A stretch of DNA of 64,000 nt, from contig CANSQL010000001.1 of the NCBI GenBank assembly GCA_947649125.1, forward strand, positions 1 through 64,000. The letters are read 5' to 3'. Positions 1-64,000 of the stretch are shown one piece after another. Position 1 is the first letter of the stretch. The number at the start of each line of letters is the position of its first letter. This stretch comes from an uncultured Erysipelotrichaceae bacterium. GTDB lineage: Bacteria > Bacillota_I > Bacilli_A > Erysipelotrichales > Erysipelotrichaceae. The notes under the pieces were generated by a model. The model worked only from the letters and a program-made list of their open reading frames with translations. It did no database searches and had not been told where the DNA came from. The translations under genes and the position numbers were made by a program.

Positions 1-12
1 GCACGGTGGTGT

Positions 13-51
13 GAGAGGACGATAAATAAAATAATTATTTATCTCCTACTC
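13..51. other. Long hairpin at the left edge, parent element unknown
   Basis: Arms at 13-29 and 35-51 pair over about 16 bp with two single-base bulges, around loop AATAA. A second hairpin (GCATC/GATGC, 71-87) follows. No T-run comes directly after the first hairpin, so it is not a plain terminator. It could be the 3' end of a structured RNA or leader that begins outside the window. The rest of 52-214 holds only the upstream region of the next gene, with its ribosome site AGAAGG just before 215. Confidence 0.4.
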
Positions 52-214
52 GATTCGCTGATTGTGTTCTGCATCATTGGCCGATGCAAGCAGGTTATAC
101 TTTCTCATACAAACTTTAAAGTAATAAAAAGATGCTTTTTCAGGTAAAGCTTAGAATCATTTGCGCTTTATCATTATTTGTGTTACCATAAACAGGTATT
201 AAGAAGGTGCTTTC

Positions 215-1678
215 ATGAAAAAAATCCAAATAATTATGTTTACAATCATCTGTTGTTTAGTGAGCGTACCGCATTTTCCTATTTATGCGAATGAATATGA
301 GGAATCAGAAGGAGAATGGCTGAAAAGATGCAGTGTCGCACAAGACAGTAAGGAAGCGGCAGCGGAATGTAAAAAGTTTAAGGAATATTATAATAAGAAA
401 ACAAATGAATTAAATAATCAGATTGCCGATATGAAAAAAACAAGCAATCAATTAAAATCCGATTTATCGAATATCAGTGAATTGATTGCACAGCTGGATA
501 AACAAATCAAGGAGCTTAATCAACAAATGGATGATGCAGAGAAAAGCATCGCTCAAATGCGCAGTTCAATGATTGAGCTTGACAGTAAAATGAAGGAAAA
601 ACAAGCGGAAATTGAATTGTTGGATGTACAGATAAAGAAGCGAATGGAAAAGGAGCAGGTGAAAATCGGTACGAATCGTTATATCGATATGCTGATGGGA
701 GCCACCGATATCATTGACATTATCCAGTTGATCGAAGGCTTTAAGCTGATTACGCAAAACGATCAGCTGCAGATGGAGGATGCGGCAAAAGCGCGCCGAG
801 AATTTCAACTGCAGAAGGATGAGCAACAGCGAATCAGTGCCGATCTGAAGCAGCAGATAAAAACAAATGAAGCCTTAAAGGAAGCCGCTGAGCAGGGAAA
901 ACGGGAACAAAGCAAGCTTTATCAATCCTTTTATGCGAAGGAACAACAAATCAAACAGGAAATGGAGAATGCACAGGCGAATGCGTCTGATATGGCAGGG
1001 GCATTGGCATCAATCAATACAAATGTAAGAGATGATATTTTTGAAAAGCCGAGTAAGCCGTCAGGGGGAAATTCCGATAAGCCAAATGATAAACCCGAGG
1101 AAAAGCCGGATGATAAACCAAGCGGCAATACCTCATTCATAAAGCCGATTTCTTATCCTTTATATGCAGGAACATGGTATTATCCGAGTGATCCTTGGGA
1201 TACACAACTCTATGAGCATATCGGTGCCGATTATTCAGGTCCGATCGGTGCACCGATCGTTGCGCCTGCGCGCTCTATTGTCTTATATGCGAATGATCCG
1301 TATCCGAGTGATAAGTATGGTCCTACGCTTGGATGGCCGCGCGGCGGTGCGAACACGATTGAGCTTTTGACTCAAGTCAACGGTACTACCTATGCGATTT
1401 CCTTCTTTCATCTCGCAAAGGGAATTCTTGTATCACCCGGTGATATTGTGGAACAAGGACAAACCATCGCTTATTCCGGCGCCAGCGGCAATGTGACAGG
1501 CCCTCATCTTCATATTGAGCTTGTTAATTTAGGTTCCATGAGTGTTACAGAGGCACAAGCTCGATTTGCGCAAAATGCTGATTTCGGCTGGGGAAGCGGT
1601 TGGACAATTGCTTCTGCATGCTCCAATCGCGGCTTTACTCCATGTCGTGAACGACCGGAAGAATTCTTTGGTTATTAA
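215..1678 (+). CDS. Secreted murein hydrolase, coiled-coil plus M23 peptidase
   Basis: This looks like a cell-wall endopeptidase or hydrolase activator of the EnvC/PcsB type. Residues 1-25 form a signal peptide ending near YANE. Residues about 55-275 are a long Gln/Lys/Glu-rich coiled coil. A Pro/Asp/Lys-rich linker of about 290-325 leads to a C-terminal M23 (LytM) domain. That domain contains HIGADYSGPIGAPIVA and GPHLHIEL, which supply the metal ligands. In this family the coiled coil usually restrains or localises the peptidase, often under FtsEX control, but no ftsEX is present here. The gene is monocistronic and followed by a strong terminator. The call is firm for the domain layout; the exact substrate is not known. 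Confidence 0.88.
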   Translation: MKKIQIIMFTIICCLVSVPHFPIYANEYEESEGEWLKRCSVAQDSKEAAAECKKFKEYYNKKTNELNNQIADMKKTSNQLKSDLSNISELIAQLDKQIKELNQQMDDAEKSIAQMRSSMIELDSKMKEKQAEIELLDVQIKKRMEKEQVKIGTNRYIDMLMGATDIIDIIQLIEGFKLITQNDQLQMEDAAKARREFQLQKDEQQRISADLKQQIKTNEALKEAAEQGKREQSKLYQSFYAKEQQIKQEMENAQANASDMAGALASINTNVRDDIFEKPSKPSGGNSDKPNDKPEEKPDDKPSGNTSFIKPISYPLYAGTWYYPSDPWDTQLYEHIGADYSGPIGAPIVAPARSIVLYANDPYPSDKYGPTLGWPRGGANTIELLTQVNGTTYAISFFHLAKGILVSPGDIVEQGQTIAYSGASGNVTGPHLHIELVNLGSMSVTEAQARFAQNADFGWGSGWTIASACSNRGFTPCRERPEEFFGY

Positions 1679-1702
1679 AAATAGGTAACTGCAAACATCA
1701 AA

Positions 1703-1753
1703 AAAACTCATGACTGACGGCATATGAGCTGTCAAGCATGAGTTTTCTTTTTT
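1703..1753. terminator. Strong bidirectional terminator
   Basis: AAAACTCATG (1703-1712) pairs with CATGAGTTTT (1737-1746). An inner 7-bp stem TGACGGC/GCTGTCA sits inside it, and a T-rich tail follows. A-runs on the left give a T-run on the minus strand too, so it can end both the M23 gene and the convergent ATPase gene. Confidence 0.85.
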
Positions 1754-1884
1754 ATAATTGTCATTTTAATGAGAAATTCCTGATAGGAATATGTAGGAGT
1801 AATTCATATGTTGTATCTATATCAAACAAATTACTGAACAGAAGCTCATATCTTACAGGCAATGCGAATCAAATAAGAAAGCAG

Positions 1885-4242
1885 TTATTTTTCCGTTGCA
1901 TTTGTAATACGCTCTTTGATTTTTTCCAATCGCTGCAGACGATAGTAAATCAGATTTATAATAATCGGAATCACCAATACACCGCCTAAGGTTACCGCTA
2001 AAGAGAACAGATCAAGGTGAACGATCATAAACAGATCCGGTAAAAGCACGATTGCCAAGATGAATAATAATGTCATCGTAAGAAATACAATGCGTCGCTG
2101 CTTCGTAAACGGCATGGAAATACGCTGTAAAACCGTCAGTGAGCATGCGGCGGTCAAGATAACACACATTGTGGTACGAACATCATCGTTATAATGAAAT
2201 ATCGTTGTGAACAGTGATACAAGCAGGGTAGCCGCTACGACCATAAAGGCACCGGGAGCGGCCTGTGATAAGACATTGATGACGAAATTACCCTTGATGC
2301 GATTATGATTTGGCTCCAGTGCCAAAAAGAATGAGGGAATACCGACCGTCAGCGAGGAAATCAAGGTAAGCTGAATCGGTACAAACGGATAGCGACTGTT
2401 TAAGAATAAGGTCAAAATCGCTAAAATCAATGAAAAGATTGTTTTTACAAGAAACAGCGATGCAGCACGTTGAATATTGTTGATAACACGTCTTCCTTCA
2501 TTTACGATAAAGGGCATATGTTTAAAGTTATTATCAAGTAAAACAAGATTCGCAATATTTTTTGCCGCTTCACTACCTTGCGCAACTGCGATAGAACAAT
2601 CGGCTTCTTTCAGTGCCATGACATCATTCACACCGTCACCGATCATTGCGGTCGTATGCTTGGCTTCCTTTAAGGCCTGAATAATCAGTTTTTTCTGTTG
2701 CGGGCTGACCCGTCCGAATACACTGTATTTGTTTACCGCAGTCGGTATCTCTACATCCTTCAGTGTGGAAGCATCAATATACGCATCGGCATTGTAAACA
2801 CCGGCCTTTCGGGCAATTTCATGCACGGTAACCGGATTATCACCGCTGATGATTTTAATATCTACTCCTTGTGAGGCAAAATACGCAAGTGTTTTCGGCG
2901 CTTCTTCACGAATCGGATCACTCAACAGAACAAGTCCGATGATCGTGTTGTTTTGCGGCAGCCGGCCTTCACTGATCGCTTCCGTACTCTCAGCGATCGT
3001 AATCACTCGATAGCCTTCCTTCGCATAGCGATCGATCTGGGCTTCAATCATAGAATCCTTTTTCAGACTCATAAATTCATAGGCTCCCATACAATACGTG
3101 TGCCGATTCATGGAAACTGCGCTGTATTTACGCTCACTGGAAAAGGGAATCGTAATCGCATTTTCTATCTTTTTTACATCTTTGAGATACTCTCGAATTG
3201 CTTGTGCCGTTGAATTATCATCCTTCAGTGTGCCCATCATATAGCACAACAGCTCTTTACAATCCGTATCCGTATAATTGATAATGCTTTCTACCTGCAT
3301 ACAGCCCTTGGTAATCGTTCCAGTCTTATCAAGACACAACGTATCGACACGCGCCAATGTTTCGATACAATACAGCTCTTGTACAAGGGTATGCTGCTTC
3401 GCTAAGTTAATCGAGCCGACAGCCAAGGCAACGCTTGTCAGTAATACAAGTCCTTCGGGAATCATGCCGATGAGTGCCGATACGGTAGGAACGATTGATT
3501 CCGCAAATGAATAGTCTAATAAATAATATTGCTTCAGAAACAGTAAAATACCGATCGGTATGATCGCAATACCGATATATTTGATAATGAAATTCAAAGA
3601 ATCACGAAGCTCACTTTTATGCTTTTTCAATACCTTTGCTTCCTTCATGATGCGTGAGGCATAATTATCATGTCCGACATGCTCCACCTGTGCATACGCA
3701 TTTCCGGCTAAAATATAGCTTCCTGAATAAATAAAGTCGCCCTGTTGCTTCACAATGACATCGGATTCACCGTTGACATTGCTTTCATTCAGCTCCAATC
3801 GTCCTTCCTTGATGATTGCGTCGCTGCAGACCTGTGCACCGCTTTTTAAAATCATGATATCATCAAGCACAAGCTCCTCCATCGAAATATCTGTCGCTGC
3901 ACCTTCACGCATTACTGTGATTTTCGATTCATTGATCAAGGAAAGCTTATCCAAAACCCGCTTTGAACGCAGCTCCTGAAAGATACCGATCGCTAAATTA
4001 CTGATTGCGACACCGAGAAACATCAGATTGCGATAAGAACCGACATATATGATCAAGCCGGCAAGAATCGCATTGATTAAATTGAACAGGGTACAAATAT
4101 TATCTCTGAATATCTCCTGATATGATTTCGTTATTCGCTGAACCTGTTCATTATGTAAATGCTGACTTTTACGCTTTGCGACCTGTTGTTCATTTAAACC
4201 GCTGTGAATTTCAGGCGCATAGCGCTCTATTTGTTCACTCAT
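1885..4242 (-). CDS. Cation-transporting P-type ATPase
   Basis: A P-type ion pump in the plasma membrane, 785 residues. The phosphorylation motif DKTGTITKG lies near residue 303, and the hinge motif MIGDGVNDVMALKEADCSIA is present. Paired membrane helices precede the A and P domains, and about six helices form the C-terminal third. The N-terminal cytoplasmic segment is short and has no CXXC heavy-metal domain. The type resembles the CtpE/PacL-like group (Ca, Mg or Mn transport), but the ion cannot be read from the sequence. GGAAG lies 7 bases before the ATG. It is a single gene, convergent with the M23 gene. Confidence 0.88.
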   Translation of the reverse strand: MSEQIERYAPEIHSGLNEQQVAKRKSQHLHNEQVQRITKSYQEIFRDNICTLFNLINAILAGLIIYVGSYRNLMFLGVAISNLAIGIFQELRSKRVLDKLSLINESKITVMREGAATDISMEELVLDDIMILKSGAQVCSDAIIKEGRLELNESNVNGESDVIVKQQGDFIYSGSYILAGNAYAQVEHVGHDNYASRIMKEAKVLKKHKSELRDSLNFIIKYIGIAIIPIGILLFLKQYYLLDYSFAESIVPTVSALIGMIPEGLVLLTSVALAVGSINLAKQHTLVQELYCIETLARVDTLCLDKTGTITKGCMQVESIINYTDTDCKELLCYMMGTLKDDNSTAQAIREYLKDVKKIENAITIPFSSERKYSAVSMNRHTYCMGAYEFMSLKKDSMIEAQIDRYAKEGYRVITIAESTEAISEGRLPQNNTIIGLVLLSDPIREEAPKTLAYFASQGVDIKIISGDNPVTVHEIARKAGVYNADAYIDASTLKDVEIPTAVNKYSVFGRVSPQQKKLIIQALKEAKHTTAMIGDGVNDVMALKEADCSIAVAQGSEAAKNIANLVLLDNNFKHMPFIVNEGRRVINNIQRAASLFLVKTIFSLILAILTLFLNSRYPFVPIQLTLISSLTVGIPSFFLALEPNHNRIKGNFVINVLSQAAPGAFMVVAATLLVSLFTTIFHYNDDVRTTMCVILTAACSLTVLQRISMPFTKQRRIVFLTMTLLFILAIVLLPDLFMIVHLDLFSLAVTLGGVLVIPIIINLIYYRLQRLEKIKERITNATEK

Positions 4243-4551
4243 CCCATCACTTCCGTTTTCTTTATAATATTATATCAAGAAAATGCTGTTTCTTAACTAA
4301 CATTTTAGTTATTTTTATTAAAATTTTAACTTTTATTTCATCATCTTACATCACATTCATCGATAGGAAAGAAAGCGGAGTGAAAAGAGCATTTAGATAA
4401 AATTAAGAACGCATACAGAATGAAAGCTGTTAAGGATAGTGAAGGGAATACAAAGAAGTATAAAGAAGCATAAAGAAGGGAATAGGAAAAGCTGTAAAAA
4501 GAAGGACAACGAAACGATGAATACAACGTATCTCTGAATCATTTCAACAAA
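4243..4551. other. Intergenic, no gene seen
   Basis: About 310 bases between the ATPase start and the plsY terminator. The first 90 bases are AT-rich and probably carry the ATPase promoter on the minus strand. The remainder is purine-rich on the plus strand, with loose AAGAAG repeats. The only open frame here (minus, 4341-4526) is low-complexity Ser/Tyr/Phe and looks spurious. Confidence 0.5.
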
Positions 4552-4574
4552 TAAAAAGGACACGCAATGTCCTT
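4552..4574 (-). terminator. plsY terminator
   Basis: Stem AAGGACA/TGTCCTT with a 5-base loop, followed on the minus strand by TTTTTATTT, about 30 bases after the plsY stop. Confidence 0.8.
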
Positions 4575-4603
4575 AATTTTGTTTGAAACAGATTTTTCTG
4601 CGC

Positions 4604-5215
4604 CTACATCCAAGTGATTTTATTTTCACTGTGATTGAGTATCTTAACGATATTTGCGCGATGACGATAAATCACAAGAATCGTAAGCAGCCAGCTTGCG
4701 GTCGTAATCACTAACTGTTCCTGCATGATCGTAATATAGATGCTGGAAACAAGTGCCATCGCCATACTTGCGAGTGAAACCATCTTAAACAGATACAGCA
4801 GTAAAAAGAATGCGATAAGTGGTACAATAATAAACCAAGCATCACGGAAGGTAAAGATCGCGGTCGATAAGAGAAAGCCGACAAGTGTTGCCGCCGCTTT
4901 TCCGCCCTTGAAATGAGCAAACAGCGGATAACAATGTCCGAAGGCAGCCGCAACACCGGCCCATATGCTCATTTCCTTGTTGTCAAAGCCGACCGCTACG
5001 ATACCGACTGCTAAAACGACCTTCAGCACATCAAGTATGATTGTCGCAATTCCGGCTTTTTTACCTAATACACGTCCGGCATTGGTACCGCCCAAATTAC
5101 CGGAGCCAAACGATCTGATATCCGTATGATAGAACAGCTTGCCGATCACAAGCGCAAAGGGAATCGAGCCTAAGATATAACCGATTCCGATATATAAAAC
5201 GATCATCCAATCCAT
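4604..5215 (-). CDS. plsY: Glycerol-3-phosphate acyltransferase PlsY
   Basis: Transfers the acyl group of acyl-phosphate to glycerol-3-phosphate, the first step of phospholipid synthesis in most Gram-positive bacteria. It is an integral membrane protein with about five helices. The family motifs GSIPFALVIGK, SGNLGGTNAGRVLG and FGHCYPLFAHFKGGKAAAT are all present. The start is placed at MDWMIVLYIG (203 residues) because GAGGTG lies 6 bases upstream. A GTG three codons earlier would overlap that site. It is divergent from parE, an arrangement common in Bacillota, where plsY and topoisomerase IV genes are neighbours. Confidence 0.95.
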   Translation of the reverse strand: MDWMIVLYIGIGYILGSIPFALVIGKLFYHTDIRSFGSGNLGGTNAGRVLGKKAGIATIILDVLKVVLAVGIVAVGFDNKEMSIWAGVAAAFGHCYPLFAHFKGGKAAATLVGFLLSTAIFTFRDAWFIIVPLIAFFLLLYLFKMVSLASMAMALVSSIYITIMQEQLVITTASWLLTILVIYRHRANIVKILNHSENKITWM

Positions 5216-5296
5216 AATTTTCACCTCTGACCTTTATTTTAACACGCTTTTTCAGTGAATAAAAGGTAAAATACGATTTTTATATGAAAAGGGTTC

Positions 5297-5325
5297 TTGC
5301 GAAAAGCGTTGAAATTTGGTAATAT
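5297..5325 (+). promoter_or_regulatory. parE promoter
   Basis: TTGCGA (5297-5302), a 17-base spacer and TAATAT (5320-5325), about 60 bases before the parE start. Confidence 0.6.
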
Positions 5326-5386
5326 AACATAGGTTAAGTGGTGCGATAAAGCCCACTTTTTACATGATATATAGGAAGGTGAGCTT

Positions 5387-7315
5387 ATGAGCGCAAAGTC
5401 ATATGATGCCGAAAGTATACAAATATTAGATGGTTTGGATGCGGTAAGAAAGCGTCCGGGAATGTATATCGGTTCAACAGATGCAAGAGGTCTGCATCAT
5501 CTTGTATGGGAAATCGTAGATAATTCCATTGATGAAGCCTTAAACGGTTACGGCGATACAATTAAAATAACGATTGAAAAGGACGGCTCCATGTCGATTG
5601 AGGATGAAGGACGAGGAATGCCGGTAGATAAGCATGCGAGCGGGGTATCTACGCTTGAGGTCATTTTTACCGTACTTCATGCCGGCGGTAAGTTTTCCTC
5701 AGAGGGCGGCTATAAAACATCGGGCGGTCTGCACGGTGTCGGTGCCAGTGTTGTCAATGCCTTGTCAAGATGGGTTGAGGTAACGGTATGCCGCAACGGG
5801 AAAATGTATCAAATGCGTTTTGAGGACGGCGGTCGTAAAATCGGGAAGCTGAAGGAAATCGGCAAATCGAACAAGACCGGCAGTAAGGTACATTTTATGC
5901 CGGATGAACGCATCTTTTCGACTACGAAGTATTCCTATTCACAAATCACCCAGCGTGCGCAGGAGGAAGCCTTCTTAATGAAGGGACTGCGCATGGTTGT
6001 AAAGGATCTGCGCAAGGATCATGAGCGTGAGGACGTTTATCATTATGAAAACGGCTTAGAGGCCTTTATCACTTATCTTCATGAGGATAAACAGGTATTT
6101 CATAAGCCTGTATCCTTCAGCGGTGAGGTCAACGGCATTAAGGTAGATTGTGCATTTCAATATACGGATGAATATCAGGAAAATATGTTTTCCTTTGTCA
6201 ATATGGTTCGAACCAAGGACGGCGGAACGCATGAAACGGGATGTCGCAGTGCTTTCACCAAAATCTTTAACGAATATGCCCGTAAAAACGGTTTATTGAA
6301 GGAAAAGGACAAAAACTTTGAGGGTAGTGATATTCGCGAGGGCTTGACGGTGATTTTATCGTTGGGCGTACCGGAAAATCTTTTACAATTTGAAGGGCAG
6401 ACAAAGGGCAAGCTTGGAACAACAGAGGCAAAAACCGCCGTTGATGCACTGGTTTGTGAAAAACTGAGCTATTTCCTTGAAGAAAACAAGGACCTTTCAA
6501 CTACGCTGATCAAAAAGATGGCGCGTGCTTCTCAGGCGCGTGAGGCGGCGCGCAAGGCACGTGATGATGCGCGCAAGGGAAAAAACAAAGGCAAAAGTGA
6601 AAAAATCTTATCGGGTAAGCTTGCCTCTGCCCAGTCCAAGGATGCACGTAAGAAGGAGCTGTATCTTGTCGAGGGTGATTCGGCGGGCGGCAGTGCCAAG
6701 CAGGGACGTGACTCTAAATATCAGGCGATCTTGCCGCTGCGCGGTAAGGTGCTGAATACGGAGCGTGCTTCCGTTGCCAGCATTGAGAAAAACGAGGAAT
6801 TGAATACGATCATTCATGCGCTCGGTGCCGGTGTCGGACCGAATTTTCACGCTGAAGATGCGAATTATCATAAGGTGATCATCATGACCGATGCCGATAC
6901 TGACGGTGCGCATATTCAAACGCTGCTGCTGACATTCTTTTATCGCTATATGCGCGAGTTGATCGAACAGGGCATGGTATATATTGCTTTACCACCGCTT
7001 TATAAGCTGCAGAAGGGCAAGGAGATTCAATATGCGTGGAATGACGAGGAGCTGGAGCAGTATCGCAAGACCTTCCCTAAGGGCTATACGCTGCAGCGCT
7101 ATAAGGGTCTTGGTGAAATGAATGCCGATCAGCTTTGGGATACGACGATGTGTCCCGAAACACGCACGCTGATTCAGGTAACGATCGAGGATGCGGTCGT
7201 GGCCGAAAAGCGTGTCTCAGTATTAATGGGCGATAAGGCAGAGCTTCGTCGTGACTGGATCGAGGAAAATGTTTCCTTTACATTAGAAGAAGATTATCAA
7301 ACGGAGGTTAAATAA
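5387..7315 (+). CDS. parE: DNA topoisomerase IV subunit B
   Basis: ATPase subunit of topoisomerase IV, which decatenates daughter chromosomes. The N-terminal GHKL ATPase carries DNSIDEALNG and GGLHGVGASVVNALS. The TOPRIM domain has EGDSAGGSA near 429-437 and MTDADTDG near 500-507, which bind the catalytic Mg. ParE rather than GyrB is favoured by SGKLASAQSKDARKKELYLV and by the 642-residue length. Its stop overlaps the parC start in TAATG, so the two subunits are translationally coupled. AGGAAGGTGA precedes the ATG. Confidence 0.95.
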   Translation: MSAKSYDAESIQILDGLDAVRKRPGMYIGSTDARGLHHLVWEIVDNSIDEALNGYGDTIKITIEKDGSMSIEDEGRGMPVDKHASGVSTLEVIFTVLHAGGKFSSEGGYKTSGGLHGVGASVVNALSRWVEVTVCRNGKMYQMRFEDGGRKIGKLKEIGKSNKTGSKVHFMPDERIFSTTKYSYSQITQRAQEEAFLMKGLRMVVKDLRKDHEREDVYHYENGLEAFITYLHEDKQVFHKPVSFSGEVNGIKVDCAFQYTDEYQENMFSFVNMVRTKDGGTHETGCRSAFTKIFNEYARKNGLLKEKDKNFEGSDIREGLTVILSLGVPENLLQFEGQTKGKLGTTEAKTAVDALVCEKLSYFLEENKDLSTTLIKKMARASQAREAARKARDDARKGKNKGKSEKILSGKLASAQSKDARKKELYLVEGDSAGGSAKQGRDSKYQAILPLRGKVLNTERASVASIEKNEELNTIIHALGAGVGPNFHAEDANYHKVIIMTDADTDGAHIQTLLLTFFYRYMRELIEQGMVYIALPPLYKLQKGKEIQYAWNDEELEQYRKTFPKGYTLQRYKGLGEMNADQLWDTTMCPETRTLIQVTIEDAVVAEKRVSVLMGDKAELRRDWIEENVSFTLEEDYQTEVK

Positions 7316-9801
7316 TGAAAAAGACTGAATCAACCGTACAGCATCGTCAAATCATTGAAACTCCGTTAGAGGAGATCATGGGTGACCGTTTTGGCTCCTA
7401 TTCCAAATATATCATTCAAGATCGTGCGCTGCCGGATGCGCGTGACGGATTAAAGCCGGTACAGCGCCGTATTCTTTATGCGATGTATACGGACGGCAAT
7501 CGCTTTGACAAGGGCTATCGTAAATCGGCCAAGACAGTCGGTCTTGTGATCGGTAATTATCATCCGCACGGCGATACCTCTGTCTATGATGCGATGGTCC
7601 GTATGTCTCAGGATTGGAAAATTCGCAGTCCGCAGATCGATATGCAGGGAAACAACGGATCGATTGATGATGACCCGGCAGCGGCGATGCGTTATACCGA
7701 AGCTCGTTTATCAAAAATTTCCGAATATTTATTGATGGATATCGAAAAGGATACCGTTTCATGGAGTCTGAACTTCGATGATACGGATTATGAGCCGACG
7801 GTCTTACCGGCTCGCTATCCCAATCTGCTTGTCAACGGCATTACCGGTATTGCGGCAGGCTATGCGACAAATATTCCGCCGCATAATCTCGGTGAGGTAA
7901 TCGATGCGGTCATCTATCGCATTCAATTTCCGAATTCAAGCGTTGAGGAATTGATGGAATATGTACAGGGACCTGATTTTCCGACCGGCGGTATCGTACA
8001 GGGCAAACAAGGAATTATCGATGCCTTTACTACGGGACGCGGAAAAATCATGGTTCGCTCTAAAACCGAAATCGTGCAGGCGAAAACGTGCCAACAGATC
8101 ATTATCACGGAAATTCCGTATGAAGTCGTAAAAAGCAACATGGTAAAGAAAATCGACGATGTGCGCTTAAATAAAAAAATCGACGGCATTATGGATGTTC
8201 GTGATGAATCCGATCGAAACGGTTTAAGAGTCGTTGTCGATATCAAAAAGGATGCCGATGCGAAGCTGATTTTAAATTATCTGTTTAAGAATACCGATTT
8301 ACAGGTTTCCTATAACTATAATGTAATTGCGATCGTAAATAAGCGACCGATGCAGATGGGCCTAGCACAGATGTTAGATGCGTTTATTGCGCATCGTGAG
8401 GAAGTCGTTGTCCGTCGCTGTCAATTTGATTTAAAGAAAAAACAACAGCGCTGTCATATTTTAGACGGCTTGATTCAGGCAATCTCAGTTTTAGATGAGG
8501 TAATTGCGCTGATTCGCAGCTCTAAGGATAAGGCAGATTCCAAAAATCGCTTGATGGAGCGCTTCTCATTTACGGAAGCACAGGCCGAGGCCATCGTAAC
8601 GATGCGCTTGTATCGCTTATCAAATACCGATGTGACTCTTTTGAAAGAGGAGCACGATACATTAGAGCGTGAAATTTCAGAGCTGAAGGAAATCTTAGCG
8701 AATGATAAGCTGTTGAAGCGCTTGATCATCAAGGAATGTAAAGAGGTAAAAAAGGAATTTCCGACACAGCGTTTAACGAGAATCGAAGCGGAAATTGAAG
8801 AAATCGTAATCGATAAGGTTTCCATGATTGCGAGTGAACAGGTGATGTTTACCTTATCTAAGGACGGCTATGCGAAGCGTGTTTCACTTCGTTCCTATAA
8901 TGCCGCCAATGATGCCGCAACCGGTGTCAAGGAAGGCGATCGTCTGATCGGAAGCTGTGAGGTAAATACATTAGACCACATTCTGTTTTTCACAAACCGA
9001 GGTACCTACGGCTATCTCAATGTTTATGAGGCAGAGGAAGCAAAGTGGAAGGATATCGGTTCTCATATCAACAATGCGATTCGTATCAGCGGTGAGGAAA
9101 AGCTGACAGATGCTTATGTATTGAAAAGCTTTGCGACACATGCGTATATCATAACGGTAACGAAAAACGGCATGATTAAGAAAACCGCTGTTCATGAATA
9201 TGAGGTATCACGCAATAATAAGACAATGGCGAATATGAAGCTTGCCGATCAGGATGAAGCGATTGCGTCATTATTGGCATATGAGGGTGATGAGGTTCTC
9301 TTATGCAGCAAAAACGGCTATATGACACGTTATCCGATATCATTGATTCCGATGACCGCACCGAAATCCAAGGGCGTTAAGGCAATGAATTTGGTGGAGG
9401 ATCAAATATGCAGCGCATGTATTTATCACAATGATACTGCACAGCTGCTTGTGGTAAGCGATCAGGGAGCGATGAAGCGCTTAAAAATGTCTGATATTGA
9501 TTTGACAGGAAGACCGGTCAAGGGCAATATGATCTGTAAGCGTGTGAAATCAAAGCCGTATCAGATCGCATATATCAGATTATATGATTTACAGCAGGAT
9601 ATCGTTATTCATGCACAGGATAATGCACAGATAGCGATGAAGGATATATCACTGATGAACAAGGAATCCACGTTCTCTCAGCCGTTGGGAGTGCTTCAGG
9701 ATTTCTATATCGAACAGGGTATTCTGCATATTGAACAGGTCGCAATGCCTGTTGAAACAGAAAAAACAGTTGATTTTGAGGAAATCAATCTTGATTTATA
9801 A
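7315..9801 (+). CDS. parC: DNA topoisomerase IV subunit A
   Basis: Breakage-reunion subunit of topoisomerase IV, 828 residues. The catalytic tyrosine is Tyr127 in RYTEARLSK. The quinolone-contact helix reads HPHGDTSVYDAMV at 83-95, with Thr88 where many relatives have Ser. A coiled-coil gate follows around 430-470. The C-terminal beta-pinwheel lacks a recognisable GyrA box (QRRGGKG), which supports ParC over GyrA. The ATG overlaps the parE stop, and a good terminator lies 3 bases after the gene. Confidence 0.94.
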   Translation: MKKTESTVQHRQIIETPLEEIMGDRFGSYSKYIIQDRALPDARDGLKPVQRRILYAMYTDGNRFDKGYRKSAKTVGLVIGNYHPHGDTSVYDAMVRMSQDWKIRSPQIDMQGNNGSIDDDPAAAMRYTEARLSKISEYLLMDIEKDTVSWSLNFDDTDYEPTVLPARYPNLLVNGITGIAAGYATNIPPHNLGEVIDAVIYRIQFPNSSVEELMEYVQGPDFPTGGIVQGKQGIIDAFTTGRGKIMVRSKTEIVQAKTCQQIIITEIPYEVVKSNMVKKIDDVRLNKKIDGIMDVRDESDRNGLRVVVDIKKDADAKLILNYLFKNTDLQVSYNYNVIAIVNKRPMQMGLAQMLDAFIAHREEVVVRRCQFDLKKKQQRCHILDGLIQAISVLDEVIALIRSSKDKADSKNRLMERFSFTEAQAEAIVTMRLYRLSNTDVTLLKEEHDTLEREISELKEILANDKLLKRLIIKECKEVKKEFPTQRLTRIEAEIEEIVIDKVSMIASEQVMFTLSKDGYAKRVSLRSYNAANDAATGVKEGDRLIGSCEVNTLDHILFFTNRGTYGYLNVYEAEEAKWKDIGSHINNAIRISGEEKLTDAYVLKSFATHAYIITVTKNGMIKKTAVHEYEVSRNNKTMANMKLADQDEAIASLLAYEGDEVLLCSKNGYMTRYPISLIPMTAPKSKGVKAMNLVEDQICSACIYHNDTAQLLVVSDQGAMKRLKMSDIDLTGRPVKGNMICKRVKSKPYQIAYIRLYDLQQDIVIHAQDNAQIAMKDISLMNKESTFSQPLGVLQDFYIEQGILHIEQVAMPVETEKTVDFEEINLDL

Positions 9802-9803
9802 TT

Positions 9804-9829
9804 GACAGCAATAAGCTTGCTGTCTTTTT
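9804..9829 (+). terminator. parEC terminator
   Basis: GACAGCAA/TTGCTGTC stem with a 5-base loop, followed by TTTTT. Confidence 0.9.
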
Positions 9830-9970
9830 CATATGAAAAGATGATTGACAGACAATGAGGAAGTCATATTCACAAAGCGACTTTTATCATCACAAATGCG
9901 CATATTACGCTTTTTCTATAGCTTTTCATTTGAAATTGCGCTAAACTATAGGAAAAAAGGGAGTATCAAC

Positions 9971-11758
9971 ATGGATAAGCAAAAACGGATCAATGATGAA
10001 ATCAACAAATACGAATCAGCGAAAAAGCCGCTGTTGAAGCAATCTCAGCTCTATTCATGGCTGCGTATTTTCAGTATCATCGGCTCTCTTGCCTTAGCGA
10101 TCTACGCAGATCAAAGCAAGCGCTCCTTTGGCTTTTGTTTGGCTTTTTTATTTCTTGTGCTGTTTTTATGCTTGGTGGTGAAGCATAACGAGCTTAAGCT
10201 CAAACTACGGCGCATAGATGCAAAGCTTACGGTACTGAAGCGATTATCAACGCGCTTTCACGAGGAATGGCATAAGGAAGCATGCGACAGTGTTTGTCCG
10301 AGTGATGACAGTGTGGCTTATGATTTGGATTTGTTAGGACCCGATTCGCTGTATGCGTATTTGAACTTTTGTGCGACGCCGTTCGGGAAAAAACGCTTAA
10401 CGGCATTATTAAAGGGTGAGGACAGTGAAATAACGGCAATCAAAAAACGTCAAGAGGCCGTCAAGGAGCTGTTGGCGCATGAAACGCTGTTACTGGAATA
10501 TGAAAGCGGCAGTGTGATGTTTGCGCAGGATTCAAGGCGAATCAAGGAACAAGATATGGAAGCATTAATTACCTACGGCGCAAAACAAACAAAGCTGTTT
10601 TCAAATTGGTTTACTTGGTTCAGTCTGCTTTGTGCCTGCTTATGTGTGCTCTGTTTGATATTGGCGGTTTTTCAAGTGTTGGCGTATGGCTATGCCGCAA
10701 GTCTGTTGCTGATAAATTTAATAATCAGTATGATCATCAACGGCAGCTCTCACGGGGAACTCGCGTTGTCGAAGGATATGGCGCGTATCTTAAAGGATTA
10801 TGATATTTTATTTGAATGTATGGAGAAGGAAGTACTGAACAGTGAATTGTTGTGTGAGCTTCAACAAACAATGTGTGAGGCAAAACAATCACTGAAAAGC
10901 TTTCATCGTATCTTGGATATTATACTGATGAGAAGCAATGTCATTTCTTACTTTATTTTAGCGGCCTTAATTCAATTCGATGTGCTTTGTGTGCGGCTTT
11001 TGGAAGGCTGGCGATCCAAATACGGAGTACAAATGAAGGAATGGCTGATGGCGGCGGGTGAAATGGAGGCGCTTGTATCACTGAGTGTTACGGCACAGGT
11101 CAAAGAGTCGTGGTGCTTTCCGACCTTCGTTGAAAATGATGCTCCGTTGCTTGAGGTAAGTGACGCTTATCATCCGCTGCTTCCTTATGAAAAGGCGGTT
11201 GCGAACTCTTTACAGCTGGAAAGTGCGACAATGATTATCACCGGCTCGAATATGAGCGGAAAAACGACCTTTTTAAGAACACTGGGCATTGCGGTCATGA
11301 TGGCGAAGGCAGGTGCGCCGGTATGTGCCAAACAAATGCGCTTAACGCTGATGCAGGTTTATACCTCAATGCGTGTCAAGGATGATGTGAAGGAAGGAAT
11401 TTCCACCTTTTATGCGGAATTACTGCGCATTAGGCAAATGATGGATGCGACAAAACAAAAAGGGCAGATGTTGGTGCTGATTGATGAAATCTTCAAGGGC
11501 ACAAACAGTGCCGATCGACTCTTATGTGCGAAAACAGCGATCACCAAGCTTCATTGGCCGCATGTAATTACAATCGTATCTACGCATGATTTTGAGCTGT
11601 GTGATCTGCAGGAAGACCCAAAGCTGAAGGCGATCAATGCCCATTTCAGCGAATACTATATCAATGATGAAATTCATTTCGACTATCAGATTAAAGAGGG
11701 GCGATGTACCTCTACCAACGCAAAGGAATTAATGCGTTTGGCAGGTATCGTATCATAA
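9971..11758 (+). CDS. Membrane-associated MutS-family ATPase
   Basis: A MutS-like protein of 595 residues with the ATPase and lever parts but no mismatch-binding domain. Two hydrophobic segments lie near residues 25-65 and two more near 205-260. The C-terminal MutS ATPase has Walker A GSNMSGKT (425-432), Walker B MLVLIDEIFKGTN and the switch TIVSTHD. This matches an uncharacterised group of membrane MutS homologues in Bacillota, so a role in mismatch repair should not be assumed. The ATG at 9971 is chosen because AAAAAAGGGAG precedes it. The open frame runs back to 9845 without a ribosome site there. It stands alone between parC and the spoVA operon. Confidence 0.8.
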   Translation: MDKQKRINDEINKYESAKKPLLKQSQLYSWLRIFSIIGSLALAIYADQSKRSFGFCLAFLFLVLFLCLVVKHNELKLKLRRIDAKLTVLKRLSTRFHEEWHKEACDSVCPSDDSVAYDLDLLGPDSLYAYLNFCATPFGKKRLTALLKGEDSEITAIKKRQEAVKELLAHETLLLEYESGSVMFAQDSRRIKEQDMEALITYGAKQTKLFSNWFTWFSLLCACLCVLCLILAVFQVLAYGYAASLLLINLIISMIINGSSHGELALSKDMARILKDYDILFECMEKEVLNSELLCELQQTMCEAKQSLKSFHRILDIILMRSNVISYFILAALIQFDVLCVRLLEGWRSKYGVQMKEWLMAAGEMEALVSLSVTAQVKESWCFPTFVENDAPLLEVSDAYHPLLPYEKAVANSLQLESATMIITGSNMSGKTTFLRTLGIAVMMAKAGAPVCAKQMRLTLMQVYTSMRVKDDVKEGISTFYAELLRIRQMMDATKQKGQMLVLIDEIFKGTNSADRLLCAKTAITKLHWPHVITIVSTHDFELCDLQEDPKLKAINAHFSEYYINDEIHFDYQIKEGRCTSTNAKELMRLAGIVS

Positions 11759-11893
11759 AACGATCAGTAAGGCTTATATCCTTTATCCGAGTTTATATCA
11801 GTTTTTAAAGACATAAATCAATCATGATTCTATCGGCATAGGTTTAACCTGTGCTTTTTTGATCGGAATTCAAATTCGCTCACAGCTTTTCAT

Positions 11894-11922
11894 ACATAGA
11901 ACAAAAAGCAGGGTACATACTA
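11894..11922 (+). promoter_or_regulatory. Sigma-G-like promoter of the spoVA operon
   Basis: ACATA (11894-11898), a 17-base spacer and CATACTA (11916-11922). The -10 matches the forespore sigma-G consensus CATNHTA exactly. The -35 matches GHATR at four of five positions. GAGGAGG and the spoVAC start follow. Confidence 0.6.
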
Positions 11923-11944
11923 AAGCATATGAGGAGGTACCCTT

Positions 11945-12385
11945 ATGGATCAAAAACGCTTACAGGACACAGCGAAAGCGCATGTGCCCAAAACACATAA
12001 AGGGAGGAACGCAATCGTCGCATTTGTGAGCGGCGGTATCATCGGACTGATCGGACAAGGATTGTGTGATATCTTTATGCAGCTGCTGGATATCGATCAA
12101 AAGAGCGCATTGCCGATGGTGATCGTAACGATTATATTGATTACGGCAATTACGACCGGCTTTGGCATTTATGATAAGGCAGCACAATATTGCGGCGCAG
12201 GATTGTTTATTCCGATATCGGGCTTTGCGAATTCCTTGACCTCTGCGGCCATGGAAGGAAAAAGTGAAGGTCCGATTTACGGCATCGGCTCAAATATGTT
12301 CAAGCTTGCCGGCAGTGTATTGACCTATGGAATCGCATCTGCATTCTTTTTCGGAGCATTGCGCTTTATCTTATTCGGAGGTTGA
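11945..12385 (+). CDS. spoVAC: Stage V sporulation protein AC
   Basis: Small membrane protein of the SpoVA channel, which takes up dipicolinic acid into the forespore and releases it at germination. It has 146 residues with a basic N-terminus and about four membrane helices. The family signature NAIVAFVSGGIIGLIGQGLCDIF is visible. It is the first gene of spoVAC-AD-AE-AF. The GGAGG inside its 3' end serves spoVAD. Confidence 0.93.
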   Translation: MDQKRLQDTAKAHVPKTHKGRNAIVAFVSGGIIGLIGQGLCDIFMQLLDIDQKSALPMVIVTIILITAITTGFGIYDKAAQYCGAGLFIPISGFANSLTSAAMEGKSEGPIYGIGSNMFKLAGSVLTYGIASAFFFGALRFILFGG

Positions 12386-12387
12386 TT

Positions 12388-13383
12388 ATGAATACGATTC
12401 AATTTAAAAATGTCTATGTTGCCTCACGCAGTGTCGTAGCCGGCTGCTTAGAGGCTCAAGGACCGCTTAAGGATGATTTTGATAAAACCTATGAGGATAA
12501 TTATTGTAATGAAAAAAGCTTTGAAAAGGCAGAGCGGGCAATGGTATATGATGCCTGTGATATCGCACTGAGAAAGGCAAATCAAAAGCCTTCGGATGTC
12601 GATATCATTTTCGGCGGTGATTTGATCAATCAATTAACTTCATCACATTATTTTGCGCGCGATACCAATATTCCGTTTATTGGTATGTATGCCGCTTGTG
12701 CAACGAGCTCCTTGGTGATCGGTCAGGCGGCGATGTGGATCGAACAGGGCTATGCGAAACAGGCACTTGCCTTTACAAGCTCTCATGTCGCAACGGCAGA
12801 GCGCCAATTTCGTTATCCGAATGAATACGGGGTACAGAAAAAAGCGACTACGACCTCTACGGTAACCGGAGCCGGAGCTGTTCTGTTAAGCGCTCAGCCG
12901 TCTAAAATCAGAGTCAGTGCCTTTACACCGGGAAAAATCTGTGATTGGAATTACAGTGATGCGAATGATATGGGTGTTGCGATGGCTCCTGCAGCTTATG
13001 ATACCTTAAACCGCCATTTTCAAAGCACAAATACTGATTTTAAGGACTATGATTTGATCGCAACCGGTGATCTTTCCCAGCTTGGTTTTTCCTTTTTAAT
13101 GGATTTGCTTTATCAGGATGAGCATCCGGTAGAGCATCGTCTGCATGACTGCGGCTTGATGATCTATGATACCTCTGAGCAGGATGTGTTCTGCGGCGGC
13201 AGCGGTTGTGCCTGCAGCATGTGTGTTTCCATGAGCAAACTGTTAGAGGAAATCGAACAGGGAAACTATCAGCGTGTCATGGTGATTGCGACCGGTGCGC
13301 TGTTATCTCCGGTTGCGATTCAACAAAAGGAGAGCATTCCGTGTATCGCTCATGCGATCGTTTATGAAAGGAGTGAGGGCTGA
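12388..13383 (+). CDS. spoVAD: Stage V sporulation protein AD
   Basis: Dipicolinate-binding soluble component of the SpoVA complex, with a thiolase/KAS-III-like fold. Recognisable blocks are GCLEAQGPLKDDFD near the N-terminus, GMYAACATSSLVIGQAA near 110, and the terminal ALLSPVAIQQKESIPCIAHAI. The ATG at 12388 sits 6 bases after GGAGG. A TTG two codons upstream is less likely. The gene overlaps spoVAE at its stop. Confidence 0.94.
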   Translation: MNTIQFKNVYVASRSVVAGCLEAQGPLKDDFDKTYEDNYCNEKSFEKAERAMVYDACDIALRKANQKPSDVDIIFGGDLINQLTSSHYFARDTNIPFIGMYAACATSSLVIGQAAMWIEQGYAKQALAFTSSHVATAERQFRYPNEYGVQKKATTTSTVTGAGAVLLSAQPSKIRVSAFTPGKICDWNYSDANDMGVAMAPAAYDTLNRHFQSTNTDFKDYDLIATGDLSQLGFSFLMDLLYQDEHPVEHRLHDCGLMIYDTSEQDVFCGGSGCACSMCVSMSKLLEEIEQGNYQRVMVIATGALLSPVAIQQKESIPCIAHAIVYERSEG

Positions 13384-13733
13384 TGATTTATTTCAACGCC
13401 TTTCTCGTATGCGGCGGAATTTGTCTGATCGGTCAGTTGATTTATGATAATACGAAGCTGACACCGGGCCATATAACATCGATATTTGTGGTGATCGGTG
13501 CCGCTTTAGATACTTTTTCGCTTTATGATCGGCTGATTGAGCTTGCCGGAGCCGGGGCAAGCCTTCCGATTACAAGCTTCGGTCATTCCTTGATTCACGG
13601 CGCTTTACAGGCAGCACAGGAGCAGGGCTTAATGGGTATTCTTTTGGGAATGTTTGATCTTACTGCGGCCGGCATCACTGCGGCAATTCTGTTTGCCTTT
13701 TTGGCTGCCGTCATCTTTAAGCCGCGTACATGA
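13383..13733 (+). CDS. spoVAE: Stage V sporulation protein AE (AEb type)
   Basis: 116-residue membrane protein with about three or four helices and the motif ELAGAGASLPITSFGHSLIHGA. It forms part of the SpoVA channel with SpoVAC. Its ATG overlaps the spoVAD stop and its stop overlaps spoVAF, so the three are tightly coupled. No separate AEa gene is present. Confidence 0.92.
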   Translation: MIYFNAFLVCGGICLIGQLIYDNTKLTPGHITSIFVVIGAALDTFSLYDRLIELAGAGASLPITSFGHSLIHGALQAAQEQGLMGILLGMFDLTAAGITAAILFAFLAAVIFKPRT

Positions 13734-15088
13734 AGGACTTAAAAAATCGGCTGTTAAGCCTTCAACAAGCCATCAGTAATTCGTTCGACGTCGTTTATCG
13801 CAATGTCGAAATCAACGATCATCGCTGCGTCATTATCTTTTTATCCTCATTGAGTGACAGTCAGCTGATAGCGGATATTGTGGAAAGCATCGTAATCACG
13901 ATCAAAAGTGAGGTAACGCTGACCTTTTATCCGGGCAGTGTAGAACCGCAAAGCGACCTGCATAAGGCAATTACAGCGCTGTTGTCGGGGCAATGTCTTG
14001 TGCTCGTAGAGGGAGTGGATAAGTACTATTGTGTGGAAACACGCAGCTATCCCTCTCGCTCAACGGCTGAACCAAGTGTCGAAAAAAGCATCCGCGGCTC
14101 ACATGACGGCTTTGTGGAAAATATTATTTTGAATGTCGGCTTGATCAGGCGCAGAATCCGCGATTCTCATTTACGTGTCGTAATCAATAAAGAAGGCGTG
14201 AAAACCCGCACCGATATTGCCTATGTCTATATTGAGCATTTGGTCGATCCCGATATCCTGACTGATTTTGAGCATCGCTTAACGACATTGGATGAAACTG
14301 AAATCCTCTCCGAGCGCAATTTGAGTGAACAGCTTTACGGCAAGACATGGAATCCTTATCCGCATGTTCGCTATACGGAGCGTCCCGATATCAGTGCGAT
14401 TCATCTGTTACAGGGGTATTTGATCGTATTGGTCGATAATTCACCGTGCGCCATCATCATACCTACGACCTTTTTTGAACAGACCAAGCAGATTGAGGAA
14501 TATACACAAACGACCTTGATTGCGACCTTTACTCGCGTGATTCGCTTGATCGGCATCTTATTTTCCATATATCTGTTACCGCTGTGGATTACGGTCATCA
14601 TCGATAAGAATCCGACTATGCTGAATTTTCCGTTAGAGGATAATGTGAAGGTATTGGAATTCGGCTTTCAAGTGATTTTTGCCGATATCGTCGTAGAATG
14701 GATTCGTCAAAGTCTGATTCATACTCCGACTATACTTTCCGGTATCATGAGCTTTATCGTTATCTTTGTCTTAGGGGATACCGCAGTCAACTTCGGTGTT
14801 TATACAAATGAGATCTTACTGATGATCGCTTTATGCAATATCGGTAATTTATTGACCCCCAACTATGAGCTGAGCTTGGCAAATAAGGCGTTTCGTATCT
14901 TGATCGGATTGATGGCGCTGTTTTATGGACAAGCGGGTTTTTGTATCGGTGTATTGTTTCATATTATCGTATTGCTTTCTACAAAGTCAATTAAGTTTCC
15001 GTATTTATATCCGCTGATTCCGTTTTCTTATCGCGAATGTAAAAAGCTGCTGTTCGGTGCGCCGATTCGATTGCGGAAAGAGAAGTAG
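13730..15088 (+). CDS. spoVAF: Stage V sporulation protein AF, GerA-family
   Basis: 452 residues, related to the A subunits of spore germination receptors. A soluble N-terminal half contains GSVEPQSD and the typical HDGFVENIILNVGLIRRRIRD. A C-terminal half holds about four or five membrane helices, ending in FPYLYPLIPF. In relatives it raises DPA release during germination. It is the last gene of the operon, with a terminator about 20 bases downstream. Confidence 0.92.
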   Translation: MKDLKNRLLSLQQAISNSFDVVYRNVEINDHRCVIIFLSSLSDSQLIADIVESIVITIKSEVTLTFYPGSVEPQSDLHKAITALLSGQCLVLVEGVDKYYCVETRSYPSRSTAEPSVEKSIRGSHDGFVENIILNVGLIRRRIRDSHLRVVINKEGVKTRTDIAYVYIEHLVDPDILTDFEHRLTTLDETEILSERNLSEQLYGKTWNPYPHVRYTERPDISAIHLLQGYLIVLVDNSPCAIIIPTTFFEQTKQIEEYTQTTLIATFTRVIRLIGILFSIYLLPLWITVIIDKNPTMLNFPLEDNVKVLEFGFQVIFADIVVEWIRQSLIHTPTILSGIMSFIVIFVLGDTAVNFGVYTNEILLMIALCNIGNLLTPNYELSLANKAFRILIGLMALFYGQAGFCIGVLFHIIVLLSTKSIKFPYLYPLIPFSYRECKKLLFGAPIRLRKEK

Positions 15089-15105
15089 CTTACGGTGATT
15101 TCATA

Positions 15106-15139
15106 GGTTCTTTTCCTGTAGAGGGAGGGAATCTTTTTT
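15106..15139 (+). terminator. spoVA operon terminator
   Basis: GGTTCTTTTCC (15106-15116) pairs with GGGAGGGAATC (15123-15133) over 11 bp including wobbles, followed by TTTTTT. Confidence 0.75.
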
Positions 15140-15216
15140 ATATATTGATAAATATAGCTGTTTATTGTGAATATAGGATATATCAGATGATATCTCTGTA
15201 TATTTCGTGCAATTTA

Positions 15217-15245
15217 TTTACACAAGATATATAAAGTGGTATAAT
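15217..15245 (+). promoter_or_regulatory. Promoter of the ATPase/TOPRIM pair
   Basis: TTTACA (15217-15222), a 17-base spacer and a perfect TATAAT (15240-15245). Upstream lie short palindromes TATATTGATAAATATA (15141-15156), GATATATC (15177-15184) and GATATC (15189-15194), which could be operator sites or simply AT-rich sequence. Confidence 0.65.
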
Positions 15246-15272
15246 AATAACGAATAGATCGGAGGTACTGTT

Positions 15273-16532
15273 ATGCTTATTGAACTAAGAGCGAAAAACT
15301 GCTTTGCGTTTGCGGATGCAATCGTATTTTCCTTAGCAGCTGATATGCGGAATAAAAAATTCGCAGCGAATGTTCATCGTGAAAATTACTTCAATGTATT
15401 AAAAACTGCCGGTATCTATGGTCCCAACAATGCCGGTAAAACGTGTTTGATTAAGTGTATCCGAGAAATACAATCGGTTTTATTGAACCACGGAAATGAT
15501 TTAAGTGCTAATATATTTACAGAAAATAAGCTATGTGAGCTTGGAATGACTTTTTTATATAAGGGCAGAAAATTTGCTTATGATTTTAAATACGATATGG
15601 GAAGCAACAGCTATGTCTATGAATCATTTTCGGAAATTCTCAAGGATCGCTACAGTAATGAAAAGGCGGTACAGTGGTTAAAAAAGGACAGCAGAGTTGA
15701 TTTATATGAATGCAGAGATGAAGCTGTTCTATCGCTGATGCCGATTGTTTCTAAGAAAAATCTATTGATTCATTTGTTGGATACGGAACAATTTCATTGT
15801 TTAAATGAAATGAAGCAAATATTAATCAGCTTTGCGAATAAGATGGACATACTAAATATGAATAATATTCCGATGAAGCATACGATTGAATTAATGAAAA
15901 ATGAAAATCAAATACAAGCCAAAATCGTTGATTTTATAAAGAACGCCGATTTATATATGGATAATTTTGAGTATGTAAAACCGGAAGGTATTCTGTTGAA
16001 GGAAAAGGATGAAGGACGAGCAGAGGAAAAGGTGCTCGATTTTATGGATCAAATCAGATTAGTATCTACCTATAAGGGAGTGAGAGTCCCAAGTATGCTG
16101 TTTGATTCGACCGGAACTAAAAAAATAGCTGCGATTGCGAGTTATGTGATTGAGGCTTTGGAACAGGGGAGAGTCTTGATTATAGATGAGCTTGACAGCA
16201 GTATCCATTTCAAGCTTACAAGAGCGATCGTCGCAATGTTTAATAATGAGCTGAACAGTGATGCACAGATGATATTCACTGTACATGATATTAATTTAAT
16301 GGATTGTAAGCGATTGTTCAGAAAGGAACAAATATGGTTCGTGCATAAAGATGAGGATGGTGTATTTGTTTATTCATTGGCACAATTTACGGCACAACAG
16401 GGGGTAAGAGATACGAGTGATATTATCGAGAAATATCGCAGGGGAGTATTGGGCGCTTTGCCTGATCCGGAGCTTATAGATTCATTGCTTTCAATTAAGG
16501 GAAGTAAGGAGAAGCAATCAGATGATGAATAA
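15273..16532 (+). CDS. AAA15-family ATPase, RloA/AbiLi-like
   Basis: An SMC/ABC-type ATPase of 419 residues, the size and layout of the AAA_15/OLD-related ATPases found in defence pairs. Walker A is GPNNAGKT (50-57). The Walker B/D-loop block VLIIDELDSSIH starts near 301, and an H-loop FTVHDINLMD lies near 333. The middle is alpha-helical with no transmembrane segment and no nuclease domain, which sits instead in the partner gene. A good vegetative promoter and GGAGG precede the ATG. The last codons overlap the next gene by 11 bases. The pair looks more A+T-rich than its neighbours and interrupts the spoVA-scp interval, which fits transfer. PARIS AriA is an alternative relative. Confidence 0.8.
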   Translation: MLIELRAKNCFAFADAIVFSLAADMRNKKFAANVHRENYFNVLKTAGIYGPNNAGKTCLIKCIREIQSVLLNHGNDLSANIFTENKLCELGMTFLYKGRKFAYDFKYDMGSNSYVYESFSEILKDRYSNEKAVQWLKKDSRVDLYECRDEAVLSLMPIVSKKNLLIHLLDTEQFHCLNEMKQILISFANKMDILNMNNIPMKHTIELMKNENQIQAKIVDFIKNADLYMDNFEYVKPEGILLKEKDEGRAEEKVLDFMDQIRLVSTYKGVRVPSMLFDSTGTKKIAAIASYVIEALEQGRVLIIDELDSSIHFKLTRAIVAMFNNELNSDAQMIFTVHDINLMDCKRLFRKEQIWFVHKDEDGVFVYSLAQFTAQQGVRDTSDIIEKYRRGVLGALPDPELIDSLLSIKGSKEKQSDDE

Positions 16533-17151
16533 GCTTCCGTTTATGTTCGATAAGTATAAAATCTGTATCATATGTGAAGGAAATGAGGAATATGAGTATT
16601 TACATCGTTTGATTTCTCTAAGGGTATGGAACAGACAGTATGAAATAAAGCTTGTCAATGCCAATGGGAACGGAAATATTCCCGCACGTTATCAAGATCG
16701 ATATCAAAATGGTTTTGATGATGCTGTGCTTATCTTTTGTGATACTGAAAAGAAGCCATATGAACAATATACAGATATAAAACGTAAAATCAATGAATTT
16801 CATGGTTTGAGGTATGCCCATGAAAAGGTTATTTTATTCGGTAATCCATGTACGATGCAAATTATTATCAAACACTGGTCTGACAGTCATTTAAGCACAC
16901 CTTCAAAGCGTATGAATCAATCACTGCTGTATCAATGTACAGGAATTGAGAACTATAAGGGAAGGAAGGATCAGCTGAAGCAGATGATGAAGCTGATCAG
17001 TGCGGACAATTATACGTTAATGAAGGATCGGATCAGTAGGTTGAGTAGAGATGATACTGTTGTAGGGAGCAGTAATTTTATAAGGTTCATTGAATATTTT
17101 GAAAGTGACGACAGCAGTTGGATCGATGAATGGAATCAATGCTTGGAATAG
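16522..17151 (+). CDS. TOPRIM protein, RloB/AbiLii-like
   Basis: 209 residues with a TOPRIM-like core. IICEGNEEYEYL places the catalytic Glu at residue 19. LIFCDTEKK supplies Asp74 and Glu76 in the place of the usual DxD. A later GNPCTMQIIIKHW block resembles the NPCFE(L)W signature of RloB proteins. Split systems pair such a nuclease-like TOPRIM protein with the upstream ATPase, and overlapping translation here supports a complex. A second ATG lies one codon in. Antiviral activity is inferred from family, not shown. Confidence 0.7.
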   Translation: MMNKLPFMFDKYKICIICEGNEEYEYLHRLISLRVWNRQYEIKLVNANGNGNIPARYQDRYQNGFDDAVLIFCDTEKKPYEQYTDIKRKINEFHGLRYAHEKVILFGNPCTMQIIIKHWSDSHLSTPSKRMNQSLLYQCTGIENYKGRKDQLKQMMKLISADNYTLMKDRISRLSRDDTVVGSSNFIRFIEYFESDDSSWIDEWNQCLE

Positions 17152-17272
17152 GGCAGGATTCGGCACGGATATATTAAGCGAGCATATGAAATCGTTATAG
17201 GGCAAAAGCGGAAATGATTGCGCATACTGTCAATTTTTGATATAATAAGCCACAAGACAGGCTGGTGAAAAC

Positions 17273-18010
17273 ATGGCATTTGAAATAACGATCGACCAAT
17301 TCGAAGGTCCGCTGGATTTAATGCTTCATTTGATCAAAGAGAATAAGCTGGACCTTTTTGATTTGAATATGGATATGCTGACCGATCAGTATTTGGCTTA
17401 TCTGAATACAATGGAGGCCATGCACCTGGAGGTTGCCAGTGAATATTTAGCTGAATTGGCCGGCTTGATCGAATATAAGAGTAAAAAACTGCTGCCGCGT
17501 GAAAAAGTGGTAATCGAGGAAGAATATGAAGAGGATCAGCGTGATAAGCTGGTTAAACGCTTGTTGGAATATCAGCGCTTCAAAGAGGTTTCTTCTTTAT
17601 TTCAGCAACAATATGAGGAACGACAGAAGCTGATGAGTAAACCGATGAGCTCAGAAAGCAGTCAATGGATCAATATTACTCATGAGGAGGACTTTAAAGG
17701 AAATCCTTATGATTTGGTGAAGGCAATGCATAAGGTTTTAAGGCGCATGGTACTGGCACAGCCTTATGAAACAAAGGTTACGGTTAAGGAAATGAGTGTT
17801 GATGAGCGAAAAGCGCAAATCGTAAAGCGACTAGAACACTGGACCGGTAAAATGGATTTTGCATCACTGTGCAGTGATTGTACAGATTTACATATGGTAA
17901 TCGTTTCATTTTTGGCAATATTGGATATGATACGCTTTAAAATGATTACGTTTATTATTGATGAGGATGAAATGATTTGGATCGTTAAAGGAGAGGTGGA
18001 GTATGCCTGA
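17273..18010 (+). CDS. scpA: Segregation and condensation protein A
   Basis: Kleisin subunit that bridges SMC heads in the condensin complex for chromosome segregation. The N-terminal signature FEGPLDLMLHLIKENKLDLFDL begins at residue 10. The C-terminal winged-helix end (FLAILDMIRFKMI) is present. 245 residues is normal. Its stop overlaps the scpB start by 8 bases. Confidence 0.95.
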   Translation: MAFEITIDQFEGPLDLMLHLIKENKLDLFDLNMDMLTDQYLAYLNTMEAMHLEVASEYLAELAGLIEYKSKKLLPREKVVIEEEYEEDQRDKLVKRLLEYQRFKEVSSLFQQQYEERQKLMSKPMSSESSQWINITHEEDFKGNPYDLVKAMHKVLRRMVLAQPYETKVTVKEMSVDERKAQIVKRLEHWTGKMDFASLCSDCTDLHMVIVSFLAILDMIRFKMITFIIDEDEMIWIVKGEVEYA

Positions 18011-18557
18011 ACAGATAAAAGCTGTCTTAGAGGGGCTGTTGTTTTTGGTCGGTGATGAAGGCTTAAGCAGTGCACAGCTTGCGACAGTGCTTGAACATGA
18101 GGAAGCGGAGATTGAAGCATGGCTTGATGAACTGATGAAGGATTATCTTGATGATGAATCAAGAGGTATTGAAATCGTTCATTTCGGCGGACTTTATAAG
18201 TTTGTATCCAAGCAGGCAGTACATGAATATGCTGAAAAGCTGTTTGCGTCGGTTAAAATGGCAACCTTGTCTCAGGCTGCTTTAGAGACTTTGGCAATCA
18301 TAGCGTATAAACAGCCGATTACCCGTAATGAAATTGAGGAAATTCGCGGGGTTGGCTGTGATATGATGGTACGTAAGCTTTTGGCTCGTAATTTAATTAA
18401 GGAATGCGGTCGCAGTGATGCGGCAGGGAGACCGTTTTTGTATGAGGTAACACCGGAATTTATGGATTCCTTTCAGTTGGAAAGCTTAAAGGAGCTGCCG
18501 GAGCTGCCGGAAACAAACAATAATCTTGATACGGAGCTGTTTCAAGAGGACGAATAG
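18003..18557 (+). CDS. scpB: Segregation and condensation protein B
   Basis: Binds ScpA in the SMC-ScpAB condensin. It contains two winged-helix domains. The signature ALETLAIIAYKQPITRNEIEEIRGVGCD lies near residues 95-122, followed by GRPFLYEVTPEFMDSF. 184 residues is normal. AGAGGTGG precedes the ATG inside scpA. The rluB gene that often follows is absent; the run ends in a terminator. Confidence 0.95.
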   Translation: MPEQIKAVLEGLLFLVGDEGLSSAQLATVLEHEEAEIEAWLDELMKDYLDDESRGIEIVHFGGLYKFVSKQAVHEYAEKLFASVKMATLSQAALETLAIIAYKQPITRNEIEEIRGVGCDMMVRKLLARNLIKECGRSDAAGRPFLYEVTPEFMDSFQLESLKELPELPETNNNLDTELFQEDE

Positions 18558-18579
18558 GGCGTTTGATCGTATCTACATG

Positions 18580-18603
18580 GGCAGGTGTTATCCTGTCTTT
18601 TTT
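18580..18603 (+). terminator. scpAB terminator
   Basis: GGCAGG/CCTGTC stem, 6-base loop, then TTTTTT. Confidence 0.8.
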
Positions 18604-18631
18604 ATGTCTTGATTTTGCGTTTTTATTGCAT

Positions 18632-18661
18632 GAAAAAAGATAACCTCATATGGCTATCTTT
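18632..18661 (-). terminator. Terminator of the CAP-domain gene
   Basis: On the minus strand AAAGATAGCC pairs with GGTTATCTTT around ATATGA and is followed by TTT. Confidence 0.7.
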
Positions 18662-18672
18662 AAAATTTGAAT

Positions 18673-19725
18673 TTAATAATAATCTTTACATCTAAATGAA
18701 GTGACTGCATACCAATGACCGTTGTATTCTACTACACTAACCGCCATAGCGGTAAACATTGTGCGTTCAAGCATAGAACCGTTATGATTTGGACTCGCTT
18801 TCCATGCTTGAAAGAAATCAAAACCTGCACCGCCATGGCCGATATTTTCACTAAATTCATAACTTGCATCATGTTTATACTCTTTCACTAATTCCATTGC
18901 TCTGCGGTCCGCCTCGGCCTGTGCTTCTGCGGTATGCGGATAAGGCTCTAAACCATTCTGTTTTCTCCAAGCATTGATTTGAGAAAAATAAGTATTTGAT
19001 ATGTCAGTACGATAATGTGGCTTTTCTTGTGATGTATTTCCACCGCTTGCGCTGTTACCTTTATTGGACTGAATTCCTCCCTCATTACCTTGGTTATTAC
19101 TGGTTGGGGTATTGATCGGTGTGTTAGGCTTTTTCTGCTTTTCTTTTACAGTAACCTTGTAAGAGTGTTCCGCTTTATTGCCGTTCACATCATAAGCGAT
19201 AATCTTAACTGTGTATTTGCCTGCTTTATCGGTTTTTACATCGCTTGTGATGATGTAACCATTCTTCGTGATATTATTGTCATTGCTTTTCTTGATATCA
19301 CCGTCGATCGGGTCTTTTACTGATTCAATATTACTTGCGGGGTCAAATTTATCACCCTCAGTGATTTCAACTGTTTCTTTCTTTAATTTAATTTCAGGAT
19401 TTTTCGTATCCTTGACTTCTGCTTGTTCGTTAAATTCTTGGCAAGTGTCATCTAAACAAACCGTAAATACAATATCAATCAGTCCGACTTTTTTAGTATC
19501 AAGCTCTTTGACAGTGATTTTATTGCCGTTTGTGACAGTCATTTTTTTCCAGTCAATGCCGGTTTCATCTGAACCGTACTCAATCACATTGTCATTCAAT
19601 TTAAAATCGATCTTGACCTTATTCAACTGTGTTGTCACTAAAAAGATAATGACAATTAAGATAAGAATAACTCCGATGATACCGCACTGTACTTTCCGTT
19701 GCCTTAATAATGCCTTCATATTCAT
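18673..19725 (-). CDS. Membrane-anchored Ig-like and CAP-domain protein
   Basis: 350 residues. One N-terminal transmembrane helix (about 13-33) is followed by an extracellular region with two beta-rich Ig-like segments. The second, near 110-195, has the DUF5011 pattern and ends YTVKIIAYDVNGNKAEHSYKVTV. A Pro/Asn/Gly/Ser linker (about 198-240) precedes a C-terminal CAP/SCP domain. That domain includes INAWRKQNGLEPYPHTAEAQAEADRRA, SENIGHGG and HNGSMLERTMFTAMAV. In bacteria CAP domains are secreted or surface proteins of mostly unknown activity. The ATG at 19725 lies 7 bases from GGGAG; ATG at 19731 abuts that site. Confidence 0.8.
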   Translation of the reverse strand: MNMKALLRQRKVQCGIIGVILILIVIIFLVTTQLNKVKIDFKLNDNVIEYGSDETGIDWKKMTVTNGNKITVKELDTKKVGLIDIVFTVCLDDTCQEFNEQAEVKDTKNPEIKLKKETVEITEGDKFDPASNIESVKDPIDGDIKKSNDNNITKNGYIITSDVKTDKAGKYTVKIIAYDVNGNKAEHSYKVTVKEKQKKPNTPINTPTSNNQGNEGGIQSNKGNSASGGNTSQEKPHYRTDISNTYFSQINAWRKQNGLEPYPHTAEAQAEADRRAMELVKEYKHDASYEFSENIGHGGAGFDFFQAWKASPNHNGSMLERTMFTAMAVSVVEYNGHWYAVTSFRCKDYY

Positions 19726-19916
19726 AATCATACTCCCTCTATATTTTCTCCTATATAATACACTATATCGGAAGAAAAAGGGAAGTATGAATCAAATCAT
19801 TTGATACAAAAATCTAATTTAGTGTAAGAATAAACGCTTGACTTTGAGTACACTCCAAATGTTAAAATGGAACTGTCAAAAGCTGCAAAGATATACAAAC
19901 ACGAGGAGGAATTGAC

Positions 19917-20777
19917 TTGATACATGAAATTCAACAAAGCTATGAGGGAGAGCGTGCACTGTTTCAGGCACAGAATCTGAAGCTTTCCTACTGTCGCTTT
20001 CATGACGGAGAATCACCGTTAAAGGAAAGCAACCATATACAACTGTCCCATTGCTTATTTCAATGGAAATATCCGCTTTGGTACAGCAAGAATATCGTTA
20101 TGAACAGCTGTTCTTTATTTGAAGAAGCGCGATCCGGTATTTGGTACACAAGCAATATCAAGATTGAGAATTCAACGATACAGGCACCGAAAACCTTTCG
20201 CCGCAGTCAACAAATCGAATTGGTGAATTGCGAACTGCTTCACGCACAGGAAACACTGTGGAACTGTCAGGATATCAGTTTAAGGCATGTGAGTGCCAAC
20301 GGTGATTATTTCGGGATGAACAGTGAAAATATCACGGCTGAACATTTCACCTTAAACGGAAACTACGCATTTGACGGTGCTCGCAATCTAACGATTAAAA
20401 ATGCTCGCTTATTATCCAAGGATGCTTTTTGGAACTGTAAAAATGTAACTGTCAGTGATTCGGAAATCTATGGAGAATATTTAGGATGGAACAGTGAGAA
20501 TATCACCTTTGAAAATTGTACGATTCAAAGCCTTCAGGGACTGTGCTATATGAAAAATGTCAAGCTGATTCATTGTCGCTTGATTGATACGACCTTGGCA
20601 TTTGAATATTCCGATGTGAATGCGATCATTGACGGTTCTGTTGAAAGTGTTAAAAATCCAAGCAGTGCTTATATACAGGTCGCAAGGATCAATGAGCTGA
20701 TATTAGATGATATTGACATTAATAGGGAACAAATAAAGATTATAACGGAGGACGAATATGATAAAACAACAGCTTGA
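19917..20777 (+). CDS. DUF3737 family beta-helix protein
   Basis: 286 residues of repeated short beta-strand units of the type WNCKNVTVSDSEIYGEYLGWNSENITF, as expected for a right-handed beta-helix. It matches the DUF3737 family by GERALFQAQNLKLSYC, FQWKYPLWYSKNI and FDGARNLTIKNARLLSKDAFWNC. The function is unknown. It starts at TTG 19917, five bases after GAGGAGGAAT; no ATG fits. The end overlaps the aminotransferase gene by 20 bases, so the two are co-translated. Confidence 0.85.
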   Translation: MIHEIQQSYEGERALFQAQNLKLSYCRFHDGESPLKESNHIQLSHCLFQWKYPLWYSKNIVMNSCSLFEEARSGIWYTSNIKIENSTIQAPKTFRRSQQIELVNCELLHAQETLWNCQDISLRHVSANGDYFGMNSENITAEHFTLNGNYAFDGARNLTIKNARLLSKDAFWNCKNVTVSDSEIYGEYLGWNSENITFENCTIQSLQGLCYMKNVKLIHCRLIDTTLAFEYSDVNAIIDGSVESVKNPSSAYIQVARINELILDDIDINREQIKIITEDEYDKTTA

Positions 20778-21924
20778 TTTAGTCATTGATCGTAAAAACA
20801 GTAATTCAATGAAATGGCATGTAAAGGAAGAGGAGCTGCCCATGTGGGTGGCTGATATGGATTTTCGCTGTTGTGATGCGATTATCGAGACACTGAAAAA
20901 CAGAGTGGAACACGGAATTTTCGGCTACAGCGACAGTGATGAGGAATGGGCGGAAAGCATTTGTGACTGGTGGCGCGAGAGACATCACTTTAGAGCGCAA
21001 AAGGATTGGCTGTTATTCAGTAGCGGTGTCATTTCGATTATTTCAAGTGCGATACGCAAGCTTACGACAAGCGGTGATCGCATACTCACAATGACTCCCG
21101 TTTATCATATTTTCTTTCATTCGATTGAAAATAACGGTCGTTTTGTCGTTGAAAATGAACTGATTTATGAGAATCACCAATATCAAATTGATTTTGAAGG
21201 CTTGGAAAAGCAGCTTGCCGATACACGTACAACGATGCTGATCCTATGTAACCCACATAATCCGATCGGCAGAATATGGAAGCGAGATGAGTTGGAGCGA
21301 ATCGCAGCGCTTTGTGAAAAGCATCATGTGATTGTGATCTCTGATGAAATTCACTGTGATTTGACGGAAACAGACTGTGAATATATTCCGTTTGCGAGTG
21401 TTTCCAAACAAAGCGCCGATATCAGTATTACATGTGTCGCACCGACAAAAAGCTTCAATATTGCCGGAATTCATTCAGCGGCAGCAATCGTTCCCAATCC
21501 GTATTTACGAAACAGATTAGCGCAGGCACTCAATGATGATGAGGTAGCCGAACCAAATGTATTTGCGATGCCGGCGGCGATTGCGGCATTTCGTCACGGA
21601 GCGCCTTGGCTGGATGCGGTAAGGGAATATATCAGTCAAAATCGTAAAGAGGTGACAGAAGCATTAAAAGATGAAACAGATATCGTTGTCGTGGCGCAAG
21701 AGGCAACCTATTTACTGTGGTTGGATTGTTCGGGGCTATGTGCGGATACAAGGGAGCTTTGTGCTTTTTTGCGCAAGCATACCGGTTTGATTTTATCCGA
21801 CGGTGCACAGTTTCGAGGCAACGGAAAGAAGTTTCTGCGTATGAATATCGCGTGTCAAACCTCTACGCTGCTTGACGGCATTCAGCGCTTGCAGCGAGGA
21901 TTACAGCTGTATCGAAATCGTTAA
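20758..21924 (+). CDS. MalY/PatB-type PLP aminotransferase (C-S lyase)
   Basis: 388 residues, fold type I PLP enzyme of the MalY/PatB group, which cleaves cystathionine or related C-S bonds. Visible are MWVADMDFRC near the N-terminus, NPHNPIGRIWKRDEL, VISDEIHCDLT and APTKSFNIAGIHSAAAIV, which contains the PLP lysine. RMNIACQTSTLLDGIQRL is at the C-terminus. It overlaps the DUF3737 gene and ends in a shared terminator. The substrate could be cystathionine or another beta-linked thioether. Confidence 0.88.
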   Translation: MIKQQLDLVIDRKNSNSMKWHVKEEELPMWVADMDFRCCDAIIETLKNRVEHGIFGYSDSDEEWAESICDWWRERHHFRAQKDWLLFSSGVISIISSAIRKLTTSGDRILTMTPVYHIFFHSIENNGRFVVENELIYENHQYQIDFEGLEKQLADTRTTMLILCNPHNPIGRIWKRDELERIAALCEKHHVIVISDEIHCDLTETDCEYIPFASVSKQSADISITCVAPTKSFNIAGIHSAAAIVPNPYLRNRLAQALNDDEVAEPNVFAMPAAIAAFRHGAPWLDAVREYISQNRKEVTEALKDETDIVVVAQEATYLLWLDCSGLCADTRELCAFLRKHTGLILSDGAQFRGNGKKFLRMNIACQTSTLLDGIQRLQRGLQLYRNR

Positions 21925-21930
21925 ATGAAA

Positions 21931-21968
21931 AAAAGCTTGTGTTCGATTCATCGAATCACAGGCTTTTT
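21931..21968. terminator. Bidirectional terminator
   Basis: A long imperfect hairpin from AAAAGCTTGTG to CACAGGCTTTTT with inner TCGA pairing, between convergent stops. Confidence 0.85.
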
Positions 21969-23342
21969 CTATGCATTCATCAGCTTCCCATATCCTTTTT
22001 TCCTTATCCACAGATAACATATCGCATGAATACAGGCGGTTAAAAGCCATGAAATCGGATAGGAGATATAGAGCGAAAATGTCGTATGATACATTTGAAA
22101 AATCGTAAATATCCAAAGAACACGGAACAGACAGGCACCGCTTAATGACACAAGCATCGGTGTAATCGAATAACCAAGGCCGCGCAAGCTGCCGACAAAG
22201 ACATCCATGATCCCGCATAATAAATACATCGTGCTGATAATGCTTAAGCGTACAAGGCCGAATTCAATGACCTTTTCACTTGTCGTATAGAGTGATAACA
22301 GCGAATGTCCCAACAGGTAAGTACCGACTCCCAGTACAAGTCCGATGATCGATACGATAAATAAGCACTGCAGAAGGATTTTATCAATGCGCTCTCGTTT
22401 TTTCGCTCCGACATTTTGTGAGGTGAAGCTCAATGCTGTTTGATAGATTGCATTCATTGCCGTATAGACAAAGCCTTCAAGATTACCGGCAGCGGTATTT
22501 CCTGCCATAACGATGGCACCGAAGGAATTGATCGAGGATTGAATCAGCACATTTGAGATGGAAAAAATCGTTCCTTGAAGTCCGGCAGGCAGTCCGATTT
22601 TCAGCATCAGTATCAGCTTTTCCTTATCAATATGCAGCTTTTTAAAATCCAGATGCAAAGCACCTTCATTTTGATGCAGACTTAAAATAATAAAGAAGGC
22701 GGAAATAGATTCCGATAAAATCGTTGCGATCGCAACTCCGGCTACTCCCATATCAAAAACGATCACTAAAATCAAATTAAAGATCACATTGACGATTCCC
22801 GAAATCGTTAAAAAATAAAGCGGACGCTTCGTATCACCGATGGAGCGCAAGATTGCCGCACCGAAATTATAGATCATCAAGGCCGGCATACCGACAAAAT
22901 AAATCTGCATATACTGTACCGATAAATCAATGACATTATCAGGGGTACTCATCATTTCCAACAGCGGTCTTGCGGCAAATAAGCCGACGAAAACCATAAG
23001 CACACCGGAAACAAATGCGGCTGTCATCGCCGTATGTACGCTTTTTTCAATGTTGTCATAGTCCTGTGCACCGTAGTAGCGTCCTACCAAAACATTCGCA
23101 CCGACAGATACACCGATAAATAAATTGATCAACAGGTTGATCAAGGAGCTTGTAGAGCCTACGGCCGCAAGCGAATGCTCACCGCTGAAGCGTCCGACGA
23201 CAACGATATCGGCAGCGTTGAATAACAGCTGCAGGATACCGGACAGCACAAGCGGAATCGCAAACAGAATGATTTTATTAAACAGCGGCCCTTCACACAT
23301 ATTCATCTCATAGGAGCGTCGTTTCAGCCCTCTTGTTCTCAT
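21969..23342 (-). CDS. MATE family efflux transporter
   Basis: 12-helix multidrug and toxin extrusion exporter, 457 residues from the chosen start. The typical start block PLFNKIILFAIPLVLSGILQLLFNAADIVVVGRFSG is followed by GSTSSLINLLINLFIGVSVGANVLVGRYYGA. The ATG at 23342 (MRTRGLK) follows AAGGGA by 9 bases. The open frame extends 44 codons further without family similarity. Transport is driven by Na or proton gradients in this family; the substrate is unknown. Confidence 0.88.
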   Translation of the reverse strand: MRTRGLKRRSYEMNMCEGPLFNKIILFAIPLVLSGILQLLFNAADIVVVGRFSGEHSLAAVGSTSSLINLLINLFIGVSVGANVLVGRYYGAQDYDNIEKSVHTAMTAAFVSGVLMVFVGLFAARPLLEMMSTPDNVIDLSVQYMQIYFVGMPALMIYNFGAAILRSIGDTKRPLYFLTISGIVNVIFNLILVIVFDMGVAGVAIATILSESISAFFIILSLHQNEGALHLDFKKLHIDKEKLILMLKIGLPAGLQGTIFSISNVLIQSSINSFGAIVMAGNTAAGNLEGFVYTAMNAIYQTALSFTSQNVGAKKRERIDKILLQCLFIVSIIGLVLGVGTYLLGHSLLSLYTTSEKVIEFGLVRLSIISTMYLLCGIMDVFVGSLRGLGYSITPMLVSLSGACLFRVLWIFTIFQMYHTTFSLYISYPISWLLTACIHAICYLWIRKKGYGKLMNA

Positions 23343-23669
23343 ACGATCATATCCCTTCATAATGAATTTTATTATAGGCACTTTAGGGTTATTTTTCAAG
23401 TCCTTGACCGCAGTTAATTGCGATATTAAGTAATCAAAGTAATAAATCATATAAGCTGTCTTTCTTTCAATCATAATCTAAGGAAATCAATGCGTTTGTT
23501 TTGTGTTATCAGATGACGATTGAGACAGGACTTTTTAATATCATTCTTGTTTGGACTCTGATGAATAAGTACGCTATCGATCATTCATAAAGCGCTTATA
23601 TTAAAATACGGATAATTACGCCTTTACTTTTATAATATTTTAGCGTACAATTTTACAACGAGGTGAAGT
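23343..23669. other. Divergent intergenic region between two MATE genes
   Basis: 327 AT-rich bases that must hold the promoters of both transporter genes. TTTACTTTTATAATATTTTAG close to the plus-strand start offers a -10. I see no regulator gene and no convincing riboswitch. Confidence 0.45.
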
Positions 23670-25049
23670 ATGAGAAAATCTTTAAACTTATTGGAAGGAG
23701 CGATTTTGCCTGCATTGAGTGCATTGGCACTGCCGATCATGGCAACAAGCTTAATCCAAATGGCATATAATTTAACCGATATGATATGGATCGGTCGCTT
23801 GGGAAGCGGTGCGGTTGCCTCGGTAGGGGCTGCCGGGATGTTTATGTGGCTGTCTAACGGTTTAGCTACCTTGGCTAAAATGGGCGGTCAAATCAAAGTA
23901 GCACAGGCACTCGGTGCTTCCAAAATCGAGGATGCGCGTGCTTATGCGAATTCGTCCTTTCAGTTGGCTGCGCTGTTTGCGCTGTGCTTCGGCCTTATCT
24001 CATTATTGTTCGCAAAGGCGATGATCGGCTTTTTTCAATTAAATACGGAAGCAGTTATCTTAGATGCACAGGCTTATTTGTTTATTACCGGCGGACTTGT
24101 CATCTTTAACTTTCTCAATCAGATTTACACCGGTACACTGACCGCAATGGGAAACAGTAAAACCTCATTTGTTGTTACGACGATCGGACTGCTCATCAAT
24201 ATCGTATTAGACCCGTTACTCATTTTCGGCGGATTGGGACTTCCGGCTCTTGGTGTTACGGGAGCGGCGCTTGCGACAGTGATTGCGCAGGCTGTTGTAA
24301 CACTGTCGTTTTATATTGTGGTACATAAGGACGATGTGCTGTTTCATCATCTGCAGTTTCTGAAGCGCCCCTCTAAAAAGCATACGAAGGAGATTTTTAT
24401 GATCGGCTTGCCGTCTGCCGTTCAAAGCATGATTTTTTCCTCTATCTCCATGGTGATCGCGCGCTTGATTGCCGGATGGGGAGACGGTGCGGTCGCTGTT
24501 CAAAAGGTAGGAAGTCAGATCGAATCCATTTCGTGGATGACCTCAGAGGGCTATGCGTTGGCCTTAAACAGCTTTGTGGCACAGAATTTCGGTGCCCGTA
24601 ACGGCGAGCGAATCAAAAAGGGCTATCGATTATCGATGATATTGATGTTAGTATGGGGACTGTTTTGCAGTGCGCTGCTGATCTTTGCGCCTGAGCTTAT
24701 CTTTCGTATCTTTATTCAAGAAAGCGATGTTTTACCGCTCGGTGTTGACTATCTGCGCATTCTCGGTGTTTCTCAATTATTTATGTGCATTGAAATCACG
24801 ACCGAGGGTGCCTTCTGCGGCTTAGGCAAAACCCTTCCGCCAAGCATCGTATCGATTACCTTGACCGCAGCCCGAATCCCTTTGGCGATCTGTTTAAGTG
24901 AATTTTTAGGGCTGAACGGAATTTGGTGGTCGATTACGATCAGCTCGATATGTAAGGGGATTGTGCTTTGTTCATGGTTTATGTGGTATCAGCGTAAAGC
25001 GCTGTGTTCCATGCTGAAGCAGGATTCAAAAGCCCCGGCCGAGGCTTAG
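23670..25049 (+). CDS. MATE family efflux transporter
   Basis: 459 residues with 12 predicted helices. The start ALSALALPIMATSLIQMAYNLTDMIWIGRLGSGAVASVG is characteristic, and the second half repeats the pattern at IFMIGLPSAVQSMIFSSISMVIARLI. It is not a close copy of the upstream divergent MATE protein. ACGAGGTG precedes the ATG. Substrate unknown. Confidence 0.88.
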   Translation: MRKSLNLLEGAILPALSALALPIMATSLIQMAYNLTDMIWIGRLGSGAVASVGAAGMFMWLSNGLATLAKMGGQIKVAQALGASKIEDARAYANSSFQLAALFALCFGLISLLFAKAMIGFFQLNTEAVILDAQAYLFITGGLVIFNFLNQIYTGTLTAMGNSKTSFVVTTIGLLINIVLDPLLIFGGLGLPALGVTGAALATVIAQAVVTLSFYIVVHKDDVLFHHLQFLKRPSKKHTKEIFMIGLPSAVQSMIFSSISMVIARLIAGWGDGAVAVQKVGSQIESISWMTSEGYALALNSFVAQNFGARNGERIKKGYRLSMILMLVWGLFCSALLIFAPELIFRIFIQESDVLPLGVDYLRILGVSQLFMCIEITTEGAFCGLGKTLPPSIVSITLTAARIPLAICLSEFLGLNGIWWSITISSICKGIVLCSWFMWYQRKALCSMLKQDSKAPAEA

Positions 25050-25078
25050 CTGCAATAATATTATGAAACTAAAAAAAT

Positions 25079-25103
25079 GACGGTGTAACCCATCGTCTTT
25101 TTT
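25079..25103 (+). terminator. Terminator after MATE gene
   Basis: GACGGTG pairs with CATCGTC (7 bp, one wobble), followed by TTTTTT. Confidence 0.8.
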
Positions 25104-25177
25104 ATGCTTTCTCATATTTCAAGTATAGATTCCTTTTTTATGTGCATACTACGAGTAGATACAAAGGAGGAATACCA

Positions 25178-25801
25178 ATGAAGGTATGGAAAAAGGCTGC
25201 ATCGCTTTCCTTAGTCTTGCTGCTTGCCATGATGAGCGGCTGCGGCAGCGATAAAAAGGATGACAGCACAAGCAACAACGCAAATGCGACAGATACAAAT
25301 AAGCCGCAAAACAATGCAGGTGAAAAAGCCACTGAAACGATGAACAACATGGTTTCTTATTTAAAGGAAAAAGGCATGGAGCTCAGCGATATGGCAGATA
25401 TCGATCAAATGGATTTTGCCGCCCATGAAGGAAAACGCTTTTCCTATAAAGGCAGTCCGATGTACCTTTATCGCTTAAAATCCAATGATGAAAGCATGAA
25501 GGCATTGCTTGATTCCGCTAAGAATACCGGTAATGTAAAGGTCAATATTGACGGCAAGGAGCGTAATTATAAGGCTTCAGTCAACGGTGATTATTTGCTT
25601 GTGTATGAAAACGGTGATACGATACAGGATTTCATTGAAATATTCGGCACTTATTCCGCCAATTCACCGGCAGCACCGAATACGGAAGGCGTAACTGCAC
25701 CGGGAACCGATCATCCGGGTGTCAAGGATGAAGGAAAATCCACAAATCCCGATGGAAGTCCCTCTAATAAAAACGGTGTGATTACCGAAACCGAGGACTA
25801 A
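25178..25801 (+). CDS. Putative lipoprotein
   Basis: 207 residues. The lipobox is MSGC, with the acylated Cys near residue 24 after a Lys-rich, hydrophobic signal. A low-complexity Asp/Asn/Thr linker follows. The core near 50-165 contains DFAAHEGKRFSYKGSPMYLYR, KVNIDGKERNYKASVNGDYLLVYE and a short hydrophobic end. A Pro/Gly/Asn-rich tail closes the protein. I do not recognise the core family. AAAGGAGG fixes the start; the open frame 12 codons upstream is non-coding. It has its own terminator. Confidence 0.75.
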   Translation: MKVWKKAASLSLVLLLAMMSGCGSDKKDDSTSNNANATDTNKPQNNAGEKATETMNNMVSYLKEKGMELSDMADIDQMDFAAHEGKRFSYKGSPMYLYRLKSNDESMKALLDSAKNTGNVKVNIDGKERNYKASVNGDYLLVYENGDTIQDFIEIFGTYSANSPAAPNTEGVTAPGTDHPGVKDEGKSTNPDGSPSNKNGVITETED

Positions 25802-25803
25802 AA

Positions 25804-25828
25804 GCAGCTTATTCAAGCTGTTTTTTTT
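25804..25828 (+). terminator. Terminator after lipoprotein gene
   Basis: CAGCTT/AAGCTG stem with loop ATTC and eight T. Confidence 0.85.
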
Positions 25829-25896
25829 ACAAGTTGTTTTAGACTTACATAAATAATGTTATAATATATGATATCGTATAGTCAACGGAAAGGAAA

Positions 25897-25919
25897 GGTA
25901 AATCAAGAAAGGATTTACC
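25897..25919 (+). promoter_or_regulatory. Hairpin overlapping the ribosome site of the ankyrin gene
   Basis: GGTAAATC (25897-25904) and GATTTACC (25912-25919) form a perfect 8-bp stem around loop AAGAAAG. The purine stretch AAGAAAGGA, the likely Shine-Dalgarno, lies partly in the loop and partly in the stem, 5 to 18 bases before the TTG start. Confidence 0.45.
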
Positions 25920-25923
25920 GCGG

Positions 25924-26322
25924 TTGAACTATATGACTTTTAAATTTTTAAAGCACAATCAGGAAAAAGAAGGCAAGCTGGCAAAGCTGTTATTGAATGC
26001 TGTGTGGGATGAAAATGTCGCAAATGCACGCAAGCTGATTCATCGAGGAGCCGATCCGAACTGGATTTATAACGGCTATCCGCTGCTGCTTCATGCGGTA
26101 TTTACCCGTAATGAGGAAATGGTGATGATGCTGATCGAAGAGGGGGCTGTACAAACCTCTGAGGCCTTAGGCTTTGCGTTAGATCGCGGCATCGGAGAAA
26201 TGGTATTCCCGTTAGCGTTTATGGGCATCGTTCCTAAGGCTGCGGCAGCACAGGAATATTTCGGTCCGTATCCCTCACGCTTTGCGCCGCTTGACATGAA
26301 TTATCCGATTTTGCTTGGCTGA
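25924..26322 (+). CDS. Ankyrin-repeat protein
   Basis: 132 residues with about two or three ankyrin-like repeats: LLNAVWDENVANARKLIHRGADPNWIYNGYPLLLHAVFTRNEEMVMMLIEEGA. Such small proteins mediate protein contacts and no enzyme function is visible. The start is probably TTG 25924, as the only ATG nearby is 9 bases later and further from the ribosome site. It lies 16 bases before the WYL regulator and is likely co-transcribed with it. Confidence 0.7.
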   Translation: MNYMTFKFLKHNQEKEGKLAKLLLNAVWDENVANARKLIHRGADPNWIYNGYPLLLHAVFTRNEEMVMMLIEEGAVQTSEALGFALDRGIGEMVFPLAFMGIVPKAAAAQEYFGPYPSRFAPLDMNYPILLG

Positions 26323-26338
26323 GTGAGGAGGAGCTTTT

Positions 26339-27289
26339 ATGAATCGAACCGCGATGTGTATTCGCATGCTGCAGATGCTCAACAGCAGAGGTTCCATGAA
26401 TAAACAGGATATCGCAGCGGAATTAAAGGTGAATATGCGCAATATTCCCGAATACCGCAAGGAGCTGGAGGCAGCCGGCTATCGCATTGAATGGTCACTG
26501 GGGAAGTACGGCGGCTATGTACTTCAGGACAGTGTGCTTCTTCCTGCCTTGGGCTTAAGCGATGAGGAAAAGGAAAGCTTGCGTGAATTGAGTGAATATC
26601 TGCGTTCCCATCATGATTTCTCTGATGCGGATACGATCATTCAAATCATCGATCGAATGCTTTCTAATACACAGCTGAATACCAAACAGACCGGCTTTTA
26701 TTTGGACCATCATCATGCGAATATCTCCGAAAAGCTGCTTAAAAATATCGATCTGGTCCGAAGTGCTGTCAAAAAGCATAGCTGTGTAAAAATTGAATAT
26801 CGTTCGATCAGTGAGCTTGAGCCCAAAACCTATATCATTCATCCCTACAGCTTGGTTCATTTCAAGGATTCCTATTACTGCATTGCTTATTCGCTCAGTG
26901 CGAAGGATTATCGAACCTTTAAATTCAGTGATGAACGAATGAAAAGCTGTACCTTATTAGACAGCACCTTTAGTCGTGATAAGCATTTCAATATCGAGGA
27001 CCATATCGGAAAAGTCGGACTGATGAAGCAACAGGCAATAAAGATTGAATTCCTTGCCTATGAGGAAGCAGCCCTTTATATGGCAGAGCGCCAAATCGGC
27101 TTAGAACCCCATTTTACATGGATCGATCATACAACTGTGCATTATGAAACGACCTTTGAGGGAAAAAAAGAGGCACTGTCCTTTCTGTTGTCACTGGGCG
27201 CGAAAGTAAAACTGCTTAAGCCGACGGAATTGAAGGAGGAGTACACTCGGGAAATTATGAAAATGATGGAAATTAATAAGAACCGTTAG
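26339..27289 (+). CDS. WYL-domain transcriptional regulator
   Basis: 316 residues. An N-terminal winged HTH (about 1-60, MNKQDIAAELKVNMRNIPEYRKELEAAG) is followed by a WYL domain near 150-215 (VKIEYRSISELEPKTYIIHPYSLVHFKDSYYCIAYS) and a WCX-like C-terminus. WYL proteins bind nucleic-acid or nucleotide ligands and often control defence or DNA-damage genes; the target here is not evident. GAGGAGG precedes the ATG. Confidence 0.85.
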   Translation: MNRTAMCIRMLQMLNSRGSMNKQDIAAELKVNMRNIPEYRKELEAAGYRIEWSLGKYGGYVLQDSVLLPALGLSDEEKESLRELSEYLRSHHDFSDADTIIQIIDRMLSNTQLNTKQTGFYLDHHHANISEKLLKNIDLVRSAVKKHSCVKIEYRSISELEPKTYIIHPYSLVHFKDSYYCIAYSLSAKDYRTFKFSDERMKSCTLLDSTFSRDKHFNIEDHIGKVGLMKQQAIKIEFLAYEEAALYMAERQIGLEPHFTWIDHTTVHYETTFEGKKEALSFLLSLGAKVKLLKPTELKEEYTREIMKMMEINKNR

Positions 27290-27354
27290 GCAGTGTTGAA
27301 TCGTGTTTTTTAAGTATTCTTAAAATATTCGTCAATGACACGCAAAGCAGTTGA

Positions 27355-27771
27355 TTAAAAGGAGCCTAACAGCTCATGGTTCAATTCATTTAATAATTCA
27401 TTCGTATCCATTAAATTATAATGATTCGATAAAGCAAATATGATGATTGCATCTCTTTGTTTTTTGGCATACAGCATGGAATGATTCGCAATCGTCAGCA
27501 TACGATTTGTTTCCTCTAAATCCAATTTCATCGCAAAGGCCAACTGCAGTATTTTATCTCGTCCTGCCTGCTTCACACCTTGAAATATTTGATAAGCATA
27601 AGTACGAGGAATTTGACTTGCTTCAATAACTGCCGCCTTATCTAATTGATTATCAACTAACAGTTGATGGATATAGTCACAAAATGAGATATCCTGTATT
27701 TGTTTGATGATTTGTTCTTTTTCTGTTTCATTTGCGGATTTTAAAATCGCTTCTAAATTTTTTGTTTTCAT
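27355..27771 (-). CDS. HTH regulator divergent from a Ser/Thr kinase
   Basis: 138 residues. The central part AAVIEASQIPRTYAYQIFQGVKQAGRDKILQLAFAMKLDLEETNRML is a Cro/C1-type helix-turn-helix. A C-terminal helical extension reads RDAIIIFALSNHYNLMDTNELLNEL. Proteins of this shape occur beside membrane Ser/Thr kinases in several Bacillota, and no target is known to me. The ATG at 27771 follows AGGTGAT; the longer frame begins with the GTG of that ribosome site. It shares a 62-base promoter region with the kinase gene. Confidence 0.7.
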   Translation of the reverse strand: MKTKNLEAILKSANETEKEQIIKQIQDISFCDYIHQLLVDNQLDKAAVIEASQIPRTYAYQIFQGVKQAGRDKILQLAFAMKLDLEETNRMLTIANHSMLYAKKQRDAIIIFALSNHYNLMDTNELLNELNHELLGSF

Positions 27772-27833
27772 TTCTATCACCTGTATTATATGATATAATA
27801 TTTACCTGAATAAAACAAGGGAAAGGTGATTGT
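27772..27833. promoter_or_regulatory. Divergent promoter region, HTH / kinase
   Basis: 62 bases with TATTATATGATATAATA, which can serve as a -10 on both strands (TATAAT plus, TATCATA minus). AGGTGAT-type ribosome sites lie at both ends. The symmetry suggests shared control, perhaps by the HTH protein. Confidence 0.45.
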
Positions 27834-28910
27834 ATGCGCAAGGAGCTGTATGAAAGAGTGCTCACATTATATGAACAGCCGCAAAAATCAATTTATTTGG
27901 TTCGTCATAAGATATCAAATAAGCTGTATGCGATGAAGTATTTACAATCGGATACGGATTTATCGATGTATGAGCAGCTGCAGAAGCATCCCCATCATCA
28001 TATGGCCAATATTATTGAATGCGATCGAGATGAGGAGCATTGTTATATCATTGAGGAATATATCAACGGAACGACCTTAGAATATGAAATGAGCACCAAT
28101 CAGCTTTCTTATCTGCAGAAGCAACAGATCATGCTTGAATTATTTGAGGTATTGGAGCATTTACATACATTACAGCCGCCGATTATTCATCGCGATATAA
28201 AGCCGGCCAATATCATGCTTGAAAATCAACGGGTAAAGCTGATTGATTTTGATATAGCGCGCAATGTCATTCCCGAAAAAAATAAGGATACGCAAATAAT
28301 GGGCAGTGTCGGTTATGCACCGCCCGAACAATTCGGTTTTGCGCAAACAGATCAGCGCAGCGATGTATATGCGCTCGGAATGCTGATCAGGGAACTGTTT
28401 ACGGAGAAAAAGGGGCAGTTTCTGTATCGAATGATCATTGAAAGCTGTCTACAAATGGATCCACAGAAAAGATTTGCGAGCGTGAGTCACCTGAGAAAGG
28501 AATTTATTCGCTGTTCTCGCGGAAAACGCGTTCATCGATTGACATGGAAACAGCGTTTACAGAATTATCAAATTATCGGACTGCGCAATGATTCGGCATG
28601 GGTAAAGCTGTTTGTGGTGCTGTTTATGATAGCTGCCGTATGGGTAGCAATAGAGTCAACGACCAAAGAAAATGATCCCTATGAAAATGCCATATCGCGT
28701 CTTTTGATGGAGTTTGCGACATTTATCGTCTTTATGATGTTTTTATGGATACCGAGCAATTCCTTTCATTTATCGGAATCAATGTCGCTGTGTCGTTCAC
28801 CGTATCGAATCATTCGTATTTTCGGCTATTGCTTATTATGGTTTGTCATTGCCTGTATTATTATGTTAGCGACAGTTATGTTTTCCGGAATATTAGAACA
28901 TTTCTTGTGA
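27834..28910 (+). CDS. Membrane Ser/Thr protein kinase (Hanks type)
   Basis: 358 residues. The ATP lysine is K35 (YAMKYL). The catalytic loop is HRDIKPAN (119-126, Asp121). The metal motif is DFD (138-140) in place of the common DFG. The activation end is GSVGYAPPEQF and helix F is DQRSDVYALGMLIREL. Three hydrophobic segments follow the kinase domain near 260-278, 290-308 and 332-352, leaving no extracellular PASTA or sensor domain. The glycine-rich loop is degenerate (residues 15-25). It is divergent from a small HTH gene, so it could phosphorylate that regulator; this is inference. Confidence 0.85.
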   Translation: MRKELYERVLTLYEQPQKSIYLVRHKISNKLYAMKYLQSDTDLSMYEQLQKHPHHHMANIIECDRDEEHCYIIEEYINGTTLEYEMSTNQLSYLQKQQIMLELFEVLEHLHTLQPPIIHRDIKPANIMLENQRVKLIDFDIARNVIPEKNKDTQIMGSVGYAPPEQFGFAQTDQRSDVYALGMLIRELFTEKKGQFLYRMIIESCLQMDPQKRFASVSHLRKEFIRCSRGKRVHRLTWKQRLQNYQIIGLRNDSAWVKLFVVLFMIAAVWVAIESTTKENDPYENAISRLLMEFATFIVFMMFLWIPSNSFHLSESMSLCRSPYRIIRIFGYCLLWFVIACIIMLATVMFSGILEHFL

Positions 28911-28917
28911 TCATGAG

Positions 28918-28939
28918 GATGTCTTAGGACATCTTTTTT
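28918..28939 (+). terminator. Kinase gene terminator
   Basis: GATGTC/GACATC stem with loop TTAG, then TTTTTT. Confidence 0.85.
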
Positions 28940-28964
28940 ATTCGTTATGTAAAAATACAGCGAA

Positions 28965-29007
28965 GTATGCCGTGGGCATACCACAGGAAAATGTAAATCA
29001 TTATAAT
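28965..29007 (+). promoter_or_regulatory. Promoter with a perfect dyad upstream of the structured RNA
   Basis: TATAAT at 29002-29007 is preceded by no good -35. GTATGCC-GTG-GGCATAC (28965-28981), a perfect 7-bp inverted repeat, ends where the -35 would begin. It may be an operator. Confidence 0.4.
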
Positions 29008-29013
29008 TAAAGC

Positions 29014-29275
29014 TGTAATCAGAGGAGGGATGCAAAGAGGGGCGATTGTAAGCTTGAATCCTTACCCCAACGTACTCTTATCGTAATCGTTAGCTTAATC
29101 CTGTACTGTGGAAACGGCAAAAAGGCGGGTGAATCCTCCCATGCAGCTTATGTGCTTTTGCCTAAATCGGATTCAAGTGAGGGCTTTGCATAATGAATGT
29201 GCCTAATACCTTGACGCATTCATTATCAGATATATCGTTTTTTATCATTTTTCGATATATCCAATCAAGGTATCA
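29014..29275 (+). ncRNA. Structured RNA or riboswitch-like leader, class unknown
   Basis: No gene fits here but long-range pairing is dense. ATGCAAAG (29030-29037) matches CTTTGCAT (29184-29191). CTTGAATCC (29053-29061) matches GGATTCAAG (29169-29177). GGCAAAA (29116-29122) matches TTTTGCC (29156-29162). Downstream, TAATGAATG (29191-29199) matches CATTCATTA (29217-29225), ATACCTTGA (29206-29214) matches TCAAGGTAT (29265-29273), and GATATATCG (29229-29237) matches CGATATATC (29253-29261). The first three are nested like an aptamer with a closing stem, and the rest resemble an expression platform. Blocks GCTTAATCC and GGGTGAATCC recall the c-di-AMP (ydaO) element, but its conserved CAGCTAAC block is missing. 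A 6S-type RNA is another option. The boundaries are approximate. Confidence 0.6.
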
Positions 29276-29301
29276 AAGAAAGAAGGGAAGATACGGCATA
29301 A

Positions 29302-29535
29302 ATGAAAAAGTTAGGTCGTGCCGCTTTGGCGGCAATGATGCTGTTTAGCGTTGCTGCGTGTGCCTCAGAGGGCAGCGAGGGCGATAAACAAAGTGAAAAA
29401 AAGGAAGAGGAAAAGAAAGAAGTATATGCAATGAAAGAGACGGTGCATTTAAAGGAGAGAGATGTAACCGTCAACAAAGTTACTGCATCATTTATGAGCC
29501 GATATGTTCAGTTGAAGCGGCAAAGGTGCAGTTAA
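29302..29535 (+). pseudogene. Short lipoprotein gene, probably truncated
   Basis: 77 codons. A good lipoprotein signal (LFSVAAC, Cys near 22) and a Glu/Lys-rich linker lead into VHLKERDVTVNKVTAS, which looks like the first strand of a DUF4352-like domain. The frame then ends after a Lys/Arg/Gln-rich segment without the rest of a domain. I could not restore a longer product in another frame. It is either a decayed lipoprotein or a very short secreted peptide. It lies directly downstream of the structured RNA and upstream of a clear terminator. Confidence 0.5.
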
Positions 29536-29578
29536 AGATTTAAGCTTTTATAGGGAAATGTTATACGTTATGAAAATT

Positions 29579-29613
29579 AAAAAATCATCAGTGGTTATCA
29601 TTGATGATTTTTT
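29579..29613 (+). terminator. Terminator after the short lipoprotein gene
   Basis: AAAATCATCA (29581-29590) pairs with TGATGATTTT (29602-29611), followed by more T. Confidence 0.85.
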
Positions 29614-29685
29614 ATATGAAGCAATGCTTTATTTGAATCATTGCTTATGATACAAGCTTAAGGCAAGGGAAACAGCGATTATGGC

Positions 29686-29711
29686 ATAAAAAAACTCTCA
29701 ATCAGAGAGTT
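29686..29711 (-). terminator. tRNA-Glu terminator
   Basis: On the minus strand AACTCTC/GAGAGTT with a 5-base loop and a run of T, starting 9 bases after the CCA end. Confidence 0.85.
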
Positions 29712-29720
29712 ATCTTTAAA

Positions 29721-29795
29721 TGGTAGCGTGTACGGGACTCGAACCCGTGATGCAGCCTTGAGAGGGCTGTGGCTTAACCGCTTGCCGAACACGCC
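29721..29795 (-). tRNA. tRNA-Glu (CUC)
   Basis: A complete cloverleaf on the minus strand. The acceptor stem is GGCGTGT/ACACGCT with a terminal G-T pair. D arm GGC/GCC encloses AAGCGGTTAA. The anticodon stem CAGCC/GGCTG holds loop CTCTCAA, giving anticodon CTC (29760-29762). The T arm is ACGGG/CCCGT with TTCGAGT. The discriminator is A and CCA is encoded. The D-loop closely matches other Bacillota tRNA-Glu. It stands alone with its own promoter and terminator. Confidence 0.93.
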
Positions 29796-29818
29796 GTTTT
29801 TTTTTTGATTGCGTGTCT

Positions 29819-29847
29819 ATTATACTTTAAATGAAAACAGATTTCAA
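29819..29847 (-). promoter_or_regulatory. tRNA-Glu promoter
   Basis: On the minus strand TTGAAA, a 17-base spacer and a perfect TATAAT, about 24 bases before the tRNA. Confidence 0.8.
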
Positions 29848-29969
29848 GTAAAAAATGAATGAAAATGAAGGCACTTTAAAAAACAGCGAGGCAAAGCAGT
29901 TGAAATCACAGAATTATCCGATATAATAACTCTGTAATTATGATATAATGAGGAAAAGGTGGTAATGTT

Positions 29970-30347
29970 ATGAAGGGTAAACTAATGAAGCTGTTGGCAA
30001 TGGGCTGTTTATTAACTGCCTGTGCCGGCACAGATACGGCAAAACAAGCCGAATATCAGCGAATCGATGCACAAAAGGCCAAGGAGATGATGCAGGATTC
30101 CTCGGTAATCGTACTCGATGTTCGAACGCAAGAGGAATACGCACAGGGTCATATTCCGAATGCTGAGCTGTTGCCTTTGGATCAAATCGAAAAGATATCC
30201 GAGGTGGCAGAGAAAAATGAAACGATTTTGGTATATTGTCGAAGCGGGAATCGAAGCGCTCAGGCTGCGCAGTATTTGATCGAATCAGGATATGAAAATG
30301 TATATGATTTCGGCGGCATTCTTTCTTGGCCGTATGAAATCGAATAA
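29970..30347 (+). CDS. Rhodanese-domain lipoprotein
   Basis: 125 residues. The lipobox LLTAC puts the acyl Cys near 18. A single rhodanese domain follows, with VIVLDVRTQEEYAQGHIPNAELLP and the active-site loop CRSGNRS, whose Cys is the persulfide carrier. It ends YDFGGILSWPYEIE. It is exported and membrane-anchored, so it probably handles sulfur or thiols outside the cell. AAAGGTGG precedes the ATG. It is convergent with the Na/Pi transporter gene. Confidence 0.88.
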   Translation: MKGKLMKLLAMGCLLTACAGTDTAKQAEYQRIDAQKAKEMMQDSSVIVLDVRTQEEYAQGHIPNAELLPLDQIEKISEVAEKNETILVYCRSGNRSAQAAQYLIESGYENVYDFGGILSWPYEIE

Positions 30348-30351
30348 AAAA

Positions 30352-30380
30352 GGAGCAGGGAATTTTATAATCCCTGTTCC
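30352..30380. terminator. Bidirectional terminator
   Basis: GGAGCAGGGA (30352-30361) pairs with TCCCTGTTCC (30371-30380). A-runs and T-runs lie on the two sides. It overlaps the last codons of the transporter gene. Confidence 0.85.
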
Positions 30381-32065
30381 ATTATTTTTTGTGTGATCTC
30401 TTGTTCATATAAATGCGTATCACTGTCAACCTCTTTGACGATATTGAATATATGGTCTCCGATACGCTCTAACGTACCAAGGATATCCACATAGACACCG
30501 GCTGCGACCGAGGAAGTACATTCATTCGCTGCCATGCGTTTAAAGTGACGCTGACGAGCTTTTTCCTCAACAAGGTCAAGATAGTTTTCCTTATCCAACA
30601 ATTCCTTCAGGGCAGCCTCGCTGTGCTCCATAAAGTAGGATAGGGCAAGCTTATTCATCTCCAACACGGTTTCATACATTTCATTGACATCACTAATCGC
30701 ATGCTTAGAGAATAATCCTTTATCATCATAAGCAAGCTCATAGAATTCATTCAGATTCATCGTCAAGTCGCCGACACGCTCAATGTTTTTAATGACCTGC
30801 AGCGTAGCGATAAAATCATCGGTATCCGTGTCACTCAGCTGTTCATGGGCAATCTGCATCAAATAGCCGGTGATTTTAGAATCTAATGAATTGATCGCAT
30901 CCTCATATTGACGTGAAACATCACGATATTTACCGGACTGCTTCATAAAATATTCGCGGCTCGCTTCAATACAATCGGCGGCCAGCTCACCCATTTTAAA
31001 GGTAACCTGTTTCGATACCCCCAAGGCACCTGACGGTAACGATTCCGCCAGTTTAGGGTCGAGTGCTTCAATATCAACATCGATTTTTTCTTCTTCACCG
31101 GGCAGAATTCGCTTAACGAATTTCACAAGTGATTTAATAAACGGATAGGTAAGAAGCGATACGACAAGCGCACGTATAATCGTCGCTATCGCAATCTGCA
31201 TCATCGGAGAAATATTGTATTCCGTTGCCAGATATTCGATGAATTGTGAATACGGCCCGAGCAGTAGCATAAATAATATCGTACCCAATACATTGAATAT
31301 GACATTGATTGCGGCAGAACGTCTTGCCGAAATGCTTCCGCCGATACTGGCAATTACCGCGGTAATCGTAGTACCGATATTGGAACCGAACACAAGCGGC
31401 AGGGCAGCGGTCAAGCTTAACGCGCCTGCATCATAGATTTTCTGCACGATACCGATCATAGCACTGGATGACTGTACTACGGCCGTCATTACCGTACCGG
31501 TAAACATACCGATGATCGGCTGATTGGCCATCGTGGTCGCTAAGGATGCAAATGCTTCCGTCTGACCGAGTGTCGATAATTCATCACCCATTAAGCGCAG
31601 ACCGAAAAACAGCATTCCAAATCCCAATAAAATCTGTCCTGCGTAGGTTGCTTTTTTGCGCTTCGCAAATAAAAATACAAGCACACCGAGAAAAACAAAG
31701 TACAGGGCAAGCTCCTCAACCTTTAAGCCGATCAGAAACGATGTTACCGTCGTACCGATATTCGCTCCGATAATAATGCCGACGGATTGTTCCAACGTCA
31801 TTAAGCCGGCTCGCACAAAGCTGATCGCTATCGCACTGGTTGCGGATGATGATTGGATAAATACCGTAATCACCGCACCGACTAAAATGCCCTTCCACGG
31901 TTTGCTCGTATAACGATCGATGTAATCACGCAGCTTACTTCCGGCAATGCTTTTTAAGCCATCGCCCATAAACTGAATACCGAATAGAAAGAGTGCCAAT
32001 CCGCCGATAATAAAGTCCCAGCGTATTGCCAGCTCCGCAGCTGTTGCTGTTGCAGTTAAAAACAT
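30365..32065 (-). CDS. Na/Pi cotransporter family protein with PhoU-like tail
   Basis: 566 residues. The membrane half contains the two inverted-repeat motifs VFIQSSSATSAIAISFV and AVVQSSSAMIGIVQKI typical of NptA/YjbB transporters. Residues beyond about 345 form a PhoU-like helical domain (LAADCIEASREYF, NIERVGDLTMNL, LERIGDHIFNIVKEV). It probably moves phosphate with Na, or exports it. The ATG at 32065 lies 7 bases after AGGAGG; the ATG eight codons upstream lies on the other side of that site. Confidence 0.9.
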   Translation of the reverse strand: MFLTATATAAELAIRWDFIIGGLALFLFGIQFMGDGLKSIAGSKLRDYIDRYTSKPWKGILVGAVITVFIQSSSATSAIAISFVRAGLMTLEQSVGIIIGANIGTTVTSFLIGLKVEELALYFVFLGVLVFLFAKRKKATYAGQILLGFGMLFFGLRLMGDELSTLGQTEAFASLATTMANQPIIGMFTGTVMTAVVQSSSAMIGIVQKIYDAGALSLTAALPLVFGSNIGTTITAVIASIGGSISARRSAAINVIFNVLGTILFMLLLGPYSQFIEYLATEYNISPMMQIAIATIIRALVVSLLTYPFIKSLVKFVKRILPGEEEKIDVDIEALDPKLAESLPSGALGVSKQVTFKMGELAADCIEASREYFMKQSGKYRDVSRQYEDAINSLDSKITGYLMQIAHEQLSDTDTDDFIATLQVIKNIERVGDLTMNLNEFYELAYDDKGLFSKHAISDVNEMYETVLEMNKLALSYFMEHSEAALKELLDKENYLDLVEEKARQRHFKRMAANECTSSVAAGVYVDILGTLERIGDHIFNIVKEVDSDTHLYEQEITQKIMEQGL

Positions 32066-32294
32066 GTCATGTCCTCCTAAAAGAAACATCTTTATTTTAT
32101 CAGAAAATATCGAAGCTGTATATTAAATTTCATCGTAATTTTATAAAATTGATACTTTATGATTATTTTTTCCGTAAAGAAGCATCCTATGAAGGAAAAA
32201 AGCGTTGTTTCGGCAGTGGGCAAAGTGATCGATCTATGATAAAATAAAGATATGATAAACTGATACATAAAAAATATAAAAACAGGAGAAAACT

Positions 32295-32762
32295 ATGGAG
32301 CTATTAATCATAAATCATACGCAGGAAGAACAATGGATGAAATACGAACAGGACTTTATTCACGTAATGAAGCAATGTGAAAAGACTTTAGACATCACAA
32401 AGGAATACAGCGTATCACTGATTTTTACCGATGCGAAGGAAATTCATGAAATCAATCGCAGCTATCGCAATATTGATCGTCCTACCGATGTCATCAGCTT
32501 TGCGATGATGGACAGTGAGAATGATTATGAAATGCCTGAAGGAGAAAATGAACTCGGTGATATCTTTATCAGTATTGATGCGGTAAGGGAACAGGCGGAA
32601 AGCTTTGGACACAGTGTTCAGCGTGAGGTATGTTTTTTATTTACCCACGGTCTGCTTCATCTGTTAGGCTATGATCATATGAATGATGAGGATGAAAAAG
32701 TAATGTTTCAGATACAGGATGTGATAATTGATGAAATCGTTCCTAAAAAGAAGTGCAGCTAA
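32295..32762 (+). CDS. ybeY: Endoribonuclease YbeY
   Basis: Zinc-dependent RNase needed for 16S rRNA 3' maturation and ribosome quality control, 155 residues. The metal site is HGLLHLLGYDH (HxxxHxxxxxH) near 120-130, preceded by RPTDVISFAM and GDIFIS. It opens the run ybeY-dgkA-cdd-era-recO. Its 3' end overlaps dgkA by 32 bases. ACAGGAGAAA precedes the ATG. Confidence 0.95.
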   Translation: MELLIINHTQEEQWMKYEQDFIHVMKQCEKTLDITKEYSVSLIFTDAKEIHEINRSYRNIDRPTDVISFAMMDSENDYEMPEGENELGDIFISIDAVREQAESFGHSVQREVCFLFTHGLLHLLGYDHMNDEDEKVMFQIQDVIIDEIVPKKKCS

Positions 32763-33090
32763 ATTCAAATATTCATTTGAAGGGCTGTTTCACGGCTTAT
32801 ATCATGATAAAAGCATTCGGCTTCAAGGCTTGATCGCTCTTGTTGTAATAGCGGCGTGTCTTACGTTATCATTGAAGTTGTATGAATGGATACTTGTACT
32901 GGCAATGATTCTGCTTGTATTGGCAGCGGAATTCATCAACAGTACGATAGAAGCACTGTGTGATAAGCTGTATCCCGATTATCATGCAGAAGCAAAAAAA
33001 ATCAAGGATTATGCGGCTGCGGCAGTGCTGTTGATCAGTCTGCTTGCGGCAATTGTCGGTATTGCGGTGATCGGAGGGAAGTTGTTTTGA
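32731..33090 (+). CDS. dgkA: Diacylglycerol/undecaprenol kinase
   Basis: 119 residues, three membrane helices. The family motif AAEFINSTIEALCDKL contains the catalytic Glu residues. In Gram-positive bacteria DgkA phosphorylates undecaprenol and so feeds the cell-wall lipid carrier. The ATG at 32731 is preferred to the TTG one codon upstream. It overlaps ybeY and cdd, showing a compact operon. Confidence 0.92.
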   Translation: MKSFLKRSAAKFKYSFEGLFHGLYHDKSIRLQGLIALVVIAACLTLSLKLYEWILVLAMILLVLAAEFINSTIEALCDKLYPDYHAEAKKIKDYAAAAVLLISLLAAIVGIAVIGGKLF

Positions 33091-33488
33091 AAACAAAGCT
33101 GTTGGCTCAGGCATGGCAGGCCTTAGAAAATGCCTATGCACCGTATTCAAGCTTTCGTGTCGGTGCCTGTGTGATTTGTCATGACGGTACGTGTTATTTG
33201 GGTGCCAATGTTGAAAATGCCTCTTACGGCTTAACGAGCTGTGCCGAGCGCAATGCACTGTTCAGCGCCTACAGCGACGGGAAGCGCAGCAAGGATATCG
33301 CGGCTCTTGCGATCGTGAGTGAGGCAGAGCGTCTTTCCTTTCCCTGCGGTGCATGCCGTCAGGTAATCAGCGAGCTGATGGAGCGCGATACGCCGATCTA
33401 TTTGGCGAATCATCATGAGGAAGCGGTATATACGCTGCAGGAACTTATGCCGTATGCGTTTGACAAGGAGGATTTATTTCATGTTTAA
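33087..33488 (+). CDS. cdd: Cytidine deaminase
   Basis: Converts cytidine and deoxycytidine to the uridine forms in pyrimidine salvage. 133 residues with the zinc motifs NASYGLTSCAERNALF and PCGACRQVI. It starts at TTG 33087, nine bases after GGAGGG, overlapping the dgkA stop. The end overlaps era by 8 bases. Confidence 0.95.
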   Translation: MKTKLLAQAWQALENAYAPYSSFRVGACVICHDGTCYLGANVENASYGLTSCAERNALFSAYSDGKRSKDIAALAIVSEAERLSFPCGACRQVISELMERDTPIYLANHHEEAVYTLQELMPYAFDKEDLFHV

Positions 33489-34368
33489 ATCGGGTTTTAT
33501 ATCAATTATCGGTCGACCGAATGCGGGAAAGAGCACGCTGTTGAATGCGCTGTTAAATGAAAAGCTGGCAATTACATCACCAAAACCGCAGACAACACGT
33601 GATAATATTATGGGGATTTTGAACTTACCGGATGCACAGCTTGTTTTTATCGATACACCGGGCATTCATAAGCCGCATCATCGCTTGGGCAAGCATTTGA
33701 ACCGCAATGCGTATCAGGCAATCACCGAATCGGATATCAATCTTGTGATCGTTGATGCCACACAGGCATTCGGCAGCGGTGATGAATTTTTATTGTCACG
33801 AATTGCGAACAGTGAGGTACCGGCCTTTTTGATCGTAAATAAAATCGATCTGTTGAGCAAGGAACAGCTGCTTCAGGTATTAAATGAATGGCAGACACGC
33901 TATTCCTTTGCCGAGATCATTCCGATTTCCGCGTTGGAAAAGGATAATATACAAGAATTGCTTGAACTGTGTAAAAGCTATCTGCAAGAGGGTGTACAGT
34001 ATTTTCCCGAGGATATGAAAAGCGATCACGATGCTTATTTTCAAATCAGTGAAATCATCAGAGAAAAGGTGCTGTATAAAACCGAGGAAGAAATCCCGCA
34101 TTCCGTTGCCGTTGTTTTGGAGCATGTGGAGGAGAATGAAACGCAGCTGTTTGTTCAAGCGATGATCGTGGTAGAGCGAAGCTCGCAAAAGGGGATTTTG
34201 ATCGGTAAGCAGGCAAGCATGATTCGCGCAATCCGAATGGCGGCGCAAAAGGAATTAAAGCAGCGCTTTCAAAAAAATGTCACATTGGAGCTGTTTGTCA
34301 GAGTGGAAAGCAACTGGCGCAATCGCAGCAGTAAGCTGACACAGCTGGGCTACGGCGATAATGAATAA
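33481..34368 (+). CDS. era: GTPase Era
   Basis: Essential GTPase that binds 16S rRNA and assists 30S assembly. 295 residues from MFKSGFISIIGRPNAGKS. It has G1 GRPNAGKST, G3 DTPGIH and G4 NKID, and a C-terminal KH domain with the ERSSQKGILIGKQASMIRAI motif. The open frame extends 22 codons upstream, but AAGGAGG within cdd and the family start fix 33481. Confidence 0.96.
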   Translation: MFKSGFISIIGRPNAGKSTLLNALLNEKLAITSPKPQTTRDNIMGILNLPDAQLVFIDTPGIHKPHHRLGKHLNRNAYQAITESDINLVIVDATQAFGSGDEFLLSRIANSEVPAFLIVNKIDLLSKEQLLQVLNEWQTRYSFAEIIPISALEKDNIQELLELCKSYLQEGVQYFPEDMKSDHDAYFQISEIIREKVLYKTEEEIPHSVAVVLEHVEENETQLFVQAMIVVERSSQKGILIGKQASMIRAIRMAAQKELKQRFQKNVTLELFVRVESNWRNRSSKLTQLGYGDNE

Positions 34369-35104
34369 GACGATCAACGGCATTGTCCTCTCAATTTCCG
34401 ATTATCGCGAATATGATGCCATCGTAAAGATATTGGGAGATGACGACTGCAGATATTCACTCAGCGCAAGAGGCATTCGTAAAATGTCAAGCAAGAATAT
34501 CGGCAGTGTTCAGCCGTTTCAATATGCCCGTTTTTTCATTGACTACAATGAACAGCGTTCGATGCACTCTTTAAAGACAGCCGACACTCTGGAAAGCTTT
34601 CGCAGACTGAGAGCGGATTTAGAGAAGCAGACGATTGCGGCAGTGCTCTGTGAATGTATGGAAAAAATCGAATTACAGGCGGGAAGCAGTCAGTTTTTTC
34701 TGAATATTTTAAAAGAACTGGAGCGAAGCAATCAGCCTTATTTGATTGCCGCATTGTTTTTCGCTCATATGAACAGGGAATTGGGAATTGAACCGTTCGT
34801 TGACGGATGTGCAGGTTGCGGCAGAGCGAATCAGCTTTGTGCGATATCGCTTTCACAGGGAGGCTTTGTCTGTCAAGGCTGTTATCACGCGAATGATAAG
34901 CTTTATGAGAAAGAGGAATTAAAATCTTTTCGTATCTTATGTAAAGCACAGCTTGCGCATATTGAATTATTGGAGAGTATTCAAGCATGGAGCTATGAGC
35001 ATTTCTTAATGGTTTATCGCTTTTTTGCCGAATACAGCGGTATCTCAATTCGCAGTATCCGCTTTTTGACACATATAGCGGCAATGGATGAGGAACAGGG
35101 ATGA
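34361..35104 (+). CDS. recO: DNA repair protein RecO
   Basis: Mediator that loads RecA on SSB-coated DNA with RecR. 247 residues: an N-terminal OB fold (NGIVLSISDYREYDAIVKIL) and a helical C-terminal part with four cysteines in CAGCGRANQLC and FVCQGC, a likely zinc site. The ATG overlaps the era stop by 8 bases. Confidence 0.93.
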   Translation: MNKTINGIVLSISDYREYDAIVKILGDDDCRYSLSARGIRKMSSKNIGSVQPFQYARFFIDYNEQRSMHSLKTADTLESFRRLRADLEKQTIAAVLCECMEKIELQAGSSQFFLNILKELERSNQPYLIAALFFAHMNRELGIEPFVDGCAGCGRANQLCAISLSQGGFVCQGCYHANDKLYEKEELKSFRILCKAQLAHIELLESIQAWSYEHFLMVYRFFAEYSGISIRSIRFLTHIAAMDEEQG

Positions 35105-35390
35105 AATAAACGCTTGATTAAGAGGAAGCATAGCGATATTAATACTTCTACGGAGTTATCGGATGAATCACATTCTTCTGTGTAAGCAGGATAGGGATAC
35201 CGGTTGAAAAAATGTTGTTTTCTACACACAGTTGATTCCTTTGATAATTTTCTTTTATAATTATATCAATCCGTTTATAAAAAGTTGATATTTTATAATG
35301 CAGGTAACTGCAGTTCGCTGTTTCGGTATTTTTACCGGGATGAAGCAGCGTTTTTTTATGCTTTTCAAGTGAAAAAAATCAATTTTAGCA
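35105..35390. other. Intergenic between recO and the glyS promoter
   Basis: AT-rich, no gene seen. A terminator-like hairpin GCTGTTTCGGTA/TACCG...GAAGCAGC followed by TTTTTTT lies near 35318-35357 and probably ends the ybeY-recO transcript. Confidence 0.6.
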
Positions 35391-35419
35391 TTGACATTGC
35401 GCCTTAAAAAGTGTATATA
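35391..35419 (+). promoter_or_regulatory. glyS promoter
   Basis: Perfect TTGACA (35391-35396), a 17-base spacer and TATATA (35414-35419). Transcription should start near 35426, leaving a leader of about 100 bases. Confidence 0.65.
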
Positions 35420-35484
35420 TTATAGTGTATTATTATATCTAAAAATAGATGATATTGATAGTGTTTTAAAAAAGAAGATGAGCT

Positions 35485-35508
35485 TCACCGATCGGTGAGA
35501 TTTTTTTT
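35485..35508 (+). terminator. Leader terminator (attenuator candidate) before glyS
   Basis: TCACC/GGTGA stem with loop GATC (35485-35498), then GA and eight T (35501-35508). It lies after the promoter and only about 20 bases before the start codon, so it can only act on glyS itself. No T-box sequence is seen. Confidence 0.6.
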
Positions 35509-35529
35509 GAAAGGGGTCTGTAAGCAGAT

Positions 35530-36903
35530 ATGCAGGAAACAAAATTTGAAGCAGTAGTTGCTCATGTAAAAAACTCCGGCTTTGTGTATCAAGGCAGTGA
35601 AATTTACGGAGGCTTATCAAATACATGGGATTTCGGTCCGTTAGGCGTAGAGCTGAAGGAAAATATCAAAAAGGCTTGGTGGCGTAAGTTTATTCAGGAG
35701 AGTCCGCAGAATGTCGGTATTCAATCCGCAATCTTGATGAATCCGCAGGTATGGGTTGCCAGCGGTCATGTCGGCGGCTTCAGCGATCCGTTGATGGATT
35801 GTAAGCAGTGTCATACGCGTCATCGTGCCGATAAGCTGATTGAGGATGATTCCAAGGGTGAGGTAAATCCCGGCGGATGGACCAATGAACAGATGATGAA
35901 TTATATCAAGGAGCATCATATCGCTTGTCCTGATTGCGGTGCTCATGATTTTACCGATATCAGACAGTTTAATCTGATGTTCAAAACATTTCAGGGGGTG
36001 CTTGAGGATGCGAAAAATACCATTTATCTGCGTCCTGAAACAGCACAGGGAATGTTTGTCAATTTTAAGAATGTTCAGCGAACGACACGCCGTAAGCTGC
36101 CGTTCGGTATCGGACAGATCGGAAAAAGCTTCCGTAATGAAATCACACCGGGAAATTTCATCTTCCGTACTCGTGAATTTGAACAGATGGAGCTTGAATT
36201 CTTCACTAAACCCGGTGAAGATTTGAAGTGGTATGAATATTATAAAGACTTTTGTATGCAGTTTCTGTTGAATCTTGGGATTCAAAAAGAACATTTGCGT
36301 ATTCGTGAGCATTCGCAAGAGGAGCTGTCCCATTATTCAAAGGGCACCAGTGATATTGAATACGAATTCTCCTTCGGATGGGGCGAGCTGTGGGGCATTG
36401 CCGATCGTACCGATTACGATTTGACATGCCATCAAACGACTTCAAAACAGAATTTAGAATATTTCGATCAGGAAAGCGGAGAAAAATTCCTGCCGTATTG
36501 TATTGAACCGGCAGTCGGTGTCGAGCGCTTGATGCTTGCCTTCCTGTGTGATGCCTATGAGGAGGAGCAGTTGGAAAACGATACCCGTATCGTAATGCAC
36601 CTGCATCCGTATTTGGCACCGGTAAAGGCATGTATCATGCCGTTGTCCAAAAAGCTGCAGGAAAGCGCAATGGATATTTTCACTAAACTGGCGGTTGTCG
36701 GCAACTGCGAATATGATGAAGCGGGAAGCATCGGCAAGCGTTATCGCCGTCAGGATGCCATCGGTACACCGTTTTGCGTTACCGTTGACTTTGAAACGGA
36801 AAATGACGGCTGTGTTACGGTACGTGAGCGTGATACGATGAAGCAGGAGCGAGTAAAAATTACGGATTTAGTATCATATATCGAAAATCGACTAAAACTA
36901 TAA
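35530..36903 (+). CDS. glyS: Glycyl-tRNA synthetase, single-chain type
   Basis: Charges tRNA-Gly. 457 residues, class II dimeric (eukaryotic/archaeal-like) form rather than the two-subunit GlyQ/GlyS. Visible are [27 protein letters not shown] near the start, motif 2 [25 protein letters not shown], motif 3 [14 protein letters not shown] and the anticodon-binding domain. It lies between recO and dnaG, as in many Bacillota. The leader has a terminator hairpin. Confidence 0.95.
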
Positions 36904-36916
36904 CAGGGGTGATACT

Positions 36917-38686
36917 TTGGGCCGTCTGAGCGAACAGGAAATCAATGAAATCCGGGCAAAGGCAAATATCGTTGAGGTAATTTCTCACTATATTCCCTTA
37001 AGTCGAAAGGGCAGAAATTATACTGCCGTTTGTCCGTTTCATGACGATCATGATCCGTCGATGTCGATTTCCGAGGATAAGCAAATATTTAAATGCTTTG
37101 TCTGCGGAACCGGTGGTAATGTATTTACCTTTGTATCAAAATATGAACAGATCTCTTTTATTGAAGCGGTGTATAAGGTCGCTGAAATCGTCGGAATACC
37201 GATGGAGAAAGCGCTTGAACTGCCGCAGAAGCAGGTGGATCCGCAAAAGAGCAGGCTGTATCGAGCATGTGCTGATACGATTGAGTATACGCATTATCAA
37301 CTGCATACCCCCGACGCACAAAGTGTTAAGAACTATTTGGCACAGCGAAGCATCGATGATACGCTGATTGACCATTTTGAATTGGGCTATAATCCGAATC
37401 AGGATGCGCTTTATCGCTTTCTGAATGCGAAAAAGCATGAGGATGAAAGCCTTTTGGGAGCCGGCGTGGTACGCATGAGCTCTCAGGGAATTACCGATGT
37501 ATTTGCGAATCGCTTAATGATTCCGATTCATGATGAAAACGGCAATCCGGTCGGGTTTTCCGCCCGTCGTTTGGCGGACAGTGAGGAAGCAAAGTATATC
37601 AATACACAGGAAACCTTGATTTATCATAAGGGTGAATTGATATATAACTATCATCGGGCAAAAACAGAAGCACGAAAGGCTAAATGCGTTTATTTGGTTG
37701 AGGGCGCAATGGATGTGATTTCACTCGCAAAGGTCAATATCCTGCATGCGCTGGCTACCTTGGGTACTGCCTGTACTAATGAACAAATCCACCTTTTGGC
37801 AAAGCTCGGTGTGGATATCATCGTTTGTTATGACGGTGATACAGCCGGGAAAAATGCCACCTATAAGTTCGGAAAGGCGGCAAAGGGCAAGCTTTCCTTC
37901 ACGATCGTTGATAATAAAACAGGCTTAGATCCTGATGAAATTATTGATGCTTATGGGAAAGAGGAGCTTCAAAAAACATTACATAAGACGATTTCTTGGG
38001 TAGATTTCTTATTTGATTATTTACTTACGAAATATGATTTAAACAATTATTCACAGAAAAAAAGCTATGCGATGGAATTAGCGGAAGAAATCGGACAGCT
38101 GAAGGATGATTTCGAGCAAGCCAATTATTATATACGCCTCAGAGAGCTTACCGGCTTTGATATGAGTGTTCAGGAACAAAAACCGATCAAGACTCAGAAA
38201 AAGCAGGAATATCAAAAGCGTACGTATTTGACTTATCCGAAATCCGGGGTTATGGCAGCTGCCTATGAGATATTATCGCAGATGCTTCATGCGCGAAGTG
38301 CCAGTAATTATTTTAAGGATAAGCTTGGCTTTATCAAGGATGATGACAGTAATACTTTGGCAATGTATATGATCAATCATTATCGCAATCATAAAACGAT
38401 TGAGGTAGCCGATCTATTGAATGAAATCAAAGAGGAGTCGGTACGCAATCTATTGTTGTCGATCGCAGATTGGGAATTGGCTTGTGAGGAAGTCAATATG
38501 AGCGCAATGAATGAAGCCTTTATAAAAATGAAGGCATGTATATTAGATGATAAAATTGCATCCTTGATTCAGGAGGCTGCAGCAGTAAACGATCCGATTC
38601 AAAAGGCTAAAATCGCCGATGAGCGTAATGCCTTGATTCGTGAGCGCAATGATTTATTTTCAGAAAGGGAGGAGCAAGATACATGA
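36917..38686 (+). CDS. dnaG: DNA primase
   Basis: Makes RNA primers at the replication fork. 589 residues: the zinc finger [25 protein letters not shown] near 38-62, the TOPRIM core ([23 protein letters not shown]), and a helicase-binding C-terminus. It begins at TTG 36917 after AGGGGTGAT; no ATG fits. It overlaps rpoD in ATGA, the classic primase-sigma arrangement. Confidence 0.96.
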
Positions 38687-39909
38687 AGCAGGTAAGCAGA
38701 AGTAAAAAGGAGGCTCTTATGCAGGAGTATAAGACACTTGATGAGATAAAAGAGGAATTGGCGGAATCTTATCATATTCATCATGTATTGTATCAAAGTG
38801 ATGTTATGGATGCTTGTGAGCATTTGGATTTGGATGATAAGGAATTTGATGATTTGGTCGCATGGTTCGGGGCGAACGGAATCACGATCAAAAATGATGA
38901 GGACGATGACAATATCGATTTGAATGATGACGATGCTTTGGTACAGGATGATGATTTGAGCTATGTCGACGGTACCGACGATTTGGATCATATCGATGAT
39001 TTGGACAATCTTGATACCTTGGCAAGTGATATCGAATCCTTGGAGCAGTCCTTTGCGAATTCCGCTCATACCAAAATCAATGATCCGGTTAAAATGTATC
39101 TGAAGGAAATCGGAAGAGTAGACTTGCTGGACCCGAAGGATGAGCCTGAAATTGCCCGTCGCATTCAAGAGGGCGATGAGGAAGCAAAGCGCAAGCTGAT
39201 CGCTGCCAATCTGCGTTTGGTGGTTTCTATCGCTAAAAAATATGTAGGCCGCGGCATGCTGTTCTTGGATTTGATTCAAGAGGGAAATATGGGACTTGTA
39301 AAGGCAGTAGAGAAGTTTGATTATACAAAGGGCTTTAAATTTTCCACCTATGCCACATGGTGGATCAGACAGGCAATCACTCGTGCGATTGCCGATCAGG
39401 CTCGTACGATTCGTATTCCCGTACATATGGTGGAAACGATCAATAAGCTGACTCGTATTCAGCGTCAGCTGGTACAGGACTTGGGACGTGATCCTTCGGC
39501 AGAGGAAATTGCGGAGCGCATGGAGAATATTACTCCTGAAAAGGTTCGTGAAATTCAAAAAATCGCATTAGAACCGGTATCCTTAGAAACACCGATCGGT
39601 GAAGAAGACGATTCCCATCTCGGTGATTTCATTGAGGATAAGGAAGCATTATCTCCCGATGAATATGCGAATAATCAGTTGTTGAAGGATGAAATCAACA
39701 ATGTGCTGCAGGGCTTGACAGAGCGCGAGGAAAAGGTATTGCGCCTGCGCTTCGGCTTGTATGACGGACGTACCCGCACCTTGGAAGAGGTCGGTAAGGA
39801 ATTCAATGTCACAAGAGAGCGTATTCGTCAAATCGAAGCAAAAGCATTAAGAAAATTGAAGCATCCGACAAGATCCAAGCGATTAAAGGATTTTGTCGAT
39901 AAACCGTAA
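38683..39909 (+). CDS. rpoD: Primary sigma factor RpoD (SigA)
   Basis: Housekeeping sigma-70, 408 residues. Region 1.1 carries a stretch very rich in Asp (about 65-120). Region 2 has [29 protein letters not shown] and the -10 helix [20 protein letters not shown]. Region 4 has [38 protein letters not shown] for -35 contact. Many promoters in this window fit its consensus. Both ATG 38683 (overlapping dnaG) and ATG 38719, which has AAAGGAGG, are credible starts. Confidence 0.97.
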
Positions 39910-40571
39910 TGGCGCTGAGTAAGCGCCTTTTGGCGCTTTATGAGATGGTAGAAAAGGGGAGTGTTGCGGCGGATATCGGCTGTGATCATGCACAGTTATC
40001 CATCGCATTGGTTGAAAACGGAATTTGTCCTCATGTATATGCCTGTGATTTAAGAGAACAGCCTTTAGCAAGAGCGAAGGAAGCGATACAAGCGGCAGGT
40101 CTTTCAGATCGTATAACAGCGTGCTTACGCAACGGTATTGAAAATTTAGAGCGTGATGTATCTACAGTGATTATCGCAGGTATGGGCGTTGAAACAATTC
40201 TGACGATTCTATCCTCACAGCCTGAACAGCTTCAGGCAAATCGAAGGTTTATCATTCAAGCGAATCTGCATGTCGATAAGCTTCGTCATTGGATCAGTGA
40301 AAATCATTTTACGATTGAAAAAGAGGTACTGGTTGAGGAGGATCATTTTTATGAAATCGTTTGTTTCAGCTGTCGCTGTCATGATTCCTACAGCGAACAG
40401 GAGCAGTTATTCGGTGCTGTAATGCCTAAGGACGCGTTATTTGAGCGCTGTTGGCAGCAACGCCGTGATAAGCTTGAAGCGATTCTTAAACAGCTTCCGC
40501 CGCAGCATATCAAGCGGAATGAGTTGGAACAGCGTAAGGAAATGATTGAAAGACAGCTTTGCGATAAGTAA
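39909..40571 (+). CDS. trmK: tRNA (adenine22-N1)-methyltransferase TrmK
   Basis: Methylates A22 in the D-loop of Ser and Tyr tRNAs. 220 residues. The SAM-binding motif is VAADIGCDHAQLSIALVENG, with VIIAGMGVETIL as motif IV and a C-terminal coiled coil. The ATG overlaps the rpoD stop. The usual partner gene (Nif3/YqfO) does not follow; a terminator does. Confidence 0.93.
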   Translation: MALSKRLLALYEMVEKGSVAADIGCDHAQLSIALVENGICPHVYACDLREQPLARAKEAIQAAGLSDRITACLRNGIENLERDVSTVIIAGMGVETILTILSSQPEQLQANRRFIIQANLHVDKLRHWISENHFTIEKEVLVEEDHFYEIVCFSCRCHDSYSEQEQLFGAVMPKDALFERCWQQRRDKLEAILKQLPPQHIKRNELEQRKEMIERQLCDK

Positions 40572-40610
40572 ATTGTAGTTATCTTATAAATTATAAAACT
40601 GATACTAAAA

Positions 40611-40637
40611 AACGATAATCAAATTACGATTATCGTT
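40611..40637. terminator. Bidirectional terminator, trmK / toxin
   Basis: AACGATAATC pairs with GATTATCGTT (10 bp) around a 7-base loop, with A and T runs at the sides. Confidence 0.8.
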
Positions 40638-40646
40638 TATTACTTA

Positions 40647-40985
40647 TTATTCAGTTATCATATTTGTATGAAGGTTAAGTGCATCATCAATATTTCTTTT
40701 TCCGTATAAAATACGGATTATCGTTACTTGACGTATTATTAAGTCCGGGTTATAAAAAATAAGGTAATTATCTACAGGAACAATGCGTGTCCCTCGACTA
40801 TACCACGGTTCTTTTTCATATCTTTTAAATCGCTCAGGCATTTCTTCGAGGGAGAGTATCATTTTTTCTATTCGGTATAATTGACCGACGGCATTTTTTT
40901 GTGATTGCAGTTCAAAGGCAATATACTCATATATGCTTCTAAGATCATCATCTGCCTGCTTTGTTAATTTAACAGCAAATTTCAT
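40647..40985 (-). CDS. RelE/ParE-type toxin
   Basis: 112 residues with the RelE/ParE fold: KFAVKLTKQADDDLRSIYEYIAFEL, PERFKRYEKEPWYSRGTRIVPVDNYLIFYNPD, and the final strand VTIIRILYGKRNIDDAL. Such toxins either cut mRNA on the ribosome (RelE) or poison gyrase (ParE); the sequence does not decide. Its ATG overlaps the antitoxin stop. Confidence 0.88.
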   Translation of the reverse strand: MKFAVKLTKQADDDLRSIYEYIAFELQSQKNAVGQLYRIEKMILSLEEMPERFKRYEKEPWYSRGTRIVPVDNYLIFYNPDLIIRQVTIIRILYGKRNIDDALNLHTNMITE

Positions 40986-41287
40986 AGATTGTAATCTTTG
41001 CGAATATCAGCAAATGCCTGACTTGCATCTTTTACACGGCCGGCTTTCATATCTGCATATCCTTTATCAAGCTCCGCATGAAATTCATCTTCAGTAAGTG
41101 TTGATACATCAACCGGCGTTGTCTTTGGTATTTTCACATCAAACGGGAGTCCTCGATGCATTATAATCTGTTTATAAAACATATTAATTGCATTTGATGC
41201 AGGGATTCCTAGTGCAGATAAGATATTTTCCGCTTGTTCCTTGATATCAGGTTCAATTCTTGCATAAAGGTTTGCTGATTTTGCCAT
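40982..41287 (-). CDS. RelB/DinJ-type antitoxin
   Basis: 101 residues. An N-terminal ribbon-helix-helix (SANLYARIEPDIKEQAENILSALGIPASNAINMFYKQI) is typical of RelB/DinJ. An extended C-terminus of the kind that wraps the toxin follows. It should repress its own promoter. It overlaps the toxin by 4 bases. Confidence 0.88.
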   Translation of the reverse strand: MAKSANLYARIEPDIKEQAENILSALGIPASNAINMFYKQIIMHRGLPFDVKIPKTTPVDVSTLTEDEFHAELDKGYADMKAGRVKDASQAFADIRKDYNL

Positions 41288-41328
41288 AAGTTATACTCCT
41301 TTTATAATAGAATTTTTATTCCAGCTTT

Positions 41329-41357
41329 ATTATATTGTGTTGTACGGACAAAAGCAA
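41329..41357 (-). promoter_or_regulatory. Toxin-antitoxin promoter
   Basis: On the minus strand TTGCTT, a 17-base spacer and a perfect TATAAT, about 42 bases before the antitoxin start. Confidence 0.75.
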
Positions 41358-41858
41358 TACATTATATTCAAATTTTAGCATTTAGAGCTGTTTTTCTATG
41401 TCATGGATGATATTTAATCATATTTTATGTGCTTTAAAAGACTCTTTAGGTAATGGTATAGTATAAGATACGGCTAATAGACTAGGGTGGTAAAATGGAT
41501 GATTTTAAAATACTTATTATGGCACATCAAATAAGAAAGCAAACGATAATGCCTAAACTAATTATGATAAAGCACTTGATTCATACCTTTAAGCAGTCTA
41601 ATTACTATGAATTCATTATTTATCATAGGAGCGCACATTTACAGATGAATTACTATTAAATCTGATTATTCAAATGGATTTGTTTCAAGCGGCAGACCTA
41701 ACTATCACCACGCATTTATATTACATAAGATACATTATGCGAAGTAATATATAAACAATAGTTTTGTAAGCACCGCCGAAAACAAATAAAATAAGCAGCA
41801 GCCTTTTCCTTCAGCCACTGCTTAAACAGTATCATTATCTAATTGATACGCTCACACA
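41358..41858. other. Gene-poor AT-rich stretch
   Basis: About 500 bases, clearly more A+T-rich than its neighbours. It holds only the weak short frame at 41495-41659 and no recognised domain. It lies beside the toxin-antitoxin pair and may be the remains of an inserted segment. Confidence 0.4.
41495..41659 (+). CDS. Possible short gene or gene remnant
   Basis: 54 codons from ATG with GGGTGG upstream, starting MDDFKILIMAHQIRK. The opening loosely recalls the first strand of some glycosyltransferases, but there is nothing after it to confirm. Ile-, Lys- and His-rich. Probably a remnant or chance frame. Confidence 0.2.
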   Translation: MDDFKILIMAHQIRKQTIMPKLIMIKHLIHTFKQSNYYEFIIYHRSAHLQMNYY

Positions 41859-42539
41859 TTAATCATCTCTGCGCTGTGCAATTAAAACGATTCTGATAAT
41901 CTGTACGATGGTAGACAATAACGCTGCTACATAAGTAAAGGCAGCGGCACGAAGCATTGATCGACAATCACTCACTTCGTCTTCCATCACATAACTCCCC
42001 TGCTGCAGCTGTACCAATGCACGTGAGCTTGCATTCAGCTCAAGCGGCAATGTAACAAGCTGAAACAGCGCAATAATAACCAGCATTCCGATTCCGATAT
42101 AAAGTAAGAGCGGTGTAGCATACAGGAAAAACAAGCCGAGAAGCAATGTCAGCCAACCAAGCTTACTGGCAATCTGAGCTGCCGGCAATAAACGATTACG
42201 TACAGCGATAAAGCCATACTGCTCCTTATGCTGAATCGCATGTCCCACCTCATGAGCCGCTACGGCAAGTGAGGCAATAGAACAGTTATAATAGATATCC
42301 GGAGAAAGTCTCACCGCATGCTTTGTAGGATCGTAATGATCCGATAAAATACCGCCCTGTGCTACCTCAACCGTAACATCCTGCAATCCGTTCGCATCTA
42401 AGATACTTCGTGCAGCTTCAGCACCGCTGATATGATTTTCATTTTCAATTCGCTTATAGCGCTGATAAGCACCTTGAACACGCATCTGTGCCCAACATAC
42501 GACCAAAGCCGCCAATAAATACAAATAAGTAGATTCCAC
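41859..42539 (-). CDS. Membrane zinc metallopeptidase, YugP family
   Basis: 226 residues. An N-terminal helix, the zinc site AAHEVGHAIQHKE near 110, and two or three further helices. The family block HYDPTKHAVRLSPDIYY precedes the site. A membrane protease of unknown substrate. GTG 42539 is chosen because AGAGGTGA lies 7 bases upstream; no ATG fits. Confidence 0.85.
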   Translation of the reverse strand: MESTYLYLLAALVVCWAQMRVQGAYQRYKRIENENHISGAEAARSILDANGLQDVTVEVAQGGILSDHYDPTKHAVRLSPDIYYNCSIASLAVAAHEVGHAIQHKEQYGFIAVRNRLLPAAQIASKLGWLTLLLGLFFLYATPLLLYIGIGMLVIIALFQLVTLPLELNASSRALVQLQQGSYVMEDEVSDCRSMLRAAAFTYVAALLSTIVQIIRIVLIAQRRDD

Positions 42540-42601
42540 TCTACAATCACCTCTTTCAGATATTGCCGTTATTATAACACAAATCAAATGAAAAACAACA
42601 A

Positions 42602-42634
42602 AAAAAAGACCGTATCAATCATAGATACGACCCT
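42602..42634 (-). terminator. HU gene terminator
   Basis: CGTATC/GATACG stem (42611-42616 with 42624-42629), extended by weaker pairs, then seven T on the minus strand. Confidence 0.75.
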
Positions 42635-42648
42635 CTTTTTTGCTCTGC

Positions 42649-42933
42649 TTATTTTACAGCTTCTTTTAAAGCTTTTGCTGCTTTGAAAGCAGGAACTTTA
42701 GAAGCAGGAATCTGAATAGTTTCTTTTGTTGCAGGGTTGATGCCTTGACGAGCTGCACGCTCTTTCACTTCAAATTTACCGAAGCCGCTGATATCAACCT
42801 TATTACCCTTAGCTAATTCAGCAGTAACAGTCTCACAAACTGCTTCCACTGCAGCAGCAGCGTCTTTTTTAGTAACATTCAGTTTTTCTGCAACAATTTC
42901 AGATAATGCTTTTTTATTTAAAATTTCACTCAT
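42649..42933 (-). CDS. hup: DNA-binding protein HU
   Basis: 94-residue nucleoid protein that bends DNA. All HU features are present: [42 protein letters not shown] (the DNA-binding arm with Pro) and [18 protein letters not shown]. It sits directly after spoIVA, the same order as spoIVA-hbs in Bacillus. Confidence 0.96.
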
Positions 42934-43029
42934 GGTTTATTACCTCCGACATGGTATATAATACCATTCATGACAGTATATTTCAATAGTTTTTGCGATT
43001 AATAAGTGAAATTTTTTTTATTTTTTGTA

Positions 43030-44508
43030 TTACAGCACGATAGCGATGACATTTCCCTTGCCTTTATTTACCAATTTAGTCAAGATATCCTGTAAACGAA
43101 CCCTTGCGGCCTCGGGAATCATAGAAAGCTTCGCATTCAGACCGTCACGAATCAGATCACTTAATTTACGGCCGAAGATGTCAGAATCCCAAATCGTTTC
43201 ATTGTTGCTGCCATCCTCACGCAATAAATAATTGATCAGCTCCTCACTTTGCTCCTTGCTGCCGATAATCGGTTCAAAGGAGCTTTCGACATCCACCTTG
43301 ATCATATGAATGCTCGGTGCGATCGCCTTCAGCTTAACCCCATAGCGACTTCCCTGCTTAATGATTTCCGGTTTGCTCAGCTCAATATCGGAAAGTGTGG
43401 CGCTCGCAAAGCCATAGCCTGTCTGCTTCACCATCTTTAATGCACCGGCAACCGCATCATATTCCTTTTTTGCCTGCGTGAAATCCTGCATCATTGAGAT
43501 CAACTGTGCCTTATCCTTGATTTCAACACCGATGATTTCCTTCAAGATTTCATTGAATAATCCCGCAGCGACCGTGATATCTACATTAACGATACCGCTT
43601 CCTGCATCAATCGTTGCGATATTGCTTGTCTCAATAAATTCATTTTGATCTAATGTATCGGTGATATTGGCTACCTCACGCAGCTTATCTACCGCTGACA
43701 TGCTTTCCTGAATCGTTTCGTTAAAGCTTTTCTTCAGCCAGTGATCGTCATTTAAAACAGCGATCCACTGCGGCATATTGATATTGATCTGAGATACCGG
43801 GAATTCATACAGTGCTTCTCTTAAAATATTATGCACATCGTTTTCACTCATCGAATTCACACTCATCGCCAATACAGGCACCTCATATTTTTCCTTCAGC
43901 TTTTCAACGACATTGCTGCAGGCTGCACTGTTAATATCGGCTGTATTTACGACAACGATAAACGGCTTGCCGATTTGCTTCAGCTCGTCAATGACCTCTG
44001 CCTCTGCTTCGATATAAGCTTCACGTGATAAATCAGTAATCGTTCCGTCTGTCGTTACGACAATACCGATAGTCGAATGATCTTGAATGACCTTCTGTGT
44101 ACCCATTTTCGCAGCATCGTTGAACGGCATTGCTTCCTCGCTCCAAGGCGTGCGAACCATGCGGATACCATCCTCATCCTTATAGCCCTTTGCTTCCGGA
44201 ATCACATAGCCTACGCAATCCACTAAGCGTACATTCACGGTAAAGCCGTCATCAAATTCGATACATGCGGCATTATTGGGCACGAATTTAGGCTCTGTCG
44301 TCATAATCGTTTTACCGACACCGGCCTGCGGTAGCTCATCAATCATGCGGGCTTTTTCATATTCATCATTCACATACGGAATGACTGCTTTTTCCATAAA
44401 GCCCTTGATAAAAGTAGATTTGCCGACACGCACAGGTCCTACAATTCCTAAGTAAATGTCACCGCCGCAGCGCTGCGCTATATTTTTCAAAATCTCAGGT
44501 GTATTCAT
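43030..44508 (-). CDS. spoIVA: Stage IV sporulation protein A
   Basis: Cytoskeletal ATPase that polymerises on the forespore surface as the base of the spore coat. 492 residues, the length of the Bacillus protein. Walker A is GPVRVGKS (24-31). IEFDDGFTVNVRLVDCVGYVIPEAKGY and the conserved C-terminal region are present. The ATG at 44508 follows GGGAGG by 6 bases; the ATG seven codons upstream overlaps the promoter side. Expected to be a mother-cell (sigma-E) gene. Confidence 0.95.
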   Translation of the reverse strand: MNTPEILKNIAQRCGGDIYLGIVGPVRVGKSTFIKGFMEKAVIPYVNDEYEKARMIDELPQAGVGKTIMTTEPKFVPNNAACIEFDDGFTVNVRLVDCVGYVIPEAKGYKDEDGIRMVRTPWSEEAMPFNDAAKMGTQKVIQDHSTIGIVVTTDGTITDLSREAYIEAEAEVIDELKQIGKPFIVVVNTADINSAACSNVVEKLKEKYEVPVLAMSVNSMSENDVHNILREALYEFPVSQININMPQWIAVLNDDHWLKKSFNETIQESMSAVDKLREVANITDTLDQNEFIETSNIATIDAGSGIVNVDITVAAGLFNEILKEIIGVEIKDKAQLISMMQDFTQAKKEYDAVAGALKMVKQTGYGFASATLSDIELSKPEIIKQGSRYGVKLKAIAPSIHMIKVDVESSFEPIIGSKEQSEELINYLLREDGSNNETIWDSDIFGRKLSDLIRDGLNAKLSMIPEAARVRLQDILTKLVNKGKGNVIAIVL

Positions 44509-44533
44509 ATAAATCCTCCCTTTATTCACTCTT

Positions 44534-44563
44534 AATCTATGTGGGAGAATTTTTAATTATACC
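44534..44563 (-). promoter_or_regulatory. Sigma-E-like promoter of spoIVA
   Basis: On the minus strand GGTATA (44558-44563), 16 bases, then CATAGATT (44534-44541), close to the ATA-16-CATANANT pattern of sigma-E promoters. Confidence 0.4.
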
Positions 44564-44807
44564 TGTTTTGGTTGTTTTTATCCGCGGATTGAATTGTTTT
44601 TTGATCTAACAGCTTCCATACGCGTGCCAACAGCTTTTTTTCATTAAAGCTGAATTCATATAAGATATCATATAAATCCTCAAAAAAATCATGTTCGATC
44701 GTTTCTTGCTTCATTTCACACATAATACAATCAAAATCATTTTCCCATGATGATAAAAGTCGATCTAAAAGCGCAAGCACCTGCTTTCGTTCCTCTCTGT
44801 TCATCAT
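44553..44807 (-). CDS. Small acidic protein of unknown function
   Basis: 84 residues from the MMNREER start, rich in Glu, Leu and Phe and probably all helical (RKQVLALLDRLLSSWENDFD, FFEDLYDILYEFSFNEKKLLARVWKLLD). No motif recognised. CGGAG lies 10 bases upstream; a start 11 codons earlier is possible. It runs towards spoIVA and its end overlaps the putative sigma-E promoter. Confidence 0.5.
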   Translation of the reverse strand: MMNREERKQVLALLDRLLSSWENDFDCIMCEMKQETIEHDFFEDLYDILYEFSFNEKKLLARVWKLLDQKTIQSADKNNQNRYN

Positions 44808-45084
44808 GCGTGATATGCTCCGATCATAAGCGAGGCACAAAGGCTGTTGATCATTATCGTAATAAGGTTATATTTAAAGCTACAGTGATCAACGGATGCT
44901 GATGTAACTGATTTGCGTTTGTCTTTATGATAAAAAAAGCTCATATCCTACCTCCGTAAATAATCTCTGATTGTTTCTGTTACGAAAAATCGATATTTAC
45001 AGCTTTGGATAAGAGCTATTGTTTTTGTTCAGACAGCTTTGTCGCATGAAAGATGCTTCCTATTGCCTGATAATCGAATACAGG

Positions 45085-46086
45085 CTATTTCTTTGCGTTT
45101 TCTGAGAAGCGGAAAGCATCCCTGCACATCTGTTTTAAATCCTTTTCAGCGCACCAATTCAGCTCCTGCTTCGCTTTTGTTGTATCGGCGTAGCATTCGG
45201 GTATATCACCGGGACGACGCGCTTCGATCTTGTAGGGAACCTCGACATGATTGACCTTGGCGTAGGTATTTACCATATCCAGCACGCTGTAGCCCTTCCC
45301 TGTGCCCAGATTATATGAATCAAGAATATGACTGTCACTGATTTTTTTGAGAGCGGCAATATGCCCCTTCGCCAAATCAACGACATGAATATAATCACGA
45401 ACACCGGTACCGTCTTCGGTCGGATAATCATCACCGAATACATGCAGATAAGGCAGCTCTTGATTGGCGACCTTACAAATATAAGGCATCAGATTATTAG
45501 GAATTCCGTTCGGGTCCTCACCGATCAAGCCGCTTTCATGCGCACCTATCGGATTAAAATAGCGCAGAATCGCGATACTCCATGAGGGATCCGCTTTATG
45601 GAGATCGTTTAAGATGAATTCCGCAAACAGCTTGGTTGAGCCGTAGGGATTTGTGGCCGACAGCTCGAAGTCCTCTGTGATAGGAACTGTCTTAGGTTCT
45701 CCGTATACAGTCGCACTAGAGGAAAACACAAGGTTTTTACAATTGTGATGCTGCATGACCTCACATAAATTCAATAAGCATTTCAAATTGTTTTGATAGT
45801 ACATCAACGGCTTTTCAACACTTTCGCCTACTGCCTTATACGCTGCGAAGTCGATCGCCGCATGGATTTCATGCTCATTGAAGATACGCTCCAATAAATC
45901 AATATCACGTGCATCTCCCTCATAAAAGCTCAAATGCTTTCCCGTGATTTGTTCAATCTTATCCAAAACCTCTGCTTTAGAATTAACGAAATTATCAATA
46001 ATGACAACCTCATAGCCTGCCTGAAGCAGCTCTACAGCTGTATGAGATCCGATATAACCGCATCCGCCGGTAACTAATACCTTCAT
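45085..46086 (-). CDS. galE: UDP-glucose 4-epimerase
   Basis: Interconverts UDP-glucose and UDP-galactose. 333 residues, SDR fold. NAD loop TGGCGYIGSH at 7-16; catalytic Tyr in NPYGSTKLFAE; substrate block DPNGIPNNLMPYI and DYIHVVDLAKGH. The ATG at 46086 follows AAGGAGG; the longer frame is untranslated leader. It stands apart from other sugar genes. Confidence 0.95.
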   Translation of the reverse strand: MKVLVTGGCGYIGSHTAVELLQAGYEVVIIDNFVNSKAEVLDKIEQITGKHLSFYEGDARDIDLLERIFNEHEIHAAIDFAAYKAVGESVEKPLMYYQNNLKCLLNLCEVMQHHNCKNLVFSSSATVYGEPKTVPITEDFELSATNPYGSTKLFAEFILNDLHKADPSWSIAILRYFNPIGAHESGLIGEDPNGIPNNLMPYICKVANQELPYLHVFGDDYPTEDGTGVRDYIHVVDLAKGHIAALKKISDSHILDSYNLGTGKGYSVLDMVNTYAKVNHVEVPYKIEARRPGDIPECYADTTKAKQELNWCAEKDLKQMCRDAFRFSENAKK

Positions 46087-46424
46087 GTTAAAGCCTCCTT
46101 TAGTCATCTTTGGTTATTATAACATCATGTCCTGTAAGATACAACCGATCAAATGCTATGTGTCAAGCTCTTATGCCTTCGGCAATTCCTTCATTCGTAA
46201 ACAGAATCACTCTTAGTATGGGCAGTTTTTTGTGATTTATAAGTGTAACGTATCTATTAACAAGGAAAGTTGTGATATATTTGAAAGTGTTAATCAATAA
46301 TCGTCTCGTATGAATTAAAAGATTACGCCTTGTTTGCTTAACATAAGCGTGAAACTATGGTATAATTTATCAGGTCATTAAATTCCTTACATACAGGATA
46401 AATATTCAAGGAGGACAACAGAAA
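46087..46424. promoter_or_regulatory. Divergent galE / purC control region
   Basis: galE promoter on the minus strand: TTGTAT (46139-46144), 17 bases, TATAAT (46116-46121). purC promoter on the plus strand: TTAACA (46338-46343), 17 bases, TATAAT (46361-46366). Nothing resembling a purine riboswitch is seen in the purC leader. Confidence 0.65.
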
Positions 46425-47129
46425 ATGGCAGTAAAAGACATGATTTATGAAGGAAAAGCTAAGAAGGTATTCGCTACCGATCAAGCAGACGAGGTGCTTG
46501 TATCTTATAAAGATGATGCGACAGCCTTTAACGGTGAAAAAAAAGGTACGATCGTCGGTAAAGGTGTTGTGAATAATCGAATGAGCAATCATTTGATGCA
46601 AATGCTGGAAGAAAAAGGAATACCTACTCATTATATAAAGGAATTAAGTGAACGAGATACGATTGTGAAAAAAGTAGAAATCGTTCCACTTGAAGTGATT
46701 ATTCGCAATAAAGCGTGCGGCAGTTTTTCAAAGCGTTACGGGGTAGCTGAAGGTACAGAGCTAAAGCAGCCTACGATTGAATTCTCATATAAGAATGATG
46801 ATTTAGGCGATCCGCTGATCAATACCTATCATGCATTAGCGCTTGATTTGGCAAGCGAAGCGGAAATCGCTGAAATTGAGCGTTTGGCTTTTGCGGTAAA
46901 TGATGCTTTAATTGCCTATTTTGAAACAATCGATATTGAATTAGTCGATTTTAAATTAGAGTTCGGTCGCTATCATGATACAATCGTATTAGCGGATGAG
47001 ATTTCACCGGATACTTGTCGTTTATGGGATATTCATACACATGCGCGTTTGGATAAAGATCGCTTCCGCAGAGATATGGGCGATGTGGAAGAAGCGTATT
47101 TAGAGGTTTATAAGCGTTTAGGAATTTAA
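46425..47129 (+). CDS. purC: SAICAR synthase
   Basis: Purine synthesis: joins CAIR with aspartate. 234 residues. Visible are IYEGKAKKVFATD, DDATAFNG, VEIVPLEVIIRNKACGSFSKRYG and LVDFKLEFG with DEISPDTCRLWD. AAGGAGG precedes the ATG. Followed 30 bases later by purB. Confidence 0.96.
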   Translation: MAVKDMIYEGKAKKVFATDQADEVLVSYKDDATAFNGEKKGTIVGKGVVNNRMSNHLMQMLEEKGIPTHYIKELSERDTIVKKVEIVPLEVIIRNKACGSFSKRYGVAEGTELKQPTIEFSYKNDDLGDPLINTYHALALDLASEAEIAEIERLAFAVNDALIAYFETIDIELVDFKLEFGRYHDTIVLADEISPDTCRLWDIHTHARLDKDRFRRDMGDVEEAYLEVYKRLGI

Positions 47130-47159
47130 TCATACAAAATGACGGAAAGGAATCAGAAT

Positions 47160-48593
47160 ATGGCAAATGATCGTTATGAAAGTCCCTTGGCAAAGCGTTA
47201 TGCAAGCAAGGAGATGCAGTATATATTCTCGGCAGATAAAAAGTTTAAGACTTGGCGCAAGCTATGGATTGCGCTTGCCGAAAGTGAAAAAGAATTAGGT
47301 CTTGATATTACACAGGAACAGATTGATGAATTAAAAGCACATCAAGAGGATATTAATTATGAAACGGCACAGAAGCGTGAGGCTGAGGTACGTCATGACG
47401 TGATGAGTCATGTATATGCCTATGGCTGCCAGTGTCCGAAAGCAAAAGGAATAATTCATTTAGGTGCTACCTCTTGTTATGTCGGCGATAACACTGATTT
47501 GATCGTGATGCATGAAGCACTCGGCTTAGTTCGCCGCAAGCTGATCAATGTAATTGCACAGCTCAGTAAGTTTTCTTTGGAATATAAGGATTTACCTACT
47601 CTGGCATTCACACATTTTCAGCCGGCACAACCTACTACTTTAGGTAAACGCGCCACCTTATGGATGAATGATTTAATGCTTGATTTAGAGGAATTGGATT
47701 TTCTGTTGGAACATAAAAAGCTGCTCGGCTGTAAAGGTACTACCGGTACACAGGCAAGCTTTATGGAATTGTTTAATCAAGATAATGAAAAGGTAAAAGA
47801 ATTGGATCAGCGCATTGCCGCAAAAATGGGTTATGAGCATTGTTATCATGTAAGCGGACAAACTTATTCCCGTAAAGTAGACAGTCAGATTTTAAATGTC
47901 TTGGCACAGCTTGCTCAAAGTGCGCATAAGTTCTCAAATGATATTCGTCTGCTTCAGCATTTAAAGGAAGTGGAAGAACCGTTTGAAAAGCATCAGATCG
48001 GATCAAGTGCTATGGCGTATAAACGCAATCCGATGCGCAGTGAGCGTATCGCTTCTCTTGCCAATTATGTGATTGCAGATACCTTAAATCCGGCAATTAC
48101 AGCAGCTACACAGTGGTTTGAGCGTACCTTGGATGATTCCGCAAACAAGCGTATTGCGATTCCTGAAGCATTTTTGGCGATTGACGGTATCTTAGAGCTG
48201 TATTTGAATATCAGTGAAAATCTGGTAGTCTATCCGAATGTCATCAATGCGCATTTAATGAAAGAGCTGCCGTTTATGGCAACCGAAACAATCCTTATGG
48301 ACTGTGTAAAACTCGGCGGAGATCGTCAGGAGCTGCATGAAGCGATTCGTGTACATAGTATGGAAGCAGCGAAGCTGGTAAAATCCGAAGGAAAAGAAAA
48401 TGATCTGTTAGAGCGCATTGCGAATGATCCTTTATTCCCTATGGATAAAGAACAGCTTGCACAGCTGATGAATCCGAAGGCTTTTGTCGGACGCAGTGTT
48501 CAACAGGTAGAAGAATACAATGCCGATGTGATTCAGCCGTTATTGGAAAAGGAGCATGAGGTATTGGGTATTCATGCGGATATTAAAGTATAA
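47160..48593 (+). CDS. purB: Adenylosuccinate lyase
   Basis: Cleaves SAICAR and adenylosuccinate. 477 residues, fumarase/aspartase superfamily, with HLGATSCYVGDN, TLAFTHFQPAQPTT and the signature GSSAMAYKRNPMRSE. The ATG at 47160 follows GGAAAGG by 9 bases; an ATG seven codons earlier has no ribosome site. Confidence 0.96.
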   Translation: MANDRYESPLAKRYASKEMQYIFSADKKFKTWRKLWIALAESEKELGLDITQEQIDELKAHQEDINYETAQKREAEVRHDVMSHVYAYGCQCPKAKGIIHLGATSCYVGDNTDLIVMHEALGLVRRKLINVIAQLSKFSLEYKDLPTLAFTHFQPAQPTTLGKRATLWMNDLMLDLEELDFLLEHKKLLGCKGTTGTQASFMELFNQDNEKVKELDQRIAAKMGYEHCYHVSGQTYSRKVDSQILNVLAQLAQSAHKFSNDIRLLQHLKEVEEPFEKHQIGSSAMAYKRNPMRSERIASLANYVIADTLNPAITAATQWFERTLDDSANKRIAIPEAFLAIDGILELYLNISENLVVYPNVINAHLMKELPFMATETILMDCVKLGGDRQELHEAIRVHSMEAAKLVKSEGKENDLLERIANDPLFPMDKEQLAQLMNPKAFVGRSVQQVEEYNADVIQPLLEKEHEVLGIHADIKV

Positions 48594-48632
48594 AAACAGT
48601 TTATTCGTGTTTCGATATTAAATTTATAAAAT

Positions 48633-48675
48633 AAAAAGCGATAGGAAGCTGATGACAGCGACTTATCGTTTTTTA
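48633..48675. terminator. Bidirectional terminator, purB / purF
   Basis: AAAGCGATA pairs with TATCGTTTT; A-run and T-run on the two sides. Confidence 0.7.
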
Positions 48676-48724
48676 TAATATCTGTATGCTTTTCGATTAT
48701 ATCCCCGATGAAGCCTTTACTCAC

Positions 48725-50149
48725 CTATTTTAATGGGTGTGATTCATAAAAGGCTTGAATAATAGTACCGTAAGAGAACAGCTTCGTCACATAATGACCG
48801 CTGAAACAAGCAGTACATAAGGCATCGCTTTGATATGCTTTGATTAAATCGGAAATTTCCATAAAACGAAGAGAATCCGCTTTTAAATATTCACAAAGCT
48901 CTGCATCACTCATGCGTGCTGAAATCAGTTCTTCAAAGCTAGAGGTATCGACACCGTAGAAACAAGGATGCGTGATTGCCGGCGCACCGATACGGATATG
49001 GACCTCTTTAGCACCTGCTTCCTTTAACAGCTGTACGATTCGTCGTGAGGTCGTTCCTCTTACGATCGAATCATCGATTAAGATAATACGCTTACCGCTG
49101 ACTAATGATTCAATCGCCGACAGCTTCATGCGGACACCGCGTTCGCGCTGTTTTTGGGTCGGCTGAATGAAGGTGCGTCCGACATAGCGGTTTTTGATCA
49201 AGCCTAACTCATACGGGATGCCGCTTTCCTTCGCATAGCCGATGGCGGCAGAGGTTGAGGAATCGGGTACACCGATCACGATATCGGCACTTACTCCGCT
49301 TTCCTTATCCTTTTGTGCCATGACTCTGCCTGTAGCGACACGTGCCTCATGGACATTGATGCCGTCGATCACACTGTCAGGACGCGCAAAATAAATATAT
49401 TCCATCGCACACATGTGAACCCCTTGCGGCTTTCGATAATATTCTTTGGTGATACCTTTTGAATGAAACCAAACGATTTCACCGCTGTCAACATCGGTAA
49501 TCTCTTTAGAGCTGCTCATCACATCAAAGGCACAGCTTTCCGAGCTGATCAAATATCCGTCTTGATAAGAGGCATAGGCTAACGGTCTCAGGCCGTTATG
49601 ATCGCGAATCGCAAAGATTCCCTCCTCACACAGCACCAGACATGCGTATGCACCTTCTAAGCGCTGAAATGCCTGCTTAATGCGTTCTGAGAAGCTTCCC
49701 TTGCCCTGTTGAATCAGATGCAGAATGATTTCACTGTCACTGCTTCCTTGAAAGATACTGCCCTTTTTCTCTAATTCAATGCGCAGCTCCTTCGCATTTA
49801 CAATCTGACCGTTATGTACGACTGCGAATTTATGCTTTTCCAAATTCGCAATCAACGGCTGCACATTTTCAATTTCATTCCCGCCGGCAGTCGAATAACG
49901 CACATGTCCGATGGCATATTCACCCTGTAAGGCCTGTATTTGTTCATCACGAAATACCTCGCTTACTAAACCCTTTCCCTTATAGGCCGTTAAGCACTCA
50001 CCGTTCATTGTCGCAATTCCGCAGCCCTCTTGACCTCGATGTTGAAGCGCGTGTAAGCCGTAATAGGTCAAAGAAGCACTGTCCTCTGCATGATATACTC
50101 CGAATACACCGCATTCCTCATGTATTTCCTCAATGATTTCACATACCAT
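48725..50149 (-). CDS. purF: Amidophosphoribosyltransferase
   Basis: First step of purine synthesis: PRPP plus glutamine to phosphoribosylamine. 474 residues. Ntn glutaminase with Cys13 (EECGVFGV) exposed after removal of a 12-residue propeptide, and a PRPP-binding type I PRTase domain with IILIDDSIVRGTTSRRIV near 350. Class B type with cysteines near the C-terminus that may hold an Fe-S cluster. It has its own promoter at the end of pyrG. Confidence 0.95.
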   Translation of the reverse strand: MVCEIIEEIHEECGVFGVYHAEDSASLTYYGLHALQHRGQEGCGIATMNGECLTAYKGKGLVSEVFRDEQIQALQGEYAIGHVRYSTAGGNEIENVQPLIANLEKHKFAVVHNGQIVNAKELRIELEKKGSIFQGSSDSEIILHLIQQGKGSFSERIKQAFQRLEGAYACLVLCEEGIFAIRDHNGLRPLAYASYQDGYLISSESCAFDVMSSSKEITDVDSGEIVWFHSKGITKEYYRKPQGVHMCAMEYIYFARPDSVIDGINVHEARVATGRVMAQKDKESGVSADIVIGVPDSSTSAAIGYAKESGIPYELGLIKNRYVGRTFIQPTQKQRERGVRMKLSAIESLVSGKRIILIDDSIVRGTTSRRIVQLLKEAGAKEVHIRIGAPAITHPCFYGVDTSSFEELISARMSDAELCEYLKADSLRFMEISDLIKAYQSDALCTACFSGHYVTKLFSYGTIIQAFYESHPLK

Positions 50150-50184
50150 TTTACCGCTTCCAATCTATTTAATATTCTGTTTAC

Positions 50185-50213
50185 ATTATAACGATTTTTG
50201 TTTTTTAACGCAA
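50185..50213 (-). promoter_or_regulatory. purF promoter
   Basis: On the minus strand TTGCGT, a 17-base spacer and TATAAT (50185-50190), overlapping the 3' end of pyrG. purF can therefore be expressed apart from the pyrG transcript. Confidence 0.65.
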
Positions 50214-51799
50214 TATGCCGCCTGAATAAAACTGATAAATAACGGATGAGCACGATAGGGTCTGCTTTTGAATTCAGGATGAAACTGCACACCGATATAA
50301 AAGGGATGCTCTGTCAGCTCTACGGCTTCAACCAGCTGCTGATCATTTGATGTTCCGACAATATTCATACCATGCTGAATAAATTCATCTCGATATTTAT
50401 TATTGAATTCATAGCGATGCCGATGCCGCTCGGAAATATCCGTGCATTGATAAGCACTGCTCATTTTGGTATCGGCCTGAATATGACATGGATAAGCCCC
50501 TAAGCGCATTGTCCCGCCTTTTTGAATCGAATCACTTTGATCTGCCATAAAATGGATGATTAAATGCTTGCTGTCGGAATGAAATTCATAGGAATTGGCA
50601 TCCTGATAATCGAGCACATTGCGTGCAAATTCAATACAGGCGATCTGCATACCAAGACAAATGCCAAGATAAGGAATTTTATGCTCCCGTGCATAGCGGG
50701 CAGCAATCAGTTTTCCTTCAATGCCTCGATCGCCAAAACCTCCGGGAATCAGGATTCCATCCGCATCTGCCAAGTATTCATTGACATTTTCAGCACTGAG
50801 CTTTGTGGAATCGATCCATTGAATCGCTATTTTAACTTCATTCGCAAAGCCGCCGTGGTGCATTGCTTCTACCACTGATAAATACGCATCATGAAGCTGA
50901 ATGTATTTTCCGATCAATGCAATAGTAACTTCATTTTTACATGCCGCAATCTGCTTCAGCATCCGTTCCCATTCCGGATGATCTGATTGCTGCATCGTTA
51001 GCTTAAGCTGTCGGCATACAAGCTGTGTAAGTCCCTGTTTTTCTAACATTGGCACGACATCATATAAGGATTTTTGATCAACATTTTCAATGACGCATTC
51101 TTCTTTGATATTAGAAAACATTGATATTTTATTGATAATTGTTTGAGGCAAGTGCTGATCACAGCGTACTACTATAATATCAGGCATAATGCCATATGAT
51201 TGCAGCTCCTTAACGGAATGCTGCGTCGGCTTTGATTTATATTCACAGCTTCCGCTGATATAAGGAACTAAACAGACATGAATAAATAAACAGTTTTCTT
51301 TTCCCTTTTCCAATGCGATTTGACGAATAGCCTCTAAAAAGGGCTGACTTTCCATATCGCCGACCGTACCTCCGATTTCACAGATTAATACCTCTGCCTC
51401 ACTTTGTTTCTGTGCAGTATAAATATGCTCCTTGATTGCATCGGTTATATGCGGTATTACCTGTACCGTTTCACCGAGATACTTTCCTTCACGCTCTTTA
51501 TTCAAGACCTGCCAATATACCTTACCGGTCGTTAAATTGGAATAACGGTTTAAATTGATATCCATAAAGCGCTCATAATGGCCTAAATCTAAATCAGTTT
51601 CACTGCCGTCCTCACATACAAAGACCTCACCATGCTGAAAAGGACTCATTGTTCCGGGATCGACATTGATATAGGGATCAAGCTTCAGCGCTGCTGTTTT
51701 TATGCCTGCATCCTTTAAAAGACGACCTAATGCAGCAACTGTAATCCCCTTTCCCAAGCCTGAAACTACTCCGCCGCTGACAAAGATAAATTTACTCAT
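50186..51799 (-). CDS. pyrG: CTP synthase
   Basis: Makes CTP from UTP with glutamine nitrogen. 537 residues. N-terminal synthetase domain MSKFIFVSGGVVSGLGKGI; C-terminal class I glutaminase with the nucleophile in YLGICLGMQIA and His-Glu in FHPEFKS. The ATG at 51799 follows AAAGGAGTG. It starts 4 bases after the ANTAR gene, so this glutamine consumer is tied to the glnA-ANTAR transcript. Confidence 0.96.
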   Translation of the reverse strand: MSKFIFVSGGVVSGLGKGITVAALGRLLKDAGIKTAALKLDPYINVDPGTMSPFQHGEVFVCEDGSETDLDLGHYERFMDINLNRYSNLTTGKVYWQVLNKEREGKYLGETVQVIPHITDAIKEHIYTAQKQSEAEVLICEIGGTVGDMESQPFLEAIRQIALEKGKENCLFIHVCLVPYISGSCEYKSKPTQHSVKELQSYGIMPDIIVVRCDQHLPQTIINKISMFSNIKEECVIENVDQKSLYDVVPMLEKQGLTQLVCRQLKLTMQQSDHPEWERMLKQIAACKNEVTIALIGKYIQLHDAYLSVVEAMHHGGFANEVKIAIQWIDSTKLSAENVNEYLADADGILIPGGFGDRGIEGKLIAARYAREHKIPYLGICLGMQIACIEFARNVLDYQDANSYEFHSDSKHLIIHFMADQSDSIQKGGTMRLGAYPCHIQADTKMSSAYQCTDISERHRHRYEFNNKYRDEFIQHGMNIVGTSNDQQLVEAVELTEHPFYIGVQFHPEFKSRPYRAHPLFISFIQAAYCVKKQKSL

Positions 51800-51803
51800 C
51801 AAA

Positions 51804-52385
51804 TCACTCCTTTCGATTTTCATATTCATAAATAATTCGCTGTGCGATTACACCTCGAGATACTCGTTCGTTCATTGCTGTTTTTTCAATTTGTTTATGA
51901 GCAGCCTCCTCACTTAGATATTCATTTTCAATTAATAAGCATTTAGCCTTATCTACAGCTTTAATTTCCTTTATCTTTTCAACGAGCTGTTCTTGTCTTT
52001 GATTGAATTGATTCATGCGATAGAAAGCTGTTTTCGCAAAAGCCAAAAATTGTTCAAAGACATCAGGCTGCAGCGGTTTGCTGATTGTGAAAATGCCGAA
52101 GCTTTCTAATCGCTCCTTAATGGACAGATACTGCTGCTTTTGAATAATGACAATCACAAAAGCACAACTGGATTCCTGAATCGATAACAGAAAGGACATT
52201 TCATGCGCATTTTGACTAAACGGAAGCTCAATAATAATGAGGGAACAGCGATGCAGCTCAAGCAGTTTTTTAGCCTGCTGAGGCGATGACGCTGTCATTC
52301 CCTTTTGATAGCCGTAGGAAAGCAAAAAACGCTGTAATAAGACTGTATTCTCTTTTCGTCGGGAACAAATAAGCACGGAAAACAT
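51804..52385 (-). CDS. ANTAR-domain antiterminator with pseudo-receiver
   Basis: 193 residues. The N-terminal domain has a receiver-like fold, but at the phospho-acceptor place it reads LIIIELP with Glu53 instead of Asp, and the acidic pair after strand 1 is absent (LICSRRKEN). It probably is not phosphorylated. A coiled-coil segment near 120-145 leads to the ANTAR domain (KAKCLLIENEYLSEEAAHKQIEKTAM). ANTAR domains bind hexaloop RNA hairpins and stop transcription termination. The gene is 17 bases after glutamine synthetase I and just before pyrG. Three matching RNA targets lie within 8 kb (53685, 58892, 59046), so it most likely regulates this cluster, including itself. Confidence 0.88.
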   Translation of the reverse strand: MFSVLICSRRKENTVLLQRFLLSYGYQKGMTASSPQQAKKLLELHRCSLIIIELPFSQNAHEMSFLLSIQESSCAFVIVIIQKQQYLSIKERLESFGIFTISKPLQPDVFEQFLAFAKTAFYRMNQFNQRQEQLVEKIKEIKAVDKAKCLLIENEYLSEEAAHKQIEKTAMNERVSRGVIAQRIIYEYENRKE

Positions 52386-52402
52386 TGTGTATGCCTCCCT
52401 TC

Positions 52403-53629
52403 CTATTGTCTTTTACATAAGCCGATATAGTAATCATATATCCCCTGAGGCAATACCTCATGAAGAAAGCTGCTTTCATGGACAAGCGCTGTCGCTGCAG
52501 CTAAAGATTCAGGAAGCCTTTGTATATGCTTATGCGCTTCATAAAGATTAATAGTACTTTCCTTTGGCAGCTCATATTGCTGCTTGATGCCTTCCATACC
52601 GGCACAAATCAGAAGATAAGAGGCTAAATATGGATTGCAGGTACAATCAGCGCTTCTTACCTCTAAGCGTACCTGTTTGGGCGAAGCGGCAGGAATTCGA
52701 ATCAATGTAGAACGATTGCATCTTCCCCAGGATATTGCAAGTGGTGCTTTAAAAGCGCCGAAGCGTTCATAGGATGCTTCGGTCGGATTTAAAAATAAGG
52801 TAATTTCATCAATATGTTTTAAAATTCCGGCACTGAACTGTTCTAACAACTGTGGATTTGTAAGCGAAAACGCATTTTTATGATTCATGGATAAAGACAG
52901 ATTGATATGCAGACCGCTGCCGCTTTGATCAAGAAAGGGTTTCGGCAAAAAACAGGACTTTACATTATGAGCATGAGCAATATTTTCAACAATCCACTCG
53001 AAGGTCTTAAACTGATCACAGCTGATCAAGGCATCATTATAATGGAAATCGATTTCATTTTGACCCGGCCCCTGTTCATGGTGAGAGCTTTCAACAATGA
53101 TGCCCATTTCCTCCAAAGTCAAACAGATATCGCGGCGAATATCCTCTCCCTGATCATCCGGAAATACATCGAGATAGGAGCCCTGATCAATGGGAACCAG
53201 CTTCCCTTCCTCATTTTCCTTTAACAGATAAAATTCGCATTCCAGACCGCTCATCACATGAAAGCCCAGCCGCTCTATTTCTCTTAATTTGTTTTTTAAC
53301 AGAGAACGGCAATCCTTTTCATAGTGTCTGCCGTCAGAATAATGAATATCACAAAAGAAACGAATCACTCTTCCGTTTGACGGACGCCATGGTAAGATAT
53401 CCAAGGTTGTCGCATCGGGTAACAAAAATAAATCAGATTGATCTATCGTTTGAAAGCCGTTGATTGCACTGCCGTCGATGGAAATTCCTTCTTGAAATAC
53501 CCGTTCGATTTGTGAGGGCATTACGGATATGTTTTTTTGTTTTCCCAGCATATCACAAAATGCCAAACGAATAAATTTCACATCATTTTCTTCAATAAAA
53601 TGTAAGACTTCACGAACTGTTGAATCCAT
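52403..53629 (-). CDS. glnA: Glutamine synthetase type I
   Basis: 408 residues, somewhat shorter than the usual 440. Grasp-fold N-terminus (KFIRLAFCDMLGKQKN), substrate and metal blocks GLECEFYLL, GPGQNEIDFHYNDAL and GSGLHINLSL, the Glu flap NPTEASYERF, and NRSTLIRIPA with VRLEVRSADCTCNPYLAS. No adenylylation site typical of beta-type enzymes. The start is ATG 53629 after GGAGG. Longer frames run through the promoter and leader and cannot be translated. Preceded by an ANTAR hairpin and terminator; followed by the ANTAR gene. Confidence 0.9.
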   Translation of the reverse strand: MDSTVREVLHFIEENDVKFIRLAFCDMLGKQKNISVMPSQIERVFQEGISIDGSAINGFQTIDQSDLFLLPDATTLDILPWRPSNGRVIRFFCDIHYSDGRHYEKDCRSLLKNKLREIERLGFHVMSGLECEFYLLKENEEGKLVPIDQGSYLDVFPDDQGEDIRRDICLTLEEMGIIVESSHHEQGPGQNEIDFHYNDALISCDQFKTFEWIVENIAHAHNVKSCFLPKPFLDQSGSGLHINLSLSMNHKNAFSLTNPQLLEQFSAGILKHIDEITLFLNPTEASYERFGAFKAPLAISWGRCNRSTLIRIPAASPKQVRLEVRSADCTCNPYLASYLLICAGMEGIKQQYELPKESTINLYEAHKHIQRLPESLAAATALVHESSFLHEVLPQGIYDYYIGLCKRQ

Positions 53630-53647
53630 AATAACCTCCGTCAAAAG

Positions 53648-53692
53648 AAAAAAAGGCTCACTAAAAGAAGTTAATCCTCCTTGGTGAACACC
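53648..53692 (-). terminator. Leader terminator of glnA-ANTAR-pyrG
   Basis: On the minus strand GGTGTTCAC (53684-53692) pairs with GTGAGCC (53655-53661) with a two-base bulge. An inner AAGGAG/CTTCTT stem carries loop GATTAA, and seven T (53648-53654) follow. It lies between promoter and start codon. Its 5' arm shares bases with the ANTAR hairpin. Confidence 0.75.
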
Positions 53693-53700
53693 TTTGTTCA
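53685..53700 (-). promoter_or_regulatory. ANTAR target hairpin, glnA leader
   Basis: On the minus strand TGAAC-AAAGGT-GTTCA: a perfect 5-bp stem with a hexaloop having A at 1 and G at 4. It begins at or within a few bases of the expected transcription start. It cannot form together with the terminator. Confidence 0.8.
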
Positions 53701-53707
53701 TAGTTAT

Positions 53708-53736
53708 ATGATAGCGAAAAGCGATAGATTTGTCAA
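53708..53736 (-). promoter_or_regulatory. glnA promoter
   Basis: On the minus strand TTGACA (53731-53736), 17 bases, TATCAT (53708-53713). Confidence 0.8.
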
Positions 53737-53844
53737 TTAATTTTTTTTTAGTCAAAGCCATGCTTTATTATTACTTGCGATAGCGATGATTTAGTGATTT
53801 CGGCTGTTTTTCTGATATCGGCTGACAGCACCCTTTCGCCGTTT

Positions 53845-53897
53845 GAAGGCTTCTTGATCATATCATTAATAATCATCGATTTATCAGCGAAGCCTTC
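53845..53897. repeat. Inverted repeat after asnB
   Basis: GAAGGCTTC (53845-53853) and GAAGCCTTC (53889-53897) are perfect complements separated by 35 AT-rich bases. There is no T-run, so it is not a normal intrinsic terminator, though it is the only structure between asnB and the glnA promoter. Confidence 0.45.
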
Positions 53898-53927
53898 CTA
53901 TGCAATCAGTGAATTATCTCAAACAAG

Positions 53928-55508
53928 CTATTTTCCGCTGTTGCCGTAATTCTGCAGCACTCTGGCACTGGGATCATTGACATTACAATGCGGCCATGCT
54001 TGATTCGGCATCCAAAAACCGGCAATTAGATCGGCACGATTCGGATAAAAGGATTCAAATATTTCACGATACAATAGGCTTTCCTTTGTAAAGGGCTTTG
54101 CGTATTCATATGCTTCACATTTCTTTTGAAACTGCTGATCCGTATAGTATTCTTCGGCGTATTCCTTGACATCATCTACCAGAGAATGACCTACCGCATC
54201 TGAAAACGCCGCTTTTTCTCTCATTCTGATGATATCGGGCAAATCCTGATCTGTGAATGCGTTACGCAATAAATATTTTCCGATACCATAGCGATTCAGC
54301 TTTAATTCAGGATCAATGCTCATTACATAAGCAATTAAATCCTTGTCGCTGAACGGGACACGAGCTTCTAAGGCATGGGCTGAAATACAGCGATCAGCTC
54401 GCAGCACATCATACATATACAATTCCCTGATGCGCTTTTCACTCTCCTTTTGAAAACTGCAGGCATCCGGGGCAAAATCCGTATATTTGTATCCAAATAG
54501 TTCATCAGCGATTTCACCGCTCATCAAAACCTTAATATCCGTATTTTCATGTATCTTTTTACATAATAAATACATACCTAACGAAGCACGAATCGTAGTG
54601 ATATCATAGGTTTCCAGCTGATAGATCAATTCCCTTAACACATTTATTACCTCTTCTTTATCCATCAGAAATTCAGTATGACGACTGCCGATGAAATCTG
54701 CCGCAATACGTGCATAGCGTAAATCAATCGCATCCCTTTTCATGCCGATTGCAAAGGTACGCAACGGTTCCTTTGTTTGTTTTGCGGCAATCGAACATAC
54801 TAAAGAAGAATCTAAACCGCCGCTCAACAAGAAACCCATCGGTGCATCACTGTGCAATCGTTTCGCTACCGCATTTTCAAGCCGAGTACGGATTCCTTTA
54901 CAGATTGCTTCTAGCGTTGTTTCTTTGATCGGCTGCTGATAGGATGCACAGTCATGATACTTTACAAATGTGCCGTTGATACAATAGGAGCCGGACGGAA
55001 ACGGCTTGATCTCCTCACAAAGCGATTGCAGCGCCTTCATTTCTGAGGCAAAGGCAAGCTTGCCGTCTTGTTTCAGCGTGCCGTAAAATAACGGGCGAAT
55101 CCCCATTGGATCACGAGCCGCTATCCATTGTTTCAATTTACCGTCATAAATCACAAGTGCGAATTCACCATCCAGCATTTGAAACATGTTTTCTCTGCAG
55201 ACTTCCCATAAGGCCGGCAATACCTCGCAATCACTGCCGCTGTGAAAATGATAGGAGGATAATTGCTGTTCCAATTCCTTGTAGTTATAAATTTCCCCGT
55301 TACAAATACCGATGCTTTGATTGAGCTTCATCGGCTGCATTCCGGCTTCGCTCAGATCCATGATCGCTAAGCGATAAAAGCCCATGATGCCATCCTCGAT
55401 CACCTCGATGCACTTTGCGTCGGGACCACGCTTATGCAGTGGTTTAAAGGCCGTTTCAAAGCTTGTTAATGAAATATTGCGACTGCATACTGCCATTAGA
55501 CCGCACAT
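53928..55508 (-). CDS. asnB: Asparagine synthase, glutamine-hydrolysing
   Basis: Makes asparagine from aspartate with glutamine nitrogen. 526 residues. Cys2 is the Ntn nucleophile (MCGLMAV). The ATP pyrophosphatase loop is LLSGGLDSSLV near 233, with SGEIADELFGYKY and EARVPFSDKDLIAYVMSI. It lies 50 bases after the last glutamate synthase piece and is probably the end of that operon. Confidence 0.94.
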   Translation of the reverse strand: MCGLMAVCSRNISLTSFETAFKPLHKRGPDAKCIEVIEDGIMGFYRLAIMDLSEAGMQPMKLNQSIGICNGEIYNYKELEQQLSSYHFHSGSDCEVLPALWEVCRENMFQMLDGEFALVIYDGKLKQWIAARDPMGIRPLFYGTLKQDGKLAFASEMKALQSLCEEIKPFPSGSYCINGTFVKYHDCASYQQPIKETTLEAICKGIRTRLENAVAKRLHSDAPMGFLLSGGLDSSLVCSIAAKQTKEPLRTFAIGMKRDAIDLRYARIAADFIGSRHTEFLMDKEEVINVLRELIYQLETYDITTIRASLGMYLLCKKIHENTDIKVLMSGEIADELFGYKYTDFAPDACSFQKESEKRIRELYMYDVLRADRCISAHALEARVPFSDKDLIAYVMSIDPELKLNRYGIGKYLLRNAFTDQDLPDIIRMREKAAFSDAVGHSLVDDVKEYAEEYYTDQQFQKKCEAYEYAKPFTKESLLYREIFESFYPNRADLIAGFWMPNQAWPHCNVNDPSARVLQNYGNSGK

Positions 55509-55558
55509 GTTTTCACTTCCTTTTCTGTGTTTTTGTTTTATAAAGCAATAGATGATAT

Positions 55559-56272
55559 CTAAACTTCCGTATATAATCCTTCATATGGATTCTTATCCTT
55601 GATTTCTATACGATAAAATTTCATATTTTGCGCTAACTTGATGCATAGCTTTTGTTGATAATCAGATAATACCGTATCGATCATTTGTTGCTCTGCGACT
55701 GTAATTTCACTTAATATATTCGGTGTATAACCGATTTGTTCTTCATCCGTTAAGCGCAGATAAATAGCTCCGCCGTGCGCGCCGCTGCCGCAGTATTTGC
55801 CAACGCATTTTGCTTCATCGTGCAGATTTAAAACGATGATCATGCCGCCGGCCAAATATTCGCCGAGATAGTCTTTCGCTGTGCCCCCGATAACGATAAT
55901 CGGTTGTTTTTCCTGATAAGCCTTCATATGAATCCCACAGCGGCTGCCGCAGTCTTCTTTGATATACAGTCTGCCCCCTCGCATACCATAGCCGCACGCA
56001 TCTCCGCAGCTGCCGTGAATTACGATTTCACCGTCGTCCATAGTATCACCGACGTTTTCCTGTGCATTCCCATACAGCGTAATGCTTCCGCCTGATAAAA
56101 AATTAGCTAAATTATTGCCGCAGGTACCATAGAGAGTAATCTGTTTATTTTCGGAAACATTAGCGATATAACGCTGTCCCAAAACATTATTTACGATTAT
56201 TTCAGAATCCTCACAGCTTCGTATGATATGATTTAATGCTGAGGCATTCATTTTTTTTGCGTCGATTATCAT
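55559..56272 (-). CDS. Glutamate synthase GXGXG-domain subunit
   Basis: 237 residues of repeated G-x-x-x-G beta-helix units (TLYGTCGNNLANFLSGGSITLYGNAQENVGDTMDDGEIVIHGSCGDACGYGMRGG). This corresponds to the C-terminal domain of the large glutamate synthase chain and to FwdC-like proteins. It is a separate protein, as in archaeal-type glutamate synthases. The ATG at 56272 follows AGGTG. It starts 4 bases after the FMN-domain gene. Confidence 0.9.
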   Translation of the reverse strand: MIIDAKKMNASALNHIIRSCEDSEIIVNNVLGQRYIANVSENKQITLYGTCGNNLANFLSGGSITLYGNAQENVGDTMDDGEIVIHGSCGDACGYGMRGGRLYIKEDCGSRCGIHMKAYQEKQPIIVIGGTAKDYLGEYLAGGMIIVLNLHDEAKCVGKYCGSGAHGGAIYLRLTDEEQIGYTPNILSEITVAEQQMIDTVLSDYQQKLCIKLAQNMKFYRIEIKDKNPYEGLYTEV

Positions 56273-56276
56273 AATA

Positions 56277-57773
56277 TCACCTGCTTCCTGCATGCTTAAC
56301 GCCTAAAATTCGCAGTTCTTCCTCATGCAGATGAAGTCCTCTCAGCATTAAGCGATTTCCCTTTAACGACTCAATCGAACTGATTCCCATGCCTCCCATC
56401 ATCTCCTTGATTTCATTGGTCCAAGCGGTTACCAGATGAACTAACTGCCTTGCTCCCTGAATAGGATTCAATCGCTTAGTCAAATCCTTTTGCTGGGTAG
56501 CAATACCCCAACTACAAACACCGCTGGTACAATCCTGACATAAATGACAACCTAAAGCCAGTAAAGCAGCTGTACCTATGGCTACTGCATCAGCGCCGAG
56601 GGCAATCGCCTTTACGACATCACTGCTGTTGCGAATCCCACCGGCTGCGATTACGGATACCTCCTCACGAATCCCCTCTTTGCGCAAGGTTTCATCCACA
56701 CTTGCCAGTGCTAATTCAATCGGAATACCGACATTATCACGGATTCTCATCGGTGTTGCGCCGCTGCCCCCACGGAATCCGTCAATATATATAATATCGG
56801 CACCGCTTCTCGCTATCCCGCTGCATATAGCGGCAATATTATGCACCGCAGCAACCTTTACGATAATCGGCTTTTGATAGCCGCTCACTTCCTTTAGGGC
56901 ATAAACAAGCTGACGCAAATCCTCGATAGAATAAATGTCATGATGAGGAGCCGGTGAAATGGCTTCGCTGTTTTCCTCGATCATACGTGTTTTCGCAATC
57001 AATTCATTATTTTTTCTGCTTGGCAAATGACCGCCGATCCCGGGCTTTGCCCCCTGACCTACCTTTATTTCAAGGGCAGCACAGTGCTTTAGATAATCCT
57101 TATTGATTCCAAAGCGTCCGCTTGCGACCTGTACGATGATATGATTCTCATCCGGATAAAATTTTTGCGGAAGTCCTCCTTCACCGCAATTATAGAAGGT
57201 GTTAAGCTCTTTCGCTGCAGCTAAAAGGGCTTCATGGGCTGGATATGAAATGGCTCCTAAAGACATCCCCGCAAATAATATCGGTGTATCTAAATGAAGA
57301 TGCGGCTTTACATCGAGTTTCAGCAAGCCATCATCGTCCCGCTTAAAATCATTCGTGCGTTTTCCCAAACAAACCTTTGTTTCCATCGGTTCTCTTAACG
57401 GATCAATGCTTGGATTCGTAACCTGAGCAGCATTCAGCAATAAATGATCGAAATAGATCGGATATGGCTTGGGATTACCCATAGAGGATAATAATATGCC
57501 GCCGGTATCGGCCTGTTGAAACAGCTGTGATATATCCTGCATCGTCCAGTAAGCATTCTCATGATAATGATTGCGGTTTATTTGAACCTTAAGTGCCTGA
57601 TGATGACAAAACTCCACACAGCGCTGACAATTCACACAGTTCTTAGGATCAACAGCGATTCGCTGCTGATCAATATCATAGGAAAATACATTGCGTGTAC
57701 ATTGATAGACACAGCTTTTACAAAGATCACAGCGAGTATTATCATGTAATATTTCATAACGACTGGTTCGCAT
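56277..57773 (-). CDS. Glutamate synthase FMN-domain subunit with ferredoxin domain
   Basis: 498 residues. Two [4Fe-4S] motifs lie at the N-terminus (CDLCKSCVYQCTRNVF and CVNCQRCVEFCHH). The FMN-binding TIM-barrel of glutamate synthase follows (SLGAISYPAHEALLAAA, GQGAKPGIGGHLPS, IYIDGFRGGSGATPMRI, AAGGIRNSSDVVKAIALGADAVAIG). A cysteine cluster CHLCQDCTSGVCSWGIA is a further Fe-S site. No NADPH-binding GltD is in the window, so reduced ferredoxin may be the electron donor. The ATG at 57773 follows AAGGAGG. Confidence 0.93.
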   Translation of the reverse strand: MRTSRYEILHDNTRCDLCKSCVYQCTRNVFSYDIDQQRIAVDPKNCVNCQRCVEFCHHQALKVQINRNHYHENAYWTMQDISQLFQQADTGGILLSSMGNPKPYPIYFDHLLLNAAQVTNPSIDPLREPMETKVCLGKRTNDFKRDDDGLLKLDVKPHLHLDTPILFAGMSLGAISYPAHEALLAAAKELNTFYNCGEGGLPQKFYPDENHIIVQVASGRFGINKDYLKHCAALEIKVGQGAKPGIGGHLPSRKNNELIAKTRMIEENSEAISPAPHHDIYSIEDLRQLVYALKEVSGYQKPIIVKVAAVHNIAAICSGIARSGADIIYIDGFRGGSGATPMRIRDNVGIPIELALASVDETLRKEGIREEVSVIAAGGIRNSSDVVKAIALGADAVAIGTAALLALGCHLCQDCTSGVCSWGIATQQKDLTKRLNPIQGARQLVHLVTAWTNEIKEMMGGMGISSIESLKGNRLMLRGLHLHEEELRILGVKHAGSR

Positions 57774-57774
57774 A

Positions 57775-58842
57775 TTATTCCTCCTTACATTTTGCGATAT
57801 ACGGCGTTGATCCCGGAAGCGAGAAAATACGGTCCAATTCATTTTCAACCGCTCGTATTGCACATTCTTCACTTGCCATATAAACGCATTCGTTTTTTTC
57901 GGCTATCATTAATGATCTCAGCTTTAAGCGATCATTTAATGCAGCAATACCGTTTTCAAAGCCTAATATAATACTGAAGGGTCCGCATATCAGCAGCGAT
58001 CCGAGATTTCTTCTGAGCATTGTATAATAGCGCTTTTGCTGCGGCTCCATTTGTTCAATTTCACTATAAAAAGGAGCTGTGAGAATATGAGCACATTCCT
58101 CAAAGCTGCAGTGCTTTTTTCTGATTAAGAAATCTAGGATATAGGTAATGACCTCAGTATCAGTTAACAGCGAGCAAGGATAATTAAACATTTCAATATA
58201 GCGGCGATTGGTATCATAGCTAGATATTTCGCCGTTGTGAACAAGCGCAAAATCAAGCATTGCGAATGGATGGGCACCGGCCCACCAACCCGGAGTATTG
58301 GTCGGATAACGACCATGAGCAATCCATGAATACGCTTCATATTGATCCAAGCAGTAAAACTCTGCCAGCTCTTCCGGATAGCCCACACCTTTAAATACGC
58401 CCATATCCTTACCGCAGGAAAACAAGTACGCACCGCTGATATTGACATTGACATGAAAAAGCAATGCGACGATTGCTTCGTCTTGATCAACAATTCCTTC
58501 TTTAACGTCAACATAATAACGCCATATAATGGGAGCGTCCGTTATCTCCTTGCATTTGGCGATCATGATTTCCTCCTGCATGACAACGATAAAATCCTTT
58601 TTGATATAAGCTTCAAATTGCTGCTTAGATAAAGTATCATCAAAGAATAAATGCAATGCATACTGCTTTTGATATTGCGGATAAATTCCATAACCGACAA
58701 AGCCTCCGCCTAAGCCGTTAGAGCGCTCTCGCATATAGCTCATGGAATGTGCTATGCGCTTACCGTTTTCTTTTGTGCGATCCTTATGAAAGATGGCTCC
58801 TATCGCACAGCCTGAAGCATTACGAAATGTTCCCTCTCGCAT
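57775..58842 (-). CDS. Glutamate synthase glutaminase subunit (class II amidotransferase)
   Basis: 355 residues. The likely Ntn nucleophile is Cys12 (NASGCAIGAIF), which would need an 11-residue propeptide to be cut. The glutamine-binding blocks AHGRYPTNTPGWWAGAHPFAMLDFALVHNGEISSYDTNRRY and LLTDTEVITYILDFL are clear. It supplies ammonia to the FMN subunit. First gene of the operon, one base before the next. ATG 58842 follows AAAGGAT; the longer frame runs through leader and promoter. Confidence 0.9.
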   Translation of the reverse strand: MREGTFRNASGCAIGAIFHKDRTKENGKRIAHSMSYMRERSNGLGGGFVGYGIYPQYQKQYALHLFFDDTLSKQQFEAYIKKDFIVVMQEEIMIAKCKEITDAPIIWRYYVDVKEGIVDQDEAIVALLFHVNVNISGAYLFSCGKDMGVFKGVGYPEELAEFYCLDQYEAYSWIAHGRYPTNTPGWWAGAHPFAMLDFALVHNGEISSYDTNRRYIEMFNYPCSLLTDTEVITYILDFLIRKKHCSFEECAHILTAPFYSEIEQMEPQQKRYYTMLRRNLGSLLICGPFSIILGFENGIAALNDRLKLRSLMIAEKNECVYMASEECAIRAVENELDRIFSLPGSTPYIAKCKEE

Positions 58843-58863
58843 TTTTTCACATCCTTTACTAAT

Positions 58864-58905
58864 AAAAAAGCAAAGAAGTGTGCTTATATGCACAGCTCCT
58901 TTGCT
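58864..58905 (-). terminator. Leader terminator of the glutamate synthase operon
   Basis: On the minus strand AGCAAAGGAG (58896-58905) pairs with CTTCTTTGCT (58869-58878). An inner TGTGC/GCACA stem has loop ATATAA, and six T follow. It includes the loop and 3' arm of the ANTAR hairpin, so the two exclude each other. Confidence 0.85.
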
Positions 58906-58907
58906 GT
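58892..58907 (-). promoter_or_regulatory. ANTAR target hairpin, glutamate synthase leader
   Basis: On the minus strand ACAGC-AAAGGA-GCTGT: a perfect 5-bp stem with hexaloop A1/G4, starting about 9 bases after the -10 box. Confidence 0.82.
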
Positions 58908-58915
58908 CTGGCAAC

Positions 58916-58944
58916 ATTTTAAACTAATGATTGACATTTGTCAA
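58916..58944 (-). promoter_or_regulatory. Glutamate synthase operon promoter
   Basis: On the minus strand TTGACA (58939-58944), 17 bases, TAAAAT (58916-58921). The -35 lies in a palindrome TTGACAAATGTCAA. Confidence 0.8.
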
Positions 58945-59003
58945 GAAAAAATGTAAATAAATGTAACACGTTGAAATAAAATAAGTTTTTTTTCAAAAAG
59001 GGA

Positions 59004-59032
59004 TTGACAGAAAAAAAGGAGAGGATTATAAT
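59004..59032 (+). promoter_or_regulatory. glnN promoter
   Basis: Perfect TTGACA (59004-59009), 17 bases and perfect TATAAT (59027-59032). Confidence 0.88.
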
Positions 59033-59045
59033 AGCCACGTAAACA

Positions 59046-59061
59046 TTAGCAAAGGCGCTGA
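59046..59061 (+). promoter_or_regulatory. ANTAR target hairpin, glnN leader
   Basis: TTAGC-AAAGGC-GCTGA: a 5-bp stem with one T-G pair and hexaloop A1/G4, 14 bases after the -10 box. Confidence 0.78.
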
Positions 59062-59083
59062 ACATTATGTTTGGCGTCTTTTT
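59054..59083 (+). terminator. Leader terminator of glnN
   Basis: GGCGCTGAACA (59054-59064) pairs with TGTTTGGCGTC (59068-59078) over 11 bp with three wobbles, followed by TTTTT. It shares bases 59054-59061 with the ANTAR hairpin. Confidence 0.8.
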
Positions 59084-59107
59084 CAATGTAGAAAGAGAGG
59101 ATTAGCT

Positions 59108-61186
59108 ATGAAAACAATACCTGAATACTTCGGAAGCCATGTGTTCAATGATGAAGTTATGCAGAAACGATTGCCTAAAGACATTTATAAAAGGCTGAAG
59201 GCTGTCTTAGAGGAAGGAGGCAGTCTGGATTTGAGTGTTGCCAATGTTGTGGCAAATGCGATGAAGGATTGGGCGGTCGGATTAGGAGCAACCCATTACA
59301 CACACTGGTTTCAGCCAATGACCGGTGTTACTGCGGAAAAACACGAAAGCTTTATCAATCCAAAGGATCACTCCCATGTGATTTTGGAATTCAGCGGCAA
59401 AGAGCTGATTAAGGGAGAACCGGACGCCTCAAGCTTCCCTAACGGCGGCTTGCGCGCTACCTTTGAGGCAAGGGGCTATACGACTTGGGATCCGACTTCT
59501 TTTGCCTTTATCAAGGATCAAACACTCTGCATACCGACTGCTTTTTGTTCCTATGACGGCAGTGCACTGGATAAGAAAACACCGCTTCTTCGTTCAATGG
59601 AAGTTATCAATAAACAGGCAATGCGGATTATCAAGCTGTTTCCCGATGAGGGTATTACGCATGTTACAACAACGGTCGGCGTAGAACAGGAATACTTTCT
59701 CGTTGATAAAAAGCTGTATGAAAAACGACCTGATCTCGTATTGACCGGCAGAACGCTGTTAGGCGCAAAACCAACTCGCGGTCAGGAAATGGAGGATCAT
59801 TATTTCGGTATGATTTCCCCGCGTGTTTCAGCCTTTATGAAAGAGGTTGATGAGGAATTGTGGAAGCTTGGTATTTTCGCTAAGACGGAACATAAGGAGG
59901 TCGCTCCTGCACAATTTGAATTGGCACCGGTCTTTACAACGACGAATATTGCCGCCGATCATAATCAGCTGACAATGGAAGTGCTGCAGAAGGTTGCCGA
60001 TCGCCATGGCTTTGCATGTCTTTTGCATGAAAAGCCGTTTGAAGGAATTAACGGAAGCGGAAAGCATAACAACTGGTCCTTGACCACCAATAACGGCATT
60101 AATTTATTAGAACCCGGTAAAACGCCGCAAAAAAATGCACGCTTTTTATTGATGCTGACAGCTGTCATTAAGGCTGTAGATGAATATCAGGGATTACTGA
60201 GAGTCAGTGTCGCATCAGCCGGTAATGATCATCGATTGGGCGCAAATGAGGCTCCCCCGGCCGTTATTTCAATCTTTTTAGGTGATGAATTAACAGGAAT
60301 TTTAAAAGCGATCGAAAATGATGCGGATTATCAAAAGGATTGCGAGCATTCCATGACGATCGGTGTTGATGCCATTCCGCAATTCCCTAAGGATGCAACA
60401 GATCGTAATCGTACCTCTCCCTTTGCCTTTACCGGCAATAAATTTGAATTCCGTATGCTTGGCTCCTCGCTTTCGGTTTCCTGTCCCAACTATATTTTAA
60501 ATACGATTGTCGCTGAAGCATTTAGACAGTTTGCCGATTACTTAGAGGCAGGTCATGATTTTGAACACGATTTACATCAGTTATTAAAAGATACGATCAA
60601 AAAGCATAAACGTATTATCTTTAATGGAAATGGCTATACGGATGAATGGATTGCGGAAGCCAAAGAGCGCGGCCTGTTAAATCTTGCGGCTACTCCGGAT
60701 GCGATTCCTTATTACATTACCGATCAAAATATCGCTTTATTTACAAGGCATGGCATTTTCAGCGAAGCTGAGCTGAAAGCTCGTGATGCGATTCAATATG
60801 AAACCTACAGCAAGCTTATTCATATTGAAGCGGCAACGATGATACGTATGGTAATGCAGGAAATCCATCCGGCTGTAAGTGAATACGAACAGGCATTGCT
60901 GCAAAATGAAGTGTTTAAAGCCAAGATTTATCAAAGCCATCAAAAAAATCAGTTATTACAGGAACTTTCAGAGCTGAATGAAAAGCTTTATTCTAATACG
61001 GAAGCTTTAAAGAATTCACTGCGGCAAATGGAACAGGCTGATACAAAAACAGCTGCATTATTCTGTAGAGATCATATAATTCCGCAAATGAATAAAGTGC
61101 GTGAATGTGCAGATAGCTTGGAAGAAATCACCGCTAAAAAATATTGGCCATATCCTGATTATACGGATCTTTTATATCATTTATAA
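59108..61186 (+). CDS. glnN: Glutamine synthetase type III
   Basis: 692 residues, normal for the large GS-III class. Characteristic blocks are FQPMTGVTAEKHESF, FPNGGLRATFEARGYTTWD, VGVEQEYFLVD, EVAPAQFELAP, INGSGKHNNWSL and the NRTSPFAFTGNKFEFRMLGSS nucleotide site. It makes glutamine from glutamate, ammonia and ATP, duplicating the type I enzyme encoded 5.5 kb away. It is divergent from the glutamate synthase operon and behind its own ANTAR hairpin and terminator. Confidence 0.95.
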   Translation: MKTIPEYFGSHVFNDEVMQKRLPKDIYKRLKAVLEEGGSLDLSVANVVANAMKDWAVGLGATHYTHWFQPMTGVTAEKHESFINPKDHSHVILEFSGKELIKGEPDASSFPNGGLRATFEARGYTTWDPTSFAFIKDQTLCIPTAFCSYDGSALDKKTPLLRSMEVINKQAMRIIKLFPDEGITHVTTTVGVEQEYFLVDKKLYEKRPDLVLTGRTLLGAKPTRGQEMEDHYFGMISPRVSAFMKEVDEELWKLGIFAKTEHKEVAPAQFELAPVFTTTNIAADHNQLTMEVLQKVADRHGFACLLHEKPFEGINGSGKHNNWSLTTNNGINLLEPGKTPQKNARFLLMLTAVIKAVDEYQGLLRVSVASAGNDHRLGANEAPPAVISIFLGDELTGILKAIENDADYQKDCEHSMTIGVDAIPQFPKDATDRNRTSPFAFTGNKFEFRMLGSSLSVSCPNYILNTIVAEAFRQFADYLEAGHDFEHDLHQLLKDTIKKHKRIIFNGNGYTDEWIAEAKERGLLNLAATPDAIPYYITDQNIALFTRHGIFSEAELKARDAIQYETYSKLIHIEAATMIRMVMQEIHPAVSEYEQALLQNEVFKAKIYQSHQKNQLLQELSELNEKLYSNTEALKNSLRQMEQADTKTAALFCRDHIIPQMNKVRECADSLEEITAKKYWPYPDYTDLLYHL

Positions 61187-61250
61187 AGATATCAGAGCTA
61201 TATACGATAAATAAACAACCGCCTATTATCCGGTGTCTCTCATACAAAAT

Positions 61251-61286
61251 AAAAGACGGCGCATCAACACTGATGCGCTGTCTTTT
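61251..61286. terminator. Strong bidirectional terminator
   Basis: AAAAGACGGCGCATCA pairs with TGATGCGCTGTCTTTT (16 bp, one wobble) around loop ACAC. It separates glnN from the convergent MATE gene. Confidence 0.9.
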
Positions 61287-61287
61287 A

Positions 61288-62709
61288 TCAGTTGACAAGG
61301 ATCGCTTCTGAATTATATACTCTTCGTTTGATCCAAGCATTTAACAGCTTGATTTCATGCAACGCAAACAACAATACGATAATACCGCTGGAGATGTCCG
61401 CAATCGGCCCTGCATATAAAATACCGTCTAAACCGAAAAATATCGGCAATATCACGATCAACGGAATCAATAGGATCAACTGGCGCAGCGTAGAAAGTAT
61501 GCTTGCCTTTAACGGCTGACCGGTTGCCTGAAAATAATTCGTCGTTACGATTTGGAAGCCCGATGTAAAAATGCCGAATAAATAGATGCGCATTGCCTTG
61601 ATGGCAAAATCAGTAAAAGCTTGATCGGCATGCCCGAACAGCTGTAAGATTACATGCGGTATCGTTTCACATATCATCCACCCGATACAAACGATGATCG
61701 TAGCGGAAGCAACTGCCAGTACATAGGTCTTTTTGATTCTCCTCGGCTGATCGGCACCGCGATTAAAGCCCATGATCGGCTGTGATCCGACACCGATACC
61801 GATACAGAAGGCAACGATGATCATACTGATTTTTAATACGATGCCCATTGCGCTCAAAGCGATATCACCGCCGACGGTCGATAAATTCCCATAGTAAACA
61901 AGGGAGTTATTTAAGATGATCTGCATGATTGCCTGTGCCGATTGTGTGATACAGCTGGAAATACCCAAGGACAGCACGCGCTGAACGATATGGGGCTGCA
62001 GGCGCATATCTGCCTTATTGAAACGCATATGCTTGCCCTTTTTCCAAAAGTAATACAATAGTACAAGGGCGGATAGTATCTGTGAGGAGATGGTTGCGAT
62101 TGCGGCACCGCCTACGCCCCAGTGGAAGATGAAGATATAGAGCGGATCGAGAATGCAGTTTAATACAGCGCCGATCACAATGCTGTACATGGAAAGTGCG
62201 GGACTGCCGTCGGTTCTTGCCATATTTGAAAGTGAAATGCCGAGCACATTGAACGGAAGTCCGATAAAAATAATTGCCGCATACTGCATCGAATACTCCA
62301 TATTTGCATCGGTAGCACCGAACAGAGTCAAAATCGGTTTGAGAAAAACAAGTCCGATCACCGCAATGACGATACCGCTCAAAACTGACAATGTAAGCAC
62401 GTTGCCTAAGGTCTGTTGAGCCTCACGCTCTCTTTTTTCACCAAGCTTGATTGAGGCATATGCACTGCCTCCGGCTCCGATCAAGGTCGCAATCGCAAGC
62501 ACGATGGATACGATAGGAAACGCAACCGTCGTTGCGGCATTTCCCAAATATCCTACCCCTTGCCCGATAAAGATCTGATCTACGATATTGTAAACTGCAT
62601 TTACCAGCATCGAAATGACTGCCGGCAGCGCAAATACCCGCAGGAGCTTGCCGATCGGCTCATACCCTAACGGATTTCTGTCTGTTGTTATTGTTGCTTC
62701 ACTGTTCAT
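61288..62709 (-). CDS. MATE family efflux transporter
   Basis: 473 residues, 12 helices. The family start GKLLRVFALPAVISMLVNAVYNIVDQIFIGQGVGYLG, GGSAYASIKLGEKRE, GVGSQPIMGFNRGA and a repeat in the second half are present. It is nearer the MepA-like group than the other two MATE proteins here. The start is uncertain between 62709 and 62721: GGAAGGG touches the first ATG and lies 12 bases from the second. Confidence 0.85.
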   Translation of the reverse strand: MNSEATITTDRNPLGYEPIGKLLRVFALPAVISMLVNAVYNIVDQIFIGQGVGYLGNAATTVAFPIVSIVLAIATLIGAGGSAYASIKLGEKREREAQQTLGNVLTLSVLSGIVIAVIGLVFLKPILTLFGATDANMEYSMQYAAIIFIGLPFNVLGISLSNMARTDGSPALSMYSIVIGAVLNCILDPLYIFIFHWGVGGAAIATISSQILSALVLLYYFWKKGKHMRFNKADMRLQPHIVQRVLSLGISSCITQSAQAIMQIILNNSLVYYGNLSTVGGDIALSAMGIVLKISMIIVAFCIGIGVGSQPIMGFNRGADQPRRIKKTYVLAVASATIIVCIGWMICETIPHVILQLFGHADQAFTDFAIKAMRIYLFGIFTSGFQIVTTNYFQATGQPLKASILSTLRQLILLIPLIVILPIFFGLDGILYAGPIADISSGIIVLLFALHEIKLLNAWIKRRVYNSEAILVN

Positions 62710-62829
62710 TAAATTTCGCATCCCTTCCGTATTTCATAAAGCTGTGTCATTCATCTTGTATTTTTTTATTTGAAATGAAGTAAGTATACACCGTTTTTTA
62801 AAGCTTCGCAAGTATAAAATTTCGAAATA

Positions 62830-62852
62830 AAACCGATCGCTAAGATCGGTCA
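62830..62852 (-). terminator. purA terminator
   Basis: ACCGATC/GATCGGT stem with a 5-base loop, followed on the minus strand by TTTATTTC. Confidence 0.8.
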
Positions 62853-62885
62853 AGTAAATAGATTAATTAAGCGTACTGATGATTC

Positions 62886-64000
62886 TTATACCAATTCATG
62901 CGTAATGATATTGTTGATGCGATCCGGTCCGACCGAAATCAATGAGATGCGCGTATCGGTAAATTCCTCAATAAATGCTAAATATTCACGACAGGCCTGC
63001 GGTAATTCTTCATAGCTGCGGCATTCTGTGATATCCTCGTCCCAGCCGGTAAACAGCTTATATACAGGCTTAGCGGAAGCGACATCCTCAACAGCAGACG
63101 GAATATAATCCAAGACCTCACCGTTTACCTCGTAGCCGATACATACCTTCAGCTCCTTCAAACCGCTCAATACATCGATTTTTGTCACTACGATATCAGT
63201 TAAGCCGTTTAAAATGCAGGCATGCTTCACCACGTTAAGATCAAGCCAGCCGCAGCGACGCGGACGTCCTGTAGTAGCGCCGTATTCACCGCCGTGCTCA
63301 CGAATATACGCACCTGTTTCATCCTCTAATTCAGTTACGAACGGTCCTTCACCGACACGTGTGCTGTAGGCCTTTACTACACCGATGATATGCTTTAAGC
63401 GCTGCGGTGCTACCCCTGCCCCCTCGCATACTCCGGCAGAAGTCGGTGATGATGAAGTCACAAACGGATAAGTACCGTAATTGATATCCAACATGGCCGC
63501 CTGAGCACCCTCAAACAAAACAAGCTGATCCTTATCCAATGCTTTATTGACCTCATTTACCGATTCAATAATACGCGGCAACAGCTTTTCACGAATATCC
63601 GCAAAGCGCTGTACCATTTCCTCATAGTCAAACGGTTCCTCATGATAGATATCAACAATCTGTTCATTTTTCAAAGCCAATGCGTAAGCTAAGCGCTCCT
63701 TAAAGGCCTCGAAATGAACCAAGTCATGGACTCTTAAACCGATTCTCGTATATTTATCGGCATAGCACGGGCCGATTCCACGCTTCGTTGTACCGATTTT
63801 ATTCTTACCGGCCTTTTCCTCCTGAAGCTGATCCAGCTTGATATGATACGGCATAATCAAATGTGCACGTTCACTGATATAGATATGCTCGGTATTCATT
63901 CCCTTGCTTTCTAAAATTGCCAGCTCCTCTAATAATACAAACGGATCGACAACAACTCCCGGTCCGATGATACATTTCGCATGCTCATGCAGACAGCCGC
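62886..64000 (-). CDS. purA: Adenylosuccinate synthetase, 5' part outside window
   Basis: Makes adenylosuccinate from IMP, aspartate and GTP. The frame is open to the window edge: upstream of the first internal Met at 63899 it reads CIIGPGVVVDPFVLLEELA, so the true start is beyond 64000. Visible are GTTKRGIGPCYADK, the IMP/GTP blocks VLFEGAQAAMLDINYGTYPFVTSS and TTGRPRRCGWLDL, and the C-terminal SVGPDRINNI. About 60 residues, including the P-loop GDEGKGK, are missing. It joins purC, purB and purF in the window but is not contiguous with them. Confidence 0.95.
   Translation of the reverse strand, partial: GCLHEHAKCIIGPGVVVDPFVLLEELAILESKGMNTEHIYISERAHLIMPYHIKLDQLQEEKAGKNKIGTTKRGIGPCYADKYTRIGLRVHDLVHFEAFKERLAYALALKNEQIVDIYHEEPFDYEEMVQRFADIREKLLPRIIESVNEVNKALDKDQLVLFEGAQAAMLDINYGTYPFVTSSSPTSAGVCEGAGVAPQRLKHIIGVVKAYSTRVGEGPFVTELEDETGAYIREHGGEYGATTGRPRRCGWLDLNVVKHACILNGLTDIVVTKIDVLSGLKELKVCIGYEVNGEVLDYIPSAVEDVASAKPVYKLFTGWDEDITECRSYEELPQACREYLAFIEEFTDTRISLISVGPDRINNIITHELV

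Follow-up and report, generated by a model that had tools for sequence, protein, structure and literature searches.

Within the window, by which we mean the whole 64,000-nucleotide stretch of DNA analyzed here, a structured RNA element lies in the interval between a Ser/Thr-kinase gene and a gene for a small lipoprotein of the DUF4352 kind. The features of the locus are as follows:

27834-28910: Ser/Thr protein kinase gene (Pkinase, E 7e-32)
28915-28936: terminator-like hairpin belonging to the kinase gene
28965-28981: perfect dyad GTATGCC-gtg-GGCATAC, centered at about −41 from the putative transcription start
29002-29007, + strand: TATAAT, −10 box of a putative promoter, identical in the congeners G005 and G006
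about 29014-29275, + strand: structured RNA element, just 3′ of TATAAT
29302-29535, + strand: small lipoprotein frame of the DUF4352 kind, downstream of the element
29721-29795, strand opposite to the lipoprotein frame: tRNA-Glu

From the TATAAT box, which is also found at the corresponding place in a third congener, G004, we infer that transcription starts near 29014, just after the box. No good −35 hexamer was found for this promoter. As the initial annotation had proposed, the interval 29014-29275 holds no credible gene.

The same annotation had listed six pairs of perfectly complementary arms in this interval. All six are present, and a seventh can be added, so that the interval contains seven such pairs of at least 7 nt:

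29030-29037 with 29184-29191, 8 bp
29053-29061 with 29169-29177, 9 bp
29116-29122 with 29156-29162, 7 bp
29190-29199 with 29217-29226, 10 bp
29206-29214 with 29265-29273, 9 bp
29229-29237 with 29253-29261, 9 bp
29130-29136 with 29169-29175, competing with 29053-29061/29169-29177

The seven pairs of at least 7 nt compare with 1.9 expected, and 2 of 500 dinucleotide shuffles reached that number. For arms of at least 8 nt, five were observed against 0.46 expected, and for arms of at least 9 nt, four against 0.12, numbers that none of the 500 shuffles reached in either case. Four arm pairs of at least 9 nt were likewise reached in 0 of 487 same-size segments along the 64 kb. Because neither the shuffles nor the segments match this last count, the arms are more numerous than chance would provide. 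When the whole region is folded, its nested minimum-energy structure is no more stable than that of shuffled sequence (z −0.08 for the window and −0.45 for G005).

When 60 related genomes were searched at the DNA level, the element turned up in G006 (72%) and G005 (71%), both congeners. We take the G006 record to be QZED01000001.1, from bacterium c-19, and that of G005 to be CANOSP010000006.1, from an uncultured Erysipelotrichaceae bacterium MAG. In both, the gene order is that of the window, namely kinase, element, lipoprotein and tRNA-Glu. Since G005 and G006 are ∼97% identical, the sample of three sequences effectively represents two independent ones. The window and G005 are 84% identical over 29020-29092, 88% in the UCCUCC block, 84% over 29169-29200 and 92% over 29215-29226, compared to 43-45% in most stretches next to these conserved blocks, 37% over 29141-29168 and 49% at the third codon positions of the kinase gene. 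The difference between the 84-92% of the blocks and the 43-49% of neighboring and third-position sites shows that blocks of this non-coding DNA are under selection. Indeed, across the three species this non-coding 5′ region combines conservation above the neutral level with conserved pairing.

The pairings fall into two parts. The features of the 5′ domain are:

29030-29037 with 29184-29191, + strand: P1, 8 bp, closing the 5′ domain (29030-29191), with both arms invariant in the three species
29052-29061 with 29169-29178, + strand: P2, 9-10 bp, paired in 3/3 species
29069-29091, + strand: P3, AACGUAC with GUAAUCGUU, containing a two-base bulge
29024-29028, + strand: GGAGG, which could pair with 29135-29139 as the 5′ half of a long-range pseudoknot, invariant in the three species
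29135-29139, + strand: CCUCC, enclosed by P2, possible 3′ partner of GGAGG in that pseudoknot, invariant in the three species

P1 is flanked by conserved AGAGG and GAGGG, and because both of its arms are invariant it provides no covariation. P2 contains one compensatory change, from A-U to U-A, and one change from G-U to G-C, and in P3 20 of the 21 cells are paired across the three species, with no double changes. The UCCUCC block is kept at 7/8 amid flanking stretches that are just 45% and 37% identical, and its CCUCC could pair with the distant GGAGG to form a long-range pseudoknot. Overall, the 5′ core is mostly invariant across the three sequences and covariation is largely absent from it.

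The 3′ domain comprises three further pairings:

29190-29201 with 29215-29226, + strand: S1 of a predicted 3′ pseudoknot, with 12/12 pairs in the window, 10/12 in G005 and 10/12 in G006
29206-29214 with 29265-29273, + strand: S2 of the predicted pseudoknot, with 9/9 pairs in the window, 9/9 in G005 (including G-U) and 8/9 in G006
29229-29237 with 29253-29261, + strand: hairpin C, with a U-rich loop and 9/9 pairs in the window, 9/9 in G005 and 8/9 in G006

The arms of hairpin C, GATATATCG/CGATATATC in the window and AGAATCCAT/ATGGATTCT in G005, consist almost entirely of different letters and are fully paired in both; the folding z of this hairpin is −5.74. S2 also shows compensatory changes between the window and the congeners. 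Folding of the 3′ part as a whole surpasses 200 of 200 shuffles in the window (z −4.66) and 197 of 200 in G005 (z −2.28). The three downstream arm pairs had been described as interleaved so that, in the manner of a switch, they could not all form simultaneously. They do cross; however, S1, S2 and hairpin C have no bases in common, so that the three can form together as a pseudoknot and the proposed mutual exclusion does not follow. The 5′ arm of S2 occupies the loop of S1, directly abutting the S1 3′ arm, and we read the crossing of S1 and S2, with hairpin C inside, as the layout of an H-type pseudoknot. The element may act as a switch.

Because the blocks are conserved and the pairing in hairpin C, P2 and S2 is compensatory, the element is, as judged by comparative sequence analysis, a real, selected RNA structure. 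The structured RNA that had been suggested from a single sequence is thus substantiated by the conserved blocks and compensatory changes seen on comparison with two congeners.

The distribution of this RNA is narrow. When 316 genomes of the order were searched with a covariance model of the element, R1, just three loci scored high, with one copy per genome; a rerun in 41 relatives in which more candidates were scored again returned just the three known loci, as did a conserved-block pattern, with 3 mismatches allowed, across the 316 genomes. No further copies were found in the genome of the window, and no match to the element was found in the upstream regions of more distant DUF4352 lipoproteins. 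Weak R1 matches (16-24 bits) elsewhere in the order were judged from their alignments to be chance. A gapped pattern run over the genome contigs returned the two congeners and four other matches, which R1 with filters off fails to support. The kinase, the dyad, a TATAAT box and a GAGGGAGGGAT stretch are all retained in the third congener, G004, which has neither a credible R1 match nor a lipoprotein match at the corresponding locus. A transposase-like frame, identified by eye, lies in G004 at L037 770-1228, between a rhodanese-like lipoprotein gene and a helix-turn-helix gene, so the neighborhood has been rearranged in this species.

In G005 and G006 the lipoprotein orthologues are intact proteins of 180 aa, and that of G005 matches DUF4352 (PF11611, E 2e-21). 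Alignment with G005 reveals a frameshifting internal deletion of ∼265 nt in the window gene, with its junction near 29488-29490, which leaves the 77-aa frame at 29302-29535. Regulation in the window species may be recently idle, since the lipoprotein gene is broken. No intrinsic-terminator-like site was found between the element and this gene.

The element precedes the lipoprotein gene, and it is a real, uncatalogued, lineage-restricted structured leader RNA. Its position, conservation and conserved pairing are the evidence for a leader, and we put the chances at about even that it acts in cis to control translation of the DUF4352 lipoprotein gene. In such a mechanism, transcription would start just 3′ of TATAAT and continue through the element into the lipoprotein gene. 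The 5′ core, made up of P1, P2, P3 and possibly the GGAGG:CCUCC pseudoknot, would sense a signal, perhaps a small ligand or a protein, and the signal would alter the ease with which the 3′ pseudoknot forms. The state of that pseudoknot, whose domain stops ∼8 nt before the likely ribosome-binding site, would in turn determine lipoprotein translation. Positions 29190-29191 are where P1 and S1 meet, and the two domains could accordingly stack or compete. We infer both the sensing of a signal by the core and the coupling between the two domains. An RNA that serves the lipoprotein gene is consistent with the lack of both an R1 match and a lipoprotein match at the G004 locus. Counting against a leader are the broken lipoprotein gene of the window species, the invariance of P1 and the fold energy of the whole region, which resembles that of shuffled sequence.

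In G005 and G006, and strongly only there, the P2 interior AAUGGAUUUU can form an alternative helix with the 5′ arm of hairpin C. This pairing could make the RNA a transcription attenuator, in which a long helix between the hairpin C 5′ arm and the P2-domain segment, together with a U run, stops transcription unless hairpin C or the 5′ domain prevents the terminating helix from forming. Specifically, ACAAUGGAUUUU:AGAAUCCAUUGU in G006 (L003) forms 12 pairs including G-U, 10 of them Watson-Crick, and an equivalent helix of 10 pairs is present in G005 (L004), in each case with a U run directly after. However, the window segment has lost 6 nt, leaving a G-U-rich match of 8 pairs, the loop enclosed by the alternative helix exceeds 100 nt, and no standard terminator was found. 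Attenuation is thus unlikely.

The window species has retained the conserved RNA despite its broken lipoprotein gene, as would be expected of a stand-alone small RNA transcribed from the TATAAT promoter independently of that gene. We consider this rather improbable, as no terminator-like site was found between the element and the start of the gene, and the element and the gene occur together in three species while G004 shows neither at the locus.

An 18-codon frame at 29030-29086 (MQRGAIVSLNPYPNVLLS) overlaps the 5′ arms of P1 and P2, and if it were translated as a leader peptide, ribosome stalling would rearrange these stems. Its start, stop and length are common to all three species, and the three differences between G005 and G006 within the frame are all at third positions. 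However, only one base separates the GGAGG from the ATG, a spacing too short for normal initiation, the differences between the window and G005 number 3, 4 and 4 at codon positions 1, 2 and 3 and so show no bias, and the invariant stretches track the arms of P1 and P2. Translation of the frame therefore seems very unlikely, and control of lipoprotein translation by a structured leader remains the reading that we favor.

The element matches no family in Rfam 15 at the gathering score, a search that returned the tRNA alone, and searches up to E 10 with the window and G005 produced chance-level matches alone; the RNA is thus unclassified, as it was originally called. The suggested resemblance to the c-di-AMP element is not supported: RF00379 (at least 38 bits) is unmatched in the element and in the whole genome, whereas the B. 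subtilis and C. glutamicum controls match. The likeness to this (ydaO/yuaA) riboswitch consists of short resemblances such as GUGAAUCC, seen in the window only, which probably prompted the c-di-AMP idea, and the congeners, which have GUGAAUGUAUCC there, do not preserve the similar block, GTGAATCC. The raiA RNA is about 200 nt long and occurs in Bacillota, and so is similar to the element in size (∼200 nt) and host, but its model, RF03072 (at least 101.3 bits), is unmatched in the element and the genome, a weak negative as the control genomes were also silent. Models can miss diverged sequences, and the nested stems, purine-rich internal loop and possible long-range pseudoknot are riboswitch-like, so the element might belong to a known riboswitch or RNA class and have escaped the Rfam models by divergence. 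This is very improbable in view of the merely chance-level matches of the window and G005 up to E 10, the absence of c-di-AMP matches genome-wide where controls match and, though without a positive control, the absence of raiA matches.

With Bacillota riboswitches and cis-regulatory leader RNAs the element shares a structured, conserved 5′ leader between a promoter and one gene, and a core domain separate from a structured domain near the ribosome-binding site. It differs from them in its occurrence at one locus per genome in three species and in a 5′ core largely without covariation, and from the widespread riboswitch classes in its presence in just 3 of 316 genomes of the order. The preQ1-II riboswitches form H-type pseudoknots near ribosome-binding sites, and the element resembles these in having, a short way 5′ of the ribosome-binding site, two stems that cross and enclose a hairpin. 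In contrast to preQ1-II, S2 of the element does not include the likely ribosome-binding site, stopping ∼8 nt short of it, and no sequence similarity to preQ1-II-type pseudoknots was found. Our literature search returned no paper combining DUF4352 and riboswitch, and a survey of new RNAs mentions the Erysipelotrichaceae just for the idnO motif (PMC11109978). Only tentatively do we raise the possibility of a lineage-restricted new riboswitch class with a two-pseudoknot architecture that would sense a signal and control a DUF4352 surface lipoprotein beside a Ser/Thr kinase gene.

If the structured-leader reading is correct, the locus adds, for a family of gut bacteria that has been little studied, a leader RNA absent from the catalogues whose two-domain structure can be tested, and it offers a handle on the timing of DUF4352 lipoprotein production. 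It would also mean that rare RNAs present at one locus per genome are detectable by their complementary arms in a single sequence, even when the entire region shows no signal in its fold energy.

The dyad upstream of the promoter is the sole exact copy in the genome. Its half-sites are kept in G005, G006 and G004, and in G006 one symmetric pair has changed from C-G to T-A. It is probably an operator, and its location at about −41, at a promoter without a good −35 hexamer, looks like that of an activator site. On the minus strand at 27355-27780, divergent from the kinase gene, lies a gene for a 141-aa protein that has no Pfam match and that by eye looks like a helix-turn-helix regulator; it also adjoins the kinase gene in G004. 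The 141-aa protein is a candidate partner of the dyad.
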